A stretch of 64,000 bases of DNA, from positions 1 to 64,000 of the forward strand of contig NZ_KB906692.1 in NCBI RefSeq assembly GCF_000381545.1, in the 5' to 3' direction. The stretch is from Rhodonellum psychrophilum GCM71 = DSM 17998 (GTDB lineage Bacteria; Bacteroidota; Bacteroidia; Cytophagales; Cyclobacteriaceae). The notes under the pieces were generated by a model. It was not told the origin of the DNA and ran no database searches. It worked only from the letters and a program-made list of their open reading frames with translations. The translations under genes and the position numbers were made by a program. Below, piece after piece: positions 1 to 64,000 of the stretch (positions are counted from its first letter, which is position 1; each line of letters starts with the position of its first letter).

Positions 1-102
1 TGGATCTTGCCCCACCGCAACAAAATGGCTTTTAGAGCCTACATCAATTCCAGCGGCAAAAGGATTGACAACAGCCATACTTTCAAACTTTTTCTGCTTC
101 AT
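1..102 (-). mobile_element. IS110-family transposase, N-terminal fragment cut by the window edge
   Basis: The minus strand from the ATG at 102 reads MKQKKFESMAVVNPFAAGID followed by VGSKSHFVAVGQDP, open to the window edge. The GIDVGSKSHF block is the first conserved segment of the IS110/IS116/IS902 transposase RuvC-like (DEDD) domain and holds its first catalytic Asp. Only 34 residues are visible, so whether the rest is intact cannot be judged. IS110 elements have no long terminal inverted repeats, so the element boundary upstream of the ATG cannot be fixed by eye. Its presence fits the repeat-rich, rearranged character of the following 17 kb. Confidence 0.85.
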
Positions 103-319
103 CTTATTTTTGGTTTTGATTAAAAGCAGCAAGAGAAATGTATATTTGATTTGATTATTCCATACGGGATCCATAACAAAACATGGTCACCAATTAACGT
201 TTCAAAAACCCTGACCTTAAAGATTGGGGTTGAACATTTCTACCAGAATTCGGGAAGGGATAAAATCACCATTCGATGCATAGGCTTTCATGCTGCAACC
301 AAAAGTTAGCGCATTAACG

Positions 320-357
320 TTACTTTTCCAATGTCTTAGAATTCGGGTTTAATCGAT
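320..357 (+). repeat. About 38-bp motif shared with 6426-6462
   Basis: This stretch upstream of lhgO shares TTACTTTT, then CTTAGAATTC, then GGTT and AAT at the same spacing with the segment at 6426-6462 upstream of the aldo/keto reductase gene. The two are close to 75% identical by eye. It could be a remnant of a dispersed element or a shared regulatory segment. The rest of 103-392 shows nothing recognisable. Confidence 0.4.
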
Positions 358-364
358 ACATCCT

Positions 365-372
365 TATATTTG
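365..372 (+). promoter_or_regulatory. Putative -7 promoter box of lhgO
   Basis: TATATTTG matches the Bacteroidota -7 consensus TAnnTTTG exactly and lies 20 bp before the lhgO ATG. No clear -33 TTG was found at the usual spacing, so this rests on the -7 box and its position. Confidence 0.5.
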
Positions 373-392
373 CCTTGGAATAAAAAATCAAT

Positions 393-1592
393 ATGATATA
401 CGACATCATCATCGTTGGGGGTGGAATAGTAGGACTGGCCACTGGTTTAAAAATCAAACAGCAAAAACCTGAATTGACGGTTGCTCTTTTGGAAAAGGAA
501 TCCGATGTAGCGATGCATCAGACCGGAAACAATAGTGGCGTGATCCATTCAGGATTGTATTACAAACCAGGTTCTCTCAAAGCGACCAATTGTATTGATG
601 GATACCATGAACTGATCCGGTTTTGCCAGGAAGAGAACATTCCGTTTGAATTGACGGGGAAAGTTGTTGTGGCCACCAACCAAGAACAAGTACCCTTGTT
701 AAATGGGCTTTTGGAAAGGGGATTGCAAAATGGACTGACAGGCATCCGCTCGATTTCCCTGGATGAGCTCAAGCACCTTGAGCCCTATTGCAGCGGTGTA
801 GCGGCCATTCATGTTCCCCAAACTGGAATCGTGGATTATAAAAAAGTAGCGATTGGGTACAGTGAGAAATTCAAATCCCTTGGAGGAGAGGTATTTTTAT
901 CCCACCGCGTGTTGAAAATCAAAACATTGAATGCCATTTCCTATGTTGAAACGTCAAAAGAGGAGTTTGCCGGAAAACTGGTTATTAATTGCGCGGGGCT
1001 TTATTCCGACAAGGTGGCACAAATGAACCAAACGGAAGAATCGGATGTCAAAATCATCCCTTTCAGAGGTGAATATTTTAAGCTAAAAAAAGAAAGGGAA
1101 TACCTGGTAAAAAACCTGATTTACCCTGTTCCAGATCCAAATTTTCCATTTTTGGGGGTACATTTTACCCGTATGATGAAAGGGGGCGTTGAGGCAGGTC
1201 CCAATGCGGTTTTGGCCTTTAAAAGAGAAGGATATAAACGCTCCGATGTCAATTTGAAGGAACTTGCCGAAACCTTGGCTTGGCCTGGATTCCAAAAAGT
1301 GGCCGCAAAATACTGGAAAACGGGAATGGGTGAAATTTACAGGTCCTTTTCAAAAGCAGCCTTCACCAAAGCACTACAAGAACTCATCCCGGATATTCAA
1401 GAATCGGATCTGGTAGAAGGAGGTGCGGGAGTCCGTGCGCAGGCCTGTGACCGAACCGGCGGACTTTTGGATGATTTCAGCATCAAAGAATCCGAGTTTG
1501 CCATCAATGTGCTGAATGCCCCCTCCCCTGCCGCAACGAGTTCTTTGGCTATCGGTGGCACAGTGAGTGCCTTGGCTTTGAAGCGGTTTTAA
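393..1592 (+). CDS. lhgO: L-2-hydroxyglutarate oxidase/dehydrogenase (LhgO)
   Basis: FAD-dependent enzyme that oxidises L-2-hydroxyglutarate to 2-oxoglutarate, passing electrons to quinone or oxygen. The protein is 399 residues, close to the family size of about 400-420. It opens with the Rossmann dinucleotide motif GGGIVGLATG (residues 9-18), followed by the LhgO-type block HQTGNNSGVIHSGLYY. The C-terminus carries GAGVRAQACDRTG and VLNAPSPAATSSLAIG, typical of the DAO-fold LhgO group. A -7 box lies 20 bp upstream. It stands alone, with no partner in an operon. Alternative annotations such as generic FAD oxidoreductase are less specific; the substrate is assigned from family resemblance only. 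Confidence 0.93.
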   Translation: MIYDIIIVGGGIVGLATGLKIKQQKPELTVALLEKESDVAMHQTGNNSGVIHSGLYYKPGSLKATNCIDGYHELIRFCQEENIPFELTGKVVVATNQEQVPLLNGLLERGLQNGLTGIRSISLDELKHLEPYCSGVAAIHVPQTGIVDYKKVAIGYSEKFKSLGGEVFLSHRVLKIKTLNAISYVETSKEEFAGKLVINCAGLYSDKVAQMNQTEESDVKIIPFRGEYFKLKKEREYLVKNLIYPVPDPNFPFLGVHFTRMMKGGVEAGPNAVLAFKREGYKRSDVNLKELAETLAWPGFQKVAAKYWKTGMGEIYRSFSKAAFTKALQELIPDIQESDLVEGGAGVRAQACDRTGGLLDDFSIKESEFAINVLNAPSPAATSSLAIGGTVSALALKRF

Positions 1593-1754
1593 AAGAAAAG
1601 GAAGAATTGACCAACACCTTATAATAAAAAAAGAGAAAATAAACCTTAAAAATCACTAAATGCGCACTAGGAGTTCATTTGAAAATTAAATCCATTTTAT
1701 TGTATCCTTCACACCATTTGTAAGTCTCCATATTGAATTAAAACTTATTTTGAT

Positions 1755-1868
1755 ATGGAAAAATGTATCTGCACAAACTGCGAATGCCAGCAATGCGAAT
1801 GTAAAAATTGCAAAGAAAATGACTGCCCTTGTGAAAAATGTACGTGTACGAAATGTGAGTGTTGTTAA
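1755..1868 (+). CDS. Metallothionein-like cysteine-rich miniprotein, 37 aa
   Basis: A 37-codon ORF with 14 cysteines (residues 4, 6, 9, 11, 14, 16, 19, 24, 26, 29, 31, 34, 36, 37). Cysteines form repeated CxC-xx-CxC units (CICTNCEC, CECKNC, CPCEKCTC, CKCECC-like end) separated by Glu, Lys, Asn and Thr, with no hydrophobic core and no aromatic residues. This is the composition of a metal-thiolate cluster protein. Read from sequence: the ORF and the Cys pattern. Inferred: binding of Zn, Cu, Cd or arsenite in the cytoplasm. It is not clearly one of the named bacterial families (SmtA/BmtA are larger and contain His). The TAA stop lies inside the end of the adjacent mobile-element-like repeat (from 1865), so the original C-terminus may have been longer. 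Confidence 0.72.
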   Translation: MEKCICTNCECQQCECKNCKENDCPCEKCTCTKCECC

Positions 1869-2038
1869 ACCAGAAATATGAATTGGGTTTCCAAATGGAA
1901 TCGAAACTGCAAGAAAATCAGATGATTGGGAGACTAATTCCTGAATCCAATAGGGTGAAGTCAAAAACAATCAACACCTAATTGATTACCCGTGAATTAC
2001 AATCTTGAATTGAGTTCGTAATGCATAAAACTTGTTAA
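1865..2038 (-). mobile_element. MITE-like element, copy A (reverse orientation)
   Basis: About 174 bp, the reverse complement of the element seen at 5125, 6226, 7834 and 45086. The ends are imperfect inverted repeats related to TTAAACCCGTAATATGCA (left end here TTAAACCAGAAATATG; right end reads TTAACAAGTTTTATGCATTA on the minus strand). The interior holds the family blocks TGAAGTCAAAAACAATCAAC and GCAAGAAAATCAGA. No coding capacity. The left end supplies the stop codon of the metallothionein-like ORF. Confidence 0.7.
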
Positions 2039-2040
2039 CC

Positions 2041-2070
2041 ACGCGGGTTGGCAACAATGCCAACCCGCGT
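2041..2070. other. Perfect 13-bp-stem hairpin just upstream of sigZ
   Basis: ACGCGGGTTGGCA, loop ACAA, TGCCAACCCGCGT: a perfect GC-rich stem directly after the MITE-like copy A and ending 15 bp before the sigZ ATG at 2086. There is no run of T after it (ATTTTC), so it is a weak candidate for an intrinsic terminator. In the 5' leader of sigZ it could limit translation. It differs sharply in composition from the AT-rich surroundings. Confidence 0.6.
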
Positions 2071-2085
2071 ATTTTCTGAAGAATT

Positions 2086-2615
2086 ATGAAAACTGAGAGA
2101 TTTTGGAAGGAATACCATCAATCCTTGTATTTTTTGGCCTGAAACGTGTTGGGGATTTAGAGGCCACAAGTGATATACTTCAAAATTCATTTCTCAAAGT
2201 GCACCTGCATCGCCATTCCCTCAAAAATACAAAACATGCTAAAGCTTGGGTTTATCAAATCGTGAGAAATGAAATTTCCGATTATTACAATAATATACAA
2301 CAACAAAAACAAATTTCCGGATTGGAATTTCATCCAGCCAACCAAAACCTATTTCAGGACTATTGCTGTTTCGATAGATTTATGAATGATCTTCCTTTAA
2401 TTTACAAAAGTCCAATCGAGATTGTCTATTTAATAGGTAAAAAGAAAAAAGAGGCCGCAGATATTTTGGGTATAGGTCTGTCAAATTTGAAAGCCAGAAT
2501 AAGAAGAGGTAAAGCTCTTCTAAAAATGAATTTTTTAAATTGTTGTAAGTTTAAAATAGATAAGAATGGATATCTGACCGGCGAAGCAAATTGCGGTGTC
2601 TGTGGAAAATTATAA
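2086..2615 (+). CDS. sigZ: SigZ-type ECF RNA polymerase sigma factor, frameshifted near the N-terminus
   Basis: Two frames join into one SigZ-like protein. From the ATG at 2086 one frame reads MKTERFWKEYHQSLYF and then hits TGA; the next frame continues FFGLKRVGDLEATSDILQNS to the stop at 2615. The switch is a -1 step at a run of six T (2130-2135) that reads T TTT TTG in the first frame, a heptamer of the slippery type. The region-2 block (DILQNSFLKVHLHRH, AWVYQIVRNEISDYY) and the sigma-4 helix-turn-helix (KKEAADILGIGLSNLKARIRRGKALL) are intact, as is a Cys-containing tail typical of SigZ. It may be programmed frameshifting, transcriptional slippage, a real inactivating mutation or a sequencing error. 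A Crp/Fnr regulator follows 32 bp later. Confidence 0.8.
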
Positions 2616-2647
2616 ATAAAGTTGGAGAATAGTGATAAATTTCAGCA

Positions 2648-3256
2648 ATGAACAAAAACTCAAAAACAACTTCCTGTCAACCCTTGCTCGACTATTTTGT
2701 AAATCTGATTCCATTGAACCAGAAAGAAAAAGACATGTTCATGACAAAATTCCATCCGCATTTGTTTTTAAAAAAACAATTCGTTTTGCAACATGGTGGG
2801 GTTTGTGAATATTTTGATTTTGTAGTGCAGGGATGCCTCAGGCTTTATAAACTGGATGATAAAGGAGTTTATCATATCCTTCAATTTGCCACTGAGAATT
2901 CCTGGATCCTGGATTTGACCAGTTTTCACAAAATAATTCCGGCGGTTTTGAATATTGATGCCTTGGAGGATACTGTAGTATTGCGGATCACCCACCATGA
3001 TCTTTTGGACCTATATGACAAAGCCCCAAAATTTGACAAGATATTCAGGGTGCTCTTGGAAAACCATTTCATGCAACAACAAGAGCGGATCGGACAATTG
3101 TTCAGTTCTACTGCCGAAGAGCGGTATGAATTATTTCTAAAAACCTATCCCCATCTTCTCAACAGAATTCCCCAAGTGCAGATCGCTTCTTATCTTGGGA
3201 TTACTCCCGAATTTTTGAGCAGGATTAGAAGCCGTATGGCAAAGGGTGAGCGTTAA
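2648..3256 (+). CDS. Crp/Fnr-family transcriptional regulator
   Basis: A 202-residue protein with an N-terminal cyclic-nucleotide-binding-like beta-barrel (about residues 25-120; FVVQGCLRLYKLDDKGVYHI) and a C-terminal winged helix (about 145-200; ERYELFLKTYPHLLNRIPQ then IASYLGITPEFLSRIRSRM). The recognition helix region ITPEFLSRIR is characteristic of the Bacteroidota Crp/Fnr subgroup. There is no Cys cluster of the FNR type, so oxygen sensing by an Fe-S cluster is unlikely; the ligand is unknown. It follows sigZ in the same direction with a 32-bp gap, so the two may be co-transcribed; the DinB-like gene downstream has its own promoter. Confidence 0.88.
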   Translation: MNKNSKTTSCQPLLDYFVNLIPLNQKEKDMFMTKFHPHLFLKKQFVLQHGGVCEYFDFVVQGCLRLYKLDDKGVYHILQFATENSWILDLTSFHKIIPAVLNIDALEDTVVLRITHHDLLDLYDKAPKFDKIFRVLLENHFMQQQERIGQLFSSTAEERYELFLKTYPHLLNRIPQVQIASYLGITPEFLSRIRSRMAKGER

Positions 3257-3294
3257 TCTTAATACAGATCAATATTTTTTCTTAAACTAGGTCA

Positions 3295-3326
3295 TTGGAC
3301 TGCAGCGGTTACTTGATGTAGCTTTG
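3295..3326 (+). promoter_or_regulatory. Putative promoter of the DinB-like gene
   Basis: TTG at 3295-3297, a 21-bp spacer and TAGCTTTG at 3319-3326 match the Bacteroidota pattern TTG-N(17-23)-TAnnTTTG. The -7 box lies 22 bp before the ATG at 3349. Confidence 0.6.
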
Positions 3327-3348
3327 CATAAATTAAAAGTCCAACACC

Positions 3349-3879
3349 ATGAATACCAAAAAAACACTCCTAAGCATTGCCCTTTTTATTGGGGCTGTGC
3401 TGTTTTCTTTTGCCCAAAAGTCAGTGGATGAATCAATCCAAGATTGGGAAAGAGCCAAAAACTATACCAAAGAATACTTGGACGCCATGCCTGAATCAGG
3501 CTATTCTCTAAAACCCACACCTGAAATCAGGTCATTCGCAGAAGTAATGCTGCATTTGACAGATGCGAATTATGGGTTTACAGCCGGAGCCTTGAGTATA
3601 GAAAGCCCGGTGGCATTTGGGAAATCAGATAAAACTGAGGACATCTCAAAAGAAAATGTCACCAAATTGGTTCTGGCAGGATATGACTTTGTTATCGCAA
3701 ATCTAAAGAAAGTGACTGTTGACCAATTAAATGAAAAGACCACATTGTTTGGGAGCTTTGAAATGCCAAAAAGAACGGCTTTCGACAAACTATTTGAACA
3801 CCAAACCCACCATAGGGGTCAGACCACTCTCTATTTGAGATTGGCTGGAGTTGTTCCTCCAAATGAAAAATTATTCTAA
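3349..3879 (+). CDS. Secreted DinB-superfamily protein
   Basis: A 176-residue protein with a cleavable signal peptide (MNTKKTLLSIALFIGAVLFSFA) followed by a DinB/YfiT-like four-helix bundle. The usual metal-binding His residues can be placed in MLHLTDANYGF (first helix pair) and EHQTHHRGQTTLYLRLAG (C-terminal helix), the latter being the hallmark of DUF664/DinB_2 proteins. Members are thought to act as metal-dependent thiol- or bacillithiol-linked transferases, but most have no known substrate. Export to the periplasm is a feature seen in Bacteroidota members. It has its own promoter and stands 52 bp before the next secreted protein gene. Confidence 0.87.
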   Translation: MNTKKTLLSIALFIGAVLFSFAQKSVDESIQDWERAKNYTKEYLDAMPESGYSLKPTPEIRSFAEVMLHLTDANYGFTAGALSIESPVAFGKSDKTEDISKENVTKLVLAGYDFVIANLKKVTVDQLNEKTTLFGSFEMPKRTAFDKLFEHQTHHRGQTTLYLRLAGVVPPNEKLF

Positions 3880-3931
3880 AAACCGCGATAAAACAATCCC
3901 TAAATTGGGGAATACTCAAAATTGACCTAAC

Positions 3932-5011
3932 ATGAAAAAGTTACTTGCAATACTTAGTTTGATTTTCTTTTCCCAATTCCCATCAATGGGACAAATTGAA
4001 AAAGGAAGCCTCTATATCAATCCTCAATCCGGGAGAGACGACAATTCCGGTGAAAAAGGAAGTCCACTTCAGTCTTTATATGAAGCTGGCCGTCGTATCA
4101 ATGTTGCCAAAGGGAATGGAGCAATGACAATTTTCCTTTCTGAGGGAATTTATGCACTTGACACCACTGTTCGGTTTCAACCTGAAAACTGGAAATTCAC
4201 CAAGGATGCCCGGTTGACCATTCGGGCTGAGATCCTACCGGATGATCCTAATTGGGATCATGGAAAAATGCCCGTTTTTATTTCAACCATGGCTTTTAAC
4301 AATATTCCAGACGACAAATTGGGAGGCGCCTCCAATGGGATACAAATAGAGACCAGCCATGTAACGATACAGGGTTTGAGGATGTTGGGTTCACCGGTCC
4401 ATGAGCGGCCCGAAGAAGGCATGGTGATCAGAAACTATCCCATTATCCGGGAAGGGAGAGATTTGGATGACCTTCGGGTGACGCAATGCTTGTTTTTGGG
4501 AGATATTCATGCGGCACCAAATCACCTTCCTGTTTTGGCGAGTGGACAAGGAGTGGTTGTTGATCATTGTGTCTTTTATGGAGTAAAGGATGCTGTGGTT
4601 TTTTGGCATTCCGATCGACCTTCTGAACGCTCCGAAATGCACCACAATCTGATCGTCAATATTTATGGCGCAGCAGTTTGGTCTTGGTCATTGGCGGAGG
4701 ATTTCAAATATTATAACAATGTAGTGACCCAAGCAGAGGCGTTCTGGATATTGAATAAAGATGAGAAAAGCAGCTTCAACTTAGAAAACTCCCTTGTAGT
4801 GGGATATAATCATTTGGTCAACAATGGAGGAGGTCCCGCTAATTTGGGGGAAACTTCAGATCCTACCAAACTGAAATCAGGCAAGAACGTAATTTTTCAG
4901 AGAGAAGGGAGTCTGGAGATTGTCAAGGATCCAACAAGTAAATACTACCTTCATTTAAAGCCGGGATCGTTGGGCAGCGAACTTGGAGCGGGATTGTTTT
5001 ATAAAAAATGA
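3932..5011 (+). CDS. Secreted right-handed parallel beta-helix protein
   Basis: A 359-residue exported protein (signal peptide MKKLLAILSLIFFSQFPSMG). After it comes GSLYINPQSGRDDNSGEKGSPLQSLYEA, the usual start of pectate-lyase-like, DUF1565-type beta-helix proteins. The centre has the stacked short strands expected of a beta-helix (VVDHCVFYGVKDAVVFW, MHHNLIVNIYGAAVW, YYNNVVTQAEAFWILN). No confident catalytic set can be named, so polysaccharide lyase activity is possible but not shown. A decayed second copy of its C-terminal third lies at 9470-9640. No sus-type transporter genes are nearby. Confidence 0.75.
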   Translation: MKKLLAILSLIFFSQFPSMGQIEKGSLYINPQSGRDDNSGEKGSPLQSLYEAGRRINVAKGNGAMTIFLSEGIYALDTTVRFQPENWKFTKDARLTIRAEILPDDPNWDHGKMPVFISTMAFNNIPDDKLGGASNGIQIETSHVTIQGLRMLGSPVHERPEEGMVIRNYPIIREGRDLDDLRVTQCLFLGDIHAAPNHLPVLASGQGVVVDHCVFYGVKDAVVFWHSDRPSERSEMHHNLIVNIYGAAVWSWSLAEDFKYYNNVVTQAEAFWILNKDEKSSFNLENSLVVGYNHLVNNGGGPANLGETSDPTKLKSGKNVIFQREGSLEIVKDPTSKYYLHLKPGSLGSELGAGLFYKK

Positions 5012-5124
5012 TGAATTGCCCTCGGAAAATTATTGTTAGGTTCAAATCCCATGTATTCATTCAGGTCCAATTATTCATCTCCACTATTGGAAAACAGTAT
5101 CTAAGGACGATTTTGGCTTTAGAA

Positions 5125-5297
5125 TGAACCCTTATTATGCATTACGAACCCAATGCAATAGTATAATTCACTGATAATCATTAGGTGTTGACTGTTTTTA
5201 ACTTCACCCTATTGGTGCCGGGAATTATTCTCCCAAGAGCCTGATTTTCATGCAGTTTCGACCCCATTTGGAAACCTTTTGCATATTTCGGCTTGAA
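5125..5297 (+). mobile_element. MITE-like element, copy B
   Basis: About 173 bp filling most of the 326-bp gap before the hydrolase gene. It starts GAACCCTTATTATGCATTAC and ends GCATATTTCGGCTTGAA; both ends are degenerate forms of the family terminal repeat. Interior blocks TTAACTTCACCCTATTGGTG and CTGATTTTCATGCAGTTTCG align with the other copies. The remaining bases of the gap (5012-5124, 5298-5337) show nothing else. Confidence 0.7.
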
Positions 5298-5337
5298 ATA
5301 GGGTTGGAATTGAAATTCAAGAAATTAATTATTTAGA

Positions 5338-6216
5338 ATGAAACATCTTCTGTTTTCCCTTGGGCTCCTGATCAGCTTCAGCAGTTTTGGCCAAACGCCA
5401 ATAGCAAAACCAATGCGGCATTTTATGCAGCAGAATCCATCTTCAGCAGGAGCCATATCATATGGTAACAACCCCTCAGCAGGAAGGTATGTCAATGTTG
5501 GGGATGCCCAGATTTACTATGAGGTTTATGGAACAGGAGATCCAATCCTGATCCTGCATGGGGGACTATTGGGTTCTACTTTCGAAATGCATCAGTTCAT
5601 CGACAGCCTTTCCCAAAGTTTCCAGGTGATCGCTATTTCAACCCGAGGTCATGGAAAATCTGAGCTTGGAACCCAACCATTGAGCGTGGAACAAAAAGCA
5701 GGAGATATTATGGCTGTTGTAAATGCTGTGACCGATGAGTGCGTAAGCATCATTGGTTTCAGTGATGGCGGTTTTGGTGGATATATGTTTGCGAGCCTAT
5801 ATCCTGAGCGGGTGAAGAAACTGATTGTCATCGGAGCAGGTGAGCAAACCCCCAAATTAAGAAAAATGGAATTTAATGCTGTTGAATTGTTTCAAAATGA
5901 TCCCGCCTACATGGAGCAACAATTGGCTTTGATGCCTGAACCAAACCGATTGATGGAATTGGGGAATCAAATTGCGGATTTTTACAATTCTACTTCGATA
6001 AGTAAAGACATGTTGGAGAAAATTCAGTGTCCGGTCTTGGTTATGGCAGGTGAAAAAGATCGGAATGCATCCATGGAAACTGTCATCAATGCCTATCGAA
6101 TGATCCCAAACAGTCAGCTTAGTATCATTCCTAATGGATCGCATGGCGTGTTTTTAGAAAATTTCCCTGCGGTATGGTACAGTTTGGTTCCTTTTCTCAA
6201 AACAAAAGGTGAATGA
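5338..6216 (+). CDS. Secreted alpha/beta-fold hydrolase
   Basis: A 292-residue protein with a signal peptide (MKHLLFSLGLLISFSSFGQ) and a complete alpha/beta-hydrolase core. ILHGGLLGS forms the oxyanion region, GFSDGGFGGYMFA carries the nucleophile elbow G-x-S-x-G with Ser in GFSDG, GEKDRNAS the acid and NGSHGVFLE the catalytic His. It belongs to the broad Abhydrolase_1 group (esterases, C-C hydrolases, haloperoxidase-like), with no residue that fixes the substrate. The gene is isolated and bracketed by MITE-like copies B and C, so it is probably transcribed alone. Confidence 0.88.
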   Translation: MKHLLFSLGLLISFSSFGQTPIAKPMRHFMQQNPSSAGAISYGNNPSAGRYVNVGDAQIYYEVYGTGDPILILHGGLLGSTFEMHQFIDSLSQSFQVIAISTRGHGKSELGTQPLSVEQKAGDIMAVVNAVTDECVSIIGFSDGGFGGYMFASLYPERVKKLIVIGAGEQTPKLRKMEFNAVELFQNDPAYMEQQLALMPEPNRLMELGNQIADFYNSTSISKDMLEKIQCPVLVMAGEKDRNASMETVINAYRMIPNSQLSIIPNGSHGVFLENFPAVWYSLVPFLKTKGE

Positions 6217-6225
6217 AACACATGA

Positions 6226-6400
6226 TTTAACCCGTTTTATGCATCACGAACTCAATTCAACAGTAAAATTAACTGATGTTCAATTAGCTGTTGATTGTTT
6301 TGACTTCACCCTTTTGGTGTCAGGAATTAGTCTCACATATAGTCTGATTTTCTTGCAGTTTGGATCCCATTTGGAAAATCATATGCAAATTTCCATATAA
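6226..6400 (+). mobile_element. MITE-like element, copy C
   Basis: About 175 bp directly after the hydrolase stop. It starts TTTAACCCGTTTTATGCATC, matching copy E closely; its right end (GCAAATTTCCATATAA) is decayed. The interior carries GACTTCACCCTTTTGGTG and CTGATTTTCTTGCAGTTT. A 63-codon open frame across it is composition noise. The second half of the 350-bp intergene holds the shared motif at 6426-6462 and the operator/promoter at 6482-6545. Confidence 0.7.
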
Positions 6401-6425
6401 CTTTCTTTAAGTCAACCCCTTTACA

Positions 6426-6462
6426 TTACTTTTTCGGTCTCTTAGAATTCAGGTTAAATTCA
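6426..6462 (+). repeat. Second copy of the motif at 320-357
   Basis: It shares TTACTTTT, CTTAGAATTC and GGTT-AAT blocks with the segment upstream of lhgO, at the same spacing. It lies between MITE-like copy C and the AraC-type operator. Confidence 0.4.
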
Positions 6463-6481
6463 ATTTTGAAAAAAAAACTTG

Positions 6482-6545
6482 TTTGATTTTCGTAATTCAT
6501 TATTTGCTTGCCGTTATTGGTTCTAATCGCATAACCTTAAATTTG
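6482..6545 (+). promoter_or_regulatory. Tandem AraC-type operator with promoter, copy 1 (aldo/keto reductase)
   Basis: Two direct half-sites start exactly 21 bp apart: TTTGATTTTCGTAATTC at 6482 and TTTGCTTGCCGTTATTG at 6503 (11 of 17 positions identical). The second half-site contains TTG (6517-6519), which is 18 bp before a perfect -7 box TAAATTTG at 6538-6545, so a bound regulator would touch the -33 region. The same arrangement is found at 11757 and 14819. The two-turn spacing of direct repeats is typical of AraC-family sites. Confidence 0.65.
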
Positions 6546-6567
6546 GGATGCTAAAATAACTTACATC

Positions 6568-7716
<1,149 letters not shown>

Positions 7717-7833
7717 TTTTTCGGCAAGGTATTCTTATGTGAAAATTTCTGTTGGCTTGTCAAATGTTTGATCATTTTGGGCCAAGAAGATTTTCTGAGG
7801 ATATAGGCAAACCAAGGTATGAGCACTTGGTCA

Positions 7834-8009
7834 TTTAACCCGTGTTTTGCATTACGAACCCAATTCAAGATTGTAATTGATTGATAATCAATTAGATGTT
7901 GATCATTTTAACTTCACATTATTGGTGTCAGAAATTAATCTCCTAATAGTCTGATTTTCTTGTAGTTGAACCCTTTTTTTTTTAAACTAAATGCATACTA
8001 CGGGTTTAA
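7834..8009 (+). mobile_element. MITE-like element, copy D (best-preserved ends)
   Basis: 176 bp with clear terminal inverted repeats: left TTTAACCCGTGTTTTGCATT, right end reading TTAAACCCGTAGTATGCATT on the minus strand. The interior blocks (TAACTTCACATTATTGGTG, TCTGATTTTCTTGTAGTT) match the family. It occupies the 3' side of the aldo/keto reductase gene. The following 8010-8161 stretch shows no gene or repeat. Confidence 0.75.
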
Positions 8010-8161
8010 AGGTTCGATCCATTCAGGATGGATTTTTCTGCAAAGTGTAGCTAGAGAAATGCGGCGGAAAATTGGATCAGGTCATGATTCGCAAACTGAA
8101 AATCTGGAATCAAGGAACTTGGTTTTCGATCAATAATTGCATATTAAAGCGCTCATTTATA

Positions 8162-8201
8162 TTGATTGTATTGCTTATATTTATATAAGCAATACAATCA
8201 A
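8162..8201. promoter_or_regulatory. Perfect 40-bp palindrome 8 bp before the PAS gene
   Basis: Left arm TTGATTGTATTGCTTATAT (8162-8180), 2-bp centre TT, right arm ATATAAGCAATACAATCAA (8183-8201): all 19 pairs match. It ends 8 bp before the ATG at 8210. On DNA it could be a dimeric-regulator operator; in RNA it would form a long hairpin covering the ribosome-binding region. There is no T run and it precedes an ORF, so it is not a terminator for anything upstream. Confidence 0.75.
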
Positions 8202-8209
8202 CTCCCAAA

Positions 8210-8605
8210 ATGGCCTCATACGAAATCGAAATCATTCTCAATCGGCAATTGGCAGATTGCCTTTCCATCCCGGTTTTTATCACGGATATTTCCGGGAACC
8301 TTATTTTCTACAATGAGCCCGCTGAGGAAATCCTGGGTACACGGTTCGGCGAGACCGGCGAAATGAAAGTTGAAACCTGGTCAACAATTTTCAAACCCCT
8401 TGATGAAAAAAGAAAACCTTTGCCTCCGGAAGGTCTCCCTCTGGTGAAGACTTTGCAGGACCAACATCCGCACCACAAAGTATTCTGGATTGAGAATTTG
8501 AAAGGAAAACTTGAAAAAATTTCGGTAACCTCCTATCCTATTATCGGCCGCATGGGAAAATTTCTTGGTGGAGTGGCTATTTTCTGGGAAACAAAAGACA
8601 CATGA
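8210..8605 (+). CDS. Single-domain PAS protein
   Basis: 131 residues, essentially one PAS fold with no output domain. LSIPVFITDISGNLIFYNEPAEEILG is the PAS core start, and YPIIGRMGKFLGGVAIFWE the C-terminal beta strands. No Cys of the LOV type (NCRFLQ) is present, so flavin photochemistry of that kind is unlikely; haem or small-molecule sensing cannot be judged. The stop overlaps the start of the following metallo-hydrolase (ATGA, 4 bp), so the two are translationally coupled and probably form one sensor/enzyme pair. Control through the 40-bp palindrome upstream is likely. Confidence 0.8.
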   Translation: MASYEIEIILNRQLADCLSIPVFITDISGNLIFYNEPAEEILGTRFGETGEMKVETWSTIFKPLDEKRKPLPPEGLPLVKTLQDQHPHHKVFWIENLKGKLEKISVTSYPIIGRMGKFLGGVAIFWETKDT

Positions 8606-9435
8606 AGGTTTCCATCAAAGGCGTTCGGGGATCTATTCCCACATCCAGTCCAGAAACCTCCTATTTTGGAGGGAATACTTCATGCGTAACCGTCGTGGAA
8701 GATAATTGCTTGCTTATTTTGGATGGTGGTTCTGGAATGCAGAAAATTATCCTTCCGGATGAGTCAACAAACCGTGTTGATATTTTATTGACTCATCTGC
8801 ATTTTGATCACATTCAAGGGCTTGGATTTTTTAACCCATTGTTTGAGGCATCGAAAGAGGTGCATATTTGGGCGCCGGTCAGTACCACACAATCTTTACT
8901 GTCAAGACTTAGCAAGTTCCTCTCTCCACCTTTGTTTCCGGTATTGATGCGCGATCTCCCATGCCAACTCACTTTGCATGAAATTTCAAACAGTAGTTTT
9001 GAAATCGGTCCATTTCAAATTGACTCCCTGTATGTCATCCATCCAGGACCGACTGTTGGATTACGGATCAAGAGCAAAAATTCTGTGTTGGCTTACATTC
9101 CTGACCATGAACCTGCCTTGGGTCCCGCTGGGATGATCATGGACAAAAAATGGATTTCAGGATTTGACTTGGTGGACCAAGCGGATTTATTGATCCACGA
9201 TGCCCAGTTCACCGCAGAGGAATATAAGGGCAAGATTGGATGGGGCCATTCCGGCATGGAAGACGTGATCAAACTTGCAACGTTTGCAGGCGTAAAAAAA
9301 CTTCTATTTACCCACCATGACCCCTCACGTACCGATGCCCAACTTAAGGAAATCATGATCGGCTTGAAGGAAACCCATTCCGGAGATTTGAACTTTGAAT
9401 TTGCGCGGGAAGGAATGGAAATAGAATTGGGTTGA
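8602..9435 (+). CDS. Metallo-beta-lactamase-fold hydrolase coupled to the PAS protein
   Basis: 277 residues. It opens with KGVRGSIPTSSPETSYFGGNTSC, the conserved start of PhnP/phosphodiesterase-like MBL proteins, and has the metal motif THLHFDH (residues 64-70), with further metal ligands expected in IPDHEP, IHDAQF, GWGHSG and FTHHDPSR. These features suggest a phosphodiesterase, possibly acting on cyclic nucleotides or nucleic acid, rather than a lactamase. Its start lies inside the PAS stop codon region, pointing to equimolar production. Related proteins fused to sensor domains occur in Bacteroidota and cyanobacteria. The substrate is unknown. Confidence 0.85.
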   Translation: MKVSIKGVRGSIPTSSPETSYFGGNTSCVTVVEDNCLLILDGGSGMQKIILPDESTNRVDILLTHLHFDHIQGLGFFNPLFEASKEVHIWAPVSTTQSLLSRLSKFLSPPLFPVLMRDLPCQLTLHEISNSSFEIGPFQIDSLYVIHPGPTVGLRIKSKNSVLAYIPDHEPALGPAGMIMDKKWISGFDLVDQADLLIHDAQFTAEEYKGKIGWGHSGMEDVIKLATFAGVKKLLFTHHDPSRTDAQLKEIMIGLKETHSGDLNFEFAREGMEIELG

Positions 9436-9469
9436 TTTTTACGGTTTTTTAGGGCCGATCTATCCCCTA

Positions 9470-9640
9470 TGAAAATGCGTTCGATAACGTTCAGGGTCGA
9501 AGGGTATGTCGTTTGGTAGTGGTCATTGGCAGAGGTTTCAAATACTACAACAATGGGGTCACTAATGGTCTGGCATTTTAGATTTTGAACAAAGGGGAAA
9601 AGACCAGTTTCAACTTGTCAAATTCACTGGTAAAAACCAT
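9470..9640 (+). pseudogene. Decayed fragment of a beta-helix protein gene (paralogue of 3932-5011)
   Basis: 9509-9632 aligns with 4675-4804 of the intact gene through GGTCATTGGC, TTTCAAATA, CAATG, TTGAA, CAGCTTCAACTT-like and CTCCCTTGTA-like blocks, roughly 70% identical by eye, but it holds in-frame stops (the Trp-Ile-Leu stretch now reads TTTTAG). The 5' part is hardly recognisable. It is a relic of a second gene copy or of a duplicated segment. Confidence 0.7.
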
Positions 9641-9889
9641 TTTTGTTTCAGACTATCACAAGTGGGAACTTATGAGAATACTTATCTTTCGTAAAGCGCA
9701 AATCTCTGTCTATTCTTGCTATATATTTTTTAAGATCTAAATTTGCCGATGAACTCAATAGATCCAATATTGCAAATTGATGTAAAAAATTTTCTCTGTT
9801 GAATGCGCCAATTTTGATTTTTTTACAATTGAAGACTACAACATAGGAGCACAAGTCCTATGAAAAATTATAACCTGAAAAGGCCTTCA
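9641..9889. other. AT-rich intergenic stretch without a recognisable gene
   Basis: A 68-codon open frame on the minus strand (9648-9854) reads through most of it, but its product matches nothing I recognise. Together with the pseudogene fragment this fills the gap between the metallo-hydrolase and the glycosyltransferase. There is a short inverted repeat CATAGGAGCACAAGTCCTATG at about 9842-9861, a possible weak terminator of the minus-strand gene. Confidence 0.4.
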
Positions 9890-10876
9890 TTATTCCTCTG
9901 AAAGTACTGTACCTATTATTTTTTTATTATCTGAATTTAGAAGGATCTTATCCTTCATGTAAATGGCTACCGCTTTTTCTGAGCATTTGTTGTTCCACCA
10001 ATCAACTGTTTTCAAATGGTAGTCCATCAACATCTCTGAATCATCTATTAATTTTTTTGCCCATAACAATCCCTCTTTCCAGTTTTCTACTTGAATAATC
10101 GGGGATCCATCATAAAATTCTGTTTTGGGCAATTTATCAGAAATTATAACGCATCCAGCCCTCATCCCCTCGAAATCCCTAAAGCATTCTGCATTACCAA
10201 AACCCATTGGGGACAGGATTATCTTACTGTCAGCTAATACTTTACCGAACTCTTGTGCGCTAAAACCTGTATTGAATCCTTTATTGAAAATTATTAAAGA
10301 ATCCGGAAAATAATTACTGAAATCATTTTTGAATCCGATCGCCATATCTCGGAATATGGTCGTGGGCAGACCCCTTCTGGGAAAAAATTTTTTCTGACTA
10401 AAAAAACTTCTATACAAATCAAATCTATTTCTATTAAGATCCCCTCTAAAGAAAACATTGTAATTCCGATCATGGATTGGTTTTACAGGTAATTCCGGTA
10501 CATCATTTACATATCCCAAAGAAATCGGCAAGACATTATCTGAAATAAAAGCCTCCTCCAGATGGGTCTTGAAAATCAATTCAAAATTAGAGGAAATGGG
10601 CCGAGGATCAATGGAACCACCAGCATCAGCCAGATAGTATAAAATTATTTTCTTTTGGGACAGATGGTTTAAACAATCTGGAAGAATTTTTTCGTCATCA
10701 TTGGCAAAAATATAAAATTCATAGTTTTCCAATATTCCATCCGAAATTTTTTCAAAATTCTGGAACAGCTTGAGAAGGTATTGGGATTCATTCAGTTCAC
10801 TAAATTGAAAAACTGAGTTTTTATCATAATACACATTCTTAAGATTCATTATATCCATACGTTTTCCACACATCAA
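9890..10876 (-). CDS. Exostosin/glycosyltransferase-like protein
   Basis: 328 residues, no signal peptide or membrane segment. The C-terminal half has the features of exostosin-type (GT47-like) or related GT-B transferases: YNVFFRGDLNRNRFDL, then LADSKIILSPMGFGNAECFR and DFEGMRAGCVIISDKLP, where the Glu-Gly pair is the usual nucleotide-sugar binding region. The N-terminal half is unknown. Several in-frame Met codons lie within the first ten residues, so the exact start is uncertain. The coding sequence is clearly more AT-rich than its neighbours and it has no operon, suggesting import or loss of a larger polysaccharide locus. Confidence 0.6.
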   Translation of the reverse strand: MMCGKRMDIMNLKNVYYDKNSVFQFSELNESQYLLKLFQNFEKISDGILENYEFYIFANDDEKILPDCLNHLSQKKIILYYLADAGGSIDPRPISSNFELIFKTHLEEAFISDNVLPISLGYVNDVPELPVKPIHDRNYNVFFRGDLNRNRFDLYRSFFSQKKFFPRRGLPTTIFRDMAIGFKNDFSNYFPDSLIIFNKGFNTGFSAQEFGKVLADSKIILSPMGFGNAECFRDFEGMRAGCVIISDKLPKTEFYDGSPIIQVENWKEGLLWAKKLIDDSEMLMDYHLKTVDWWNNKCSEKAVAIYMKDKILLNSDNKKIIGTVLSEE

Positions 10877-11082
10877 CAGAAATTAAAACACAAACAATTC
10901 TCTCCAAAAATCAGGAGAACATCCCCTCCTTCAGGTTAAACTCACATTTATTACGCCAAGAATTTTGTCGCGTAACAAAAGGTTGGCCCTAATCAAAAAT
11001 TACCGGGTATTATTTGGGTGATTCAACTCTTTAATTTCTACAAAAGGTATCAAAATAATATTAGATCCCAAGATCATAATCC

Positions 11083-11349
11083 ATGCAATTGCCGCCGCCC
11101 ATGAAAAGCTTTCTGAAGCAATACGATTTGACTGGGAAAACCGTCATTCCTTTCAATACGCACGGTGGATATGGGATAGGAAGCAGTTTTGAATTGATTA
11201 AAAAAAGTTGTCCGAAGAGCATTGTCTTTGAAGGGTATTCCACCAAAGGCGGTGTAGAAAGAGACGGGGTAATTTTTGTAATGGATGGAGAAAAGAAAAA
11301 CCAGACCATCGCGGAAGTAAGGCAATGGCTAAAAAAAATCGGCTTTTAA
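11083..11349 (+). pseudogene. Flavodoxin-family protein, N-terminally truncated
   Basis: 88 codons equal to the C-terminal half of a flavodoxin_4-type protein: MQLPPPMKSFLKQYDLTGKT, VIPFNTHGGYGIGSSFE, then GYSTKGG. The N-terminal FMN phosphate loop and the central region are absent; upstream in the same frame is TAA one codon before the ATG. A protein lacking the phosphate loop could not bind FMN normally, so this is taken as a remnant. Confidence 0.75.
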
Positions 11350-11756
11350 ATCACTTTAAATCTTTGAAGGATTAGTTTGATGGGAAAGGAAATGGTCAGT
11401 GGGGAAACAAACCATGGAAAGAGAAAAAATATAAGTTTACCTGGACAAAAGTTTTAAATTAAAAAAACTGACACCTTCAAAAGTGGAATATTGGCAATAA
11501 AATTCAGGATTTTGAAATAATATCAAGTTGTAACAGATTGTAAATCTGTAAAGTATTAAATTGAAAAATCAACTACGGATTGATGACCTATCCTAATTCA
11601 AAACCGAAAGATTGAATTTCGTAAGAAATTTCATTTCAGAATACTACAACCCGAAGTATTTCTTGATTTCAAAATCGAAAATTGATTTCTTCATGGAAAA
11701 GAAAGATCGATGCGATTAAAAAAACAACGAGAAGGGATTACCTCTAAGACAATGTG
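11350..11756. other. Intergenic region with no gene; one isolated operator-like half-site
   Basis: About 400 bp of AT-rich DNA. ATTGAATTTCGTAAG at 11611-11625 resembles one half of the tandem operator (TTTGATTTTCGTAA), without a convincing partner 21 bp away. A short hairpin ACAGATTGTAAATCTGT lies near 11532-11548. No ORF in it looks coding. Confidence 0.4.
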
Positions 11757-11795
11757 TTTGATTTTCGTAACACATTGTTTGAAAGCAGTAATGAA
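11757..11795 (+). promoter_or_regulatory. Tandem AraC-type operator, copy 2 (iorAB-like operon)
   Basis: Half-sites TTTGATTTTCGTAACAC at 11757 and TTTGAAAGCAGTAATGA at 11778, 21 bp apart. The first half-site is identical to copy 1 over 14 bases. It starts 89 bp before the ATG at 11846, close to the 86 bp of copy 1 and 94 bp of copy 3. The -7 box is poor here (TACCCATT at about 11819), which would fit a promoter that needs an activator. Confidence 0.6.
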
Positions 11796-11845
11796 ATTAC
11801 TTTAAAAAAACCGTCTTTTACCCATTCTTAAAAATAGACAATACC

Positions 11846-12301
11846 ATGGCAAAATTCAATCTGAATATCAACGGTAAATCCAAAGAGGTAGAGGTAGATG
11901 CCGCTACTCCCCTTTTATGGGTGTTGCGGGACCATTTAAATTTAACTGGAACCAAATATGGCTGCGGGATAGCAGCTTGCGGTGCATGCACCGTTCATTT
12001 AGATGGGGTGGCCGTGCGCTCCTGCCAAATGCCGGTATCAAACATAGAAAATCAAAAAATCACAACGATCGAAGGACTCTCTGAAAATGGAGACCATCCG
12101 GTTCAGAAAGCCTGGTTGGAACATGACGTACCGCAATGCGGATATTGTCAATCTGGGCAGATCATGACTGCTGTCGCTTTTTTGAAAGAAAACCCAAATC
12201 CGAGTGATCCAGAAATCGAGAATGCGATGAACGGAAATATTTGCCGCTGCGGCACTTATCTCCGTATCAAAGCTGCTGTCAAAACAGCTGCAAATTCTTA
12301 A
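11846..12301 (+). CDS. 2Fe-2S subunit of an IorAB-like molybdenum hydroxylase
   Basis: 151 residues, the small electron-transfer subunit of the xanthine dehydrogenase family. All eight cluster cysteines are present: C40, C45, C48, C60 ([15 protein letters not shown]; plant-type ferredoxin domain) and C98, C101, C133, C135 ([19 protein letters not shown]; second cluster domain). It has no separate FAD subunit nearby, matching the two-subunit IorAB type that passes electrons to a cytochrome. The large subunit follows 21 bp later. No Tat signal is present, so it would travel as partner of the Tat-signalled large subunit. Controlled by the tandem operator at 11757. Confidence 0.93.
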
Positions 12302-12322
12302 GCACATTTAACCCACAAAGAC

Positions 12323-14584
12323 ATGTCAATCGAAAAAACATCCATAAACAGACGCTCTTTCCTGAAGGTTTCTGCCCTTGCAGGTGGAGGAATGGTCCTT
12401 AGCTTTAGTTGGCTGGCGGGTTGTAAACCCACACCAAAAGAAGTGTTGAGCATGCCCAAGGAATGGTTTGAACTCAATAGCTATATCAAAATCGGAGAAA
12501 ACGGAGCCGTCACACTTTTCTCTCCCAATCCGGAATTTGGCTCCAATGTCAAAACCTCCATGCCGATGATCTTGGCAGATGAATTGGACATTGACTGGAA
12601 AAATGTATTTGTCGAGCAGGCAGATTTCTATCCTGAGCGATACGATCGCCAGTTTACAGGAGGAAGCCAGGGCATTCGTCAAGGCTGGACGCCCTTGCGA
12701 ACTGCCGGAGCAACAGCCCGAATGATGCTTGTCAACGCAGCAGCCCAAACCTGGAAAGTGTCCGCAAGTGAAATCACCACGGGAGCCGGAACAATCCACC
12801 ATAAATCCAGCAACAAAAAAGCTGGCTATGGGGAAATGGCATCTTTGGCAGCCACCCTGCCAGTACCGGAAGAAGTGAAATTGAAAGAGATCAAGGATTT
12901 CAAAATCATCGGAACTTCCAAAAAGAACGTGGACGGGCTAAAGATTGTCACCGGTCAACCCCTTTTCTCGATTGACCATAAAGTGGATGGGATGCTGTAC
13001 AGTTCGATCGTCCACCCACCGGCTTTTGGGATTAAGCTGAAATCCTTTGACGCTTCTTCGGTGAAGTCCATGCAGGGAATCAAGGATATTTTTTCTGTTA
13101 AAGTATTCAGTGAAGACTACGAACGCAACTTTTTCGATACTGCCACTTTCCCCGAGATGGTGGCGATCGTCGGCAATTCCACCTGGGAAGTGCTTCAGGC
13201 CAAAAAAGCATTGAAAGTCGAATGGGAAAATGCGCCACAGTCCAGCTTCGCCATGACCGATTTCGGAGGAAATAAATCCACAGGTACAATTCCGGCAGGC
13301 CTGGAAAACTCTGCCGACCACAAAGCCAAAATGGCTGAATATACGACCAAGCCCGGAAATATTCTCAGACGTGACGGAGATCCGGAAGCACAGTTTAAAA
13401 AAGCTGCAAAAGTGCTCGAGCGCACCTATTCGGCTCCTTTTTTGGCACACAATACCATGGAACCCATGAACTGCTTTGCTGATGTCAGCGGTGGCAAAGC
13501 TGTGGTTTATGGACCTACCCAAGCACCTGAATCGATCATGGGTACTTTGGTTCAGGCTTTGGGGATTCCCAAAGAAAACATTCAGATCAATTTGGCGAGA
13601 ATGGGTGGAGGTTTTGGTAGACGGGCCTATAGCCACCACATGGTAGAAGCTGCCTTGATTTCCCAGAAAGTAAATGCTCCGGTAAAGATGGTTTACACGC
13701 GGGAAGATGACATGACTTCAGGGGTTTACCGTCCTACCTACTCTGCCACTTACCGTGCAGCCTTGGATGAAAACAACAAACTGATTGCTTTCCATGTAAA
13801 GGCAGGTGGAATTCCTGAAACGCCTATTGCCCCAAACAGATTTCCTGCCGGCGCGATCGACCATTATCTAGCAGAAGGATGGCAGATTGAGTCCAACATC
13901 ACCATTGGAGCCTTTAGGGCACCGAGGTCCAATTTTATCGCAAGTGCAGAGCAATCCTTTCTGGATGAACTTGCAGAAGTAATGGAAAAAGATCCCATTG
14001 CATTCCGGCTTGAACTCTTGGATAGGGCTAAAACCAATCCGGTAGGAGAAAAAAATGATTATAATGCTGCTCGCTATGCAGGCGTATTGGAACTCGTGCG
14101 CGAAAAATCCAAATGGAACAGTCCTCTGGACAATGTACACCGCGGTGTATCGGCTTATTTTTGCCACAACTCCTACGTCGCCGAAGTATTGGATATCGTC
14201 ATGAAAGACAACAAACCCATGGTGGAAAAAGTCTATGCAGCCGTGGACTGTGGCATCGTGGTCAACCCAGATGCTGCAACCAATATGGGTGAAGGAGCGA
14301 TTGTGGATGGAATCGGCAATGCTTTCTTTGGCGAATTGGCTTTTGAAAACGGCGTGCCAAACAAGACTAATTTTGATAAATACCGGATGATTCGGCAGGC
14401 CGAAGCACCGAAAGCAATTGAAGTTCACTTTGTGGACAGCAAGGAAGATCCGACAGGACTGGGCGAACCTTTCTTCCCTCCCGTCTTTGCGGCTTTGGCC
14501 AATTCCCTCTACAAGGCAACGGGCAGGCGGTATTACGATCAGCCTTTTGCTCCACAGTTGGAGATGCAGAATCTGAAAATGTGA
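12323..14584 (+). CDS. Molybdopterin-binding large subunit, IorB-like, Tat-exported
   Basis: 753 residues. The N-terminus has a Tat motif (NRRSFLKVSALAGGG) and then a Cys in SWLAGCKPTP that could be a lipobox. Two ald_xan_dh_C2-type molybdopterin domains follow: AHNTMEPMNCFADV, GPTQAPESIMGTLVQALG, RMGGGFGRRAY (oxyanion and Moco-binding loop), GAFRAPRSNFIASAEQS and GEGAIVDGIGNAFFGE near the catalytic Glu region ending GLGEPFFPPVFAALANS, which contains the active-site Glu of the GEP motif. The substrate (N-heterocycle or aldehyde) cannot be told from sequence. It pairs with the 2Fe-2S gene upstream; a terminator follows. The Moco maturation (XdhC-like) gene is not in the window. Confidence 0.92.
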   Translation: MSIEKTSINRRSFLKVSALAGGGMVLSFSWLAGCKPTPKEVLSMPKEWFELNSYIKIGENGAVTLFSPNPEFGSNVKTSMPMILADELDIDWKNVFVEQADFYPERYDRQFTGGSQGIRQGWTPLRTAGATARMMLVNAAAQTWKVSASEITTGAGTIHHKSSNKKAGYGEMASLAATLPVPEEVKLKEIKDFKIIGTSKKNVDGLKIVTGQPLFSIDHKVDGMLYSSIVHPPAFGIKLKSFDASSVKSMQGIKDIFSVKVFSEDYERNFFDTATFPEMVAIVGNSTWEVLQAKKALKVEWENAPQSSFAMTDFGGNKSTGTIPAGLENSADHKAKMAEYTTKPGNILRRDGDPEAQFKKAAKVLERTYSAPFLAHNTMEPMNCFADVSGGKAVVYGPTQAPESIMGTLVQALGIPKENIQINLARMGGGFGRRAYSHHMVEAALISQKVNAPVKMVYTREDDMTSGVYRPTYSATYRAALDENNKLIAFHVKAGGIPETPIAPNRFPAGAIDHYLAEGWQIESNITIGAFRAPRSNFIASAEQSFLDELAEVMEKDPIAFRLELLDRAKTNPVGEKNDYNAARYAGVLELVREKSKWNSPLDNVHRGVSAYFCHNSYVAEVLDIVMKDNKPMVEKVYAAVDCGIVVNPDAATNMGEGAIVDGIGNAFFGELAFENGVPNKTNFDKYRMIRQAEAPKAIEVHFVDSKEDPTGLGEPFFPPVFAALANSLYKATGRRYYDQPFAPQLEMQNLKM

Positions 14585-14619
14585 TTTGAAAAGTAATGCT
14601 AGGCGTAGTGTCAGGCGCT

Positions 14620-14646
14620 AGGCGTAGTATTCCACTACGCCTTTTT
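14620..14646 (+). terminator. Intrinsic terminator after the iorAB-like operon
   Basis: AGGCGTAGT, loop ATTCC, ACTACGCCT followed by TTTT: a 9-bp perfect stem with T tail, 36 bp after the large-subunit stop. A second partial copy of the stem arm (AGGCGTAGTG) lies just before it at 14601. Confidence 0.8.
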
Positions 14647-14691
14647 ATTCCTCGAATTTGAAATTCGATAAGAAGGAGCATTCGGATGAAG

Positions 14692-14794
14692 CTGGATTGA
14701 TTTTTCCTTTTGCCATTAGAAATGGCTTATTGCGTGAGGCATTCCATTGGGGATTCAACAATATTTGGGTGTAGTAGAAACTACACCCAGCCAT
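14692..14794 (+). repeat. Hairpin repeat (REP-like), copy 1
   Basis: About 100 bp containing two hairpins: CCATTAGAAATGG and GGGTGTAGTAGAAACTACAC(CC), the latter a perfect 8-bp stem around TAGAAA. It shares TGGCTTAT, GCGTGAGGCATTCCATTGGG and CAATATTTGGGTG with the copies at 16747 and 16858. These copies flank the outer-membrane protein/AraC pair as direct repeats. Confidence 0.7.
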
Positions 14795-14818
14795 GTAGCA
14801 GACAACAAAAATTCATTG

Positions 14819-14882
14819 TTTGATTTTTGTAAGAATCGGTTTGAATTCTGTTCAAACGGTTAAGGGTCTAGCGGTAATTTTA
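14819..14882 (+). promoter_or_regulatory. Tandem AraC-type operator with promoter, copy 3
   Basis: Half-sites TTTGATTTTTGTAAGAA at 14819 and TTTGAATTCTGTTCAAA at 14840, 21 bp apart. A -7-like box TAATTTTA (one mismatch to TAnnTTTG) lies at 14875-14882, the same distance (56 bp) from the first half-site as in copy 1. It would drive the outer-membrane protein gene and, by read-through, the AraC gene itself. Confidence 0.6.
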
Positions 14883-14912
14883 CATCGTTAAAATACTGCA
14901 AGATCCTTCATT

Positions 14913-15782
14913 ATGAATATGCTACCCCCTCCATTCCTGGGCAATCCCAATAAGACAAAAGTTGATGGATTGTCCGTAGTTCTTTCAATGCTTTCAAAGA
15001 GGAATCAAAGAAAATCCATTCTGAAGTTGGGGTTGATCTTAACCATGATTTTCGGTTTGGCTTCTGTCGGTTTTTCCCAAACAGATGAAACCGAAAAACC
15101 AAGCTATACCTTCAGAGGCAATATCAGTGCAACCAACAATGGCATTTCATTGGTCCCCACCTTTTCTCTCGGAAGACCCGCTGTTGTTTTCGAATTGTCA
15201 TTGGGAGGAGAAAGGTTGAGTTTTGACCCGGAAATCCGCTTTGCAATGGATGGAAAACCTTGGTCTTTTATCCTGTGGTGGAGGTACAAAGTGATCAAAT
15301 CTGAAAAATTCAACCTCAATATGGGTGTACATCCGGCTTTTGTATTTAGGGAAGCCTTGTCAACAAACGGGTTTAAAAATGATTTGATGGTTGCCCAAAG
15401 ATTTTTTGCCAGCGAGGTATCACCCAGTTACAATATTTCAAAAAAAGTGAAGATTGGACTGTATTACCTTCATTCATTGGGTTTGGACCAAGGCTTGACC
15501 AAGAACACCCAGTTTTTGGCTTTCAATATGAACTTCTCCGACATCCACTTGTCTGATCAGATTTATCTCAACATCAGACCCCAGGTATTTTATCTCAAAA
15601 TGGATGAAAGAGACGGCTATTATGCAAACACTTCTGTACTCATTGCGAAAAGGAATTTCCCACTTGCAATTGGTTCAATCGTAAACAGAAGCCTAAGATC
15701 CGATATCATCGGAAACAAGGATTGGGTATGGAATGTGAGTTTAAATTATTCCTTCCATAAAACCTTCGCCAGAAATAATTAA
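14913..15782 (+). CDS. Outer-membrane beta-barrel-like protein of unknown function
   Basis: Up to 289 residues. A signal peptide is best read from the second Met (codon at 14988: MLSKRNQRKSILKLGLIL, then AG-type cleavage near GFSQ), although the promoter position fits the first ATG at 14913; both starts remain possible. The mature part has alternating hydrophobic/polar strands, many aromatic residues and a terminal aromatic-ending strand (WNVSLNYSFHKTF), typical of an outer-membrane barrel of 10-12 strands. There is no TonB box or plug. It is followed after 52 bp by an AraC regulator and is preceded by the shared operator, so a transport or sensing role linked to the same substrate as the iorAB-like enzyme is inferred. 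Confidence 0.6.
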   Translation: MNMLPPPFLGNPNKTKVDGLSVVLSMLSKRNQRKSILKLGLILTMIFGLASVGFSQTDETEKPSYTFRGNISATNNGISLVPTFSLGRPAVVFELSLGGERLSFDPEIRFAMDGKPWSFILWWRYKVIKSEKFNLNMGVHPAFVFREALSTNGFKNDLMVAQRFFASEVSPSYNISKKVKIGLYYLHSLGLDQGLTKNTQFLAFNMNFSDIHLSDQIYLNIRPQVFYLKMDERDGYYANTSVLIAKRNFPLAIGSIVNRSLRSDIIGNKDWVWNVSLNYSFHKTFARNN

Positions 15783-15834
15783 TATTGTCAGGAAAGGAAT
15801 TCAAAATCTATCTTATCATTCGATTCCAATCAAA

Positions 15835-16740
15835 ATGGAAAAAACCGAAAGTTTAGCCGAGTTTTACAAAAGGAAGTTCAACTGGATGCCTGAAAATTTC
15901 CGGAACGAAATCGGACACTTCAATATTTTCAGGATTGAGCCGCTTATAGGGGAAAATGGCAAACCAGTCATTCCTTACAAAAGACGGGATTTCTATAAAA
16001 TTATGCTCGTGAAGGGAAACAGCAAAGTCCATTATGCAGACAAGATCTTCGAAGTAAAAAAACAAGCCCTCTCCTTTTCCAATCCCTATATCCCCTATAA
16101 ATGGGAACACATCGATGATATCAGAAGCGGAGTATTTTGTATATTCAACCAACAATTTTTCCATCAATTTGGCAATTTAAACCAATATGAGGTTTTCCAG
16201 CCGAATGGAAACCATGTATTTGAATTGACCGATGAACAGGCAATTGAGGTTGAGTCGATTTTTGTAAAAATGGAACAAGAGATCCGTTCGGAATACAAAT
16301 ACAAATATGATATTCTGCGAAACCTGGTTTTTGAATTGTTGCATTATGGACTGAAAATGCAACCTTCCACCAACTTCGAAAAGCAACAGATCAATGCTTC
16401 TCAGAGGATTTCCGCACTGTTTATGGAGCTTCTTGAACGTCAATTTCCAATAGAAGAGCACCATCCAAAAATCAATTTGCGAACCGCTTCCGATTTTGCC
16501 AATCAACTCAACGTCCATGTCAATCATCTGAACAGGGCCCTCAAAGAAACAATGCAGAAAACCACTTCACAGCTGATCTCAGACCGTGTTTTACAAGAAG
16601 CCAAGATATTGTTGAAACACAGTACTTTGAACGTTGGGGAGGTCGCTTATGCATTGGGTTTTACCGAAGTTACCCATTTCAACAATTTCTTCAAAAAGCA
16701 CTTGGGAACAAGCCCTCTGAAATTCAGGAATATAACTTAA
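15835..16740 (+). CDS. AraC-family transcriptional regulator
   Basis: 301 residues. The N-terminal part (about 40-170) is a cupin-like ligand domain (YKIMLVKGNSKVHYADKIF, ALSFSNPYIPYKWEH). The C-terminal 100 residues have the double helix-turn-helix of AraC/XylS: ASDFANQLNVHVNHLNRALK and VGEVAYALGFTEVTHFNNFF, ending in the typical KKHLGTSPLKFR. The gene follows the barrel-protein gene by 52 bp, probably in one transcript. It is the obvious candidate to bind the tandem 21-bp-spaced sites at 6482, 11757 and 14819. Its effector is unknown. Confidence 0.92.
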   Translation: MEKTESLAEFYKRKFNWMPENFRNEIGHFNIFRIEPLIGENGKPVIPYKRRDFYKIMLVKGNSKVHYADKIFEVKKQALSFSNPYIPYKWEHIDDIRSGVFCIFNQQFFHQFGNLNQYEVFQPNGNHVFELTDEQAIEVESIFVKMEQEIRSEYKYKYDILRNLVFELLHYGLKMQPSTNFEKQQINASQRISALFMELLERQFPIEEHHPKINLRTASDFANQLNVHVNHLNRALKETMQKTTSQLISDRVLQEAKILLKHSTLNVGEVAYALGFTEVTHFNNFFKKHLGTSPLKFRNIT

Positions 16741-16746
16741 AAATAG

Positions 16747-16857
16747 TTGAAGTCGGACTTCGTTTTTGCCTTGGCCATTAGAAATGGCTTATGGCGTGAG
16801 GCATTCCATTGGGAATTAATCAATATTTGGGTGGAGTAGAAACTACACCCAGTGCGG
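16747..16857 (+). repeat. Hairpin repeat (REP-like), copy 2
   Basis: About 111 bp, containing GAAGTCGGACTTC, CCATTAGAAATGG and GGGTGGAGTAGAAACTACAC-type hairpins. It is followed directly by copy 3, giving a tandem of period about 110 bp. Confidence 0.7.
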
Positions 16858-16967
16858 TTGATATCGGACTTCGTTTTGACTTATCCATTAGAAAAGGCTT
16901 ATGGCGTGATGTTTTCCAGGATGAAAGCAACAATATTTGGGTGGAGTAGCAACTACAGCCATTGCGG
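16858..16967 (+). repeat. Hairpin repeat (REP-like), copy 3
   Basis: Tandem neighbour of copy 2, more diverged (TCCATTAGAAAAGGCTTATG, GGGTGGAGTAGCAACTACAG). It ends just before the convergent hydrolase gene and may serve as transcription end for both strands. Confidence 0.65.
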
Positions 16968-16982
16968 ATTTTTAAAAATCCC

Positions 16983-17954
16983 CTAATAATCTTTCCCTTC
17001 CAAAAATTCCAAAAACCGGATTTCAGCCCAGGTAAACTCTTGTCCTTTGACCAAAAATCCGGTGTGCCCTCCCCTTTTAGGCATTTCCAGAAAAATCTTC
17101 TCATGCTTTTCTGCCAATGAAACGGGATAACATGCATCTCCCAAAAGTGGATCATTGATGGCATTGATGATCAAGGTGGGGATTTGGATGCCCGCCATCC
17201 AATTGTCTGCACTTACGCTTTGGTAGAAATCCTTGGCGTCTTTGAACCCATGGACTTTTGCCGTGAAATGGGTGTCAAAGGTGTCGAAATCCTTCACCCT
17301 TTTCAGCAATTCCAAATCCACCATATTCGGATATTGCATCCCTTTCAGGAGCATTTTCTTCTTTAATTTCCCTAAAAACCGGTTCTTATAAAATGCATTC
17401 CCTTCCAATTTCAACATCGCCGCACTCGAAGGAAGGTTACATGGCGTGGAATAAACGGCTGCTTTCTTAATCTTTGAATTGAGGTCAACACCTCTTTCCC
17501 CGATGTATTTCAAAGTTTGGGCTCCTCCCATGCTGATGCCAACCAGATAGTATTCCTGATAGCTTCCTTTTTTCTCCACATGTTGCATCACCGTCTCAAG
17601 ATCATAGGAAGCCCCATGATGGTATAGAATGGGCGCTTTGTTCATCTCACCCCCGCAGGAGCGGTTGTTCCAAGCCAAGACATCGTAGCCATTTTGATTG
17701 AAAAGTTTTGCCAATCCCTTGGCATAGTGGCGGTCAGAACTTCCCTCCAATCCATGGGAAATCACCAGGAGTTTTTTGCTTCCTACTTTTGACCAATCCA
17801 AATCCAAAAAGTCATCGTCAGGCGTCAAAATCCTTTCTCTAAGGTATTGAAGTCCTTCTATTTTCCTGAAAATACTGGGGACAATGGTTTCCAGGTGTCC
17901 ATTGAACAAATGCTTCGGGGGGCCCGAATAGGTGGATTGGGAAATTATAGGCAT
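16983..17954 (-). CDS. YheT/ABHD-type alpha/beta hydrolase
   Basis: 323 residues from the preferred start at 17954 (MPIISQSTYSGPPKHLFNGH); the frame is open to a Met at 17990 but the extra 12 residues are not family-like. Family markers are NGHLETIVP, ISHGLEGSSDRHYAKGLAK, WNNRSCGGEMN, and the nucleophile elbow GISMGGAQTLKY; the acid and His are expected at NAINDPLLG and RGGHTGFL. This matches the YheT (ABHD1/3) group, which in eukaryotes acts as phospholipase and in bacteria is largely uncharacterised. No signal peptide, so cytoplasmic. It stands alone, convergent with the AraC gene. Confidence 0.87.
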   Translation of the reverse strand: MPIISQSTYSGPPKHLFNGHLETIVPSIFRKIEGLQYLRERILTPDDDFLDLDWSKVGSKKLLVISHGLEGSSDRHYAKGLAKLFNQNGYDVLAWNNRSCGGEMNKAPILYHHGASYDLETVMQHVEKKGSYQEYYLVGISMGGAQTLKYIGERGVDLNSKIKKAAVYSTPCNLPSSAAMLKLEGNAFYKNRFLGKLKKKMLLKGMQYPNMVDLELLKRVKDFDTFDTHFTAKVHGFKDAKDFYQSVSADNWMAGIQIPTLIINAINDPLLGDACYPVSLAEKHEKIFLEMPKRGGHTGFLVKGQEFTWAEIRFLEFLEGKDY

Positions 17955-18035
17955 AAAAAAAGACAATGTTTGAAGAACGAAAGTAATCACATATCCCTTA
18001 AGATTGAATATTTTGATTTAAATTGATGGATTGGA

Positions 18036-18190
18036 AGTGGGATGTCCGAAGTTGGAAGTCCGAAGACAGAAGACCGAAGTTGGAAGACCGAAGACGGAAG
18101 ATTGAAGTCGGATGACCGAAGAATCGGATATTTCAGTCTCTTGCCAAGACTTTATTGAGTTACCAAAACACCATTGCATACACACATAAA
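18036..18190 (+). repeat. Direct repeat left of the M20 gene: heptamer tract plus conserved tail
   Basis: The first half is an irregular array of about 7-bp units (CGGAAGA, CGAAGTT, CGAAGAC). From 18113 the tail GACCGAAGAATCGGATATTT, CAGTCT, GCCAAGACTTTATTGA, CATTGC and TACACACATAA follows and is nearly identical to 19701-19783. The repeat ends 15 bp before the ATG of the M20 gene and so includes its leader region. Confidence 0.8.
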
Positions 18191-18204
18191 CTAAATATAT
18201 TTAA

Positions 18205-19560
18205 ATGAAATTATTCTGTTTTAAGATTGCCTTGCCTACCCTTTTTGGATTGTTCTTTTCTGTTTCCACGTGCTTACAAGCTCAATCCATAGATGAATCG
18301 ATTGACAAAATTTACCCTCAACTCGATCAATTGTACAAGCATCTCCACCAAAATCCAGAATTGTCTCTTCAGGAAAAAGAAACATCCGCTTTGATGGCCA
18401 AGGAACTGCGGGATCTTGGCTATGAGGTGACTGAAAATATTGGGGGCTATGGAGTGGTCGGGATGTTCAAAAACGGCCCAGGACCAGTCTTGCTGATCAG
18501 ATCGGACATGGATGCCTTGCCGATGGAGGAAAAGACGGGACTCCCCTATTCCAGCACCAAAAAAGGAATCACCAACGATGGAAAAGAAACCTTCATCACG
18601 CATTCCTGCGGACATGATATCCACATGAGTGTTTTCGTAGGCACTGCCAAAATGATGATGCAATTCAAGAACGATTGGAAAGGAACGCTCTTGATGGTAG
18701 GCCAACCTTCCGAGGAAAACGGAATGGGTGCCTGGAACATGATGAATGATGGACTGTACGAACGCTTTCCCCATCCTGATTATGCCATTGCACTTCACGA
18801 TGATCCTTTCTTGCCGGCAGGAATGCTTGGTTATAAATCAGGTGCTTTGATGGCTGGCGTGGACATGATGAACGTAACGGTTTATGGGCAAGGCGGACAC
18901 GGAGCGGCGCCCCACACGACAATTGACCCGATTGTCTTAAGTGCCCAAATGATTGAGGCCTATCAGACAATCGTGAGCAGGAGAATCGCCCCAACCGAAC
19001 CCGCAGTGGTCACGGTGGGATCAATCCATGGAGGATCTGTCCATAACATCATCCCGGATGAAGTGACAATGCAGTTGACCCTTAGGTCTTATTCTCCTGA
19101 AGTGCGGGAAGAAATGATCTCGAGCATCAAGAGAATCAGCGAAAACCTAGCCAAGGCAGCCGGTTTGTCGGAGGATAAATTGCCGACGTATTGGATCCGA
19201 AATCCCTATACACCAGCCTTGCTCAATGATCCCGAATTGACACAAAAGATGGTTTCGGTATTCAAAAACAATATCGGAGAAGATAAGGTCCAGGAAGTAC
19301 AGGCACAAATGATCGGAGAGGATTTTAGCCGTTTTGGACTCCAGGAAAGAAACATTCCCATTTCCATGTTTTATCTAGGTGCCACAGATCCCGAGACTTT
19401 CAAAAACGCGAAGGAAAAAGGACTGGATTTGCCTGGATTACACTCCCCATATTTCGCTCCCCTTCCGGAGCCCACCATCAAAACCGGGGTAAAAGCCATG
19501 AGTCTCTTTGCAATGGAAATCCTGAAAAGAGATGAGGTGATGATGGACAATAAAAAATAA
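18205..19560 (+). CDS. Exported M20-family amidohydrolase/peptidase
   Basis: 451 residues with a signal peptide (MKLFCFKIALPTLFGLFFSV ending LQAQ). It is a full-length M20D amidohydrolase of the IAA-amino acid hydrolase/hippurate hydrolase type: LHQNPELSLQE, RSDMDALPMEEKTGLPY, HSCGHDIHMSVFVG for the metal site, GQPSEENGMGAWNMM with the catalytic Glu, and LHDDPFLPAGMLGYKSGALMA; the C-terminal metal ligand is in GLHSPYFAPLPE. The dimerisation domain sits at about residues 220-335 (VTVYGQGGHGAAPH). A periplasmic function, cleaving N-acyl amino acids or aminobenzoyl conjugates, is inferred. The gene is bracketed by direct repeats and has no operon partner. Confidence 0.92.
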   Translation: MKLFCFKIALPTLFGLFFSVSTCLQAQSIDESIDKIYPQLDQLYKHLHQNPELSLQEKETSALMAKELRDLGYEVTENIGGYGVVGMFKNGPGPVLLIRSDMDALPMEEKTGLPYSSTKKGITNDGKETFITHSCGHDIHMSVFVGTAKMMMQFKNDWKGTLLMVGQPSEENGMGAWNMMNDGLYERFPHPDYAIALHDDPFLPAGMLGYKSGALMAGVDMMNVTVYGQGGHGAAPHTTIDPIVLSAQMIEAYQTIVSRRIAPTEPAVVTVGSIHGGSVHNIIPDEVTMQLTLRSYSPEVREEMISSIKRISENLAKAAGLSEDKLPTYWIRNPYTPALLNDPELTQKMVSVFKNNIGEDKVQEVQAQMIGEDFSRFGLQERNIPISMFYLGATDPETFKNAKEKGLDLPGLHSPYFAPLPEPTIKTGVKAMSLFAMEILKRDEVMMDNKK

Positions 19561-19649
19561 AACCTTCCTGTTATATAACGGAAGTTCAAAGAAACATTTA
19601 TTCAGTGGTTATCCGCTTTCTTGGCAGAAACCCAATATTCTAGCACATA

Positions 19650-19783
19650 TAGGACGGAAGACCGAAGACGGAAGTCGGAAGTCGGAAGACCGAAGTCGGA
19701 AGACCGAAGAATCGGATATTTCAGTCTTCTGCCAAGACTTTATTGAATTACCATTTTACCGGCATCATTGCGTACACACATAA
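19650..19783 (+). repeat. Direct repeat right of the M20 gene
   Basis: Same organisation and direction as 18036-18190: heptamer tract (GACGGAAGACCGAAG and variants) then the conserved tail GACCGAAGAATCGGATATTT ... CCAAGACTTTATTGAATTAC ... CGTACACACATAA. The tail contains a small hairpin AGTCTTCTGCCAAGACT. Recombination between the two copies would delete the M20 gene precisely. Confidence 0.8.
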
Positions 19784-19795
19784 TTTATTGTGTTA

Positions 19796-19832
19796 AAAAG
19801 GAAAGCGGAACGCATTGCACGTTCCGCTTTTT
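19796..19832. terminator. Bidirectional intrinsic terminator
   Basis: AAAGCGGAACG, loop CATTGCA, CGTTCCGCTTT with A/T runs on both sides. It sits at the stop of the minus-strand VOC gene (19831) and can serve both that gene and plus-strand transcripts from the M20 gene. Confidence 0.8.
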
Positions 19833-20907
19833 AGTTTTTCTTTCGGTTGAGGGAAAGCATTTTCAACATCCATTTTGGAAGCGGTTTTTCAGGCTTCCGG
19901 TTTTTCATATTCAAATACAATCCCAATTTTTCGATGATGGGGATTTTATGGGTTTCCACAAATTCGATCAGCGTTCCATCCGGATCTTCCACATAAGAAA
20001 AATGGCCCGCGGCTTTTCCCATATCAAAACTGTTGCTGCTATCGACGGTAAACGGAAAGCCCATTTTTGTACATTTTTCGGAAAGTGCCTTCATACCCCA
20101 AATATCAAAGCAAAGATGGATGAAACCCAAATCCCCCCAATTCCTATCCCTGAAGATTTTAATGGGTTCACGGGTTTTGACTTCCACCAATTCGATTTCT
20201 GTCTGGCAAAGCAATTTGCTGAATGCCCCTTTTCTTTCATTTTCACCCTGAAGCAAAATTCTTCTGAACTGGTCATTGCCTCCTGAGACTTGATTGAAAT
20301 CCTCGAAAACAGCTGTTTTATCATAGCTGACAAATTTGTAGCGCAGTACATTTTGGTACAATGGCAACGCTTTTTCTATATCGGATACTCCTATCACACA
20401 ACCGGCCACTCCTCCTGTGAGATCACCATTTTGGTTGAACCAAGAGCTGTTTTCCACCATTTCGAACATATTCCCATAAGGATCACGGAGGTAAAAATGC
20501 TGTCTTCCATCTGGGCACATGGTAGGCGTACCGATGACATCCAATCCTTCACTTTTAAAAAACCTATACGTCTCCGATATATCCCTGGTCCGGATTTTTA
20601 CCGCAAAAACACCAAGATCTCCCAAAGTAATATGGAAATCTGCAGCTCGTGGTGTGATCGAAGTGTATTGCCAAATCTCAAAACCTCCTCCTCCCTGCAG
20701 GTTCAAGGCAAGGATGGCATACCGATCTTCCGCCTTTCCGGAAGTATATTTGGTCATCAAACTGGCAGTTGCGGCATCTTCAAAAATCGGAACATCCATT
20801 TTGAAGTATTTCCGATACCAATCCCAAGCTTCGTGGGCATCTTTTACGCCAATTCCAATTTGTTGTATGCCACTGATGAAAGGCAAAAGTTCTGGATGCT
20901 TCGTCAT
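19831..20907 (-). CDS. Two-domain VOC (glyoxalase-fold) protein
   Basis: 358 residues with two vicinal-oxygen-chelate domains: the first from QQIGIGVKDAHEAWDWYRKYFKMD to DPYGNMFEMVENSSWF (about 12-145), the second from VAGCVIGVSDIEKALPLYQ to DPDGTLIEFVETHKIP (about 155-325). Each ends in the Glu-containing strand that supplies metal ligands (FEMVE, IEFVE), and His residues are present at FHITLG and FIHLCF. This is the layout of ring-cleaving dioxygenases and 4-hydroxyphenylpyruvate dioxygenase-like proteins, but sequence detail does not fix the reaction. No signal peptide. Isolated gene with its own terminator. Length is usual for the double-VOC group. Confidence 0.82.
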   Translation of the reverse strand: MTKHPELLPFISGIQQIGIGVKDAHEAWDWYRKYFKMDVPIFEDAATASLMTKYTSGKAEDRYAILALNLQGGGGFEIWQYTSITPRAADFHITLGDLGVFAVKIRTRDISETYRFFKSEGLDVIGTPTMCPDGRQHFYLRDPYGNMFEMVENSSWFNQNGDLTGGVAGCVIGVSDIEKALPLYQNVLRYKFVSYDKTAVFEDFNQVSGGNDQFRRILLQGENERKGAFSKLLCQTEIELVEVKTREPIKIFRDRNWGDLGFIHLCFDIWGMKALSEKCTKMGFPFTVDSSNSFDMGKAAGHFSYVEDPDGTLIEFVETHKIPIIEKLGLYLNMKNRKPEKPLPKWMLKMLSLNRKKN

Positions 20908-21069
20908 TTTCCGCTTTATTTTTTTGATTTTCGCTCTTGGTGATTTTGGGCAAAATCAAAGCTTTTTTTATGCCATGGAGGACGGAAAGCTTCTTGGACT
21001 ATTGATCTTCAAACTATTTTTCGGCTAAAACCGCACTCCTCCGGCATCACAAAGGATAAACATAACGAT

Positions 21070-21762
21070 TTATCTATAATCCAACATTCTCTGATAGGTC
21101 GATTTTATCTTTTGCGGATGGATTTTAAGAAAAAACATGAGAAAAGCCACCAAATTTGCCCACTGAACCCGAAGCCAGGAATTGGTTTCGTACTTGCGCG
21201 CGGAAACCAGGATGCTCTTGGGAAGCAACCGGAACGGATATTTTCTTTTTATTTTCCGTACCAGATCAAAATCCTCCATGATGGTATAATATTCATCAAA
21301 ACCTTCAAGAGCATTGAAAGTTGATTTCCCGATAAAAAGTGTCTGATCACCACCACCCACCAAAAGTCCATTGAACCTCGTAAACCATGAATTGATACGC
21401 AACATCAGTTTGGGTGAATCAAATCGGTACCGAAAGCAACCTGCGGCATACCCATCCGAAATGGCATTCTGGATCTCTTTTACAAAACCCGGAACGAGCC
21501 TAACATCTGCATGGACGAAATAAAGGATTTCGCCTTGGGCATATTTTGCTCCAAGATTCATCTGCGCCGCCCTGCTCCTTACTTCGGAGTTGAGCACTTT
21601 GGCTCCGAGTGTGCGGGCAATTTCTTTGCTTTCGTCCCTACTACCGCCATCCACCACGATGATTTCGAGTAGATCCGATCCTCCAATTTTAAAAAGCGTC
21701 GGAATCGTGCTCTTCAGGTTTTCCGATTCATCCAATACGGGAATGATGATACTAAGCCGCAT
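21070..21762 (-). CDS. Arsenosugar-type glycosyltransferase (TIGR04283 family)
   Basis: 230 residues, GT-A family 2 transferase: SIIIPVLDESENLKSTIPTL, IIVVDGGSRDESKEIARTLG, YFVHADVRLVPGFVKEI (DXD-like HAD) and GCFRYRFDSPKLMLRINSWF, GGGDQTLFIGKSTF. The block VLNSEVRSRAAQMNLGAKYA is characteristic of the TIGR04283 family that accompanies ArsM/ArsS in arsenosugar loci. It is the most distal gene of the minus-strand arsenosugar operon, separated from ArsM by the interrupted gene at 21774-22367. The role, sugar addition to the dimethylarsinoyl product, is inferred from genome context and family name. Confidence 0.88.
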   Translation of the reverse strand: MRLSIIIPVLDESENLKSTIPTLFKIGGSDLLEIIVVDGGSRDESKEIARTLGAKVLNSEVRSRAAQMNLGAKYAQGEILYFVHADVRLVPGFVKEIQNAISDGYAAGCFRYRFDSPKLMLRINSWFTRFNGLLVGGGDQTLFIGKSTFNALEGFDEYYTIMEDFDLVRKIKRKYPFRLLPKSILVSARKYETNSWLRVQWANLVAFLMFFLKIHPQKIKSTYQRMLDYR

Positions 21763-21773
21763 GTTTAAAAAAA

Positions 21774-22367
21774 TCAGTTGCTTTTCCTTTTGATGACATA
21801 GTTTTTGATGGGGCTTTGCATGATTGCCTTTTCCAATTTGCCATTGAGATAGTAGAATTTGTTTTTGTTGCCGTTGACATCTACTTCATAGTAATCTCCT
21901 TTTTTCTTGATAGGGGAAGAAAGCCCATAGTTTTCGGCCATGAATACGGCATGCAGGATGGGTTCTTCAAAATACAGTTTGGAAGAACTGAAATAAAATG
22001 GGTTGGCCAGTGCGGTGTCCAATTCATACTTGTAGCTGGTCGCGGAGATTTCATACTGCTCATTGATCCAATCAATTTTGGAAAAAAAGTCTCCCCTGTT
22101 GGATTTTGTTGTTGTTCTCGACTTCACCAAGAGATTGTCTTTATAATGGCTGATAATTTCAAAATTGACGGATATATTTCCAAAAAACCAAAAGCTCACC
22201 AAACTGGTGAGCTCATAGACTGTATTTTTATCTTTTGTGTTTTTCTTGGCATTCAATTCTCCAATGGAAATTCCAGCCACGGAAATATCATATTTGATAT
22301 TTTCTTGACCATAGGTCTTGTTTGATCACAGAAAAGTCAAAAGAGAAAGGAAAAGCAATTTTTTCAT
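21774..22367 (-). CDS. DUF6134-like exported protein with an in-frame TGA in the signal peptide
   Basis: From the ATG at 22367 the frame reads MKKLLFLSLLTFL, then TGA at 22328-22326, then SNKTYGQENIKYDISVAGIS and continues without a stop to 21774. The interrupted part is plainly a signal peptide ending in a TYGQ cleavage site, so the TGA (codon 14) is the only lesion in a gene of about 197 codons. The mature domain resembles DUF6134 proteins of Bacteroidota (FEIISHYKDNLLVKSRTTT, YYLNGKLEKAIMQSPIKNYV). Downstream initiation at a GTG (22280) would give a product without export signal. It may be a recent nonsense mutation or an assembly error. Function unknown; it lies between two arsenosugar genes. 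Confidence 0.75.
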
Positions 22368-22421
22368 GTTTCGACACCCTTCGGTTTCTTTAAGGGTTTT
22401 CTAAGATGGGAAAAATTTACC

Positions 22422-23393
22422 TTAACAGCAACCCCCTCCATCATAGAAGAAGGTAGCCGGTGAAATATGAATATCCTGCCTGCCTAAATCCATGAGTGCA
22501 TTGGCAGTTTTGTCACAGATGGACAAGGGCTGGTTTTGCAGCAGGACATGTCCTTTATCGTCATCAAAATATTCGGCAGTTCCATAATAGATCGCGGATT
22601 TTCCGGTGAAGATACAAGGCCCATCGGATGGCATTGGGTCTTTGATGGCACAAACTTCCACACTGTCCAAAAAGATCATTTCTTTGGTGTCATATTGTCC
22701 TGGCGCAAGGATGCGGTAAGGCCTCTTTGCGCGAACTTCCACCGTTCCGAATCCGGCATCGGTGATCATTTTGAGGTATTCCTCAAGGGAAAGTGAACCG
22801 CTTAGGCAAAGCGCCCTCAGGCGATCATCATTTCTTAGCGTCTCAGGCATTTCCTGGTCTGTAACTGGGTCACTCAAAACCAGTCTTCCATAGGGTTTCA
22901 AAACCCTGTACATTTCCTTCAATGCTTTTTGAAGATCCTGCTTGGTGAAGATATTGAACAAACAGTTTTGGGCTGCCACATCGATGGAATTGTCTTCAAT
23001 TGGGAGTGCAAGTGCGGATCCTTTTCTCAGGGAGACAAAATCCCGCTTGAACCAATCGTTCTCCGATTCAGACTCGATAAGGTTTACATCACAGGCCGTC
23101 AGCATTTCATCCACAATATCGACCCCAATCACGCCATTTGTTTTCCGGGAAAAATAAGCAAATTGGAGGACTTCCATTCCTCCTCCGACACCGACATACA
23201 GGATATTGGGATCGTTGACAAGATCTCGCGGATGTACGGTGCTTCCACAACCATAATTCATCTCCTGCATTATTTTGGGTATGGTCAATCCCGGTAGTTG
23301 CCATACCGGTGTGGTGGTACAACAAAGACCTACATTTGGTTTTAATGCGGCATCTCTGTACACATTGATGGTCTCATCTAAATAATCACTCAT
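22422..23393 (-). CDS. arsM: Arsenosugar-type arsenite S-adenosylmethionine methyltransferase
   Basis: 323 residues from the preferred start at 23393 (MSDYLDETINVYRDAALKPN); the frame is open 12 codons further. It is a class I SAM methyltransferase (VGVGGGMEVLQFAYFSRKTN as SAM loop, IEDNSIDVAAQNCLFNIF) with the arsenic-binding cysteines expected of ArsM: GLCCTTTPVW, NYGCGSTVHP, and a C-terminal GGGCC. The extra C-terminal domain and the CC-end are typical of the arsenosugar-associated ArsM subgroup. It converts arsenite to methylated species that feed radical-SAM ArsS. The start overlaps the end of the TIGR04282 gene by 4 bp. Confidence 0.92.
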   Translation of the reverse strand: MSDYLDETINVYRDAALKPNVGLCCTTTPVWQLPGLTIPKIMQEMNYGCGSTVHPRDLVNDPNILYVGVGGGMEVLQFAYFSRKTNGVIGVDIVDEMLTACDVNLIESESENDWFKRDFVSLRKGSALALPIEDNSIDVAAQNCLFNIFTKQDLQKALKEMYRVLKPYGRLVLSDPVTDQEMPETLRNDDRLRALCLSGSLSLEEYLKMITDAGFGTVEVRAKRPYRILAPGQYDTKEMIFLDSVEVCAIKDPMPSDGPCIFTGKSAIYYGTAEYFDDDKGHVLLQNQPLSICDKTANALMDLGRQDIHISPATFFYDGGGCC

Positions 23394-24013
23394 TTTGTCT
23401 CTAGGGTTAAGCGAATGTAAGCATTCCAATCTTTCTCATTGTCGATGTCCGACAACATGGGAAGCAATTGGAATGGAATGTTTTTATCTTTTAATCTTGC
23501 TGCTGAAATTTTCAAAACCTCGGAAGTACTCCAAGGAATTTCCTCAAACAAGCTGTTCTCAAGCCGATTCATACCCAATAAATAATACCCTCCGTCTTTT
23601 GCGGGTCCAAATACTACCGGAAAAGAGGCCAGGTTGAGGAATGCATCCCGTATGATTTCAGCACTTATCTCAGGACAATCCGTACCGATGATGGCGATGT
23701 TTTCGAATCCGGCCTCAGACACTTCCCAAAAGGCATTTCTCATCCTATCGCCCAAATCCGATCCCTGTTGGACCCTGTGGTGGTTGCTATCCAAAGAAAC
23801 CCTTGCCGGTGGTTCCTCCAAATAATCGGAATAATAAATGAAGACTGCGATTTCCTGGATTTGGGTGATTTGGGAATAGGTCAGTTTCAGCAGATGGTGA
23901 TATATTTCCAAGGCTTTTTCATTTCCAACTGTGGCCGCCAGTCTGGTTTTGACTTTTCCCAAAACCGGATTTTTCTGGAAAACGATCAGCGCTTGTCCAT
24001 TTGTTTTTTTCAT
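23390..24013 (-). CDS. Arsenosugar-type glycosyltransferase (TIGR04282 family)
   Basis: 207 residues from the ATG at 24013. The protein has the signature of the TIGR04282/DUF2064 family: ALIVFQKNPVLGKVKTRLAA near the N-terminus (the nucleotide-binding loop), QGSDLGDRMRNAF, IIGTDCPEISAEII and FGPAKDGGYYLLGM. DUF2064 proteins are GT-A-like. The start lies 4 bp after the ArsS stop and the end overlaps ArsM, so translation is coupled along the operon. A longer frame (to 24067) is possible but overlaps ArsS further. Thought to act in arsenosugar assembly, by context. Confidence 0.9.
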   Translation of the reverse strand: MKKTNGQALIVFQKNPVLGKVKTRLAATVGNEKALEIYHHLLKLTYSQITQIQEIAVFIYYSDYLEEPPARVSLDSNHHRVQQGSDLGDRMRNAFWEVSEAGFENIAIIGTDCPEISAEIIRDAFLNLASFPVVFGPAKDGGYYLLGMNRLENSLFEEIPWSTSEVLKISAARLKDKNIPFQLLPMLSDIDNEKDWNAYIRLTLETK

Positions 24014-24017
24014 GGCA

Positions 24018-25061
24018 TTAAGACGTTGTGCCGCCACAGCTGGATCCTGCGCCAGCCGTACAGCCAAAACAATGTTGGTTTACGACAATGTTTCGGTTCA
24101 ACAATTGGATTTGGTTCCATTCGGAAATGTGCTGACTTCCCGTGGTTTCCACTTTGAGTTCCAGCATCTGATTGAAATCACAATCATACAAAAACCCATC
24201 CCAGCCAACCGAAATGGTATTTCTACACATCACATTGGCCGCCGCGACGGGATTGTAGGCATCCAGCAATTTTTCCATGTAGGACTCATAGTTTTCGGAA
24301 CGGATCAAATATTCCAAAAATCTACTGATCGGCAGATTGGTAATGGTGAATAGAGAATTGAACTCAATTCCGTATTGGCTGCTGAGTTTTTTCTTAAACT
24401 CCAATTCCAAGTCGCTTTGCGAAGCGGGAAGAAAAGCTCCCGAAGGGTTGTAGACCAAGTCCAAAACCAATCCGGATCCCGCGATTCCATACCCTACAGC
24501 ATTCAACATGTTCAGCGCTTTGATCGATTTTTCGAAAACACCCTCTCCTCTCTGGGAATCCGTTTTGACGGCAGTAAAATAAGGCAAAGAGGATGCGATG
24601 TCAATTCGATTCGTCTTGAAAAATTCCGGAAGGTCATTGTATTTTGGATTCGCCACAATGATGGTCAGATTGCACCTGACGATGATGTTGATCTTGTCAC
24701 TGATTTTCCTGATTTCTTCCACAAACCATCTGAAATCAGGATTCATCTCGGGTGCACCTCCTGTCAAATCCACATTTTTGATGTTTTCATTCCTGATGAC
24801 ATCCAGACAAAACCCCATTGTATCCCTGGTCATAATTTCCTTTCTGTCTGGACCTGCATCCACATGGCAATGTTTGCAAACTTGGTTGCACATTTTGCCC
24901 ATGTTGATTTGGAGGACTTCGATCTGGGTAGGTTTCAGCGGAAACAATCCGGATTCCTTCAGTTTTTTGTAAAATGGAGTGATTTCCGATTGGGCTTCCA
25001 ACACCTCCAATTCATGGGTGCTGCTGGATAAAGGATGGTTTTGTGCTTTGAGTGACTTCAT
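24018..25061 (-). CDS. arsS: Arsenosugar biosynthesis radical SAM protein ArsS
   Basis: 347 residues. The radical SAM cluster motif CxxxCxxC is at C58, C62, C65 (CNQVCKHCHVDAG). The DUF3641-type C-terminal domain is present with its conserved tail CFGCTAGAGSSCGGTTS, probably binding a second site. LTGGAPEMNPDFRWFV is the typical GGE-like SAM contact. ArsS joins a 5'-deoxyadenosyl group to dimethylarsinous acid, giving the deoxyadenosyl precursor of arsenosugars (known for cyanobacterial ArsS). The start shares its first base with the stop of the AhpD-like gene (TAATG). The gene is the diagnostic member of the operon. Confidence 0.95.
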   Translation of the reverse strand: MKSLKAQNHPLSSSTHELEVLEAQSEITPFYKKLKESGLFPLKPTQIEVLQINMGKMCNQVCKHCHVDAGPDRKEIMTRDTMGFCLDVIRNENIKNVDLTGGAPEMNPDFRWFVEEIRKISDKINIIVRCNLTIIVANPKYNDLPEFFKTNRIDIASSLPYFTAVKTDSQRGEGVFEKSIKALNMLNAVGYGIAGSGLVLDLVYNPSGAFLPASQSDLELEFKKKLSSQYGIEFNSLFTITNLPISRFLEYLIRSENYESYMEKLLDAYNPVAAANVMCRNTISVGWDGFLYDCDFNQMLELKVETTGSQHISEWNQIQLLNRNIVVNQHCFGCTAGAGSSCGGTTS

Positions 25062-25393
25062 TACATGGATATTTCTTTGACTTTATTCATCATTTGGGTG
25101 CTGTGAACCAAACTGGCTCCTCCCCTAATGGCAGCTGCAACGTGTACGGCTTCCATCATTTGTTCTTCATCACATCCCTTTTCCATCGTGTCCACAGTAT
25201 AGGCTTCAATGCAATAGGGACATTGGATCGCATGGGAAACGGCCAAAGCGATCAATGATTTTTCTCTTGCCGTAAGGGCTCCCGCTTTGAATACTTCGCC
25301 ATAATAATCAAAAAACTTGTCCGCCATTGGCTTTTGAAAATCAGCGATTTTACCAAATTTCTTTAAATCTTCAGAATTATAATATGTTTTCAT
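25061..25393 (-). CDS. Arsenosugar-associated AhpD-like (carboxymuconolactone decarboxylase-fold) protein
   Basis: 110 residues with the AhpD/CMD core and the redox pair CPYC (C58, C61), followed by VDTMEKGCDEEQMMEAVHVAA, the region that carries the catalytic Glu/His. It matches the family known as arsenosugar biosynthesis-associated peroxidase-like. First gene of the minus-strand operon, translationally coupled to arsS. The role may be thiol-dependent redox chemistry on arsenic intermediates, which is inferred from context. The upstream region to 25394-25654 (shared with the divergent peroxiredoxin gene) contains the promoters of both, but no clear boxes were assigned. Confidence 0.9.
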   Translation of the reverse strand: MKTYYNSEDLKKFGKIADFQKPMADKFFDYYGEVFKAGALTAREKSLIALAVSHAIQCPYCIEAYTVDTMEKGCDEEQMMEAVHVAAAIRGGASLVHSTQMMNKVKEISM

Positions 25394-25654
25394 GGTCTCT
25401 ATTTACGAATGTTGGATGATAGTCAGATGAGGTAATCTTTTATTTTAATCAAAGGTTTCACAATTTGTTGTTTATTTTCTGATCTGCTATTTTTTCAAAT
25501 CACAAACTATGGTTTCTTGGATGATTGTAAAAGAAGAATCAAAAAAACTTTCCATCCCTCTGAAAGTTTCATTTTTCATTGACTCCTACAAAAGGATTTT
25601 TTTTGTATATTTAATTCTAAATTTTGAAAACAATAAAATTAAATATTTTCAACT

Positions 25655-26290
25655 ATGACACTAAGATTAGGTGATTTGGCTCCGAATTTTGTCGCGGAAA
25701 CAACAGAAGGGACAATTGATTTTTATGAATACCTGGGTGATAGTTGGGGAATACTTTTTTCCCATCCTGCAGATTATACTCCGGTATGTACCACTGAATT
25801 GGGTGCGGTGGCAAAGCTGAAGAAAGAGTTTGAAAAAAGAAACGTGAAGGTAATGGCATTGAGCGTTGATGGAATTCCCGACCATATGAATTGGATCAAA
25901 GACATCAATGAAACGCAAAACACAACGGTCAATTTCCCCATCATTGCGGACCAAGATCGGAAAATATCCACTTTGTATGACATGATCCATCCCAATGCCA
26001 GCGAGAATTTTACCGTGAGATCGGTTTTCATCATTGGAAGAGATAAAAAAGTCAAACTCATCATCGTGTATCCAGCAAGTACCGGCAGGAATTTCGACGA
26101 ATTGCTTAGGGTCATTGATTCTTTACAACTCACCGCAGATTATTCCGTGGCAACACCTGCCAACTGGAAAAACGGAGAAGACGTAGTGATTGCTCCCGCA
26201 ATCAAAAACGAGGATATACCGGCAAAATTCCCGAAAGGACACAAAGAAATAAAACCTTACCTGAGAATGACTCCTCAGCCAAATCTTTAA
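25655..26290 (+). CDS. 1-Cys peroxiredoxin (Prx6 type)
   Basis: 211 residues. The peroxidatic Cys45 lies in HPADYTPVCTTELG, and the Arg partner is in VRSVFIIGRDKK. There is no resolving Cys in the Prx6-like C-terminal extension (YSVATPANWKNGEDVVIAPA), so this is a 1-Cys Prx6-type enzyme reducing hydrogen peroxide and organic peroxides. It is divergent from the arsenosugar operon with a 261-bp shared regulatory region. The gene ends in a strong intrinsic terminator. Arsenic exposure causes oxidative stress, so joint control with the operon is possible but not shown. Confidence 0.94.
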   Translation: MTLRLGDLAPNFVAETTEGTIDFYEYLGDSWGILFSHPADYTPVCTTELGAVAKLKKEFEKRNVKVMALSVDGIPDHMNWIKDINETQNTTVNFPIIADQDRKISTLYDMIHPNASENFTVRSVFIIGRDKKVKLIIVYPASTGRNFDELLRVIDSLQLTADYSVATPANWKNGEDVVIAPAIKNEDIPAKFPKGHKEIKPYLRMTPQPNL

Positions 26291-26312
26291 ACCTGTTGAA
26301 CAAATATTTTTG

Positions 26313-26343
26313 AAGCCTTCAGTATTCACTGAAGGCTTTTTTT
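26313..26343 (+). terminator. Intrinsic terminator of the peroxiredoxin gene
   Basis: AAGCCTTCAGT, loop ATTC, ACTGAAGGCTT and a T tail: an 11-bp perfect stem, 22 bp after the stop. Confidence 0.9.
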
Positions 26344-26436
26344 GAACATAAAATTTGGGGTCAATGCCCTTTTTAGGAATAAAAATCCTTAATTTCCATT
26401 TTTTCAAACCAAATAATCAAAAGACTAAAGTCACCT

Positions 26437-27513
26437 ATGTCAGTTTACTCAATTATTATCGGTTCAGGCAAGTATATCCCCAATCTTGTCGTTAAAAATG
26501 AAGTTTTTTTATCAAATTCATTCTTCAATGATAAAGGAGAAAAAATCCTCAAAAAAAATGAAGACATCATCAACAAACTTCAAGAAATCACTGAAATAGA
26601 AGAAAGAAGATATCTAGACCCTGATTTGAATACGTCGGATATGGCGTTTTATGCCTCCGAAAAAGCCATTTCCGATGCAGGCATAGATTCAGAAACACTC
26701 GATTATATCATTGTCGCCCACAACTTTGGCGATATTCGACATGACAACCAGAAATCCGATTTGGTCCCAACACTCGCCTCAAGGGTAAAACACCTTCTAA
26801 AAATCGAGAATCCAGATTGCGTAGCCTACGATCTTCCCTTTGGTTGTCCGGGCTGGCTTCAAGGAGTGATTCAAGCGGATTATTACATTAAATCCGGTGA
26901 CGCAAAAAGAATTCTTGTGATTGGAGCTGAAACCTTGTCCCGAATTTCCGATCCACATGATATCGATAGCATGATTTATTCTGATGGAGCAGGTGCTGTT
27001 ATTTTGGAAGGGAAATCTTCGGATACACCAATCGGTATTCTCGCTCATAAAACGCGAACAGATACCCTTACACAAGCCCATTATCTAAAAATGGATATTT
27101 CCTATGACCCGGATTTTAAAGACAACACGCTCTTCCTGAAAATGAACGGCAGGAAATTGTATGAATATGCCCTTACCAATGTTCCACTAGTAGTCAAACA
27201 AACCATCGAAAAAGCAGGCTTGACCATCCAAGAAATCAAAAAGGTACTCATTCATCAGGCCAACGCAAAGATGGATGCCGCCATTCTCGCAAGGACTTTT
27301 AAATTGTTTGAAGTAGAGGTCATTCCCGAAAAAATCATGCCCATGAGCATTTCAAAACTAGGGAACAACTCCGTGGCGACAATCCCAATTCTTTATGATA
27401 TGATAGTCAAAGAAGAGCTGGAAGACCAAGCAATCCATTCGGGAGATTATTTGGTCTTGGCCTCTGTGGGTGCTGGAATGAATGTAAATGCGCTGATCTA
27501 TTTGGTGCCCTGA
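26437..27513 (+). CDS. 3-oxoacyl-ACP synthase III family protein (KAS III-like)
   Basis: 358 residues, thiolase fold of the FabH group. The catalytic triad can be placed as Cys137 (DLPFGCPGW), His in VLIHQANAKMD (about 270) and Asn in SKLGNNSVATIP (about 311). The sequence around Cys (FGCPGWLQGVIQADYYI) differs from standard FabH (GCAGF-type), suggesting a specialised paralogue rather than the housekeeping initiation enzyme. It stands alone, convergent with the PhzF-like gene 4 bp away. A role in unusual fatty acid, aryl polyene or secondary-lipid formation is possible. Confidence 0.88.
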   Translation: MSVYSIIIGSGKYIPNLVVKNEVFLSNSFFNDKGEKILKKNEDIINKLQEITEIEERRYLDPDLNTSDMAFYASEKAISDAGIDSETLDYIIVAHNFGDIRHDNQKSDLVPTLASRVKHLLKIENPDCVAYDLPFGCPGWLQGVIQADYYIKSGDAKRILVIGAETLSRISDPHDIDSMIYSDGAGAVILEGKSSDTPIGILAHKTRTDTLTQAHYLKMDISYDPDFKDNTLFLKMNGRKLYEYALTNVPLVVKQTIEKAGLTIQEIKKVLIHQANAKMDAAILARTFKLFEVEVIPEKIMPMSISKLGNNSVATIPILYDMIVKEELEDQAIHSGDYLVLASVGAGMNVNALIYLVP

Positions 27514-27517
27514 AGCC

Positions 27518-28303
27518 TCAAATAAATATTTCGCCTATCAAATAGGTCACCGCTTTCCCGGAAATCAAAACCCTCTTGCCGGCCAATTCACAAGTCAATT
27601 CCCCTTTTCTAGGAGACATTTGAATAGCAGTCAAGGCATTTTTACCGAGTTTTTCGGACCAGAAAGGAGTCAAGGTGGTATGTGCGGAACCGGTGACCGG
27701 GTCCTCGTCCACTCCTACCTGTGGACCAAAAAAACGGGAAACAAAATCAACTTCATTTCCAGGAGCAGTGACGATGATTCCTCTTGCTTTGACTTTGGCG
27801 ATACTGGGGATATCGAATTTGAGATTTTGTATTTGACTTTCATTTTCAAAAAGCAGCAGGTAATCTGTTTTGCCTTTGAAAGCAGCAATCGGCTTGGGTT
27901 GGAATCCCATGTGTAAACTTTCTACCAATACCACTTCACTGAAATCATCGGCCGGAAAATCCAATTGCAAGACATCATTCTTCTTTCTGACATGAAGCGG
28001 TCCCGATCTTGGTGACATAAATTCGATTTCATCGCCTTGAAAGCCTTCATGCTGGAAAAGTACATGGGCAGCTGCCAAGGTCGCATGGCCACACAAATCC
28101 ACTTCTACGGTTGGCGTAAACCACCTCAGCGTAAAATGTTTTCCTTCCCTGACATAAAATGCCGTCTCGGACAGATTATTCTCCATCGCAATTTGCTGAA
28201 GGCACTTATCCTCCAACCAGGATGACAATGGAACAACAGCTGCGGGATTACCGCCAAAAACCTTGCTTGCAAAAGCATCCACTTGGTAGATTTTCAAATT
28301 CAT
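27518..28303 (-). CDS. PhzF-family isomerase/epimerase-like protein
   Basis: 261 residues with the two-domain diaminopimelate-epimerase-like fold of PhzF. KIYQVDAFASKVFGGNPAAV opens the protein; the general acid/base Glu46 is in ENNLSETAFYV; the second half has GCD-like EVDFVSRFFGPQVGVDEDPV and TGSAHTTLTPFWSEKLG. Members isomerise phenazine precursors or act on unknown acids; no phenazine genes are present here, so the substrate is open. Same strand as the lipoprotein gene 8 bp upstream, possibly one transcript. Confidence 0.9.
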   Translation of the reverse strand: MNLKIYQVDAFASKVFGGNPAAVVPLSSWLEDKCLQQIAMENNLSETAFYVREGKHFTLRWFTPTVEVDLCGHATLAAAHVLFQHEGFQGDEIEFMSPRSGPLHVRKKNDVLQLDFPADDFSEVVLVESLHMGFQPKPIAAFKGKTDYLLLFENESQIQNLKFDIPSIAKVKARGIIVTAPGNEVDFVSRFFGPQVGVDEDPVTGSAHTTLTPFWSEKLGKNALTAIQMSPRKGELTCELAGKRVLISGKAVTYLIGEIFI

Positions 28304-28311
28304 TATTTGGA

Positions 28312-28824
28312 TTAGTTTATAGATACAAAAATCATTTCCTCATTTCCCTCACCAAATTCCAGCGTGAGGATATTATTCGAAATACCATAACTGTTCATCA
28401 GCACAATGGCCTGAAAATACTTGTTTTCGTAAGCCGTATTTATTGCTGACCCGCCCACTTTTGTAGTTGACAGATTTCCCACAGTCCCTATCGTTTGATT
28501 TTGGCCCAAACGGTAGCGTCCAACAATTGAGTTGGAAATGCCATTCCCGGTCAATTCAAAATCCCCATCACCGGTTTGGTTTTCTGTCAGGTTAAGCCGT
28601 ATCAGCAAATTGTCCACATCATTTCCATAGGATGCATAGGCTTCGCAAGGTGGGAAATCAATGAACCCAGATCCCTTGGTTCGAAACCCAATCAATCTCC
28701 AGGAGGTTTGGATCCCGACATTTGTTTTTTTGACTTCATAGACCACAGGACAACCTGGCTGACCTTCAGGCGCACAAGCCAGTACCGTAAATGCAAAGCA
28801 GAAAGCAATCAGCAGTTTTTTCAT
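28312..28824 (-). CDS. Predicted lipoprotein, function unknown
   Basis: 170 residues from the ATG at 28824 (MKKLLIAFCFAFTVLACAPE), chosen because it gives a lipoprotein signal with lipobox VLAC. The frame is open to 28893. The mature part is beta-rich (TSWRLIGFRTKGSGFIDFP, FELTGNGISNSIVGRYRLG, NNILTLEFGEGNEEMIFVS), reminiscent of META/HslJ-like or DUF4377-type lipoproteins. I do not recognise the family with confidence. It precedes the PhzF gene by 8 bp on the same strand. Confidence 0.72.
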   Translation of the reverse strand: MKKLLIAFCFAFTVLACAPEGQPGCPVVYEVKKTNVGIQTSWRLIGFRTKGSGFIDFPPCEAYASYGNDVDNLLIRLNLTENQTGDGDFELTGNGISNSIVGRYRLGQNQTIGTVGNLSTTKVGGSAINTAYENKYFQAIVLMNSYGISNNILTLEFGEGNEEMIFVSIN

Positions 28825-29056
28825 GGCGTTCTTTTTATACTTTTGACCTGTGTTATACATTACCAATTCTATTCCGTCCTGGAATTGCTTCATATGCTTC
28901 AGTTGATTACAATTTTTGCCTTCATCCTATCGGCAATATCCGTTTATCCCCGAATAGACTGATTTTACAAACTCAACTCCAGAAAGAAATCCAGTTTAAA
29001 ACGTTTTGAAAGAAATGATCGTATCCCGTGTTCCAATTTTCCATTGGGCAGGATTG

Positions 29057-30061
29057 TCAAATTTTACCAGCGCCTTGCTTTTTTCTCTCGCCCATACGTT
29101 GGGCAATTGCACTCCCCACGATCAATTGCAAGGCATGATACATCATCAATGGCAGTAAAATCACCCCAAAAACAACGGGGTCCGGAAACATCACCCTTCC
29201 CATAACCGCTCCTTGGACGAGGGATTTTTTACTTCCACAAAACAAAACCGTGATCCTGTCCGGATCCGAGAACCCAAAAGCTTTGGAAATAACATGCATC
29301 AAGCCCAGCATAAACAGAAAAAAGGACAACATCAAAAATCCCAATAGCAGCAATTCCGAAGCAGTCTGGCCTTCAAACATCTTTTCGGCAAAAGATTCAG
29401 CAAAAGCGGTAAACACAATCAGAAGGATAATCAATTGATCAAAATTCTTCAAGACAGTGGCATATTTACTTACAACACCGATCAAATACGAATGGAGCAA
29501 CAATCCCAAAACCACTGGCAAAATCACCTGAAGGCTCAATTTGATAAAGGTATCCATCAACTCAAAAGCCACGGCAGTTTCAGGCAAAAGTAAATCCATC
29601 CACAAAGGGGTGATGAAAATGCCGACAATACTCGATATGCTTGCATTGAAGATTGCTGCGGGAAGGTTTCCTCCCGCGATGGATACCATGACCACCGAAG
29701 AGGACACGGTGGAAGGCAATGCAGCCAAATAAAACACCCCTAACCAGATGTAAGAGCCTTCATTGCCCCAAATCCAATAAAGAAGAAGGATAACCAAAGG
29801 AAAGATTAGAAATGTGGTCGATTGTACCACTGCATGTAGCTTCCAGTTGGAAAGTCCGGCTTTGAGCATTTGTGGACTCAATTTCACACCATAAAAAAAG
29901 AAAATGATGGAAATGCCTGCCCCTGTGATTGTTTTCCAAGGCAAAGCCCCATCGGATGTTCCCCATTCTGGAAAAAAACTGGCCAGAAAGATCACCCCTA
30001 TCAATAAGAAGAAAAAAGTGTTGAGGCCAACACGCTTAAGCGTTTCTCGAATACTAGGCAT
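29057..30061 (-). CDS. Bile acid:sodium symporter (BASS)-type transporter, YfeH-like
   Basis: 334 residues, nearly all membrane segments (about 9-10 helices). It belongs to the SBF-like group of putative Na+-dependent transporters: GAGISIIFFFYGVKLSPQML, AALPSTVSSSVVMVSIAGGN with the conserved crossover region, GSKKSLVQGAVMGRVMFP. The E. coli relative is YfeH. Substrate unknown; no bile acid metabolism genes are nearby. Isolated, 59 bp after the TrmH-type gene in the minus direction. Confidence 0.88.
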   Translation of the reverse strand: MPSIRETLKRVGLNTFFFLLIGVIFLASFFPEWGTSDGALPWKTITGAGISIIFFFYGVKLSPQMLKAGLSNWKLHAVVQSTTFLIFPLVILLLYWIWGNEGSYIWLGVFYLAALPSTVSSSVVMVSIAGGNLPAAIFNASISSIVGIFITPLWMDLLLPETAVAFELMDTFIKLSLQVILPVVLGLLLHSYLIGVVSKYATVLKNFDQLIILLIVFTAFAESFAEKMFEGQTASELLLLGFLMLSFFLFMLGLMHVISKAFGFSDPDRITVLFCGSKKSLVQGAVMGRVMFPDPVVFGVILLPLMMYHALQLIVGSAIAQRMGERKKQGAGKI

Positions 30062-30120
30062 TTACAAAATATTTAGCCGGTGATTTTTGGTGAATAAAAG
30101 GAGCATGCAACAATTTTTCC

Positions 30121-30861
30121 CTATTTCCTTCTGAAATTGTCACAGATCACTGCCGTTGCGATGGCCACATTGAGGGATTCTGCATTCCCAAATTTTGGAA
30201 TGGTAAGTTTTTTGGTCACCAAGGGCGCCAATGCGTCCGAAATCCCATTGGATTCATTTCCCATCAGGATGATTCCAGATGGCGTAAGTTCCGCTTCGTG
30301 AATGGATTCCCCTTCCATAAATGCGCCATAAACAGGTAGTTTTGATTTCGGAAGAAAGATATTTAAGTCGGTATAATAAACATTCACCCTGGTAAAACTG
30401 CCCATGCTGGAATGCAAAACTTTTGGATTGTAAAAATCCGCGGACTCCGTGGACAAGGCAATGTTTTGAATTCCATACCAATCGGCGATCCGGATGATCG
30501 TTCCCAGATTTCCGGGGTCACGTACATCATCCAATGCCAACATCAAATCATTGGGTCTTATTTCTAAAGGAGCATTGGCTTTGGTCGTGGCAACGGCAAG
30601 TGCTACATCGTTGGTTTGAAAAAATCCAACAGACTCCAGCACCTTTTGTGTGACTTCAAACGCCTCCCCATCAAAATCAGAAAGCAAGGAAGAATGTTCA
30701 TTTCCGAACTTTGAGGTGAATAAAAGATGGGTAACATCAAAATCAGATGCCAACAATTCCATCACATTTTTCTCACCTTCCACAAAAAAAGAGTTTTCTT
30801 GTTTCCTGAATTTTTTCTGGTGCAAGGATTTAATAAACTTAAGCGTATTTTTGCTTAACAT
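30121..30861 (-). CDS. SpoU/TrmH-family RNA 2'-O-methyltransferase
   Basis: 246 residues with the trefoil-knot SPOUT methyltransferase domain: motif 1 LALDDVRDPGNLGTIIRIAD, motif 2 IILMGNESNGISDALAPLV, motif 3 TIPKFGNAESLNVAIATAVI. The N-terminal part is an RNA-binding subdomain (LKFIKSLHQKKFRKQENSF). It modifies ribose in rRNA or tRNA; the exact site (23S rRNA or tRNA) cannot be told. The start lies 17 bp from the divergent tamL start, so the two promoters must overlap each other's 5' ends. Confidence 0.93.
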   Translation of the reverse strand: MLSKNTLKFIKSLHQKKFRKQENSFFVEGEKNVMELLASDFDVTHLLFTSKFGNEHSSLLSDFDGEAFEVTQKVLESVGFFQTNDVALAVATTKANAPLEIRPNDLMLALDDVRDPGNLGTIIRIADWYGIQNIALSTESADFYNPKVLHSSMGSFTRVNVYYTDLNIFLPKSKLPVYGAFMEGESIHEAELTPSGIILMGNESNGISDALAPLVTKKLTIPKFGNAESLNVAIATAVICDNFRRK

Positions 30862-30878
30862 CCGGTATATAACTTCTC

Positions 30879-33293
30879 GTGAATAAGGCCAAATATATAA
30901 ACTTTATACTTCTTCTTTTTTTGATTTCTGCATGTTCTTTGACCAAGGGACTGAGAAATGATCAATTTTTAGTAAACAAAGTTGAAATCAAGGGGATTAA
31001 AAAAAGTGATAAAAACGCCCTTGCGAACCTGATCCAACAAAATCCAAATACTAGAATCCCATTGCTCAATACATCCGTGGGTGTTTCTATTTACCGATTT
31101 GGCGAGTGGACCTTTGACAGCACCAAGCATGAGAACAAAATGATCAAATTGGAAGCGGAAAAGAAAGTACTCAGTGACTTGGCTCTAAATGAGTCCCTGA
31201 GTAACCAGCAGATAAAACGCTTCAACAAGATCAATAGCCAGATTTCATCCATCGAAAAGAAATTGGAATACGGGAATTTTTTCATGCGGACCGGAAATCC
31301 AAGAGTCCTTTATGACAGTGTCATTACACGAGAGACAGCCAGGCAGATGGATTTTTACCTGTCCAACAATGGTTTTTTTGACAGCGAGGTGGATTTTGAG
31401 GTAAAAAAAGCAAAAAAATTAGCCAAAGTCACTTACCTCATTACCGAAAATGAGCCTTATATAATCGACTCCTTTTACACGCGTTCAGATGATCCGGAGA
31501 TATATCGTCTGTTGGAATTGAATGCGTCAAAAGTCCTAATCAAATCAAAATCCAGATATGAACAAACCCAGCTTACACGAGAAAGACAAAGGGTCGAAGA
31601 TCTCCTCAAAGAAAATGGTTATTATACTTTTTCAAAATCCTACATTGAATTCAATGTATACAAAGACACTGTCGAAAAATCAGTATCCATAGAACAGCTT
31701 ATCCGAAAACCCAGTTATGAGGGCAATCACAGAGTATATTACTTTGATTCGATCCAGTTTTTCATTGAGTCGCCTACTGATGAATTTTTCGAAAAGGAAA
31801 GCAAATTTACCTTTCGGGACATCAAATTCAATATTTACAATGACAAGTACTCGGAAAAAATCATCTCCTCAAGGATTTTTATCAACAAGGGAGACCTTTA
31901 TAGCAGGTCGGAGGTATTGGAAACCCAGAGACAACTTGCAAATCTAGACCTTTTTCGTTTTGTCAATATCGCCTTCGATACCGTTGGGAACATCCTGCAA
32001 CCAAAAATATACACCCAACCCAACCAAAAATACCAAATCACCAATCAGCTTGGGGCAAGCATTACAGAACAGATACCAGGCCCTTTTTTCAGTCATTCTT
32101 TGAGGAATAGGAATCTTTTCCGGGGAGCTGAAATCTTTGAATTCAATTTCCGGGCAGGACTGGAAGGCGTGGTTTCTGCGACCGGAGAAGGCGGAGTTTT
32201 TAGAAGTCGGGAGTTGAACACCTCAGCATCCGTTATTTTCCCGAAATTCTTATTTCCCCTGAAAATTACTTCCTTGGAAAAATTTGGCCGATATAACCCC
32301 AGAACCAGAGCCTTGGTGGGGTACAATTACGTCAACCGGCAAGAATATACCCGAGAAAGTTTGAATGGAATTCTTGCCTATAATTGGAATACCCGGAATC
32401 TTAAAAATCAATTTACTTTCAATTTATTGGATGCGAATTTTATCCGATCCAGTCTCAACAATGATTTTCGAGTTTTACTGGAAAACCTTCAAAATCAAGG
32501 AAATAACCTCATCAACTCCTTTTTACCTTCTTATGTCAGCAGCATTTCAGGTCAGGCCATAATCAATTTCAATCAATACGGAATATTCAACAGGACGAAT
32601 GCTTCTCTTTTGCGTCTGTTTTTTGAAAGCGGAGGGTCAACCTTGAATTTCGTGAAAAGAGATTTTGTGGACAGAAGGAGCCTGGCTTATTTCCAATTTC
32701 TTAAATTTCAGGCGGATTTCAGACGATACATTCCCCTGACCCCAAAACAAACTTTTGCTTACAGACTCAATCTCGGGCTTGCCAAACCTTATGGTGTAAG
32801 CGATGGCGTATTGCCTTATGAAAAATATTTCTTTGCGGGAGGAAGCACGGGAATCAGGGCTTGGCAGCCCAGACGCTTGGGCCCTGGTTCTTATACACCA
32901 GACCGAAATGAAGACGGCTCTTTCGATTATCGATTTGAGCAGCCGGGAGAAATCCTATTTGAGGGAATGTTCGAATTGAGAAGCAAAATTTATGGCTATT
33001 TTGATGGGGTTTTCTTCATTGATGTGGGAAATTCATGGACTTTTGCTCCCGATCCTACCCGACCTGGAGCAAATTTTGAAATAGACAAATTTTACAAAGA
33101 TTTAGCCGTGGGCACTGGAATCGGATTGAGAATGGATTTCGATTTCTTGATTCTTCGATTGGACATGGGGGTCAAGGCGGTAGATCCAGCCAGGGTTACC
33201 GGAGAACGTTTCATTTTGGGTAATTTTTTCAATCGGTTTTTGGGAGAAAAAGGACAAACTGTCTTCAATGTCGGAATCGGCTATCCTTTTTAA
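30879..33293 (+). CDS. tamL: TamL-type lipoprotein of the BamA/TamA family (outer-membrane assembly)
   Basis: 804 residues from a GTG start. It has a lipoprotein signal with lipobox LISAC (Cys19), then three POTRA-like regions (about 25-400; NKVEIKGIKKSDK, INKGDLYSRSEVLETQRQLA), and an Omp85 barrel in the C-terminal half, ending ILGNFFNRFLGEKGQTVFNV with the terminal strand GIGYPF. The KYFFAGGSTGIRAWQPR block is the conserved loop-6 region (GG.GSxRG). This lipid-anchored TamA variant is known in Bacteroidota, usually beside TamB; TamB is not in the window. Divergent from the TrmH-type gene. Confidence 0.9.
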   Translation: MNKAKYINFILLLFLISACSLTKGLRNDQFLVNKVEIKGIKKSDKNALANLIQQNPNTRIPLLNTSVGVSIYRFGEWTFDSTKHENKMIKLEAEKKVLSDLALNESLSNQQIKRFNKINSQISSIEKKLEYGNFFMRTGNPRVLYDSVITRETARQMDFYLSNNGFFDSEVDFEVKKAKKLAKVTYLITENEPYIIDSFYTRSDDPEIYRLLELNASKVLIKSKSRYEQTQLTRERQRVEDLLKENGYYTFSKSYIEFNVYKDTVEKSVSIEQLIRKPSYEGNHRVYYFDSIQFFIESPTDEFFEKESKFTFRDIKFNIYNDKYSEKIISSRIFINKGDLYSRSEVLETQRQLANLDLFRFVNIAFDTVGNILQPKIYTQPNQKYQITNQLGASITEQIPGPFFSHSLRNRNLFRGAEIFEFNFRAGLEGVVSATGEGGVFRSRELNTSASVIFPKFLFPLKITSLEKFGRYNPRTRALVGYNYVNRQEYTRESLNGILAYNWNTRNLKNQFTFNLLDANFIRSSLNNDFRVLLENLQNQGNNLINSFLPSYVSSISGQAIINFNQYGIFNRTNASLLRLFFESGGSTLNFVKRDFVDRRSLAYFQFLKFQADFRRYIPLTPKQTFAYRLNLGLAKPYGVSDGVLPYEKYFFAGGSTGIRAWQPRRLGPGSYTPDRNEDGSFDYRFEQPGEILFEGMFELRSKIYGYFDGVFFIDVGNSWTFAPDPTRPGANFEIDKFYKDLAVGTGIGLRMDFDFLILRLDMGVKAVDPARVTGERFILGNFFNRFLGEKGQTVFNVGIGYPF

Positions 33294-33386
33294 TCCTCAT
33301 TTTTTGGGAATGAAAATTAAAAACAAGAAATTAGCCTTACCAGAGATCAAAACATTCCGAAAAATAAGGTTCTCAATGTTAAAGTA

Positions 33387-33680
33387 ATGACAGTTTCAGT
33401 ATTCAAACAATCCTTGGCTTCAGACTTCCCTCCTTCAGGAATCTCAAGCCAACTTACATCCTTGTGGTATGATGCCAAGAATGATTGGCAAAAGGCCCAT
33501 GACTTGGCGGATGGACCTACGGATTTATTGTCTGCAAGGGTACATGCGTATCTCCATCGAAAAGAAGGGGATATTTGGAATGCGGATTATTGGTATCGGC
33601 GGGCGGGTGAAAAAAGACCAGATACTAGCCTTGAAGAGGAGTGGGAAATGTTGGTTTCCAGAATCTTAAACAAGGCCTAA
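33387..33680 (+). CDS. Small conserved protein of unknown function
   Basis: 97 residues, soluble, no signal peptide. It has a tetratricopeptide-like composition: SSQLTSLWYDAKNDWQKAHD, then SARVHAYLHRKEGDIWNADY and WYRRAGEKRPD. The motif WxxAHxLAD and the final YWYRRAGxxxP are features I associate with short conserved hypothetical proteins in Proteobacteria and Bacteroidota, but no function is known. It lies 93 bp after tamL in the same direction. Confidence 0.7.
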   Translation: MTVSVFKQSLASDFPPSGISSQLTSLWYDAKNDWQKAHDLADGPTDLLSARVHAYLHRKEGDIWNADYWYRRAGEKRPDTSLEEEWEMLVSRILNKA

Positions 33681-33712
33681 AAAAATTTCACTCTAAAAGC
33701 CGATATTGGGGA

Positions 33713-34645
33713 TCAATTGTCTGCCAAACTTTCATCGCTTTCTTCCACCTCTCTCAATTCCACTTTGACCGCCTGAGAAAGTGGAATAATGTCGCCACCT
33801 GTTTTTACAGCGATATAATATGTAATCTGGGCACCGAAAAGGAAAATCACCACTGAATAATATACCCAAACCAAAAGGACCACAAGAGATCCAGCAGTAC
33901 CGTATGCACTTGCAAAATCAGTATTGCCCATGTAGAAGCCTATCAGATATTTGCCGGCGGCAAATAGGATCATCGTAACAAAAGCACCCATCCAGGTATC
34001 TCGCCACCTTACCTTGGCATCTGGCAAGATCTTATACATCAAAGCGAATATCACCACCAGCAATGCCTGTGCTAGGACCAAATGGATAATAGAAACCAAA
34101 TACACGGTCACCGATTCCAGAAAATAATCGAAATAGGTAAACAACACAATAATCAGCGCATCCAAAACCAAGGAAACCAGTAAAATAAAACCAATAGAGG
34201 CGACCATGGAAAAGCTCAACAACCGATTGATGATAAATTTTAGAATCCCTTTTTCGGGTTTTGCTTTGATGTGCCAAATGTGATTGATGGCATTCTGTAA
34301 ACTTACAAAGACAGTGGTGGCACTGAAACCCAAAACAAAGATGGCGATGATATTGGAAATCATTCCCCCAGAACTTTGGGTGATATTTTCCATGATGTTT
34401 TCCAAGGTGGCAACACTCTCCTCCCCTGCCAATTCGCCGACTTGGGACAATATTTCCTCTTTAATCCTGGATTCTTTGTAAAATGTGCTCCCAATATTAA
34501 GGATGATGATCAGGAAAGCCGGCAAGCTGAAAATGGTGTAAAAAGCGGTTCCAGCAGAAAAAATCATGGAATCACTTTTGCCGAAATTTTTTATGCTATC
34601 AAACAGTATTTGAAAAAAAGTCAGCTCTTTAAATCGTTTAATCAT
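33713..34645 (-). CDS. YihY/BrkB-family integral membrane protein
   Basis: 310 residues with about six transmembrane helices (SAGTAFYTIFSLPAFLIII, SNIIAIFVLGFSATTVFVSL, LLSFSMVASIGFILLVSLVL, YLVSIIHLVLAQALLVVIF and two more). The conserved block KPEKGILKFIINRLLSFSMV and DTWMGAFVTMILFAAGKYLIG are typical of YihY (formerly RNase BN) proteins. The family is not an RNase; a transport role has been proposed. The cytoplasmic C-terminus is acidic. Monocistronic. Confidence 0.9.
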   Translation of the reverse strand: MIKRFKELTFFQILFDSIKNFGKSDSMIFSAGTAFYTIFSLPAFLIIILNIGSTFYKESRIKEEILSQVGELAGEESVATLENIMENITQSSGGMISNIIAIFVLGFSATTVFVSLQNAINHIWHIKAKPEKGILKFIINRLLSFSMVASIGFILLVSLVLDALIIVLFTYFDYFLESVTVYLVSIIHLVLAQALLVVIFALMYKILPDAKVRWRDTWMGAFVTMILFAAGKYLIGFYMGNTDFASAYGTAGSLVVLLVWVYYSVVIFLFGAQITYYIAVKTGGDIIPLSQAVKVELREVEESDESLADN

Positions 34646-34798
34646 GGAATTCTTTCTAAAATAAAGTCAAAAGAATTATATTATTCTTTCTCTAAATTGG
34701 AATCTCACAAATTTAACCACATTTCACAAAAAATATAGACAATTTGAATAATTAACCTTTTGACTTTTGATTCAATCTTTTTTGGAATTATTATTTTT

Positions 34799-35761
34799 TC
34801 ATTCCAATTCCCACAAATCCTCCATCTTGTATGGGCTTTGCCCCTTCGTGAAAAATGAGCCATCAATGAATCTATGCCTCGTTGAAATTGAATTCAATTT
34901 CTCAAGATCTCCTTCATCCAATTGGATTTTAGTGGCTTCCAAGTTCTGTTTGATCCGCTCCTGATTGACGGATTTGGGGATCACGACGATGTCCCGATGT
35001 ATCGAATATGCGATCAGGATTTGAGCAGCGCTGCAGTGATGTTTCTCTGCCAATACCCGTATCATTTTATCTTCCAATAGTATCGGCTCATCAGGTTTTT
35101 TTGCCTGAGATGATCTATCCCCAGAACCCAATGGAGAATATGCAGTTAGGTGGATTCCATTTGATTTGCAAAAATTCACCAGTTTTTCCTGTGGAAGGTA
35201 AGGATGCATTTCCACTTGGTTCATCTCTGGTTTTTCGGTACAGTTTTTCAGGATTTCTCCCAATTTTGTAATATTAAAATTGGAGACTCCGATATTTCTG
35301 GCATAGCCGAATTTTTTGACCTCTTCCATGGCCGCCCACGTTTGAGAAAGCGGAACATCACTGTAAGTATAAAAATCCTTTCGAATTTCGGCAAACCCCA
35401 CTCCCGCTTTGAAACTTATTGGCCAATGAATTAGATACAAATCGAGATAATCCAGCTGGAGATCCATTAAGGTTTGTTTCAAAGCCGGTTTCACATCTTC
35501 CCTTCTGTGGGCATTGTTCCAAAGTTTCGAGGTGATAAACATTTCCTCTCTTTTCACCAAACCGTCCTCAAATGCTTTTTGAAGGGCTTTTCCTACTTCT
35601 TTCTCGTTGTTATAAATGGCGGCACAATCTATATGTCTGTATCCTGCTTCAATCGCCCAAAGTACAGCTTGATAAACTTCCCCTGGTTTTGACTTCCAAG
35701 TTCCCAAACCCAAAATCGGGATTTGATCGCCATTGCTAAAAGTGATTGTTTTCATATTCAA
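34799..35761 (-). CDS. Aldo/keto reductase (AKR superfamily)
   Basis: 320 residues, cytoplasmic. Full AKR motif set: IPILGLGTWKSKPGEVYQAV, GYRHIDCAAIYNNEKEVG with catalytic Asp and Tyr, ITSKLWNN with catalytic Lys, LYLIHWPISF with His, and VVIPKSVNQERIKQNLEATK for NADPH. It resembles aldose reductase-like enzymes (AKR1-4/AKR5 type) more than the Tat-exported one at 6568. The frame has a second Met at codon 3 (35755); MKTITFSNG is a likely real start. It lies 77 bp downstream of the SDR gene on the same strand. Confidence 0.92.
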   Translation of the reverse strand: MNMKTITFSNGDQIPILGLGTWKSKPGEVYQAVLWAIEAGYRHIDCAAIYNNEKEVGKALQKAFEDGLVKREEMFITSKLWNNAHRREDVKPALKQTLMDLQLDYLDLYLIHWPISFKAGVGFAEIRKDFYTYSDVPLSQTWAAMEEVKKFGYARNIGVSNFNITKLGEILKNCTEKPEMNQVEMHPYLPQEKLVNFCKSNGIHLTAYSPLGSGDRSSQAKKPDEPILLEDKMIRVLAEKHHCSAAQILIAYSIHRDIVVIPKSVNQERIKQNLEATKIQLDEGDLEKLNSISTRHRFIDGSFFTKGQSPYKMEDLWELE

Positions 35762-35838
35762 AGTTATTTAGAATGTAAAGATATTGTTTGGGATTTCGAT
35801 TGGAACCTGCACTTCATCCAAGCAAGCTCCGAATATCG

Positions 35839-37224
35839 TCAATACTCCCTAAGTTTGACCAAATATTTTTTGAAACTGTTCATCACAAAAAGATGCAACC
35901 TGGCCTGCGTGTTCAAATAGAGCAACCAAGGCAATCTGGGGACAAATTCATGAATAGCAGAAATGATGTATTTTCCTCCCAAAACCTCCCTGAATTCCAA
36001 CCAGCCATAATCAAAACGTTTGACCAGCCAGCCTCCCGTGATATAAAACAATTGCCGCTCGACATCACTTCTGTCTGGGATCCATGTCAACTGCAACATG
36101 GGCTTGGAGCTGTTTAACAAATAGAATCCAAGGTCGCCATTCTCGTTTTCCTTGGCCTTGATCAAAAAGCGAAAGTAAATCGGCAACCAAAGTTTATACC
36201 TGTTGGCTACCCAAAGTGAACTTTTTCTTCTGGCATTTGGCAAGCGTTGGATACTCCTAACCGTATTTTTAACGGCAGTGTCTCTTTTAAAGGTTGGAGA
36301 TTTCGAAACTTTGTTGCTCGGATCCAAAGCCACCGCCACACTTTCCTTATAACTGAGATAATCAATTTCCTTCTCCTCAAATTTCAGTTCCTCCGACACA
36401 GTCAGGGTATGCTTGAGACTTTCAACCAAGGGATAAACCAGTTTTGTAGGACTATTTCCAAAGTAACTCACCCAAAGTTTCGAAAAACCAATTGAAAGGA
36501 GAGGCACCGAGAAAATCCATCGCTTTTTGCCCATCACTTCTGCCGTTTGAATCAGCATTTCCTTGTAGGTCATCACCTGGGGACTTCCGATTTCAAAGGA
36601 TTTCCCATAAACATTTTCATTTCCAAGACAGGCATCCATGATGGTAAGCGTATCTTTAAGTGAAATGGGTTGGGTTTTAGAATTGGTCCAGGCCGGACAG
36701 ACCAAAATGGGGAGTTTTTTGACAAGATTCCTGATCATGTCGAAGGAAGAACCTCCTGGGCCAACAATAATTCCAGCCCGCAATGCGGTAAGTGCCGGTT
36801 TTCTATTGCCCAAAGTTTTTTCAACTTCCAATCGACTTCTCAAATGGACAGACATGTTTTCTTCCAAAACCTCTTTGGGAAGGATGCCTCCCATATACAG
36901 AATTTGTTTGATGCCATTGCTTTCGGCAGCCCGGGCAAAATTGTCCGCCAACAAAAGATCCGTATCTTCAAAATTCCCTTGGTTCAACCGAGTGGAAGCG
37001 CTCATGGAGTGAATGAGATAGATCGCAAAATCCACCCCCTCCAATGCTTTGGTGGTCGAAGTGATCGAATAGAGTTCGACTTGTCTCCATTCCACATCTG
37101 GGTCCGGGTTGACATCGATTTCTCTTCTGCTTAGGGCTACGATGTGGTACTTGTCCTTAAATTGGTCAATAAACCATTTTCCGATATATCCACCTGCACC
37201 TGCTATTGCGACTGACTTTTTCAA
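35839..37224 (-). CDS. NAD(P)-binding SDR-like protein with DUF2867 domain
   Basis: 461 residues. The N-terminal two-thirds is an extended/atypical SDR (GAGGYIGKWFIDQFKDKY as nucleotide loop, ALRAGIIVGPGGSSFDMI) of the NmrA/YwnB-like class; the C-terminal third (about 330-455; WLPIYFRFLIKAKENENGDL, LQLTWIPDRSDVERQLFYIT) matches DUF2867. This fusion is common in Bacteroidota and actinobacteria but has no known reaction. It starts with TTG, directly after the stop of the amine-oxidase-like gene (TAATTG), so the pair is co-translated. Confidence 0.87.
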   Translation of the reverse strand: MKKSVAIAGAGGYIGKWFIDQFKDKYHIVALSRREIDVNPDPDVEWRQVELYSITSTTKALEGVDFAIYLIHSMSASTRLNQGNFEDTDLLLADNFARAAESNGIKQILYMGGILPKEVLEENMSVHLRSRLEVEKTLGNRKPALTALRAGIIVGPGGSSFDMIRNLVKKLPILVCPAWTNSKTQPISLKDTLTIMDACLGNENVYGKSFEIGSPQVMTYKEMLIQTAEVMGKKRWIFSVPLLSIGFSKLWVSYFGNSPTKLVYPLVESLKHTLTVSEELKFEEKEIDYLSYKESVAVALDPSNKVSKSPTFKRDTAVKNTVRSIQRLPNARRKSSLWVANRYKLWLPIYFRFLIKAKENENGDLGFYLLNSSKPMLQLTWIPDRSDVERQLFYITGGWLVKRFDYGWLEFREVLGGKYIISAIHEFVPRLPWLLYLNTQARLHLFVMNSFKKYLVKLREY

Positions 37225-38475
37225 TTAATGTGGGTTTTGTAAACTGTATAAACAAGCTTCTGCGGCCTTTCTTCCGGAGGTCATCGCCGCATTGATGGAG
37301 CCATTCAGCAAGTAATCTCCCGCCAAAAACACGCCGTCCATTATTTTGGTATTGCTGAAGGGAATACTATTCTGGAGGTCATCCAGATCCGGCAGCGCTT
37401 CTTGGATTTCATAGGTTTTTATCCATTTGAAATGTTCCGACTTGATTCCTGTTAAGGCTTCCATTTCAATTGCTATTTTTTTGGCTAGGGAATCATCGAC
37501 ACCCACATTTTTGATGACCGAGACGGAAAGCAACGCTTTTCCTTCCTTGGAATAGGCAGGGCTCACATCGGTCATAAAAACCAAATTATTGCTCAAAAAG
37601 CTTTCATACGGCACAAGGGCAATCATTGGAGAAATCATAAATGATTTTTCCAGTGAGAAATAAAGGTTGATAACTTTCCTGTCTGGCTTGAATTGCCCGG
37701 ACAACTGTGGCAGCAACAAATCGGGTCTAGTGGCAATGATTATTTTATCGGCCAATATCCTTTCCCCTGATTTCAATATGATCTGATTTCCTTCTATTTT
37801 TTCGACAGGGGTATTCAGCTTGATCGTGGTTTTTTGCAGTTTTTGGGACAATTGGTTCGGAATGGCCTGCATTCCCAACTCAGGGACTGCTGCATTGCCG
37901 ATACCGAACATCTTGAAAACAAACTTGAACATCCTAGATGATGTCTCTAGATTTTCTTCCAAAAAAATACCTTTGAAAAATGGCTTGAAGAAATTTTCTA
38001 TGATTTTTTCTGAAAAACCATATTGTTGAAGAAACTTCAAGGTGCTCATAGAAGGCTCTGCAAAAATCTCTTCCTCGCTTTTCTTCTTGAGGGATTGGGT
38101 CAATAGGAAAATCTTGATTTTGTCTTTCAGGGTTCCCACGGGAGAAAATGCCATGTTGATAACCTTTGAAGGCTGCCGCAAGGGGTCATGAATGGTGAAT
38201 AGATTTCCGGGTTTCATCACCACCGCTCCCGGAGCAAAGGTTTTGAGGTGTAATTCCTGATAATCCAAATAGCGAATGGCTTCAGGATAAGCCGTCAAAA
38301 GTACTTGAAAACCCCTGTCCAAAAGAAATCCATTCACGTCATCCGTTCTCACCCTACCCCCAACGCCATCAGAAGCCTCCAGTATTACAGGAGAAATTCC
38401 CGCTCTTTCCAATTCATATGCGGCGATCAGTCCCGAAATCCCTGCACCAACAATATAAACCTTTGTTTCACTCAT
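37225..38475 (-). CDS. FAD-dependent amine-oxidase-like protein
   Basis: 416 residues. KVYIVGAGISGLIAAYELER is the FAD Rossmann motif, GVGGRVRTDDVNGFLLDRGF the second FAD contact, and the C-terminal FLAGDYLLNGSINAAMTSGR the FAD-binding end. The layout fits the protoporphyrinogen oxidase/phytoene desaturase/amine oxidase superfamily, specifically NAD(P)/FAD-dependent desaturase-like proteins. With the next SDR-DUF2867 gene (0 bp apart) it forms a two-gene unit that might work on a lipid or pigment. No carotenoid synthesis genes are nearby. Confidence 0.88.
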   Translation of the reverse strand: MSETKVYIVGAGISGLIAAYELERAGISPVILEASDGVGGRVRTDDVNGFLLDRGFQVLLTAYPEAIRYLDYQELHLKTFAPGAVVMKPGNLFTIHDPLRQPSKVINMAFSPVGTLKDKIKIFLLTQSLKKKSEEEIFAEPSMSTLKFLQQYGFSEKIIENFFKPFFKGIFLEENLETSSRMFKFVFKMFGIGNAAVPELGMQAIPNQLSQKLQKTTIKLNTPVEKIEGNQIILKSGERILADKIIIATRPDLLLPQLSGQFKPDRKVINLYFSLEKSFMISPMIALVPYESFLSNNLVFMTDVSPAYSKEGKALLSVSVIKNVGVDDSLAKKIAIEMEALTGIKSEHFKWIKTYEIQEALPDLDDLQNSIPFSNTKIMDGVFLAGDYLLNGSINAAMTSGRKAAEACLYSLQNPH

Positions 38476-38641
38476 GATGTAGTTTGTTTATTTAAAAGAC
38501 CAATATCCAATGAAATTGTTTAAAGATTCAATTTAACTTTTTCTATGGTACCAATTAAGGATTTTATTGCCTAATCCTGTAATTTACTTTTTGATGACGC
38601 AAAGAAATTTGTAATTTAAACCCAATCAAACCCATTTCTCC

Positions 38642-39937
38642 ATGAGATTCACCTTTCGGCTACTTCTTATTTCTTTCCTGATTTCGCTTTCTCCTGATTT
38701 GCAGGGACAACAAAATCTCTACTTTCCTCCAATGGGCTCTTGGGAAGAAAAAAGACCTGCAGAACTGAAAGTCAGTGCTTCCAAAATCAATGAAGCCGTC
38801 CAATTTGCCATCGACAACGAAAGTGATGCGGACAAAAACCTGAAATTGGCCCATTACCAAAGCGCATTTGGAAGAGAGCCCCTCGGATTTCCTGTGGGTC
38901 CCATGAAAGACAGGGGTTCAGCTGCCGGGCTGATCATTTACAAAGGGTATATCATTGGAAAATGGGGAGACACAGAGAGAGTGGATTTGACTTTCAGCGT
39001 GGCAAAAAGCATTTTGTCCACCACTGTTGGATTGGCTGTGGAAAAAGGATTGATCCATAGTGAAAAGGATTTGGTCCATCCCTACATTGGTCCAATCATT
39101 CCTTACGATCCAAACAAAGCCCTGATGAATAAATCCGATCATTTGATGGTAGAGGATGTGTTTGACCTTTTCGCCACTCCCCACAACAAAAAAATCACAT
39201 GGGAGCATCTCTTGCGCCAAACTTCAGACTGGGAAGGAACACTTTGGGGGAAACCTGATTGGGCGGATAGACCTCAGGGTAACTCGGAAGAGTGGCTTAC
39301 CCGGGAAAGGAATGAACCAGGAACGGTCTACAAATACAACGATACCAGAGTCAATGTTTAAAACTCACTTGGTGACAAACAACTTAGATTTTACTACAAA
39401 TACAACGATACCAGAGTCAATGTCCTTGCATTGGCAATCATGAATGTCTGGAGAAAACCCTTGCCCGTGGTCTTGAGGGAAAATGTCATGGATAAAATCG
39501 GTGCAAGTCCCACATGGAGATGGACTGGTTATGAAAATTCATTTGTTATCCTGGATGGGCAGATCATGCAATCTGTCAGTGGTGGTTCCCACTGGGGTGG
39601 TGGGCTTTTTATCAGTGCCATGGATCAAGCCCGATTTGGGTACATGACTTTGCGCAAAGGCAATTGGAACGGCGTACAAGTCATTTCTCCACAATGGATC
39701 GAAAAATCAAGAGTACCCAGTCCAGTGCAACCCAACTATGGATTCATGAATTATTTCCTAAACACAGACAAGAAGGAAATCCCTGCTGCTCCTGAAAAAG
39801 CATTTTTCCACCTCGGTGCGGGAACGAATATGGTGTATGTGGATGAGGAAAACGATCTTGTGGTCGTCACCAGATGGATCAAAAATGATAAAAAAGCAGA
39901 TTTGATCAAGTTGATATTAGAAAGCCTTCCCAAATAA
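38642..39937 (+). pseudogene. Serine hydrolase (class C beta-lactamase family) interrupted by a 66-bp in-frame insertion
   Basis: From the ATG at 38642 the frame encodes a signal peptide and the N-terminal half of a beta-lactamase-like hydrolase with the SxxK motif S119-V-A-K122 (TFSVAKSILSTTVG) and YxN-type KYNDTRVN. A TAA at 39358-39360 follows. The reading frame resumes unchanged (ALAIMNVWRKPLPVV to 39937; GGSHWGGGLFISAMDQARFG carries the third motif region). The lesion is a duplication of 30 bp (39328-39357 = 39394-39423) enclosing 36 bp of unrelated sequence with the stop; total 66 bp, so removal would restore one 410-residue ORF. Confidence 0.85.
39328..39423 (+). repeat. 30-bp direct duplication flanking a 36-bp insert
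   Basis: CTACAAATACAACGATACCA plus GAGTCAATGT is present identically at 39328-39357 and 39394-39423. The 36 bp between (39358-39393) contain TCACTTGGTGA and no ORF. Looks like filler DNA captured with a duplication, or a footprint of an excised element. Confidence 0.85.
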
Positions 39938-39977
39938 TCAATGAAGGCGAAAAAGTGAATTCTAACAGATACCTCTC

Positions 39978-40028
39978 ATGACAAAAAGCTTTATCGTAAT
40001 TGGATTACGAATTAAAGCTTCGTGTCAT
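39978..40028. other. Long imperfect palindrome between convergent genes
   Basis: ATGACA, AAGCTTTA and TCGTAAT pair with ATTACGA, TAAAGCTT and TGTCAT around a TGG loop, with small internal mismatches, about 21 paired bases. It is in the 120-bp gap between the serine hydrolase (+) and helicase (-). Probably a terminator-like or repeat-derived hairpin; the outer flanks ATACCT/AGGTAT extend it. Confidence 0.6.
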
Positions 40029-40057
40029 ATAAGGCTTGCTGTCAGGTATTAAAATTA

Positions 40058-41599
40058 CTATTCCTGATCTTTGATTACGTTCGTCCTTGTTCCAAATTTG
40101 GATTCGCTCTTTGGCTTTTCCTGTTGTTTTGGTTCTGGAAGGGTCTCTGAATTCGCCCTTGTTTTAAAGGTCCTTTCTTCTGATTTCACCTCTTTGGCTT
40201 TTTCAATGGCCGGAGTTTGCTGGGCAATTTCCACATTGGCTCTCGGCCTTTGGGTTCTTTCCTCTGTACCTTCTCTTTTTTCCTCTGACCTTGGGCTTCT
40301 TTCTTCTGTCCTTGGGCTTCTCGCTTCCTGTCTTTGGGGTCTTTCTCCTGAACTTGTTGTTCTTTCACCGGATTTTGAACCGCCGGATTTACTCGGGAAT
40401 TTCTTTTTGGCACCTGATTTTGGCTTGTCAAAACCTCCTTTTGGTTTCCCCCCTCCTGCCGAATAAGTTGGCCCTTCTTCGAATCCCTTTGGCAAAGGCA
40501 GTTTTGTTACTTCCATGCCAATCAGGTTTTCAATGCTCGAAAACTTGAACTGGTCTTTTTCATTGATAAAGGTAATCGCTTCCCCTTTGCTATCCGCTCT
40601 GGCTGTACGACCGACTCTGTGCACATAATCCTCAGGGTCATTTGGAGTGTCAAAATTGATAACCAATTCAATTCCGACCACATCGATTCCTCTGGATATA
40701 ATATCTGTTCCCACAAGAATTTTCAGGGTTCTGTTCTTAAACCTTGACATGATTTTTTCACGTTCAACTTGCTCTAAATCAGAGTGAAATGCTTCTACTT
40801 CAAAATCCTTTTTCAAGATTTTGAACAAGCTTTTCACCTTGTCTTTAGTGGAACAGAAAATAATGACCGCTTCATAATCTCTCTGTTTGAGGATATGCTT
40901 TACCAATTCTTCTTTTTGGGTATTGTAAACCACATAAGCAGACTGGGTAACTCCTGCCGCGGTCTTTCCAAGTGCTATGCTGATTTCTTCCGGATCTTGG
41001 AGGATTTGTTTTGCAAACTGCCTGATTTTGGAAGGCATGGTTGCTGAAAAAAGTATGGTCTGCCTGTTCTTGGGAAGATAATTCACAATCTTGAGAATAT
41101 CTTCAGAAAATCCCATGTCCATCATCCTGTCGGCTTCGTCCAATATCAAATGTTCAAGACTGTCCAGCTTGATCTTTCCTCCTGCCAACAAAGCGATAAG
41201 CCTACCAGGAGTCGCTACGACTATTTCGGCCCCTTCTTCAAGTGCCTTTTTTTGCTGCTCCCAGACGATTCCGTCTCCACCACCATATATGGAAATGGCA
41301 GATATTCCGAGGAAATAGGCAAATCCCTGTATCTGTTGATCTATTTGTATGGCAAGTTCTCTGGTGGGTGCCAGAACAAGTGTATTGAGATTTGGTGCAC
41401 CACTTTTGGCTATTTTGTTCAAAACAGGCAAAATAAAAGCGGCTGTTTTTCCCGTTCCTGTCTGTGCACATGCGATAAGGTCTTTGCCTCCCATGATGAC
41501 TGGGATCGCCAATTCCTGGATTGGAGTGGGTTTTTCAAAACCCATTGCATCCAGACCTTCCTTCAGTGCGGATTCAAAATTAAAACTATTGAAATTCAA
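40058..41599 (-). CDS. DEAD-box RNA helicase with low-complexity basic tail
   Basis: 513 residues. Complete helicase core in residues 1-370: Q motif (FEKPTPIQELAIPVIMGG), Walker A AQTGTGKTAAF, DEAD at LILDEADRMMDMGF, SAT in LFSATMPSKIRQFA, and HRVGRTARADSKG (motif VI). The C-terminal 140 residues are disordered, rich in Lys, Gly, Arg, Glu and Ser with repeats such as RSPRTEERSPRSEE. This is the RhlE-like group common in Bacteroidota; the tail would bind RNA. Role in ribosome assembly or cold adaptation is inferred. It lies 12 bp after the DoxX gene on the same strand. Confidence 0.95.
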   Translation of the reverse strand: MNFNSFNFESALKEGLDAMGFEKPTPIQELAIPVIMGGKDLIACAQTGTGKTAAFILPVLNKIAKSGAPNLNTLVLAPTRELAIQIDQQIQGFAYFLGISAISIYGGGDGIVWEQQKKALEEGAEIVVATPGRLIALLAGGKIKLDSLEHLILDEADRMMDMGFSEDILKIVNYLPKNRQTILFSATMPSKIRQFAKQILQDPEEISIALGKTAAGVTQSAYVVYNTQKEELVKHILKQRDYEAVIIFCSTKDKVKSLFKILKKDFEVEAFHSDLEQVEREKIMSRFKNRTLKILVGTDIISRGIDVVGIELVINFDTPNDPEDYVHRVGRTARADSKGEAITFINEKDQFKFSSIENLIGMEVTKLPLPKGFEEGPTYSAGGGKPKGGFDKPKSGAKKKFPSKSGGSKSGERTTSSGERPQRQEARSPRTEERSPRSEEKREGTEERTQRPRANVEIAQQTPAIEKAKEVKSEERTFKTRANSETLPEPKQQEKPKSESKFGTRTNVIKDQE

Positions 41600-41611
41600 T
41601 GTAATTGTTGT

Positions 41612-41956
41612 TTAAGTGTAAGAATAAGCCCAAACAATCAAAAGAAATTGCAGGGGTAATCGTAATAATAATGCCCACTTGGGAATTCCTTTGGCCCCCC
41701 TCTGGTACATGTAGAGATTTGCGGGAAAAACAGCCAAAAGAAGCAAGATGATTCCAAAGGCCGAGATTGACCGCGTATTCTCAAATAACAACCCAATCCC
41801 AAAAAGAATTTCAAAAGCACCGGAAAGTGCATTGAGCAATTTGGGATAAGGAAGATAAGGCGGGATAATTCTCAGATACATTCGTGGCCTAACAAAGTGC
41901 ATTATTCCAGCAAAGATGTAAATCCCGCTCATTAAATAAAGAAAAATTAGGTACAT
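41612..41956 (-). CDS. DoxX-family small membrane protein
   Basis: 114 residues with four membrane helices (IFLYLMSGIYIFAGIMHFV, LLNALSGAFEILFGIGLLF, ISAFGIILLLLAVFPANLYM, LPLQFLLIVWAYSYT). The FVRPRMYLRIIPPYLPYPKL segment between helices 1 and 2 is typical of DoxX/DoxD-like membrane proteins in Bacteroidota. Cofactor and reaction unknown. It lies just upstream of the helicase gene in transcription (12-bp gap), so one transcript is likely. Confidence 0.88.
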   Translation of the reverse strand: MYLIFLYLMSGIYIFAGIMHFVRPRMYLRIIPPYLPYPKLLNALSGAFEILFGIGLLFENTRSISAFGIILLLLAVFPANLYMYQRGAKGIPKWALLLRLPLQFLLIVWAYSYT

Positions 41957-42070
41957 CAGTAAATTATGGAGAAATTAAGCATCAATCATTATATTTATAA
42001 ATGTATGACTTAGGGGCCATATTACAAAACATTCCCTTTCTTACCTTAAGTTTATCAATTGGTTTCAAGT

Positions 42071-42078
42071 TAAATTTG
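42071..42078 (+). promoter_or_regulatory. Putative -7 box for the 42099-44988 gene pair
   Basis: TAAATTTG matches TAnnTTTG and lies 20 bp before the ATG at 42099. No -33 box at normal spacing was seen. Confidence 0.45.
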
Positions 42079-42098
42079 TATTCATCAACAACAAGAAA

Positions 42099-43142
42099 AT
42101 GAAAATACGGTATGCATTTGCCTTCTTTTTTTTAATAAGCCAGGGATTGGTTGCACAACAATTCAGTATCAAAGGATCTTTGAAGAATGGCTTGACCAGC
42201 GAAATGATCCAAGGAGCTGCAATTACCCTGAAGGGAACAGCTTTCTCAGCAGTATCCAAATCCAACGGAGAATTTGCGATCGAAAAGGTAAAAATGGAGA
42301 AATTTGTCCTCAACATCAATGCGGAAGGATTCCAGTCTTATCAAGCCCAAATCAACGTAAAAGAAGATTTGTCCTTAGGGACCATCACATTGTTTCCAAT
42401 GGGCTATGAAGCACCATCCGGAGCCCTCCAAAAAACCATTCGGGCCACCAATGTGGCAGAATTGTTTATCAATAGACCCAATTTTCTGGGCGGAAACGCC
42501 GTTTATGGCATTCCTTCAGAACCAAAAAAATTAATTGGTGATTTCTATTTGGATCCCAATTGGAGCAAAGCTTCCATTCTTTTGTATGACAAGATGGAGG
42601 TCATGGAGGGCTTTTTTGTACGGTACAACATCAACTCCAACATGTTTGAAATCAGGGCGGCAGATTCTGATCAGGTGAGGATTATCCCAGGTCTAAAGAT
42701 CCGGAACATTGTATGGATCGATGCCCAGCATAAAATCCCCCGTTATTTTGTAAACGGAATGGACCTGAAAGAAGATGGAACTCCCATCTCCGGGTTTTTT
42801 GAGGTCTTGGTCGATGGAGAAATGCCTTTGGTAAGACGCACCAAGGCAATCATCAAAGAATCCAACTACAACACCGCATTGATGATCGGCGAAAAGGACG
42901 ATCAAATTTTAAAAAGAGACACCTATTATTATATACAGGGAAAAAACCTTATCGAAATCCCCAAAAACAAAAAAAATCTCATGCCTGTTTTTGGAGAAAA
43001 GGCATCGGAAATGACAGCCTTCGCTTCGCAAAATAAAGTCAACCTTAAGGAAACATCAAGTCTTTTTGTGCTTTTCACGAAGTACAACAGCCTTTTTGAA
43101 GGCTTTGAACCCCTGATGCCCAAACCCACCGAAAACCAATAA
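42099..43142 (+). CDS. Exported protein with carboxypeptidase-regulatory-like domain
   Basis: 347 residues with a signal peptide (MKIRYAFAFFFLISQGLVAQ). Residues 22-105 form a CarboxypepD_reg-like beta-sandwich (FSIKGSLKNGLTSEMIQGAA, GTAFSAVSKSNGEFAIEKV). The rest is a beta-rich domain of unknown function (NFLGGNAVYGIPSEPKKLIG, KIPRYFVNGMDLKEDGTPIS). No TonB-dependent receptor follows. The next gene, a gamma-glutamyltransferase, starts 1 bp after the stop, so both are probably co-translated and exported together; whether they work as a pair is unknown. Confidence 0.75.
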   Translation: MKIRYAFAFFFLISQGLVAQQFSIKGSLKNGLTSEMIQGAAITLKGTAFSAVSKSNGEFAIEKVKMEKFVLNINAEGFQSYQAQINVKEDLSLGTITLFPMGYEAPSGALQKTIRATNVAELFINRPNFLGGNAVYGIPSEPKKLIGDFYLDPNWSKASILLYDKMEVMEGFFVRYNINSNMFEIRAADSDQVRIIPGLKIRNIVWIDAQHKIPRYFVNGMDLKEDGTPISGFFEVLVDGEMPLVRRTKAIIKESNYNTALMIGEKDDQILKRDTYYYIQGKNLIEIPKNKKNLMPVFGEKASEMTAFASQNKVNLKETSSLFVLFTKYNSLFEGFEPLMPKPTENQ

Positions 43143-43143
43143 T

Positions 43144-44988
43144 ATGAGAAAATTAATACTGCTCATCACCTTGACCCTAAGCGGAACCCTTGCTGTGGGC
43201 CAGACCACCCAGAAACCTCCCCTACATGGAAAACACTGGATGGCCATCACTGGAAAACCACTTGCTGCCACTGCCGGGTCCATGATCTTCAACAAAGGCG
43301 GGAATGCCGTTGATGCTGCCTGTGGCATCCTTGCCGCCAATTGCACCATGTGGGATGTCTTAAGTTGGGGTGGTGAAACCCAAGCCCTAATTTACAATCC
43401 AAAAACCAAAAAAGTCATCGCCATCAATGCCATGGGCGTGGCACCAACCGGTGCAACCCCTGAATTTTTCAAGGAAAAAGACATGGCCTATCCACCGGAA
43501 TTTGGGCCATTGGCCGCTACCACACCGGGAACCCCGGGAGGATTGATGACCATGTTGGCGGAATATGGAACGCTCAGTTTGGCTGAAGTCTTGGCTCCAG
43601 CCATGGAAATGGCCAAAGGATATCCCATCGAGGCACAAACGGCCACTATCATTGAAAACCAAAAACACCTCATCAAAGAATGGCCTTACTCCAAAAAAGT
43701 GTTTTTGCCGCACCTGGGAGAAGAAAGAGAAGCTCCATACCCGGGTGAAGTATTCGTACAGGAAGACCTTTTTCAAACCTTGAAGAAACTGGTGGATGCC
43801 GAGAAAGAAGCATTGGCCCAGGGAAAAAACCGAAAGGAAGCCATTTATGCCGCCTACGCCCGTTTTTATACAGGAGATATCGCTGAAGAAATCGTGCGTG
43901 GAACCCGGGAACAAGGAGGACTATTTACGATGGAAGATCTCGCAAAATGGAAGGTGAAAATAGAAGAACCCCTTCAGGTCAATTACCGAGGAATTGATGT
44001 GTATAAGCTTCAAGAGTGGACACAGGGTCCCGCCATGCTTCAATCCCTAAATATATTGGAAAATTTTGACTTGAAGTCAATGGGTTACAATTCGGCCAAT
44101 TATATCCATACTGTTTACCAAGCGATGAATTTGGCTTTTGCGGATAGGGATTTTTATTATGGAGATCCGGCTTTTGAACCCAAAAGTCCGATGAAAGGCC
44201 TATTATCCAAAGAATATGCAAGAGAAAGGGCAAAACTGATCAAACCCATCAATGATCCCGAAATAGGCCCAGGTGACCCCTACCCTTTTCAGGGAGAAAA
44301 AAACCCATTTCTGCACCTGCTTGAAAAGCAAAATGAAGTTATTGCCTATAACAATCACGGCACTGCGATCCTTGGTCCAGACGATCCCTTTTTGGAGAGT
44401 TTCTTGGCAGGCACCACTTCCATCCAAACTGCCGACGCAGAAGGATGGGTAGTTTCCGTGACCCCATCAGGTGGCTGGGTTCCCGCCACCATCGCCGGAA
44501 ATACCGGTGTTGGATTGAGCCAAAGAATGCAAAGTTTCGTTTTGGATGAGAAATTGAATCCCTTCAATGTATTGGAGCCAGGAAAAAGACCTCGGGTCAC
44601 CTTAACGCCGAGCATGGCTTTAAAGGATGGAAAACCTTATTTCTCCTTCGCAGTGCAGGCAGGAGACACCCAGGATCAAAATCTTTTGCAAATGTTTCTC
44701 AACGTGGTTGAATTCGACATGACCGTGCAAGAGGCGGCCGAAGCGGCGAATTTCAACAGTTACCAGATGCAATCCTCATTTGGAGCACACGAAAGCAAGC
44801 CTGGGGCGATTACGCTCAACACCCAAATCCCTTCCTGGATCAGAGGTGATTTGAAAAAAAGGGGCTACAAAATGGACTTTTTGGAGAGGACATCAGGTCC
44901 CTTGAATGCCATTTGGTTCGACTGGAAACATGGCACTTTCTGGGGTGGTTCGAGCAATCATGGGGAAGATTATGGTATCGCTTGGTGA
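43144..44988 (+). CDS. Gamma-glutamyltransferase family protein, exported
   Basis: 614 residues with a signal peptide (MRKLILLITLTLSGTLAVGQ). The Ntn-hydrolase precursor layout is clear: GNAVDAACGILAANCTMWDV and GGETQALIYNP (large subunit), then the processing site AGTTSIQTADAEGWVVSVTP, where Thr424 is the expected new N-terminus. Standard enzymes have TTHxxVVD; here it is TTSIQTAD, a variation in a non-nucleophile position. GGWVPATIAGNTGVGLSQRM completes the substrate site. Likely hydrolyses gamma-glutamyl compounds (glutathione) or acylase substrates in the periplasm. Follows the CarboxypepD_reg-like gene closely. Confidence 0.9.
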   Translation: MRKLILLITLTLSGTLAVGQTTQKPPLHGKHWMAITGKPLAATAGSMIFNKGGNAVDAACGILAANCTMWDVLSWGGETQALIYNPKTKKVIAINAMGVAPTGATPEFFKEKDMAYPPEFGPLAATTPGTPGGLMTMLAEYGTLSLAEVLAPAMEMAKGYPIEAQTATIIENQKHLIKEWPYSKKVFLPHLGEEREAPYPGEVFVQEDLFQTLKKLVDAEKEALAQGKNRKEAIYAAYARFYTGDIAEEIVRGTREQGGLFTMEDLAKWKVKIEEPLQVNYRGIDVYKLQEWTQGPAMLQSLNILENFDLKSMGYNSANYIHTVYQAMNLAFADRDFYYGDPAFEPKSPMKGLLSKEYARERAKLIKPINDPEIGPGDPYPFQGEKNPFLHLLEKQNEVIAYNNHGTAILGPDDPFLESFLAGTTSIQTADAEGWVVSVTPSGGWVPATIAGNTGVGLSQRMQSFVLDEKLNPFNVLEPGKRPRVTLTPSMALKDGKPYFSFAVQAGDTQDQNLLQMFLNVVEFDMTVQEAAEAANFNSYQMQSSFGAHESKPGAITLNTQIPSWIRGDLKKRGYKMDFLERTSGPLNAIWFDWKHGTFWGGSSNHGEDYGIAW

Positions 44989-45013
44989 TTTGATTTCAAA
45001 TCCAACCTTGATC

Positions 45014-45051
45014 AAAAGCATTTCCAGAAGATTTCTGGGAATGCTTTTTTT
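45014..45051 (+). terminator. Intrinsic terminator of the gamma-glutamyltransferase gene
   Basis: AAAAGCATTTCCAGAA pairs with TTCTGGGAATGCTTTT (one wobble), loop of a few bases, T tail of seven, 25 bp after the stop. Confidence 0.85.
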
Positions 45052-45085
45052 ATGCCGCTTGAAAAAAACTTGGATTTCTTTCAAT

Positions 45086-45260
45086 TTTAACCCGTTTTAT
45101 GCATTGCGAACTCAATTCAATATTACAATTAACCGATAATCAATCAGTTAATTATTGTTTTTAACTTCCTCTTATTGGTATCGGGATTTATGCTCCCAAT
45201 ATTCTGATTTTCTTTCAGCTTCAATCCCATTTGAAAACCTATTGCATATTACGGGTTTAA
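45086..45260 (+). mobile_element. MITE-like element, copy E (best-preserved)
   Basis: 175 bp with imperfect terminal inverted repeats: left TTTAACCCGTTTTATGCATT, right end TTAAACCCGTAATATGCAAT on the minus strand. It lies between the terminator at 45014 and tyrS. Distant from the other copies (A-D at 1.9-8.0 kb), showing the family is dispersed. It does not contain an ORF. Confidence 0.78.
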
Positions 45261-45339
45261 GCCCTTGCCTTTCAGTTTTGAAGAAGGTTCAAGCTTTGTG
45301 ACGTCCTTAATTTTTCTTCCAACTTCTAGTCAGAAAACC

Positions 45340-45347
45340 TATATTTG
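45340..45347 (+). promoter_or_regulatory. Putative -7 box of tyrS
   Basis: TATATTTG fits TAnnTTTG exactly and lies 26 bp before the chosen tyrS ATG at 45374. No good -33 box. Confidence 0.5.
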
Positions 45348-45373
45348 CAGCTTTGAAAATTAAAGCGACGCAC

Positions 45374-46669
45374 ATGAATAATTTTATCGAAGAATTGAGA
45401 TGGAGGGGAATGCTCCAGGATATGTCACCGGATATCGAAGAACACTTGAATAAAGGCATGTCTTCGGCCTATCTTGGATTCGACCCAACCGCTGATTCTT
45501 TGCATATTGGTCATTTGGTGGGCGTGATGACCCTCCTGCATTTTCAGAGAGCTGGGCACAAACCCTTTGCCCTAGTCGGTGGGGCAACAGGAATGATAGG
45601 TGATCCAAGTTTCAAATCAGACGAAAGGAATCTACTGGATAAGGCTACCTTGGACCACAATGTAGCCTGCATTAAAGGTCAGTTGGGGAAATTCCTCGAT
45701 TTCGAAACCGAGTCGAAAAACAAAGCCGCATTGGTCAACAACTATGACTGGATGTCGCAGTTTTCGTTCTTGGAATTCATCAGGGACGTGGGCAAACACA
45801 TTACGGTCAATTACATGATGGCCAAAGATTCGGTCAAAAGAAGACTGGAAGATGGAAATGGTCTTTCCTTCACCGAATTCTCCTACCAGTTGATCCAAGG
45901 GTATGATTTTTTCCATCTTTGGAAAAACATGAACGTCAGCATACAATTGGGCGGATCTGACCAATGGGGAAATATCCTGACAGGAACCGAATTGATTCGG
46001 AAAATGGGACGGGGAAATGCGTATGCATTGACGGTACCTTTGATTACCAAAGCAGATGGAACCAAATTTGGGAAGACAGAAAGCGGTTCGGTTTGGTTGG
46101 ATTCAGAAAAGACTTCTCCCTATGCATTCTACCAATTCTGGTTGAATGTGTCCGATGAGGATGCTTCCAAATATATTCGGATTTTCACCACGCTGGATCA
46201 GGAAACCGTAGAAAAACTGGAAAAAGAGCATCTTCAAGCGCCCCACTTGAGGATTTTGCAAAAAGAAATCGCCAAGGCCGTGACCACGATGGTCCACAGC
46301 GAAAAAGAATACCTCATGGCCATCAAAGCCTCTGAAATCCTTTTTGGGAAATCTTCCACGGAAGACTTGGCCGAACTGGATGAGCGAACATTCTTGCAGG
46401 TGTTTGAAGGCGTTCCTTTGGTGGAGATTGATATGGAAGAATTTGAGTCTATTGAAAATGTTCTGGATCTCTTGAGCGAAAAATCAAAAGGCTTGATTTT
46501 CCCTTCCAAGGGAGAAGGAAGGAAAATGATTTTAGGTGGTGGAGTCAGCATCAACAAGCAAAAAATCACTGATCCAAATGCTCCCTTGACTTTTGAATTA
46601 CTTCAGCATCAATACCTTTTGGTTCAAAAAGGTAAAAAACATTACTTTATCATTCAAATAAAAAAATAG
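45374..46669 (+). CDS. tyrS: Tyrosyl-tRNA synthetase
   Basis: 431 residues from the ATG at 45374 ([13 protein letters not shown]). The frame continues upstream to a TTG at 45353, but the ATG gives the standard N-terminus and lies 26 bp after a -7 box. Class I synthetase signatures: HIGH at residues 44-47 ([10 protein letters not shown]), [20 protein letters not shown] (tyrosine/adenylate site), [13 protein letters not shown] in place of KMSKS, and an S4 RNA-binding domain at the C-terminus ([20 protein letters not shown]). It charges tRNA-Tyr. A strong terminator follows. An essential housekeeping gene in a region of mobile-element relics. Confidence 0.97.
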
Positions 46670-46703
46670 GTTGTAGAATTTCTATTCAAACCCATTTCAC
46701 CTT

Positions 46704-46747
46704 GGCAAGCACGGAATTTTAAAAAAAATTCCGTGCTTGCCTTTTTT
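46704..46747 (+). terminator. Strong intrinsic terminator after tyrS
   Basis: GGCAAGCACGGAATTTT, loop AAAA, AAAATTCCGTGCTTGCC, T tail: a perfect 17-bp stem 34 bp after the stop. Confidence 0.95.
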
Positions 46748-46835
46748 GCAAAAGGCAAATCAGAAAATTGACAAAATGAAAGCTTAATATTTTCAGTCTA
46801 GAAATCAGTAGTTTGGTCCAAATATAATCCTCACA

Positions 46836-46867
46836 TTGAATTTTCTGACCAAGATTTAATATATTTG
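46836..46867 (+). promoter_or_regulatory. Putative promoter of the TetR gene
   Basis: TTG at 46836-46838, 21-bp spacer and TATATTTG at 46860-46867, 25 bp before the ATG at 46893. Confidence 0.6.
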
Positions 46868-46892
46868 AATAACATTCGAATCCAATTGAACC

Positions 46893-47594
46893 ATGGGAGC
46901 ACAAGAAAGGCAACAAAAGGAAAAAGTCATTTTAGAATCGGCCATCAAACTGTTTATTTCAAAGGGGTTTCATCAAACCAAAATGGATGAGGTGGCGAAG
47001 GGCGCAAAGATATCCAAAGGACTGACCTATTTTTATTTCAAAAACAAAGAAGATCTTTACATGGCTGTCACCAAATTGGCTTTTGAAAACCTCAAAGGCA
47101 TTTTTAAAGAGGTAAACAAAGTAAAGGGAAGATCGGGGATGGAAATGATCAATGAACTCGTTTTGAAGTACATTGATTTTACCCAAGAAAACAAAATGTA
47201 CTATGCTTGTATTTTGAATTTTATGGGCATCATGAATCTCTATAATGACGAAAGTTTAAGGAGCAACATCGATCCCCTTATATTGGAAAGTGTCCATTTC
47301 CAAAAACTCTTGGAAATCCACCATGATTCAGGGAAAATCGGGATACAAATAGTTTCTCAAGGAATCAAAGATGGCAGCATCCGTCCAGAATTGCAGCCAG
47401 ACATCACTTTTTACACGCTTTGGAGCATGATGATCGGATACGAAAGATTGATAGGCCCCGTGACTTATGAGGGAAAAGAAATCAAGATCAATATCGACAA
47501 CTGGAAACCAGGCTTTATCAAATTGATGCAAGATATGCTCAAAGGGACCATTCAAGCCCAAAGGCCACAAATCGTACAAGGAAGTTTATTTTAA
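46893..47594 (+). CDS. TetR/AcrR-family transcriptional regulator
   Basis: 233 residues. The N-terminal helix-turn-helix is clear (ILESAIKLFISKGFHQTKMD, EVAKGAKISKGLTYFYFKNK). The C-terminal ligand domain is of the usual all-helical type but without identity to a named subgroup. It stands alone with its own promoter and no obvious target next to it; the chemotaxis-like sensor genes downstream are separated by a 404-bp gap. Such regulators often control efflux or fatty acid metabolism, so the acyl-CoA operon at 54.6 kb is a speculative target. Confidence 0.9.
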   Translation: MGAQERQQKEKVILESAIKLFISKGFHQTKMDEVAKGAKISKGLTYFYFKNKEDLYMAVTKLAFENLKGIFKEVNKVKGRSGMEMINELVLKYIDFTQENKMYYACILNFMGIMNLYNDESLRSNIDPLILESVHFQKLLEIHHDSGKIGIQIVSQGIKDGSIRPELQPDITFYTLWSMMIGYERLIGPVTYEGKEIKINIDNWKPGFIKLMQDMLKGTIQAQRPQIVQGSLF

Positions 47595-47599
47595 CACTT

Positions 47600-47775
47600 G
47601 GATTTTTGAGATAGACTTTCGGAGTTCAGCTGTAGGGAATTTGAATTTGAAAATCCAACCAAATTTCTGGAATTCAAACCAGATGTGGTGAAGTCAAAAA
47701 CGGTGACCAACTGGCTGATAATGAATCGTTTTTAGAATCGAATGGATTTGTCATGCACAACACCGATTTAAAAAA
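47600..47775 (-). mobile_element. Possible decayed MITE-like element, copy F
   Basis: It shares TGAAGTCAAAAACGGTGA-type sequence with the interior of copy A, and an ATGCACAACACCGATTTAA end at about the expected distance. Most of the rest is unalignable by eye, so this is tentative. The following 47776-47998 stretch is AT-rich leader DNA with a palindrome TTTGTTAACAAA at 47971-47982 and no gene. Confidence 0.35.
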
Positions 47776-47998
47776 TTTAATTTTTCAAAACAAAGAATGA
47801 ACAGGTTTTTTTTACTGAATTTATGTTTCAATGCAAATTAATCCGTAAAATTTTGTAGATTAAAACTTAAAGTTGTGGAAAGAAAAATGAACAGTAACCT
47901 CCAAAATTAAAACTTAAGTTTAACACAATATGCGCTATTTCATGGAACGGGTCTCTAAATAGAAAAACCATTTGTTAACAAATAAATAGGTTGATTTA

Positions 47999-50677
47999 TT
48001 GACAGACAATATCCTTGATTTTTTATTAGACAAGAAAAAAAGTATACAACTAGAAAGCAAAGTCAGCAACAAGAATATGGGGGTAAAGTCATCCAAAAAT
48101 CATTCCTTAAACCTTTTGGAACACAAAACCTTCCCGATCGTGGGCATCGGTGCTTCGGCGGGGGGACTGGAAGCCTTGGAGCAGTTTTTCGGCAATATGC
48201 CTATCGACACGGGAATGGCATTCGTTGTTGTTACCCACTTGGATCCCAATCATGTGGGCATGATGCCGGAGTTGCTGCAACGCATCACGAAGATGCGGGT
48301 GATGCAGGCCACTGACAATTTGAAAGTTCAGCAAAACGTTGTCTATGTAATCCCTCCCAACAAAAGCCTTTCGGTCCTTTCAGGTACTTTGCACTTGTTT
48401 GACCCAGTCGAGTCCCGAGGCCTTCGTTTGCCCATCGATATTTTTCTAAGGTCCTTGGCTTTGGATCGACATGAGTTGGCCATAGGGGTAATCCTTTCCG
48501 GTATGGGTTCCGATGGTAGTCTTGGGGTAAAATCAATCAAGGAAAACAATGGGATCGTACTTGTACAAGAACCCTCCTCCGCAAAATTCGATGCAATGCC
48601 GCGAAGCGCTATAGAGGCAGTAATTGTGGATATCGTGGCCCCAGCCAATGAACTCCCAGAAAGGTTGATCTCTTATAATAAATTCATCCCCATCGAAAAC
48701 CCCCTTTCAGAGACGGAATCCAAAATAAAAAGCAACCTTGAAAAAATAATCATTCTCCTAAGGATACAGTCGGGACATGATTTTTCTCTTTATAAAAAAA
48801 ACACCTTGTTTCGAAGGATAGAAAGAAGAAAAGGGGTCCATCAGATTGACAACATCCATACCTACGTCAGGTTTTTACAAGAAAACCCAAAGGAGGTAGA
48901 AATTCTTTTCAAGGAATTGTTGATCGGTGTGACCAGTTTTTTCAGGGATACCCCTGTTTGGGAAAAACTCAAAAACGAGATTTTACCAGATTTGATCGAA
49001 GTTTTGCCTGACGACTATATCATGAGGGCCTGGATTCCTGCCTGTTCCACTGGCGAGGAAGCTTATTCATTGGCGATGATTTTTACGGAAGCGAAAGAAA
49101 AAATCAAAAAAAAGAAGAACCTGTTTTTGCAAATTTTTGCAACAGATCTCGACAATGATGCCATCGATAAAGCCAGGAAGGGATTTTTTCCCGCCAATAT
49201 TGTTGCCGATGTCTCTCCGGATCGAATCAATAGGTTTTTTGTAAGCGAAGGTGATGGATATCGGGTGAACAACAGCATTCGGGAAATGGTGATTTTTGCA
49301 CCCCAGAATGTGATCAAGGATCCCCCTTTTACAAAATTGGATATTCTCTCCTGCCGCAACATGCTGATCTACATGGAGCCAATATTACAGAAAAAACTGA
49401 TCGCATTGTTCAATTACAGCCTGAACCCGGGAGGAATCCTGGTTTTGGGAAACGCAGAAACCCTCGGTAACCAAAACGAAGGTTTTGAAGCCATTGATAA
49501 CAAACTTAAAATCTATAAAAGGACAATCACAAATTCGGAAACCGAACTCTTTGATTTTCCAAGTGCTTTTTATCCAAACAAAACTGTGACAGCCGAAAAG
49601 AAAAACCAACCAAAGGTAATAGAAAACATTCAAGCGCTCGCCGATCAAATCATCTTGCAAACCTATTCCCCCGCCAGTGTTTTGGTCAATAGCAAAGGCG
49701 ACATTTTGTACATCACGGGTCGAACCGGTAAATACCTGGAACCGGTGGCTGGTAAAGCAAACTGGAACATCCATGCAATGGCAAGGGAAGGCTTACAGAA
49801 CGAATTGCCCGGCGCTTTTCGAAAGGCAATGAATGGTTTTGAACCTGTCATTTTGGATGGGATCAAGGTCGGAACCAATGGAGGGAGACAACTCCTGAAG
49901 GTCACCATCCAACAAATAGAAAAACCGGATGCTTTGAGGGGGATGGTCATGATCGTATTTAATGATCTTCTTCCCAAGACAGAGGAGGGCGAGTCAAGCA
50001 CAGACAAATCAGATCCCCATAAATCAAGCAAAAGAAAAAAGGAGGATGAACTGGAATTAAAGCGCTGCCACGATGAGATGAGGGTTCTCCGGGAGGAGAT
50101 GCAGACCTCACAGGAAGAGCTTAAATCCACCAATGAGGAATTGCAATCCACCAATGAGGAACTGCAATCCACAAACGAAGAGCTCACCACTTCCAAAGAG
50201 GAAATGCAAAGCCTCAACGAAGAATTGCAGACGGTCAACATTGAATTGCAAAGCAAGGTCAGTGACTTTGTCCAAGCGGACAATGACATGAAAAACCTGC
50301 TTAACAGCACAGAGATCGCCACACTATTTCTGGATAAGAGTTTGAATATCAGAAGATACACAGATGCTGTCATCAATTTATTCAAGCTTCGCAAAACAGA
50401 TATTGGAAGACCCTTCACCGATCTTGTTTCTGACTTGGAATATCCGGAAATTGGAAATCATGCGGTGGAAGTCCTCAAATCTCTAAAACCAATTGAGATG
50501 GCCTCCATCACAAAAGGTGGAAAATGGTACAATGTAAGAATAATGCCTTACAGGACCCTTGACGACCGGATCGATGGTTTGGTGATTACCTTCTCTGACA
50601 TTACTATTGCAAAAAAGCTGGAAATAGAACTGAAACGTGCCAATGAAGCCTTGCATAAGGAAAAAAAAGACCAATAG
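47999..50677 (+). CDS. CheB-CheR-PAS fusion protein
   Basis: 892 residues from a TTG start at 47999 (an ATG at 48077 gives a protein 26 residues shorter, starting MGVKSSKNH). Domain order: CheB methylesterase (about 45-230; Ser53 in GIGASAGG, His in VVTHLDPNH, Asp in SGMGSDGS), CheR methyltransferase (about 240-500; PACSTGEEAYSLAM, FATDLDNDAIDKARKG, SCRNMLIYME), a PAS domain (about 545-650), a coiled coil (about 680-765; repeats of ELQSTNEE), and a final PAS domain (about 770-875). There is no kinase domain; the next gene carries one. Together they would form a CheB/CheR-type sensory protein methylation system of unknown input. Confidence 0.95.
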   Translation: MTDNILDFLLDKKKSIQLESKVSNKNMGVKSSKNHSLNLLEHKTFPIVGIGASAGGLEALEQFFGNMPIDTGMAFVVVTHLDPNHVGMMPELLQRITKMRVMQATDNLKVQQNVVYVIPPNKSLSVLSGTLHLFDPVESRGLRLPIDIFLRSLALDRHELAIGVILSGMGSDGSLGVKSIKENNGIVLVQEPSSAKFDAMPRSAIEAVIVDIVAPANELPERLISYNKFIPIENPLSETESKIKSNLEKIIILLRIQSGHDFSLYKKNTLFRRIERRKGVHQIDNIHTYVRFLQENPKEVEILFKELLIGVTSFFRDTPVWEKLKNEILPDLIEVLPDDYIMRAWIPACSTGEEAYSLAMIFTEAKEKIKKKKNLFLQIFATDLDNDAIDKARKGFFPANIVADVSPDRINRFFVSEGDGYRVNNSIREMVIFAPQNVIKDPPFTKLDILSCRNMLIYMEPILQKKLIALFNYSLNPGGILVLGNAETLGNQNEGFEAIDNKLKIYKRTITNSETELFDFPSAFYPNKTVTAEKKNQPKVIENIQALADQIILQTYSPASVLVNSKGDILYITGRTGKYLEPVAGKANWNIHAMAREGLQNELPGAFRKAMNGFEPVILDGIKVGTNGGRQLLKVTIQQIEKPDALRGMVMIVFNDLLPKTEEGESSTDKSDPHKSSKRKKEDELELKRCHDEMRVLREEMQTSQEELKSTNEELQSTNEELQSTNEELTTSKEEMQSLNEELQTVNIELQSKVSDFVQADNDMKNLLNSTEIATLFLDKSLNIRRYTDAVINLFKLRKTDIGRPFTDLVSDLEYPEIGNHAVEVLKSLKPIEMASITKGGKWYNVRIMPYRTLDDRIDGLVITFSDITIAKKLEIELKRANEALHKEKKDQ

Positions 50678-50731
50678 AATTTTTTTATAAAATGAGCAAA
50701 GCAGTATCAAGACTTAAAGCAAAAGGCAGTT

Positions 50732-53182
50732 ATGAAAGATACAGGTAAAAAAACAGAATCCGAATTCCTTCGAAAGAAGGCAGAGGAATTATTAAAAACC
50801 AGCCATCCCGATATGGAGGGTACAAACTTGGATGCAAAAACCTTAAAGTTGATCCATGAACTTGAGGTGCATCAGATTGAGCTCGAATTGCAAAATGATG
50901 AACTCATACGCGCGAAGATCGATGCACAAAATGCAGCGGATAAATATATTGAATTATACGATTTTGCACCCTCGGGTTATTTTACGCTTTCTCAGGAAGG
51001 TATTATTTTGGAAGTAAACCTTTTTGGTTCGCAAATGATTGGAAAAGAGCGTTCCCGGTTAAGAAAGACACCTTTTGGCATTTATGTCTCTGAAAGCTCG
51101 AAACCGATTTTTAGGCAATTTCTATCCAATGTTTTCAAATCTGAAGCAAAGGAGGTTTGCGAATTAACTTTTTCTTCCTTCGGTAAAGCACCAGTATTTG
51201 CGTATGTCACCGGTATTCTGACTGAAAGTGGAGAGGAATGCATCCTCACAGTAGTGGATATCACCGAACAAAAAAAAATGGAATCCAGTATTCAGGACCT
51301 TTCCCTGATTGCAACCCATACGGACAATTTGGTCTTGATCACTGATGTTTACGGTCAAATCGAGTACGTCAACAAAGCTTTTGAAAAATTAACCGAATTT
51401 AGCCTAGAAGAGATCAAAGGGAGAAAACCAGGTAGTTTCTTACAAGGTCCGGAAACTGATCCCGAGCATATTGCCGCCATGAGAAAAGGCATCCAAGAGT
51501 TGAAGCCTTTTACCCAAGAAATCCTCAATTATTCAAAATCCGGAAAAAAATATTGGCTGTCGGTCACCATAGATCCCATTTTCGACAGTCAGGGAGTACT
51601 TCTAAAATTTATCGGTGTCGAATGGGACATCACTCCCCAAAAATCGCTTGAAAAATCACTGAAGGAAGCATTGGAAAGTGAAAGGTATTTTTTGAGTCAG
51701 ATCATGAAGACCAATGTCTCGGCGGTTTTGGAGGTGAATGCAAATGGACGGATTATTTTTGCCAACAAGGCTGTAGAAAATTTATTTGGATTGTCTGCCG
51801 ATAAAGTCATTTCTCGAACCATCAATGACCCAAAATGGAAAATAACAGATCCTCAAGGCAAACCTGTTTCGGACGATCAGCTTCCTTTCTCATTGGTTAT
51901 GAAAACCGGAAAACCCGTCAATAACATCTGCCAAAGTATCGAGGGTCCAGATGGTCAGAAAAAAACACTACTCATCAATGCTGCGCCTTTAAGTTTTGAA
52001 GATGGCAAACCAAACTCTGTAGTCCTTTCTTTTTCCGATGTAACCAAAGAAATTGAAACACGCCATGCGCTAGAAGGGATCAAAAGCAAACTTGAGAGTA
52101 TTTTGAATGAAATGGCCGACGTAGTTTGGTCCCTAAGCCTGATTGATTATCAAATGCTTTTTGCCTCTCCATCCATTGAAAAACTTTATGGGATAACCCA
52201 GGACGAATTCCAGAAAGACAATTCTTATTGGAAAAAATCAATACACCCTGATGACAAATCCGTGGTGGATGAAATTTATCAGGAATTGGAAACTGTGGGT
52301 TCATTCGAAAAGGAATACCGGATTATCGCCAAAAACAAGGAAATAAAGTGGGTTTTGAACAGGGGAAAAGTAATCGCAGATACTGAAGGAAAACCAATAA
52401 GGCTTGACGGATATCTTACCGACATCACCGAAAAGAAAAAGAAAGAAGAAGAAATCAACAGTTATCTTCAAATTACCAAGGAACAAAATGAGCGACTTAA
52501 AAACTTTGCACACATCGTCTCCCATAACCTCAGGACCCATTCCGCCAATATCATAGGCCTGCTGGATGTCCTTAAATTCCAACATCCGGAATTTTCAGAG
52601 AACCAACTTTTTTCCATGCTTTTTCTGGCATCCGAAAATCTTGGTGAGACCTTACATAACCTTGCACAGGTAGTAGGAATGGGTTCATCGAAAGAGAATT
52701 TGATCACCATCAACCTTTCCAGAGTCATTGAAAGTGCGGTGACGAATGTTTATTCGATTGCCAAAGAGGCAAACGTAGCCATCGAAAATCAAGTAAAACC
52801 TGACACAGAAATCATGGGATTGCCAGCCTATATGGACAGTGTGATCCTCAACTTTCTCACCAATGGAATAAAATACAAAGCAGAAAATCGGCAAAGCTAT
52901 GTCAAACTCTCCGCCAAAACACAAAATGGCTATTTGGTGCTCAGCATAGAAGACAATGGTTTGGGCATTAATTTGGAAAAATATGGATCAAAACTGTTTG
53001 GGATGTACAAGACTTTCCACAATCATCCGGATGCCCGAGGAATCGGCTTATTCATCACCAAAAATCAAGTAGAGACCATGGGCGGAAAAATTGAGGTGGA
53101 AAGCCAAGTGGGTGTCGGGACAACCTTCAAAATATTTTTCAAACAAAAAGTTAAATCCAATGGTGAAAACCAGCAGAATTAA
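50732..53182 (+). CDS. Multi-PAS sensor histidine kinase
   Basis: 816 residues, soluble. Four PAS domains can be placed at about 75-180, 190-300, 320-430 and 445-565 (each with the NxxF/GRxxG-type core, e.g. YVNKAFEKLTEFSLEEIKGR). A PAC-like start (DITEKKKKEEEINSYLQ) leads to the H-box HIVSHNLRTHSANI with the phospho-acceptor His598, and a HATPase_c domain with NFLTNGIKYKA (N box), EDNGLGINL (G1) and RGIGLFIT (G2). It lacks a receiver domain. It follows the CheB-CheR-PAS gene by 54 bp, so the two are presumably one operon and one signalling unit; the response regulator is elsewhere. Confidence 0.93.
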   Translation: MKDTGKKTESEFLRKKAEELLKTSHPDMEGTNLDAKTLKLIHELEVHQIELELQNDELIRAKIDAQNAADKYIELYDFAPSGYFTLSQEGIILEVNLFGSQMIGKERSRLRKTPFGIYVSESSKPIFRQFLSNVFKSEAKEVCELTFSSFGKAPVFAYVTGILTESGEECILTVVDITEQKKMESSIQDLSLIATHTDNLVLITDVYGQIEYVNKAFEKLTEFSLEEIKGRKPGSFLQGPETDPEHIAAMRKGIQELKPFTQEILNYSKSGKKYWLSVTIDPIFDSQGVLLKFIGVEWDITPQKSLEKSLKEALESERYFLSQIMKTNVSAVLEVNANGRIIFANKAVENLFGLSADKVISRTINDPKWKITDPQGKPVSDDQLPFSLVMKTGKPVNNICQSIEGPDGQKKTLLINAAPLSFEDGKPNSVVLSFSDVTKEIETRHALEGIKSKLESILNEMADVVWSLSLIDYQMLFASPSIEKLYGITQDEFQKDNSYWKKSIHPDDKSVVDEIYQELETVGSFEKEYRIIAKNKEIKWVLNRGKVIADTEGKPIRLDGYLTDITEKKKKEEEINSYLQITKEQNERLKNFAHIVSHNLRTHSANIIGLLDVLKFQHPEFSENQLFSMLFLASENLGETLHNLAQVVGMGSSKENLITINLSRVIESAVTNVYSIAKEANVAIENQVKPDTEIMGLPAYMDSVILNFLTNGIKYKAENRQSYVKLSAKTQNGYLVLSIEDNGLGINLEKYGSKLFGMYKTFHNHPDARGIGLFITKNQVETMGGKIEVESQVGVGTTFKIFFKQKVKSNGENQQN

Positions 53183-53286
53183 CTTTTTGAAACAATGCTT
53201 TTCATCCTCAATCTGGAGATTTAAAATTGGCCCCGCCAAAACAACAGGGTAAATTGTGGGAAAAGGCCAAAAGCCCATCCAAGGCA

Positions 53287-54264
53287 CTAGGAAACTAAGA
53301 TCACCTTGCCATTCCTCCCTCCTTTTTCATATTCCTTGATTGCCTCGAGAAACTCGTTAAGGGGATAAATTGCCTGAACATCCACCTTTACTTTTTCAGA
53401 CAAAAGATGGGACAATACGGTCTTGAAGGCAATCTCTCTTTGCTCATGATTGATACTTTCCATGTAGGAGGTCAACCAAAAGCCTTCTATTTTTAGATTT
53501 TTGAAAATGAGGAGTCCGCTGTTCAAGGGAATATTTTCGAGACTCAGCAATCCAAAAACCATCATTTTCCCATTGTTTTTGAGGCATGCCAAGGCTTTCG
53601 CACCTAGAATTCCACCTACGGCATCAAAAACAACGGCGACCCCCTCCCCTGTTTTTTCCATAATCACTTTTTGAAGTTTTTCTTTTTCTGTATTGATCAC
53701 AAGAGATGCGCCCAGCGATGTCAACACTTCTTTTTGTTCCTCTCTTCTGACCGTACAGGCCACTTTTATGCCTTTTTGGTTGGCCATCTGAATCACCAAC
53801 TTCCCGAAAGCAGAAGCCCCTGCGGTGACCAAAAGCCAGTCGCCTTCTTCCAAACCACTGGTCTCCAGCATCGCATAAGCTGTAAGTGGATTGACAAAAG
53901 CCTGGCAGGCTACCGCATCCGGCAATTCCTCAGGAATTGAAATGACTGATTGTACGGGAACCGTTACATATTCCTTCCAAGTTCCCAAAGCCGTAAATAT
54001 CACCTTGGTTCCCAAGGCCAAAGTTTCCTTTTCATCCATGGCATCGACTATTCCCACCGCCTCAAACCCCGCGCTACTTGGCAGTTTGGGAGTGATGCCA
54101 TACATTCCCCTGATAAACATGATATCGGAGGGATTGATATTTCTTGCCGTCACCTTGATTCTTACTTCATGGGGTTTTGGCTGAGGGATATCTGCCTCTT
54201 CGTATTTTAGAACTTCCTGAGGAAGACCAACTTCATGAAAAACTACCTGCTTCATAATGCTCAT
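53287..54264 (-). CDS. Medium-chain (zinc-independent) quinone/enoyl reductase-like protein
   Basis: 325 residues. N-terminal GroES-like domain (QEVLKYEEADIPQPKPHEVR, INPSDIMFIRGMYGITPKLP, SAGFEAVGIVDAMDEKETLA) and nucleotide domain (GDWLLVTAGASAFGKLVIQM, VVFDAVGGILGAKALACLKN). The features fit the MECR/quinone oxidoreductase branch without zinc ligands. The 103-bp space to the kinase gene and the 309-bp space to the SDR gene contain no features. NADPH-dependent reduction of enoyl thioesters or quinones is likely; which one is open. Confidence 0.87.
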   Translation of the reverse strand: MSIMKQVVFHEVGLPQEVLKYEEADIPQPKPHEVRIKVTARNINPSDIMFIRGMYGITPKLPSSAGFEAVGIVDAMDEKETLALGTKVIFTALGTWKEYVTVPVQSVISIPEELPDAVACQAFVNPLTAYAMLETSGLEEGDWLLVTAGASAFGKLVIQMANQKGIKVACTVRREEQKEVLTSLGASLVINTEKEKLQKVIMEKTGEGVAVVFDAVGGILGAKALACLKNNGKMMVFGLLSLENIPLNSGLLIFKNLKIEGFWLTSYMESINHEQREIAFKTVLSHLLSEKVKVDVQAIYPLNEFLEAIKEYEKGGRNGKVILVS

Positions 54265-54573
54265 TTTTTGATTATAAAATTTTGACTAATGTTCATTTTT
54301 TTTAAAAAAGACAAACCACAACGGCATGAAAATGAATTTTTGGATCATCCAATCCAGTCATTGACTGAAAATGATTTTGGGATACATATGAAATCCATAT
54401 CAATACAATTCATCAAATTAAGGAAAAATACTCGGTATGCATAATATATTTTTGGAACGCCAATAGTCTTTAAAAAGGATATTCTTTATCTTGAGATTTG
54501 GAACAGATTTTTCTTCTTTTTTCCCATTGGAATCGAACTTTAATTTAAAACAAATAACGGAAACCTTTAAACT
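54265..54573. other. Intergenic region between divergent genes
   Basis: 309 bp of AT-rich DNA shared by the reductase (-) and the acyl-CoA operon (+). Two AATG-T/C-TCATTTTTT segments (at about 54261 and 54291) resemble a short direct repeat and could be a regulator site. Nothing else stands out, and no clear -7 box could be assigned. Confidence 0.4.
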
Positions 54574-55341
54574 ATGGATTTATCAACTGTATTTTCACTG
54601 ATCGGTAAGGTCGCCTTGGTCACAGGTGCAAGTAAAGGCATAGGGTTAAGCATTGCTGAAGTTTTTGCCGCGGCAGGGGCCAAAGTGGTCATTAGCAGCA
54701 GAAACCAAGAAGCTTTGGATGAAATGGCCAAGTCATTAAAGCACAGAGGCTATGAAGTTTCAGGAATTACCTGTAATGTTGGGAATTTTGATGAATTGAA
54801 ACTCCTGGTGGATAAGACGGTTGAAAGATATGGCCAAATTGACGTCCTTGTCAACAACGCAGCCACAAATCCTATTTTTGGCCCCATCCATGACACAAGT
54901 TTGGAAGCTTATGAAAAAATCATGGATGTCAACCTCAAAGCTCCCTTCCAATTGATGAAGCTTTGTTTCCCTTATTTAAGGGAGTCAGCGGAGGCATCCG
55001 TCATCAACATCAGTTCGATTGGCGGCATTTCACCAGAACCGGGCTTGGGAATGTACAGTGTCAGTAAGGCAGCACTTATCTCCATGACCAAGGTTTTTGC
55101 TAAAGAATGGGGCGACCATGGGATTAGAGTCAATGCATTGTGCCCGGGATTGATCAAAACCAAATTTTCAGAAGCCCTCTGGAGCAATGACAAAATCATG
55201 CAATCCATGATCAAGCAACTCGCAATCAAACGAATCGGCACCAGTGACGAGATCGCTTCAATGGCACTGTTCTTGGCAACTTCTGCTTCCTCATACACCA
55301 CGGGTGCAGTCCTGACAGCAGATGGTGGTTTTACAATTTAG
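54574..55341 (+). CDS. Short-chain dehydrogenase/reductase (SDR)
   Basis: 255 residues, classical SDR. GASKGIGLSIAEVFAAAGAK is the cofactor loop, INISSIGG holds the catalytic Ser, YSVSKAAL the catalytic Tyr and Lys, and LCPGLIKTKFSEAL the substrate side. First gene of a four-gene plus-strand operon (the next starts 11 bp later). In the Pseudomonas levulinate pathway the corresponding LvaD-type reductase makes 4-hydroxyacyl-CoA from the 4-oxo form; a similar role is suggested here by gene context but any oxo/hydroxyacyl-CoA is possible. Confidence 0.92.
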   Translation: MDLSTVFSLIGKVALVTGASKGIGLSIAEVFAAAGAKVVISSRNQEALDEMAKSLKHRGYEVSGITCNVGNFDELKLLVDKTVERYGQIDVLVNNAATNPIFGPIHDTSLEAYEKIMDVNLKAPFQLMKLCFPYLRESAEASVINISSIGGISPEPGLGMYSVSKAALISMTKVFAKEWGDHGIRVNALCPGLIKTKFSEALWSNDKIMQSMIKQLAIKRIGTSDEIASMALFLATSASSYTTGAVLTADGGFTI

Positions 55342-55352
55342 CCCAATATTTA

Positions 55353-56561
55353 ATGCAATATTCAAGCAGCTCTTCCTCAAAAAAAGTGGAAGAATTAGTA
55401 CCCAAATATGATCTGTTTATTCAAAAACACCTTTTTCCGATCGAAAAAGAAATTATTTATGGATCCTTCAAGTCCAATTTGCCTAGACTCCAAGCACTAA
55501 GGGAAATCGCCAAAAAAGAGGGCCTTTTTGCTCCGCACCTTAGTCTACATGAAGGTGGTCTTGGATTGGAATTGATGGAATTTGCAAGGATTTCGGAAGT
55601 TTTGGGAAAAAGCCCCTTGGGACATTATATCTTCAATTGTCAGGCACCTGATATTGGCAACATGGAATTGCTTCATCAATTTGCCAATGAAATGCTCAAG
55701 GAAAAGTACCTCGTGCCTCTGCAACGTGGTGATATCCGCAGTTGCTTTGCCATGACCGAGCCCAACAATGCCGGTAGCAACCCGGTACATCTATCCACAC
55801 GTGCCACCCTTGAAGGAAATGAGTACGTGATCAATGGGCACAAATGGTTTACTTCCTCCGCTGATGGCGCAAATTTCACGATCGTCATGGCCATTACTGA
55901 TCCCGATAACCCAAATCCCTACCAAAGAGCAAGCATGCTCCTGGTGCCCTTGGATAATCCAGGCTATCAACTGGTCCGGAATATACCCATCATGGGCGAT
56001 ATCGGGGACGATTACATGTCACATGGAGAAGTTACCTTCACGAATTGTAGGGTTCCTTCCAGTTATTTGATCGGAAAGGAAGGGCAAGGCTTTGCATTGG
56101 CACAAGAAAGGCTTGGTCCAGGAAGAATCCACCATTGTATGCGCTGGATCGGCATTTGTGAAAGAGCGCTGGATCTGATGTGCAGAAGGGCTCTGGACAG
56201 AGAGTTGGATCCCGGCAAACCCTTATCCTCTCAGCAGACGATCCAAAACTGGATAGCTGAAAGTGCAGCGGATATCAAGGCCTCACGCTTGCTGGTTTTG
56301 GAAACGGCTTACCAAATCCAACACTTCGGTGCAAAATCTGCAAAGGAAGATATATCCACCATCAAATTTTTTGTATCCGGAGTAATGATGAAAATAATCG
56401 ACAGGGCGATACAAGTCCATGGAGCTTTGGGTATCACCGATGATACGGTGCTTTCATTTTGGTACCGACACGAACGTGGAGCCAAGATCTACGATGGTCC
56501 GGACGAAGTCCATAAATCAGTCTTGGCGCGTCGCATTCTAAAATCCTATTCAAAACCATGA
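55353..56561 (+). CDS. Acyl-CoA dehydrogenase, ACAD10/11-like
   Basis: 402 residues with the three-part acyl-CoA dehydrogenase fold: N-terminal helical (to about 120), beta domain (CFAMTEPNNAGSNPVHLSTR and HKWFTSSADGANFTIVM, about 125-240), C-terminal helical with FAD contacts (LGPGRIHHCMRWIGICERA, QVHGALGITDDTV). The final YDGPDEVHKSVLARR and the LGPGRIHH block are characteristic of ACAD10/ACAD11-type proteins rather than of the fatty-acid FadE type. It overlaps the phosphotransferase gene by 4 bp. In ACAD11-type systems this domain acts on a phosphorylated 4-hydroxyacyl-CoA, eliminating phosphate. Confidence 0.92.
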   Translation: MQYSSSSSSKKVEELVPKYDLFIQKHLFPIEKEIIYGSFKSNLPRLQALREIAKKEGLFAPHLSLHEGGLGLELMEFARISEVLGKSPLGHYIFNCQAPDIGNMELLHQFANEMLKEKYLVPLQRGDIRSCFAMTEPNNAGSNPVHLSTRATLEGNEYVINGHKWFTSSADGANFTIVMAITDPDNPNPYQRASMLLVPLDNPGYQLVRNIPIMGDIGDDYMSHGEVTFTNCRVPSSYLIGKEGQGFALAQERLGPGRIHHCMRWIGICERALDLMCRRALDRELDPGKPLSSQQTIQNWIAESAADIKASRLLVLETAYQIQHFGAKSAKEDISTIKFFVSGVMMKIIDRAIQVHGALGITDDTVLSFWYRHERGAKIYDGPDEVHKSVLARRILKSYSKP

Positions 56562-57601
56562 GTACCTCCCTACCGCATGATTCTTCGAAATTGGATAATA
56601 TCATTCCATTTTTAGCAGAAAAGCTGGACCTGAATCCCAGTCAAATGGCGATTGAAAGGTTTGAAGGGGGATTTTCCAATCTCACCTTTGAAATCAAAAC
56701 CGATCAAGGAAACTATGTTATGCGGCGTCCGCCCTTTGGTCTTAAAATCAGCAAGGCACATGATATGGTGCGGGAGTATAGGATTTTGGAAGGATTGGAA
56801 AAAGCGGGCTATTCAAAAATTCCAAAGCCCATTCTTTGTTGCGAAGATGAATCCATCATCGGCGCTCCATTTTTCATCATGGAAAAAGTGGATGGTTTGA
56901 TCCTCAGAAATAAATTGCCAGAAGGAAAACCGCTCAGCAAAGAATTTTTCAGCAAACTTTCCAGAAACAGCATCGATGTTTTGCTGGAACTCCATCAATT
57001 GGAGCTTTCAAAATCTGGACTGGATCAGCTTGGAAAACCGGAAGGCTATGTAGAAAGGCAAGTTTCCGGTTGGTCTGAGCGCTACTTCAACTCCCAGACT
57101 GAAGACATCCCGGAAATGAGCGCGATATCTGAATGGTTGAAAATGAATTTGCCTTCAGCGCAAAACATTGGATTTATCCACAATGATTTCAAATATGACA
57201 ATCTTGTACTCGGAGGTCCTGAGGATCCCAGAATAAGGGCGGTTTTGGATTGGGAAATGGCTACGGTTGGTGATCCATTGATGGATTTGGGTACCACTTT
57301 GGCCTATTGGGCAGAAGAAGGTGATCCGGAAATCCTTAAAATGTTCAACCTCAGCTATCCTTCCGGGAATTTCACCAAGGCTGAGGTGATTGCCTATTAT
57401 GCCTCAAAGAGCAACTTGGATCTTGAGCACATTCTTTTCTATTATATTTTTGGTGTTTTTAAAGTGGGGGTAATTGCCCAACAAATCTATAAGCGTTTTC
57501 AAATGGGATTTGCGAGGGACCCCAGATTTTCAGCTTTGATCCATGTGGTCAAGGCCTGTGGAAAAACCGCTTGGAACAGCATTCAAACCAATACAATCTA
57601 A
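56558..57601 (+). CDS. Aminoglycoside-phosphotransferase-like kinase (ACAD10/11, LvaA type)
   Basis: 347 residues, APH/choline-kinase fold. ERFEGGFSNLTFEIKTDQGN is the nucleotide loop, YVMRRPPFG the phosphate-anchoring region, FIHNDFKYDNLVL the Brenner motif with catalytic Asp (HxDxxxxN), and AVLDWEMATVGDPLMDLG the metal-binding Asp motif. In mammals this domain is fused to acyl-CoA dehydrogenase in ACAD10/11; in Pseudomonas the stand-alone LvaA phosphorylates 4-hydroxyvaleryl-CoA. Here it is separate but overlaps the dehydrogenase gene (4 bp) and is followed 3 bp later by 3-hydroxyacyl-CoA dehydrogenase. Confidence 0.93.
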   Translation: MSTSLPHDSSKLDNIIPFLAEKLDLNPSQMAIERFEGGFSNLTFEIKTDQGNYVMRRPPFGLKISKAHDMVREYRILEGLEKAGYSKIPKPILCCEDESIIGAPFFIMEKVDGLILRNKLPEGKPLSKEFFSKLSRNSIDVLLELHQLELSKSGLDQLGKPEGYVERQVSGWSERYFNSQTEDIPEMSAISEWLKMNLPSAQNIGFIHNDFKYDNLVLGGPEDPRIRAVLDWEMATVGDPLMDLGTTLAYWAEEGDPEILKMFNLSYPSGNFTKAEVIAYYASKSNLDLEHILFYYIFGVFKVGVIAQQIYKRFQMGFARDPRFSALIHVVKACGKTAWNSIQTNTI

Positions 57602-57604
57602 ACC

Positions 57605-58483
57605 ATGGAAATACAAAAAGTATGCATTCTCGGTGCCGGTAACCTCGGAAGCAGGGTTGCCCTGCAATCCGCCATTTCTGGTTATCAAGTGACAGTATAT
57701 GACATCGATCCCAATGCATTTGAAAATGCTAAAAAAACAATGTCCAAAATACTTTACCAACTTGAAAAGGAGGGCATAGTCACCAAGGAGGATTCAACCG
57801 ACTCCATGAATAGAATTCACTTCACATTAGACGTACAAGAAGCGGTAAATGAAGCAGATATTATCAATGAAAGTGTGCTTGAGGATGTGGAAATCAAGCA
57901 AAAGGTATGGACTCAATTTGGAGAAATTGCCCCTGAAAAAACCATTTTCACCACCAATACTTCCTACCTGCTTCCTTCTATGTTTGCTTCATTTACAGGC
58001 AGGCCAGAGAAATTTTGTGCACTCCATTTTCATGATGTTTTTTATTCCCGGGTGGTGGACATCATGCCTCATTTGGGAACAGATCCTACCTTAATTCCCC
58101 TTTTGGAAGAATTCGGAAAATCCCTGAACCAAGTGCCGGTATTGGTCAAAAAAGAAAATCATGGCTATATATTCAATTCCATGCTGATGGCCTTTGTGGG
58201 TGCTGCCGGTAAACTCCTGACGAATGATGTGGCGAACATTTCCGATATCGATAAATCTTGGATGGTGAACTTCCACATGCCGATGGGTCCATTTGGGATA
58301 TTGGATAGTGTTGGATTGGATACTGCCTGGCATGTGACCCGGAATATGCCAGACAAATCCTCACAAGCCTTTGCGGCATTGTTGAAAACCTATATCGATG
58401 CAGGAAAATTGGGCGAAAAATCCGGTGAGGGATTTTATTCTTATCCAAAACCGTCCTATAGAGATGCGGATTTTCTTAGATAA
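57605..58483 (+). CDS. 3-hydroxyacyl-CoA dehydrogenase
   Basis: 292 residues. VCILGAGNLGSRVALQSAIS is the NAD-binding loop, ESVLEDVEIKQKVW and TTNTSYLLPS the catalytic-site Ser/Asn region, LHFHDVFYSRVVDIMPH the His-Glu-like pair region, and the C-terminal helical domain (YIFNSMLMAFVGAAGKLLTN) is present. It converts 3-hydroxyacyl-CoA to 3-oxoacyl-CoA with NAD. It is the last gene of the SDR/ACAD/kinase operon and fits as the step after kinase and dehydrogenase shift a 4-hydroxy to a 3-hydroxy group. Substrate chain length is not indicated. Confidence 0.93.
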   Translation: MEIQKVCILGAGNLGSRVALQSAISGYQVTVYDIDPNAFENAKKTMSKILYQLEKEGIVTKEDSTDSMNRIHFTLDVQEAVNEADIINESVLEDVEIKQKVWTQFGEIAPEKTIFTTNTSYLLPSMFASFTGRPEKFCALHFHDVFYSRVVDIMPHLGTDPTLIPLLEEFGKSLNQVPVLVKKENHGYIFNSMLMAFVGAAGKLLTNDVANISDIDKSWMVNFHMPMGPFGILDSVGLDTAWHVTRNMPDKSSQAFAALLKTYIDAGKLGEKSGEGFYSYPKPSYRDADFLR

Positions 58484-58537
58484 ATCCTTTTTTTGGATTA
58501 GATTCGTGGCTATCTGAAATCTTAGCCCAAATTTCAT

Positions 58538-60964
58538 TTGTCACCCAACTTCCGAACCCTAATCCTCTCCGTTTTCTTTGCGATAGGACTTTTCCTATTT
58601 GCAAACCAAAATGGATACAGTCAAATGTTACTTCAAGATGACGCTGGGTCCTCCCCGGTTTCCATCTTTGAATTTTCCAAAATCGCCAATGTTGGAAGTG
58701 AGGAATTGTCTCTCAGCGAATTGCTGGACAAGGAAAGTAGCTTAGAATTTCAACCCATTCAAGGTACCAACACCAATTTGGGATTTACGACCGATAAATA
58801 TTGGCTTAAATTTTCCTTTCACAACGAAAGTGAAGAAGATCTTCACTTTTATTTGGAAACAGGCAGACCCATCACGGACAAGGTGGATTTGTACTTTATT
58901 TCCACCTCGGGAGATACGGTACAAATGAAAAACGGGGACCTCATTCCATTCAAAGAAAGGAGTTTCCCCCACCGGAAAATCATTTTTCCAATTTCCTTGG
59001 CGCCGGGAAATCAATATACCTACTACTTGCATTATCAGAGTGATGGTGAAGTCATCAACCTTCCTCTTCAACTCCATACCAAAACCAGCCTGATTTTAAG
59101 TGCCTATTTTGATCAACTCATATTTGGCGTTTTTTATGGCGTATTGGTTTTGGCAGGGGTCATCTATTTATTCTTTTATTTCGGCATAAAGGAAAAAAGT
59201 TTTCTTCTTTATGTGGCATATGTAATTTCTGTCGCATTGTTGCACTTGGCGCTGGATGGTTTTTTTTTCCAATACTTCGCTCCTGATGCGGGATGGTTTT
59301 CCAGGTATTCTGTGCTGATTTTCGCAACCTTATCAGCTTTGGCTTTTGGGAGATACACCCAAACCTACCTAAAGGCAAAAGAAATTAGCACTAAACTCAA
59401 CACCGCTTTCAATGGACTATCCATTGCCTTGATTTTATTGTTGGCGTCCATTTTCTTCATAGAAAAGGGATTGGCACTGTATTACCCAATCGTCAATATT
59501 CTTGGATTCATCCTGTTGTTCCTGATTGTGTATTCCCTCCTTTTGGGATATTGGACTAAAAAGGCACCGGACATTTTCTTCAGCATCGGCATACTCTGTT
59601 TCTTCCTGGGATTTCTTGTGTTTCTACTCAATAATTTCAGTGCAATTCCGAATTCCTTTCTTACCGAAAACAGTTCGAAATTGGGCACTGGAATGGAAAT
59701 TGTATTTCTTTCTCTTTCGATGGCCAACAGAATAAGACTTTTGAAAACCGAAAAGGAAAAAATTCAGGAAGTAGCCTTGTTTAGGGCGCAGGAATCAAAT
59801 CAGATCAAAACTTTCTTCCTTTCCAACATCAGCCATGAACTCCGAACCCCTCTCAATGCAATAATTGGCTTGTCCAGATCGATCCAGGAGAGTACAATGA
59901 GCGAGAATGTAAAAGAAGACCTTCAAGTAATTCAATACTCTTCCCTTGGTCTTCTAGGGGCCATTGACGATATCCTAGACTTCTCCAAAATCGAAAAAAA
60001 GGAGCTGAAACTGGAAATTAAGTCTTTTGATTTCTATAAACTCCTGCGCGAGATAAAATCGAATTATGAGAAACAATGCAGGGACAAAGGATTGACCTTC
60101 ATTTTTGAGGAATCCAATAATCTGCCTAAAACCCTGATTGGGGACCTGGCCAGAACCCGGCAAATCATTCAAAACATTCTCAACAACGCCATAAAGTTTA
60201 CGGCCTCAGGGGAAGTTAAAATGAAGATTCTTTCAAATGTAACCTCCGAAAAATCGGTTAATCTCCAAGTGGAAATCTCAGACACTGGTATTGGGATAAA
60301 AAAAGAAAAGCTGGACAGTATTTTTGAATCTTTTATTCAGGGCCAATTAGATGACAAACGAGAGTTCGGTGGTTTTGGCTTGGGCCTTTGCATTGTCCAT
60401 AATTTGGTGGAGCTGCATGGCGGTAAGGTATCCCTGGAAAGTGAGGAGGAAAAAGGAACAAGGGTAAGCCTGGAAATCCCTTATGATCTACCAGATCCAT
60501 TGCTTGAAAAAACATTGGCAAAGACCCCTGAAAAAGAGATTTTTGAACTGGAAGAAAAATGGATCTTGGTGGTGGAAGACAATCCCGTCAACCAATTGGT
60601 GATGAAATCCACGCTTCGGAAATGGAAACATTTCCCCTTTGAAATCGTCGGCAATGGCTTGGAGTGTTTAGAGAAAATAAAAACCCATAAATTCGACCTG
60701 ATTTTGATGGATCTTCAAATGCCTGTAATGGATGGATATGAGGCTACCCTGGCGATCCGAAAAGGGGAATGTGGGGAAAAGATGATCAATATCCCGATTA
60801 TCGCGGTGACCGCTGATGCAACAGACCGGGCAAAGAGGAAAGTTATGGAGGTGGGAATGGATGAATACATCTCCAAACCCATGGATAAAGATGAGCTCTA
60901 CACCAAGATCAATGCCTGCCTAAAAGCCAAGGAAGTCGCTTTGACAGAAACCGGAAATAGATAA
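58538..60964 (+). CDS. 7TM-DISM hybrid histidine kinase with receiver domain
   Basis: 808 residues from a TTG start that gives a proper signal peptide (FRTLILSVFFAIGLFLFANQ). N-terminal 7TMR-DISMED2 periplasmic domain (about 30-185; DKYWLKFSFHNESEEDLHFY), seven membrane helices (about 190-390), a histidine kinase (H433 in ISHELRTPLNAIIG; N box NNAIKFT; G boxes SDTGIGIK and GFGLGLCIV) and a C-terminal receiver domain (EDNPVNQLVM, phosphorylated Asp725 in ILMDLQMPVMDGYE, KPMD). This is a carbohydrate-sensing type architecture common in Bacteroidota. It lies 54 bp after the HADH gene, so partial read-through is possible. The TrmB gene is convergent with a 1-bp gap. Confidence 0.95.
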   Translation: MSPNFRTLILSVFFAIGLFLFANQNGYSQMLLQDDAGSSPVSIFEFSKIANVGSEELSLSELLDKESSLEFQPIQGTNTNLGFTTDKYWLKFSFHNESEEDLHFYLETGRPITDKVDLYFISTSGDTVQMKNGDLIPFKERSFPHRKIIFPISLAPGNQYTYYLHYQSDGEVINLPLQLHTKTSLILSAYFDQLIFGVFYGVLVLAGVIYLFFYFGIKEKSFLLYVAYVISVALLHLALDGFFFQYFAPDAGWFSRYSVLIFATLSALAFGRYTQTYLKAKEISTKLNTAFNGLSIALILLLASIFFIEKGLALYYPIVNILGFILLFLIVYSLLLGYWTKKAPDIFFSIGILCFFLGFLVFLLNNFSAIPNSFLTENSSKLGTGMEIVFLSLSMANRIRLLKTEKEKIQEVALFRAQESNQIKTFFLSNISHELRTPLNAIIGLSRSIQESTMSENVKEDLQVIQYSSLGLLGAIDDILDFSKIEKKELKLEIKSFDFYKLLREIKSNYEKQCRDKGLTFIFEESNNLPKTLIGDLARTRQIIQNILNNAIKFTASGEVKMKILSNVTSEKSVNLQVEISDTGIGIKKEKLDSIFESFIQGQLDDKREFGGFGLGLCIVHNLVELHGGKVSLESEEEKGTRVSLEIPYDLPDPLLEKTLAKTPEKEIFELEEKWILVVEDNPVNQLVMKSTLRKWKHFPFEIVGNGLECLEKIKTHKFDLILMDLQMPVMDGYEATLAIRKGECGEKMINIPIIAVTADATDRAKRKVMEVGMDEYISKPMDKDELYTKINACLKAKEVALTETGNR

Positions 60965-60965
60965 T

Positions 60966-61628
60966 CTAATCCTTAAACCTAAACTTGAGGTACTTGATCT
61001 TTTCTCCCTTGTCACTGAAGATCTTCTCGTATTTTGTTTTGATCCCAAAATGTTCGTCTCTCCATTCGGATTGGTCAAAATCCGAGGTTTCTGCTAAAAT
61101 TTCACAGTCCTCTCTTTCCGACACGATGCCAAGGGTATAGTCAAAAAGTGGCGTATTGTCGGTTTTGAAATGAACAATCCCCTCTTTTTTCAAAATGGAT
61201 TTATACATCTCCAAAAACTTTGGATAGGTTAGCCGTCGTTTTTCATCACCCTCTCTTACATAGGGATCGGGAAAAGTGATCCATATTTCACTCAACTCAT
61301 CTTTTTCAAAATATTTGTCCAAAAGTTGGATTTGTGCCCTCAGAAATGCGACATTTTCCAATCCCTGCTCAATCGCGATTTTGCTCCCTTTCCATAAACG
61401 GGATCCTTTGATATCGACCCCGATAAAATTAAGGTCCGGATATACAGCTGCCAGGCCAACTGAAAATTCACCTCTTCCACAGGCCAATTCCACCACGATG
61501 GGATTGTTGTTTTCAAATTGATCGGACCCCCAATTGCCTTTGATATTATCAAAAATTTCCTTTCCGGGCTGGACTACATTTTTGTTGTCTAGGTTTTCCC
61601 GGTATCTCTGAAGCTTATTCCTACTCAT
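60966..61628 (-). CDS. trmB: tRNA (guanine-N7-)-methyltransferase
   Basis: 220 residues from the ATG at 61628 (MSRNKLQRYRENLDN); ten further upstream codons overlap folC and are not family-like. SAM methyltransferase of the TrmB type: VVELACGRGEFSVGLAAVYP, IGVDIKGSRLWKGSKIAIEQ, and WITFPDPYVREGDEKRRLTY with the catalytic DP motif. It methylates guanine 46 in tRNA. It starts 1 bp after the folC stop, so the two share a transcript. Confidence 0.95.
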   Translation of the reverse strand: MSRNKLQRYRENLDNKNVVQPGKEIFDNIKGNWGSDQFENNNPIVVELACGRGEFSVGLAAVYPDLNFIGVDIKGSRLWKGSKIAIEQGLENVAFLRAQIQLLDKYFEKDELSEIWITFPDPYVREGDEKRRLTYPKFLEMYKSILKKEGIVHFKTDNTPLFDYTLGIVSEREDCEILAETSDFDQSEWRDEHFGIKTKYEKIFSDKGEKIKYLKFRFKD

Positions 61629-61629
61629 T

Positions 61630-62922
61630 TTATAAATCGTTGACTTCGGCGACCACAAAGGTACTGCCTCCTATAAATATCAAATCATTTTTATTGGCCC
61701 TTGCTTTGGCGATTCCAATCGCCTCATTTACATCGTTTACGACCTTTCCGATCAATCCCTGCTTCGTTGCATGTTCATAAAGGACATCTGCTTGCATCGC
61801 CCGTGGAATCTTGGCTTGGCAAAAAAAGTATTCCGCCTTTTTGGGCAAGAGCGAAAGCACTTTGGAAACATCTTTGTCATTCACCATGCCTATCACCATA
61901 AACAAATGATCATAAGGGACTTCAGCGATTTGCTCAACAATGTACTTGATACCATCTTCGTTGTGTCCCGTGTCGCAAATCACCCTGGGATGCTCCTGAA
62001 TCGTCTGCCATCTACCCTTCAGCCCCGTATTTTTAACGATATTCCTTAGGCCGTTTTTGACATGAATTTCTTCAATGGAAATCCCCATGTTCTGGAGGAC
62101 ATCAGTGGCTTTCAAAATACCTGCAAGATTCTTGGCCTGGTAATTCCCATGGAGATCCATTTCAAGGAAATCAGGTTTTCCATCCTTTAAAACCTTAAAC
62201 AAACTATTGATGTGTATAGGGCTATCTTTTTGTTTTTCAACATAATAAAAATATTCAGAAAAATACAATGGGGCGTTCATGGCCTTTGCCTTTTCAATGA
62301 AAACGAGGCTGGTTTCCTCTTGTCTTTGGCTAATGACCACGGGCACATTTTCCTTGATGATACCGGCTTTTTCACCGGCAATTTCAGGAAGTGTGTTTCC
62401 TAAAAATTGCATATGGTCATACCCAATGTTGGTGATCAAACAGAGTATGGGATGGATGATGTTGGTGCTGTCAAACTTTCCACCCATGCCTACCTCCACA
62501 ACAGCATAGTCAACTTTCTCTTTGGCAAAATGCCAAAAGGCCATACCGACGGTCATCTCAAAAAAACTTGGCTGTTTTTCCTCAAAAAACTGTTTGTTTT
62601 TTGCCACAAACTCCACCACTTCTTCTTCAGGAATTTCATTTCCATTGATCTTGATCCGTTCTGTGAATGATTTGAGGTGCGGAGAAGTATACAAACCAAC
62701 CTTGAAGCCGGCTTCTTGGAGAATGGAAGCAATGGCATGGGATGAACTCCCCTTGCCATTGGTACCTGCGATATGGATGCTCTTGAATTGATTCTGAGGA
62801 TTCCCCAAAAGGTCACACAGAGCAAGTGTATTGCTCAAGTCTTTTTTGAAAGCTGCTCCACCTATGCGTTGAAACATGGGCAAAGCATTGAACAAGTAGT
62901 CCAAGGTTTGGGGATAATCCAT
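61630..62922 (-). CDS. folC: Bifunctional dihydrofolate/folylpolyglutamate synthase
   Basis: 430 residues. The Mur ligase-like P loop is in SIHIAGTNGKGSSSHAIASI, followed by GLYTSPHLKSFTERIKINGN and the metal/ATP region VVEVGMGGKFDSTNII, GYDHMQFLGNTLPEIAGEKA, and the C-terminal ligase domain with GRWQTIQEHPRVICDTGHNE. It joins glutamate to dihydropteroate and to folates. The start lies 4 bp after the stop of the TonB-like gene on the same strand and the end abuts trmB; the operon order exbD-like, TonB-like, folC, trmB is seen widely in Bacteroidota. Confidence 0.95.
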   Translation of the reverse strand: MDYPQTLDYLFNALPMFQRIGGAAFKKDLSNTLALCDLLGNPQNQFKSIHIAGTNGKGSSSHAIASILQEAGFKVGLYTSPHLKSFTERIKINGNEIPEEEVVEFVAKNKQFFEEKQPSFFEMTVGMAFWHFAKEKVDYAVVEVGMGGKFDSTNIIHPILCLITNIGYDHMQFLGNTLPEIAGEKAGIIKENVPVVISQRQEETSLVFIEKAKAMNAPLYFSEYFYYVEKQKDSPIHINSLFKVLKDGKPDFLEMDLHGNYQAKNLAGILKATDVLQNMGISIEEIHVKNGLRNIVKNTGLKGRWQTIQEHPRVICDTGHNEDGIKYIVEQIAEVPYDHLFMVIGMVNDKDVSKVLSLLPKKAEYFFCQAKIPRAMQADVLYEHATKQGLIGKVVNDVNEAIGIAKARANKNDLIFIGGSTFVVAEVNDL

Positions 62923-62926
62923 TCCG

Positions 62927-63892
62927 TTAATCTACTTTGATGACAAAAGTGATTTTACCCGATGAGTATTCTGCAGTTGGGTTACCGCTTTGACGTTTAA
63001 AAGTAACTTGGTTTACGACCGTTCTGTAATATGCCAAAACCTCATTGGAAACATTGTATTCCAAGGGAATGGCTTGAACAATCTTTCCATTGTCATCCAC
63101 GGTGATTTTGAAAACGATTCTTCCTGTTCGGGTGGAAACATTGTCGTTGATACTGGGTCGGGAAGCAAAATCCCATCCTGCCAAATCTAGATTATAGCCT
63201 GCTCCAGGACCTGGTTTGCCTTCTCCTGTACCTCCTGGCCCCATCAAGCCACGGCCATCGATCGTACCTTGAGGCTTGCCTTCATCGCCTTTTTGGGTAG
63301 AAGAACCTTGGGCACTTCCTGCCGCAGGTTGGGTACTTTTGCCAGTAGTGCCGCCACCTCCAAAAATGGCTCTTTGATCTACTTTTGGTTTTTCCTCCGC
63401 TTTAGTAGCTGTTTTCGCAGCCTCACTGGTAGCTGGAGTGGTTACGGGTGTGGGTGTTTCTTTTTTTACGGGACTCGGCTCCTTTGTCGCTGTGTTTGCT
63501 TTTTCTGCTCCTTTTATCGGGCTTGCCGTTTTGGATTTTGCCTCATAGGTTGTCTTGGCCGGAGTGCTTTTGGGCTTGGCGGCTTCGGTTTTCGGTTGGG
63601 CTACGGGCACAGCGGTTTCAACGGGTGTGGGTGCTGGATCTCCAGGTGCTGGAGCCTCTGTATTGGTGGATTGCACAGCAGATGGAGGAGCGGTAGTGGG
63701 TGTACTGCCGCTTCCCAGGTCTGAAAAACCAAGATTAAGTTCCAATCCAAACTGAGGGAGTGGTGGAATGGGTTGCTTCCAAACCACCAAGAAATAGATC
63801 GCCACCAAGACCAACACGTTGATCACGGTAGTAATTATCCAGGCTTTCCTCCTGTTGTCGTTTTCTTCCTTATTTGATTCCCAAGCTTGCAT
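62927..63892 (-). CDS. TonB-like energy transducer
   Basis: 321 residues from the ATG at 63892 (MQAWESNKEENDNRRKAWI). One N-terminal membrane helix (TTVINVLVLVAIYFLVVW), a long Pro/Ala/Thr/Lys-rich periplasmic linker (about 55-195), a Gly-rich part with GPGGTGEGKPGPGAGYN, and a C-terminal domain of TonB type (SINDNVSTRTGRIVFKITVD, then DDNGKIVQAIPLEYNVSNEV). The linker is the flexible span needed to cross the periplasm. The ExbD-like gene follows upstream, so this is part of a TonB/Tol-like proton-motive complex; the ExbB gene must lie beyond the window. Energises outer-membrane transport. Confidence 0.87.
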   Translation of the reverse strand: MQAWESNKEENDNRRKAWIITTVINVLVLVAIYFLVVWKQPIPPLPQFGLELNLGFSDLGSGSTPTTAPPSAVQSTNTEAPAPGDPAPTPVETAVPVAQPKTEAAKPKSTPAKTTYEAKSKTASPIKGAEKANTATKEPSPVKKETPTPVTTPATSEAAKTATKAEEKPKVDQRAIFGGGGTTGKSTQPAAGSAQGSSTQKGDEGKPQGTIDGRGLMGPGGTGEGKPGPGAGYNLDLAGWDFASRPSINDNVSTRTGRIVFKITVDDNGKIVQAIPLEYNVSNEVLAYYRTVVNQVTFKRQSGNPTAEYSSGKITFVIKVD

Positions 63893-63897
63893 CAATG

Positions 63898-64000
63898 TTA
63901 TTTAAATGGTTTGGTTGCAATGGACACGTTCGCCTCTAAACCGGCTGCAATTCCTCCAATTTCAACAAGGTATTCCACCGGAACTTCCTTGTCAATATGC
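63898..64000 (-). CDS. exbD: ExbD/TolR-family protein, C-terminal end only
   Basis: The last 33 codons and stop of a gene that continues beyond the window: DKEVPVEYLVEIGGIAAGLE then ANVSIATKPFK, matching the C-terminal periplasmic segment of ExbD/TolR proteins (usually IRADKxVPYxxVVxVMD type). It ends 5 bp before the TonB-like gene, same strand. It would form the proton channel with ExbB. Confidence 0.85.
   Translation of the reverse strand, partial: HIDKEVPVEYLVEIGGIAAGLEANVSIATKPFK

Follow-up and report, generated by a model that had tools for sequence, protein, structure and literature searches.

The window, by which we mean the entire 64,000-nucleotide stretch of Rhodonellum psychrophilum DNA that was analyzed, carries a metallothionein-like gene (mt) on the forward strand at 1755-1868, whose translation is MEKCICTNCECQQCECKNCKENDCPCEKCTCTKCECC. 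Fourteen of the 37 residues are Cys (38%) and His, Phe, Trp and Tyr are absent; translation thus confirmed the intact 14-Cys open reading frame (ORF) without aromatic or His residues described in the original prediction. Small size combined with a very high Cys content in CxC and CC motifs is one criterion for the metallothionein class, and the peptide meets it; metal binding in thiolate clusters, the functional criterion, is presumed. A search of the 64 kb for its nine-Cys spacing pattern gave this single site, whereas 100 dinucleotide shuffles gave none, and the gene is single-copy in its own genome (the sole other match has E = 2.9).

The main finding is what accompanies this gene, namely a sigma factor and a promoter, both absent from the original prediction. 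A predicted promoter reading TGTATCCTT-N14-GTCTCC (1701-1729, forward strand) lies 54 nt before the ATG and is the putative target of a SigZ-like extracytoplasmic function (ECF) sigma factor encoded downstream; between the two genes is a hairpin of 13 perfect pairs with a 4-nt loop (2041-2070, forward strand; −26 kcal/mol, z −6.5). The sigma gene of the window (2086-2615) lies in two frames, with the break close to a T-run. Its 5′ fragment (2086-2142, forward strand) reads MKTERFWKEYHQSLYFLA, then stops, and resembles the N-termini of relatives, and the remainder follows in another frame (2103-2615, forward strand) with the linker CC and the C-terminal CC...CxxC present. Relatives carry intact copies (Arenibacter certesii and Aequorivita lipolytica are examples of carriers with an intact pair), and the window's own genome yielded no further copy at E ≤ 1e-30 among the 8 of 38 candidates scored. 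The break may be an error in the sequence or may mean that the gene was recently lost; in the latter case, the local circuit may be dead.

Homologues of the peptide and selection on its gene

A search matched 14 of 98 genomes at E ≤ 1, five of which (the window's own and four others) were accepted as real; weak matches (E 0.03 to 0.6) were left out. Profile matches were found in 13 of 295 genomes of the family and 8 of 395 genomes of the phylum, the own genome counted in both cases, and a pattern scan of named genomes added at least 19 further members, whose genera and families we take to be all Bacteroidota (several placements were confirmed in the sigma factor tree described below). The distribution of the peptide is real but patchy. 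The scan of genome contigs for nine Cys returned at least 116 stretches, mostly low-complexity repeats, and 19 were retained under a rule allowing no Cys inside the four-residue linker, followed by inspection by eye; L137, L141, L200, L233, L238, L240, L241, and L245 were discarded at that stage as repeats or for lack of a start near the first Cys. The analyzed sample comprised 40 loci, i.e., the window, 20 others and the 19 pattern-scan loci (among the matches listed), encoding 39 distinct proteins with the window's included. Relatedness among the loci is not taken into account in these counts.

The matches listed for a seven-Cys pattern in viral contigs were mostly low-complexity repeats, and viral sequences were excluded from the sample. 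Separately, a 20-residue, nine-Cys peptide, MNCNCK(T/N)CNCDPCDCSC(S/T)CC, was seen in eight IMG/VR contigs (L253-L260) with very similar upstream sequence, and other Cys-rich ORFs occur in viral contigs L023, L094, L123, and L312 (among the matches listed).

The usual Cys layout of the peptide is CxCxxCxCxxCxCxxC, four residues, then CxCxxCxCxxCxCC. Both TGT and TGC are used at each of 12 Cys columns across the 39 distinct proteins, and the non-Cys cells in these columns come from one protein with a linker shorter by one residue and one that ends early. The original prediction had stated that the ORF would count as a chance one if no relative had a homologue with conserved Cys spacing; because the homologues keep this spacing, with TGT and TGC alternating, that refutation did not materialize. 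It had also proposed to look for low dN/dS in relatives; pN/pS for the peptide gene is 0.07, from 14 close pairs that are not independent. A very short ORF of repetitive composition might still be a chance reading frame, or an RNA element mistaken for coding sequence; set against the pN/pS value, the Cys columns maintained with alternating codons and a promoter at a fixed distance (see below), this explanation is hardly tenable. On the sequence evidence, we consider it confirmed that the ORF is a genuine, conserved protein-coding gene under selection.

The adjoining sigma factor and its putative promoter

Clustering of neighboring proteins yielded one cluster common to 36 of the 40 loci, located just downstream on the same strand: the SigZ-like ECF sigma factor, counted here with the window's frame-broken copy. 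A 37th locus (L365) carries it in broken frames, so that the sigma gene is the next gene in 37 of 40; the next largest neighbor clusters comprise five loci each. The promoter TGTATCYTTTT-N12-GTCTAC, or a near variant of it, lies at −45 to −69 from the ATG, mostly at −53 to −59, and was found at 36 loci by degenerate pattern and at one more (L366, with TGCGTC) by eye, likewise giving 37 of 40. At the same three loci (L363, L372, and L388) the peptide is kept and both sigma and promoter are absent. That the sigma factor reads this promoter is inferred, because the two are present and lost together.

In a tree of 98 sigma factors, the 36 metallothionein (MT)-linked sigmas form one clade (99/90). 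Alignment of 19 sigmas (16 from beside a window-type peptide, three from beside another Cys peptide) showed invariant C94 in the linker, C152 and C153 (the CC after sigma4), and C169 and C172 (the terminal CxxC). The predicted structure of the sigma factor had a mean pLDDT of 76 and a pTM of 0.41 and was weak at the C-terminus; Foldseek matched the model to ECF sigma factors, and the structure thus does not demonstrate a metal site.

Within the window, the pattern TGTATCYTTN14GTCTMC (≤2 mismatches), written after the window copy had been seen, has one match (1701-1729), compared to a mean of 0.27 in shuffles. Across 34 carrier genomes, TGTATCYTTTT-N12-GTCTAC with ≤1 mismatch matched 37 times. 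Of these sites, 26 belong to the MT gene, each in a different genome, and 11 lie elsewhere; a reversed-pattern control gave 10 in the same genomes. Eight of the 34 had no match, including the window's own genome, where the promoter departs from this pattern at two places. Among exact matches, 17 of 18 are at the MT locus. Given that off-locus copies are no commoner than the reversed control, the two genes seem to make up a closed, self-activating circuit, with a regulon that appears confined to the mt-sigma operon. The single exact off-locus promoter, at about 1501-1529 of L495 (Mesonia), is followed on its strand by a lipoprotein-like ORF of 195 aa.

Hairpins with stems of at least 8 bp are present in 25 of 36 mt-sigma spacers, compared to 162 of 1600 pieces drawn at random from these loci. 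We infer that the hairpin is probably a leaky terminator, which would allow more peptide than sigma factor to be made.

The wider SigZ-like family and an inferred arsenic link

A TIGR02959 search (395 phylum genomes) and a sigma-alignment search (395 class genomes) together supplied 70 non-redundant sigma loci. This set is not a census: it consists of 30 loci and 20 stretches among the TIGR02959 matches listed, plus the sigma-alignment loci. Window-type carriers G235, G284, G291, and G327 were excluded as already among the 40, and a few bottom-ranked members (e.g., L441, L443, L445) are doubtful as SigZ relatives. A small Cys-rich ORF is located near the sigma gene (≤500 nt upstream or ≤300 nt downstream) at 22 of these loci, three of them with the window type, four with one other type and 15 with further kinds; applied to 800,000 strand-bases of matched DNA, this detector gave no such ORF. 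A related promoter, TGYRTCNTT...GTCW, occurs upstream at 24 of the 70 (rate in shuffled upstream sequences, 0.0009), together with a Cys peptide at 19 loci and without one at five, with three loci having the peptide only and 43 neither by the patterns used (Fisher 7.6e-10, not corrected for ancestry). Of 52 genomes with a sigma gene, 10 contain the exact TGCGTC promoter, at 12 sites that are never more than about 1 kb away from that gene, and the other 42 lack it; the reversed control gave none. SigZ-type promoters were also seen before a MATE transporter, a phosphatase-like protein and a PhzF-family protein (L454/L400, L463/L464, L427), which are possible further targets.

The related promoter directly precedes an arsenite methyltransferase gene (arsM) at L397, L398, and L475 and an ArsI/CadI gene (arsI) at L408. 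Using phmmer (E < 1e-12), we found arsenic-related genes near 23 of the 70 sigma loci, all within roughly 1.5 kb. No such gene turned up in 120 matched stretches of 3.2 kb taken from 20 of these genomes; this background replaced an earlier one of 97 unmatched loci, which also contained no arsenic match. The queries were picked once genes of this kind had already been noticed next to the promoter, so the test is post hoc. ArsM, ArsI or ACR3 is found at 22 of the 23 loci, and the last (L406) has only an ArsR-type match. Eight of nine ArsI/CadI proteins and all five ArsM proteins tested exceeded NCBIfam cut-offs; the remaining matches rest on phmmer only. In the tree of 98, sigmas linked to ArsI and to ArsM share a group (87/90) with the window-type clade.

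Cys peptides and arsenic genes coincide at only two sigma loci (L447 and L471), as if filling the same slot. A different role for the peptide would be that of mainly a regulator (a soluble anti-sigma or a metal-relay partner binding the sigma factor) and not of a bulk sink. Peptide and sigma are indeed nearly inseparable (37 of 40), with no other neighbor gene shared in those loci. However, in relatives the same position is taken by peptides of unrelated spacing or by ArsM or ArsI enzymes, which would be odd for a specific protein contact, and three loci retain the peptide without the sigma. We regard a mainly regulatory peptide as improbable and favor a metal(loid) sink.

The original prediction had speculated about an arsenic tie to an arsenosugar operon in the same window. 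This operon is real (21070-25061; ArsS, ArsM and two glycosyltransferases, all of which pass their NCBIfam cut-offs) but lies about 19 kb away, and it was rejected as a cause and not used as evidence; the arsenic idea instead receives separate support from relatives of the accompanying sigma. By that route, and not by direct proof, arsenic is inferred to be the best-supported inducer. The link is thinner for the window type itself, since an ACR3 and/or ArsC-like cluster is found within 7 kb of only four of the 40 loci, two of them from one genus. In these two, which come from two species, the mt-sigma pair directly follows an operon with genes for ArsR-cluster, DUF6428-like and ArsC-like proteins that ends in ACR3; NCBIfam named ACR3 and, in a cluster representative, ArsR, and the other two are what we take to be DUF6428-like and ArsC-like proteins.

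The same operon logic could instead serve Cu(I), Zn or Cd, as an ordinary metallothionein under a CorE-like sigma. CxC-rich thioneins and the sigma factors CorE and CorE2 respond to Cu, Cd or Zn (PMC3107203, PMC8999054, in the portions available), the ArsI/CadI family spans cadmium too, and the scarcity of arsenic clusters around window-type loci is in line with such a metal. Against it, ArsM, ArsI and ACR3 are found beside 22 of the 70 wider SigZ-like genes, and the P-type ATPase motif DKTGT is absent within 7 kb of the 40 window-type loci, around which the motif screen returned one HMA-type motif. A Cu, Zn or Cd circuit is thus unlikely, though it keeps appreciable weight.

We consider it probable, with real room for doubt, that mt and the SigZ-like sigma form a two-gene, self-activating operon that senses a metal(loid), with As(III) or methylarsenite as the leading candidate; this grading covers the operon reading as a whole, including the ORF product as a metallothionein-like thiol sink, whose metal binding is itself inferred. 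In such an operon, mt would be the first gene and the sigma factor, carrying its own Cys sensor (the sigma2-sigma4 linker Cys plus the CC...CxxC after sigma4), the second. A thiophilic metal(loid) is inferred to bind the sigma cysteines, As(III) or methylarsenite being the likeliest candidates. The loaded sigma factor would then read the TGTATCYTTTT-N12-GTCTAC promoter, and this putative induction would drive mt and, past the leaky hairpin, the sigma's own gene. The inferred feedback would follow once abundant peptide takes up the metalloid and the sensor is switched off.

A broader proposition, for which we see roughly even chances, is that Bacteroidota possess a class of arsenic-sensing ECF sigmas with an on-board thiol sensor, running self-activating circuits of nearly one target each. 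The target slot would be interchangeable among arsM, arsI and unrelated metallothionein-like micropeptides, and the window gene would be a dedicated arsenic thionein. The analysis suggests what SigZ-like sigma factors may do, in a form open to testing. Should the arsenic step hold, this would be an arsenic sensor of a kind not found in the open-access literature searched, and two genes plus one promoter would constitute a compact arsenic biosensor.

Relation to known metallothioneins and metal-sensing sigma factors

Described bacterial metallothioneins are of few sequence types, and SmtA and BmtA have His ligands and a zinc-finger-like fold. Like these, the window peptide is small, Cys-rich and a presumed metal sink; unlike them, it has no His, and thus does not meet the His-ligand criterion, and it consists of two seven-Cys blocks of CxC repeats. 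No Pfam model passed its cut-off with any of the 24 members searched, the one match (PF12749, Metallothio_Euk, one member, E = 0.2) falling below it, and no NCBIfam model matched the five members searched; HMMER filters can, in both cases, lose weak matches of biased composition. The peptide resembles eukaryotic metallothioneins of PF12749 in being CxC-rich, but the similarity is not significant. Three observations support the original view of a metallothionein-like protein that is not of the SmtA/BmtA type: the composition of the peptide, its conservation, and the absence of any Pfam or NCBIfam match above cut-off. Gene callers easily skip short Cys-rich ORFs of this sort, and such peptides can be found from context (promoter, sigma factor and tiny Cys-rich ORF).

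The best curated match of the sigma factor is SigZ (TIGR02959, NF007215), although three of the four sigmas tested score below both SigZ cut-offs. The window sigma reached 111.5 bits with TIGR02959 (cut-off 168.65) and 112 with NF007215 (cut-off 212); two relatives' sigmas also fell below both, and that of Pontibacter passed TIGR02959 (170.8) and failed NF007215. As in the MT-linked sigmas, a C-terminal CC...CxxC is present in a Vibrio plasmid SigZ. A plasmid search gave nine sigma matches, all <60% identity, and of three plasmid loci examined only that of Hymenobacter fits the plan; no peptide with ≥6 Cys and 20% Cys was found at the Vibrio and Priestia plasmid SigZ loci examined. The Hymenobacter plasmid (L506, NZ_CP110138.1) has a SigZ-type promoter before the sigma gene and another before a 22-aa, 6-Cys peptide, which is near arsC and an ACR3 gene.

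Among the open-access papers listed, we found no description of SigZ or another ECF sigma linked to a metallothionein operon or to arsenic, and the available portions of PMC3107203, PMC8999054, and PMC10141476 do not describe the mt-sigma pairing. A close parallel is with CorE and CorE2, ECF sigmas of Myxococcus xanthus with Cys motifs in the linker and the C-terminus (PMC3107203, PMC8999054). According to the accessible parts of those papers, CorE has a CXC in the linker and a C-terminal Cys-rich domain (CRD) with four invariant Cys, and drives cuoB and copB. The SigZ-like sigma shares the placement of its Cys motifs with both and, like CorE as it appears there, has no linked anti-sigma among its shared neighbors at the 40 loci. 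Unlike them, it has a linker CC in place of the CXC and a terminal CC...CxxC in place of the CRD, and so does not meet the CorE-like criterion as far as these sources define it. The system lacks the motifs that define CorE as well as those that define SmtA, and its sigma is mostly below the SigZ cut-offs; by analogy, peptide and sigma would on this reading nevertheless correspond in function to a metallothionein controlled by a CorE-like sigma that senses metal, with direct activation by metal being inferred.
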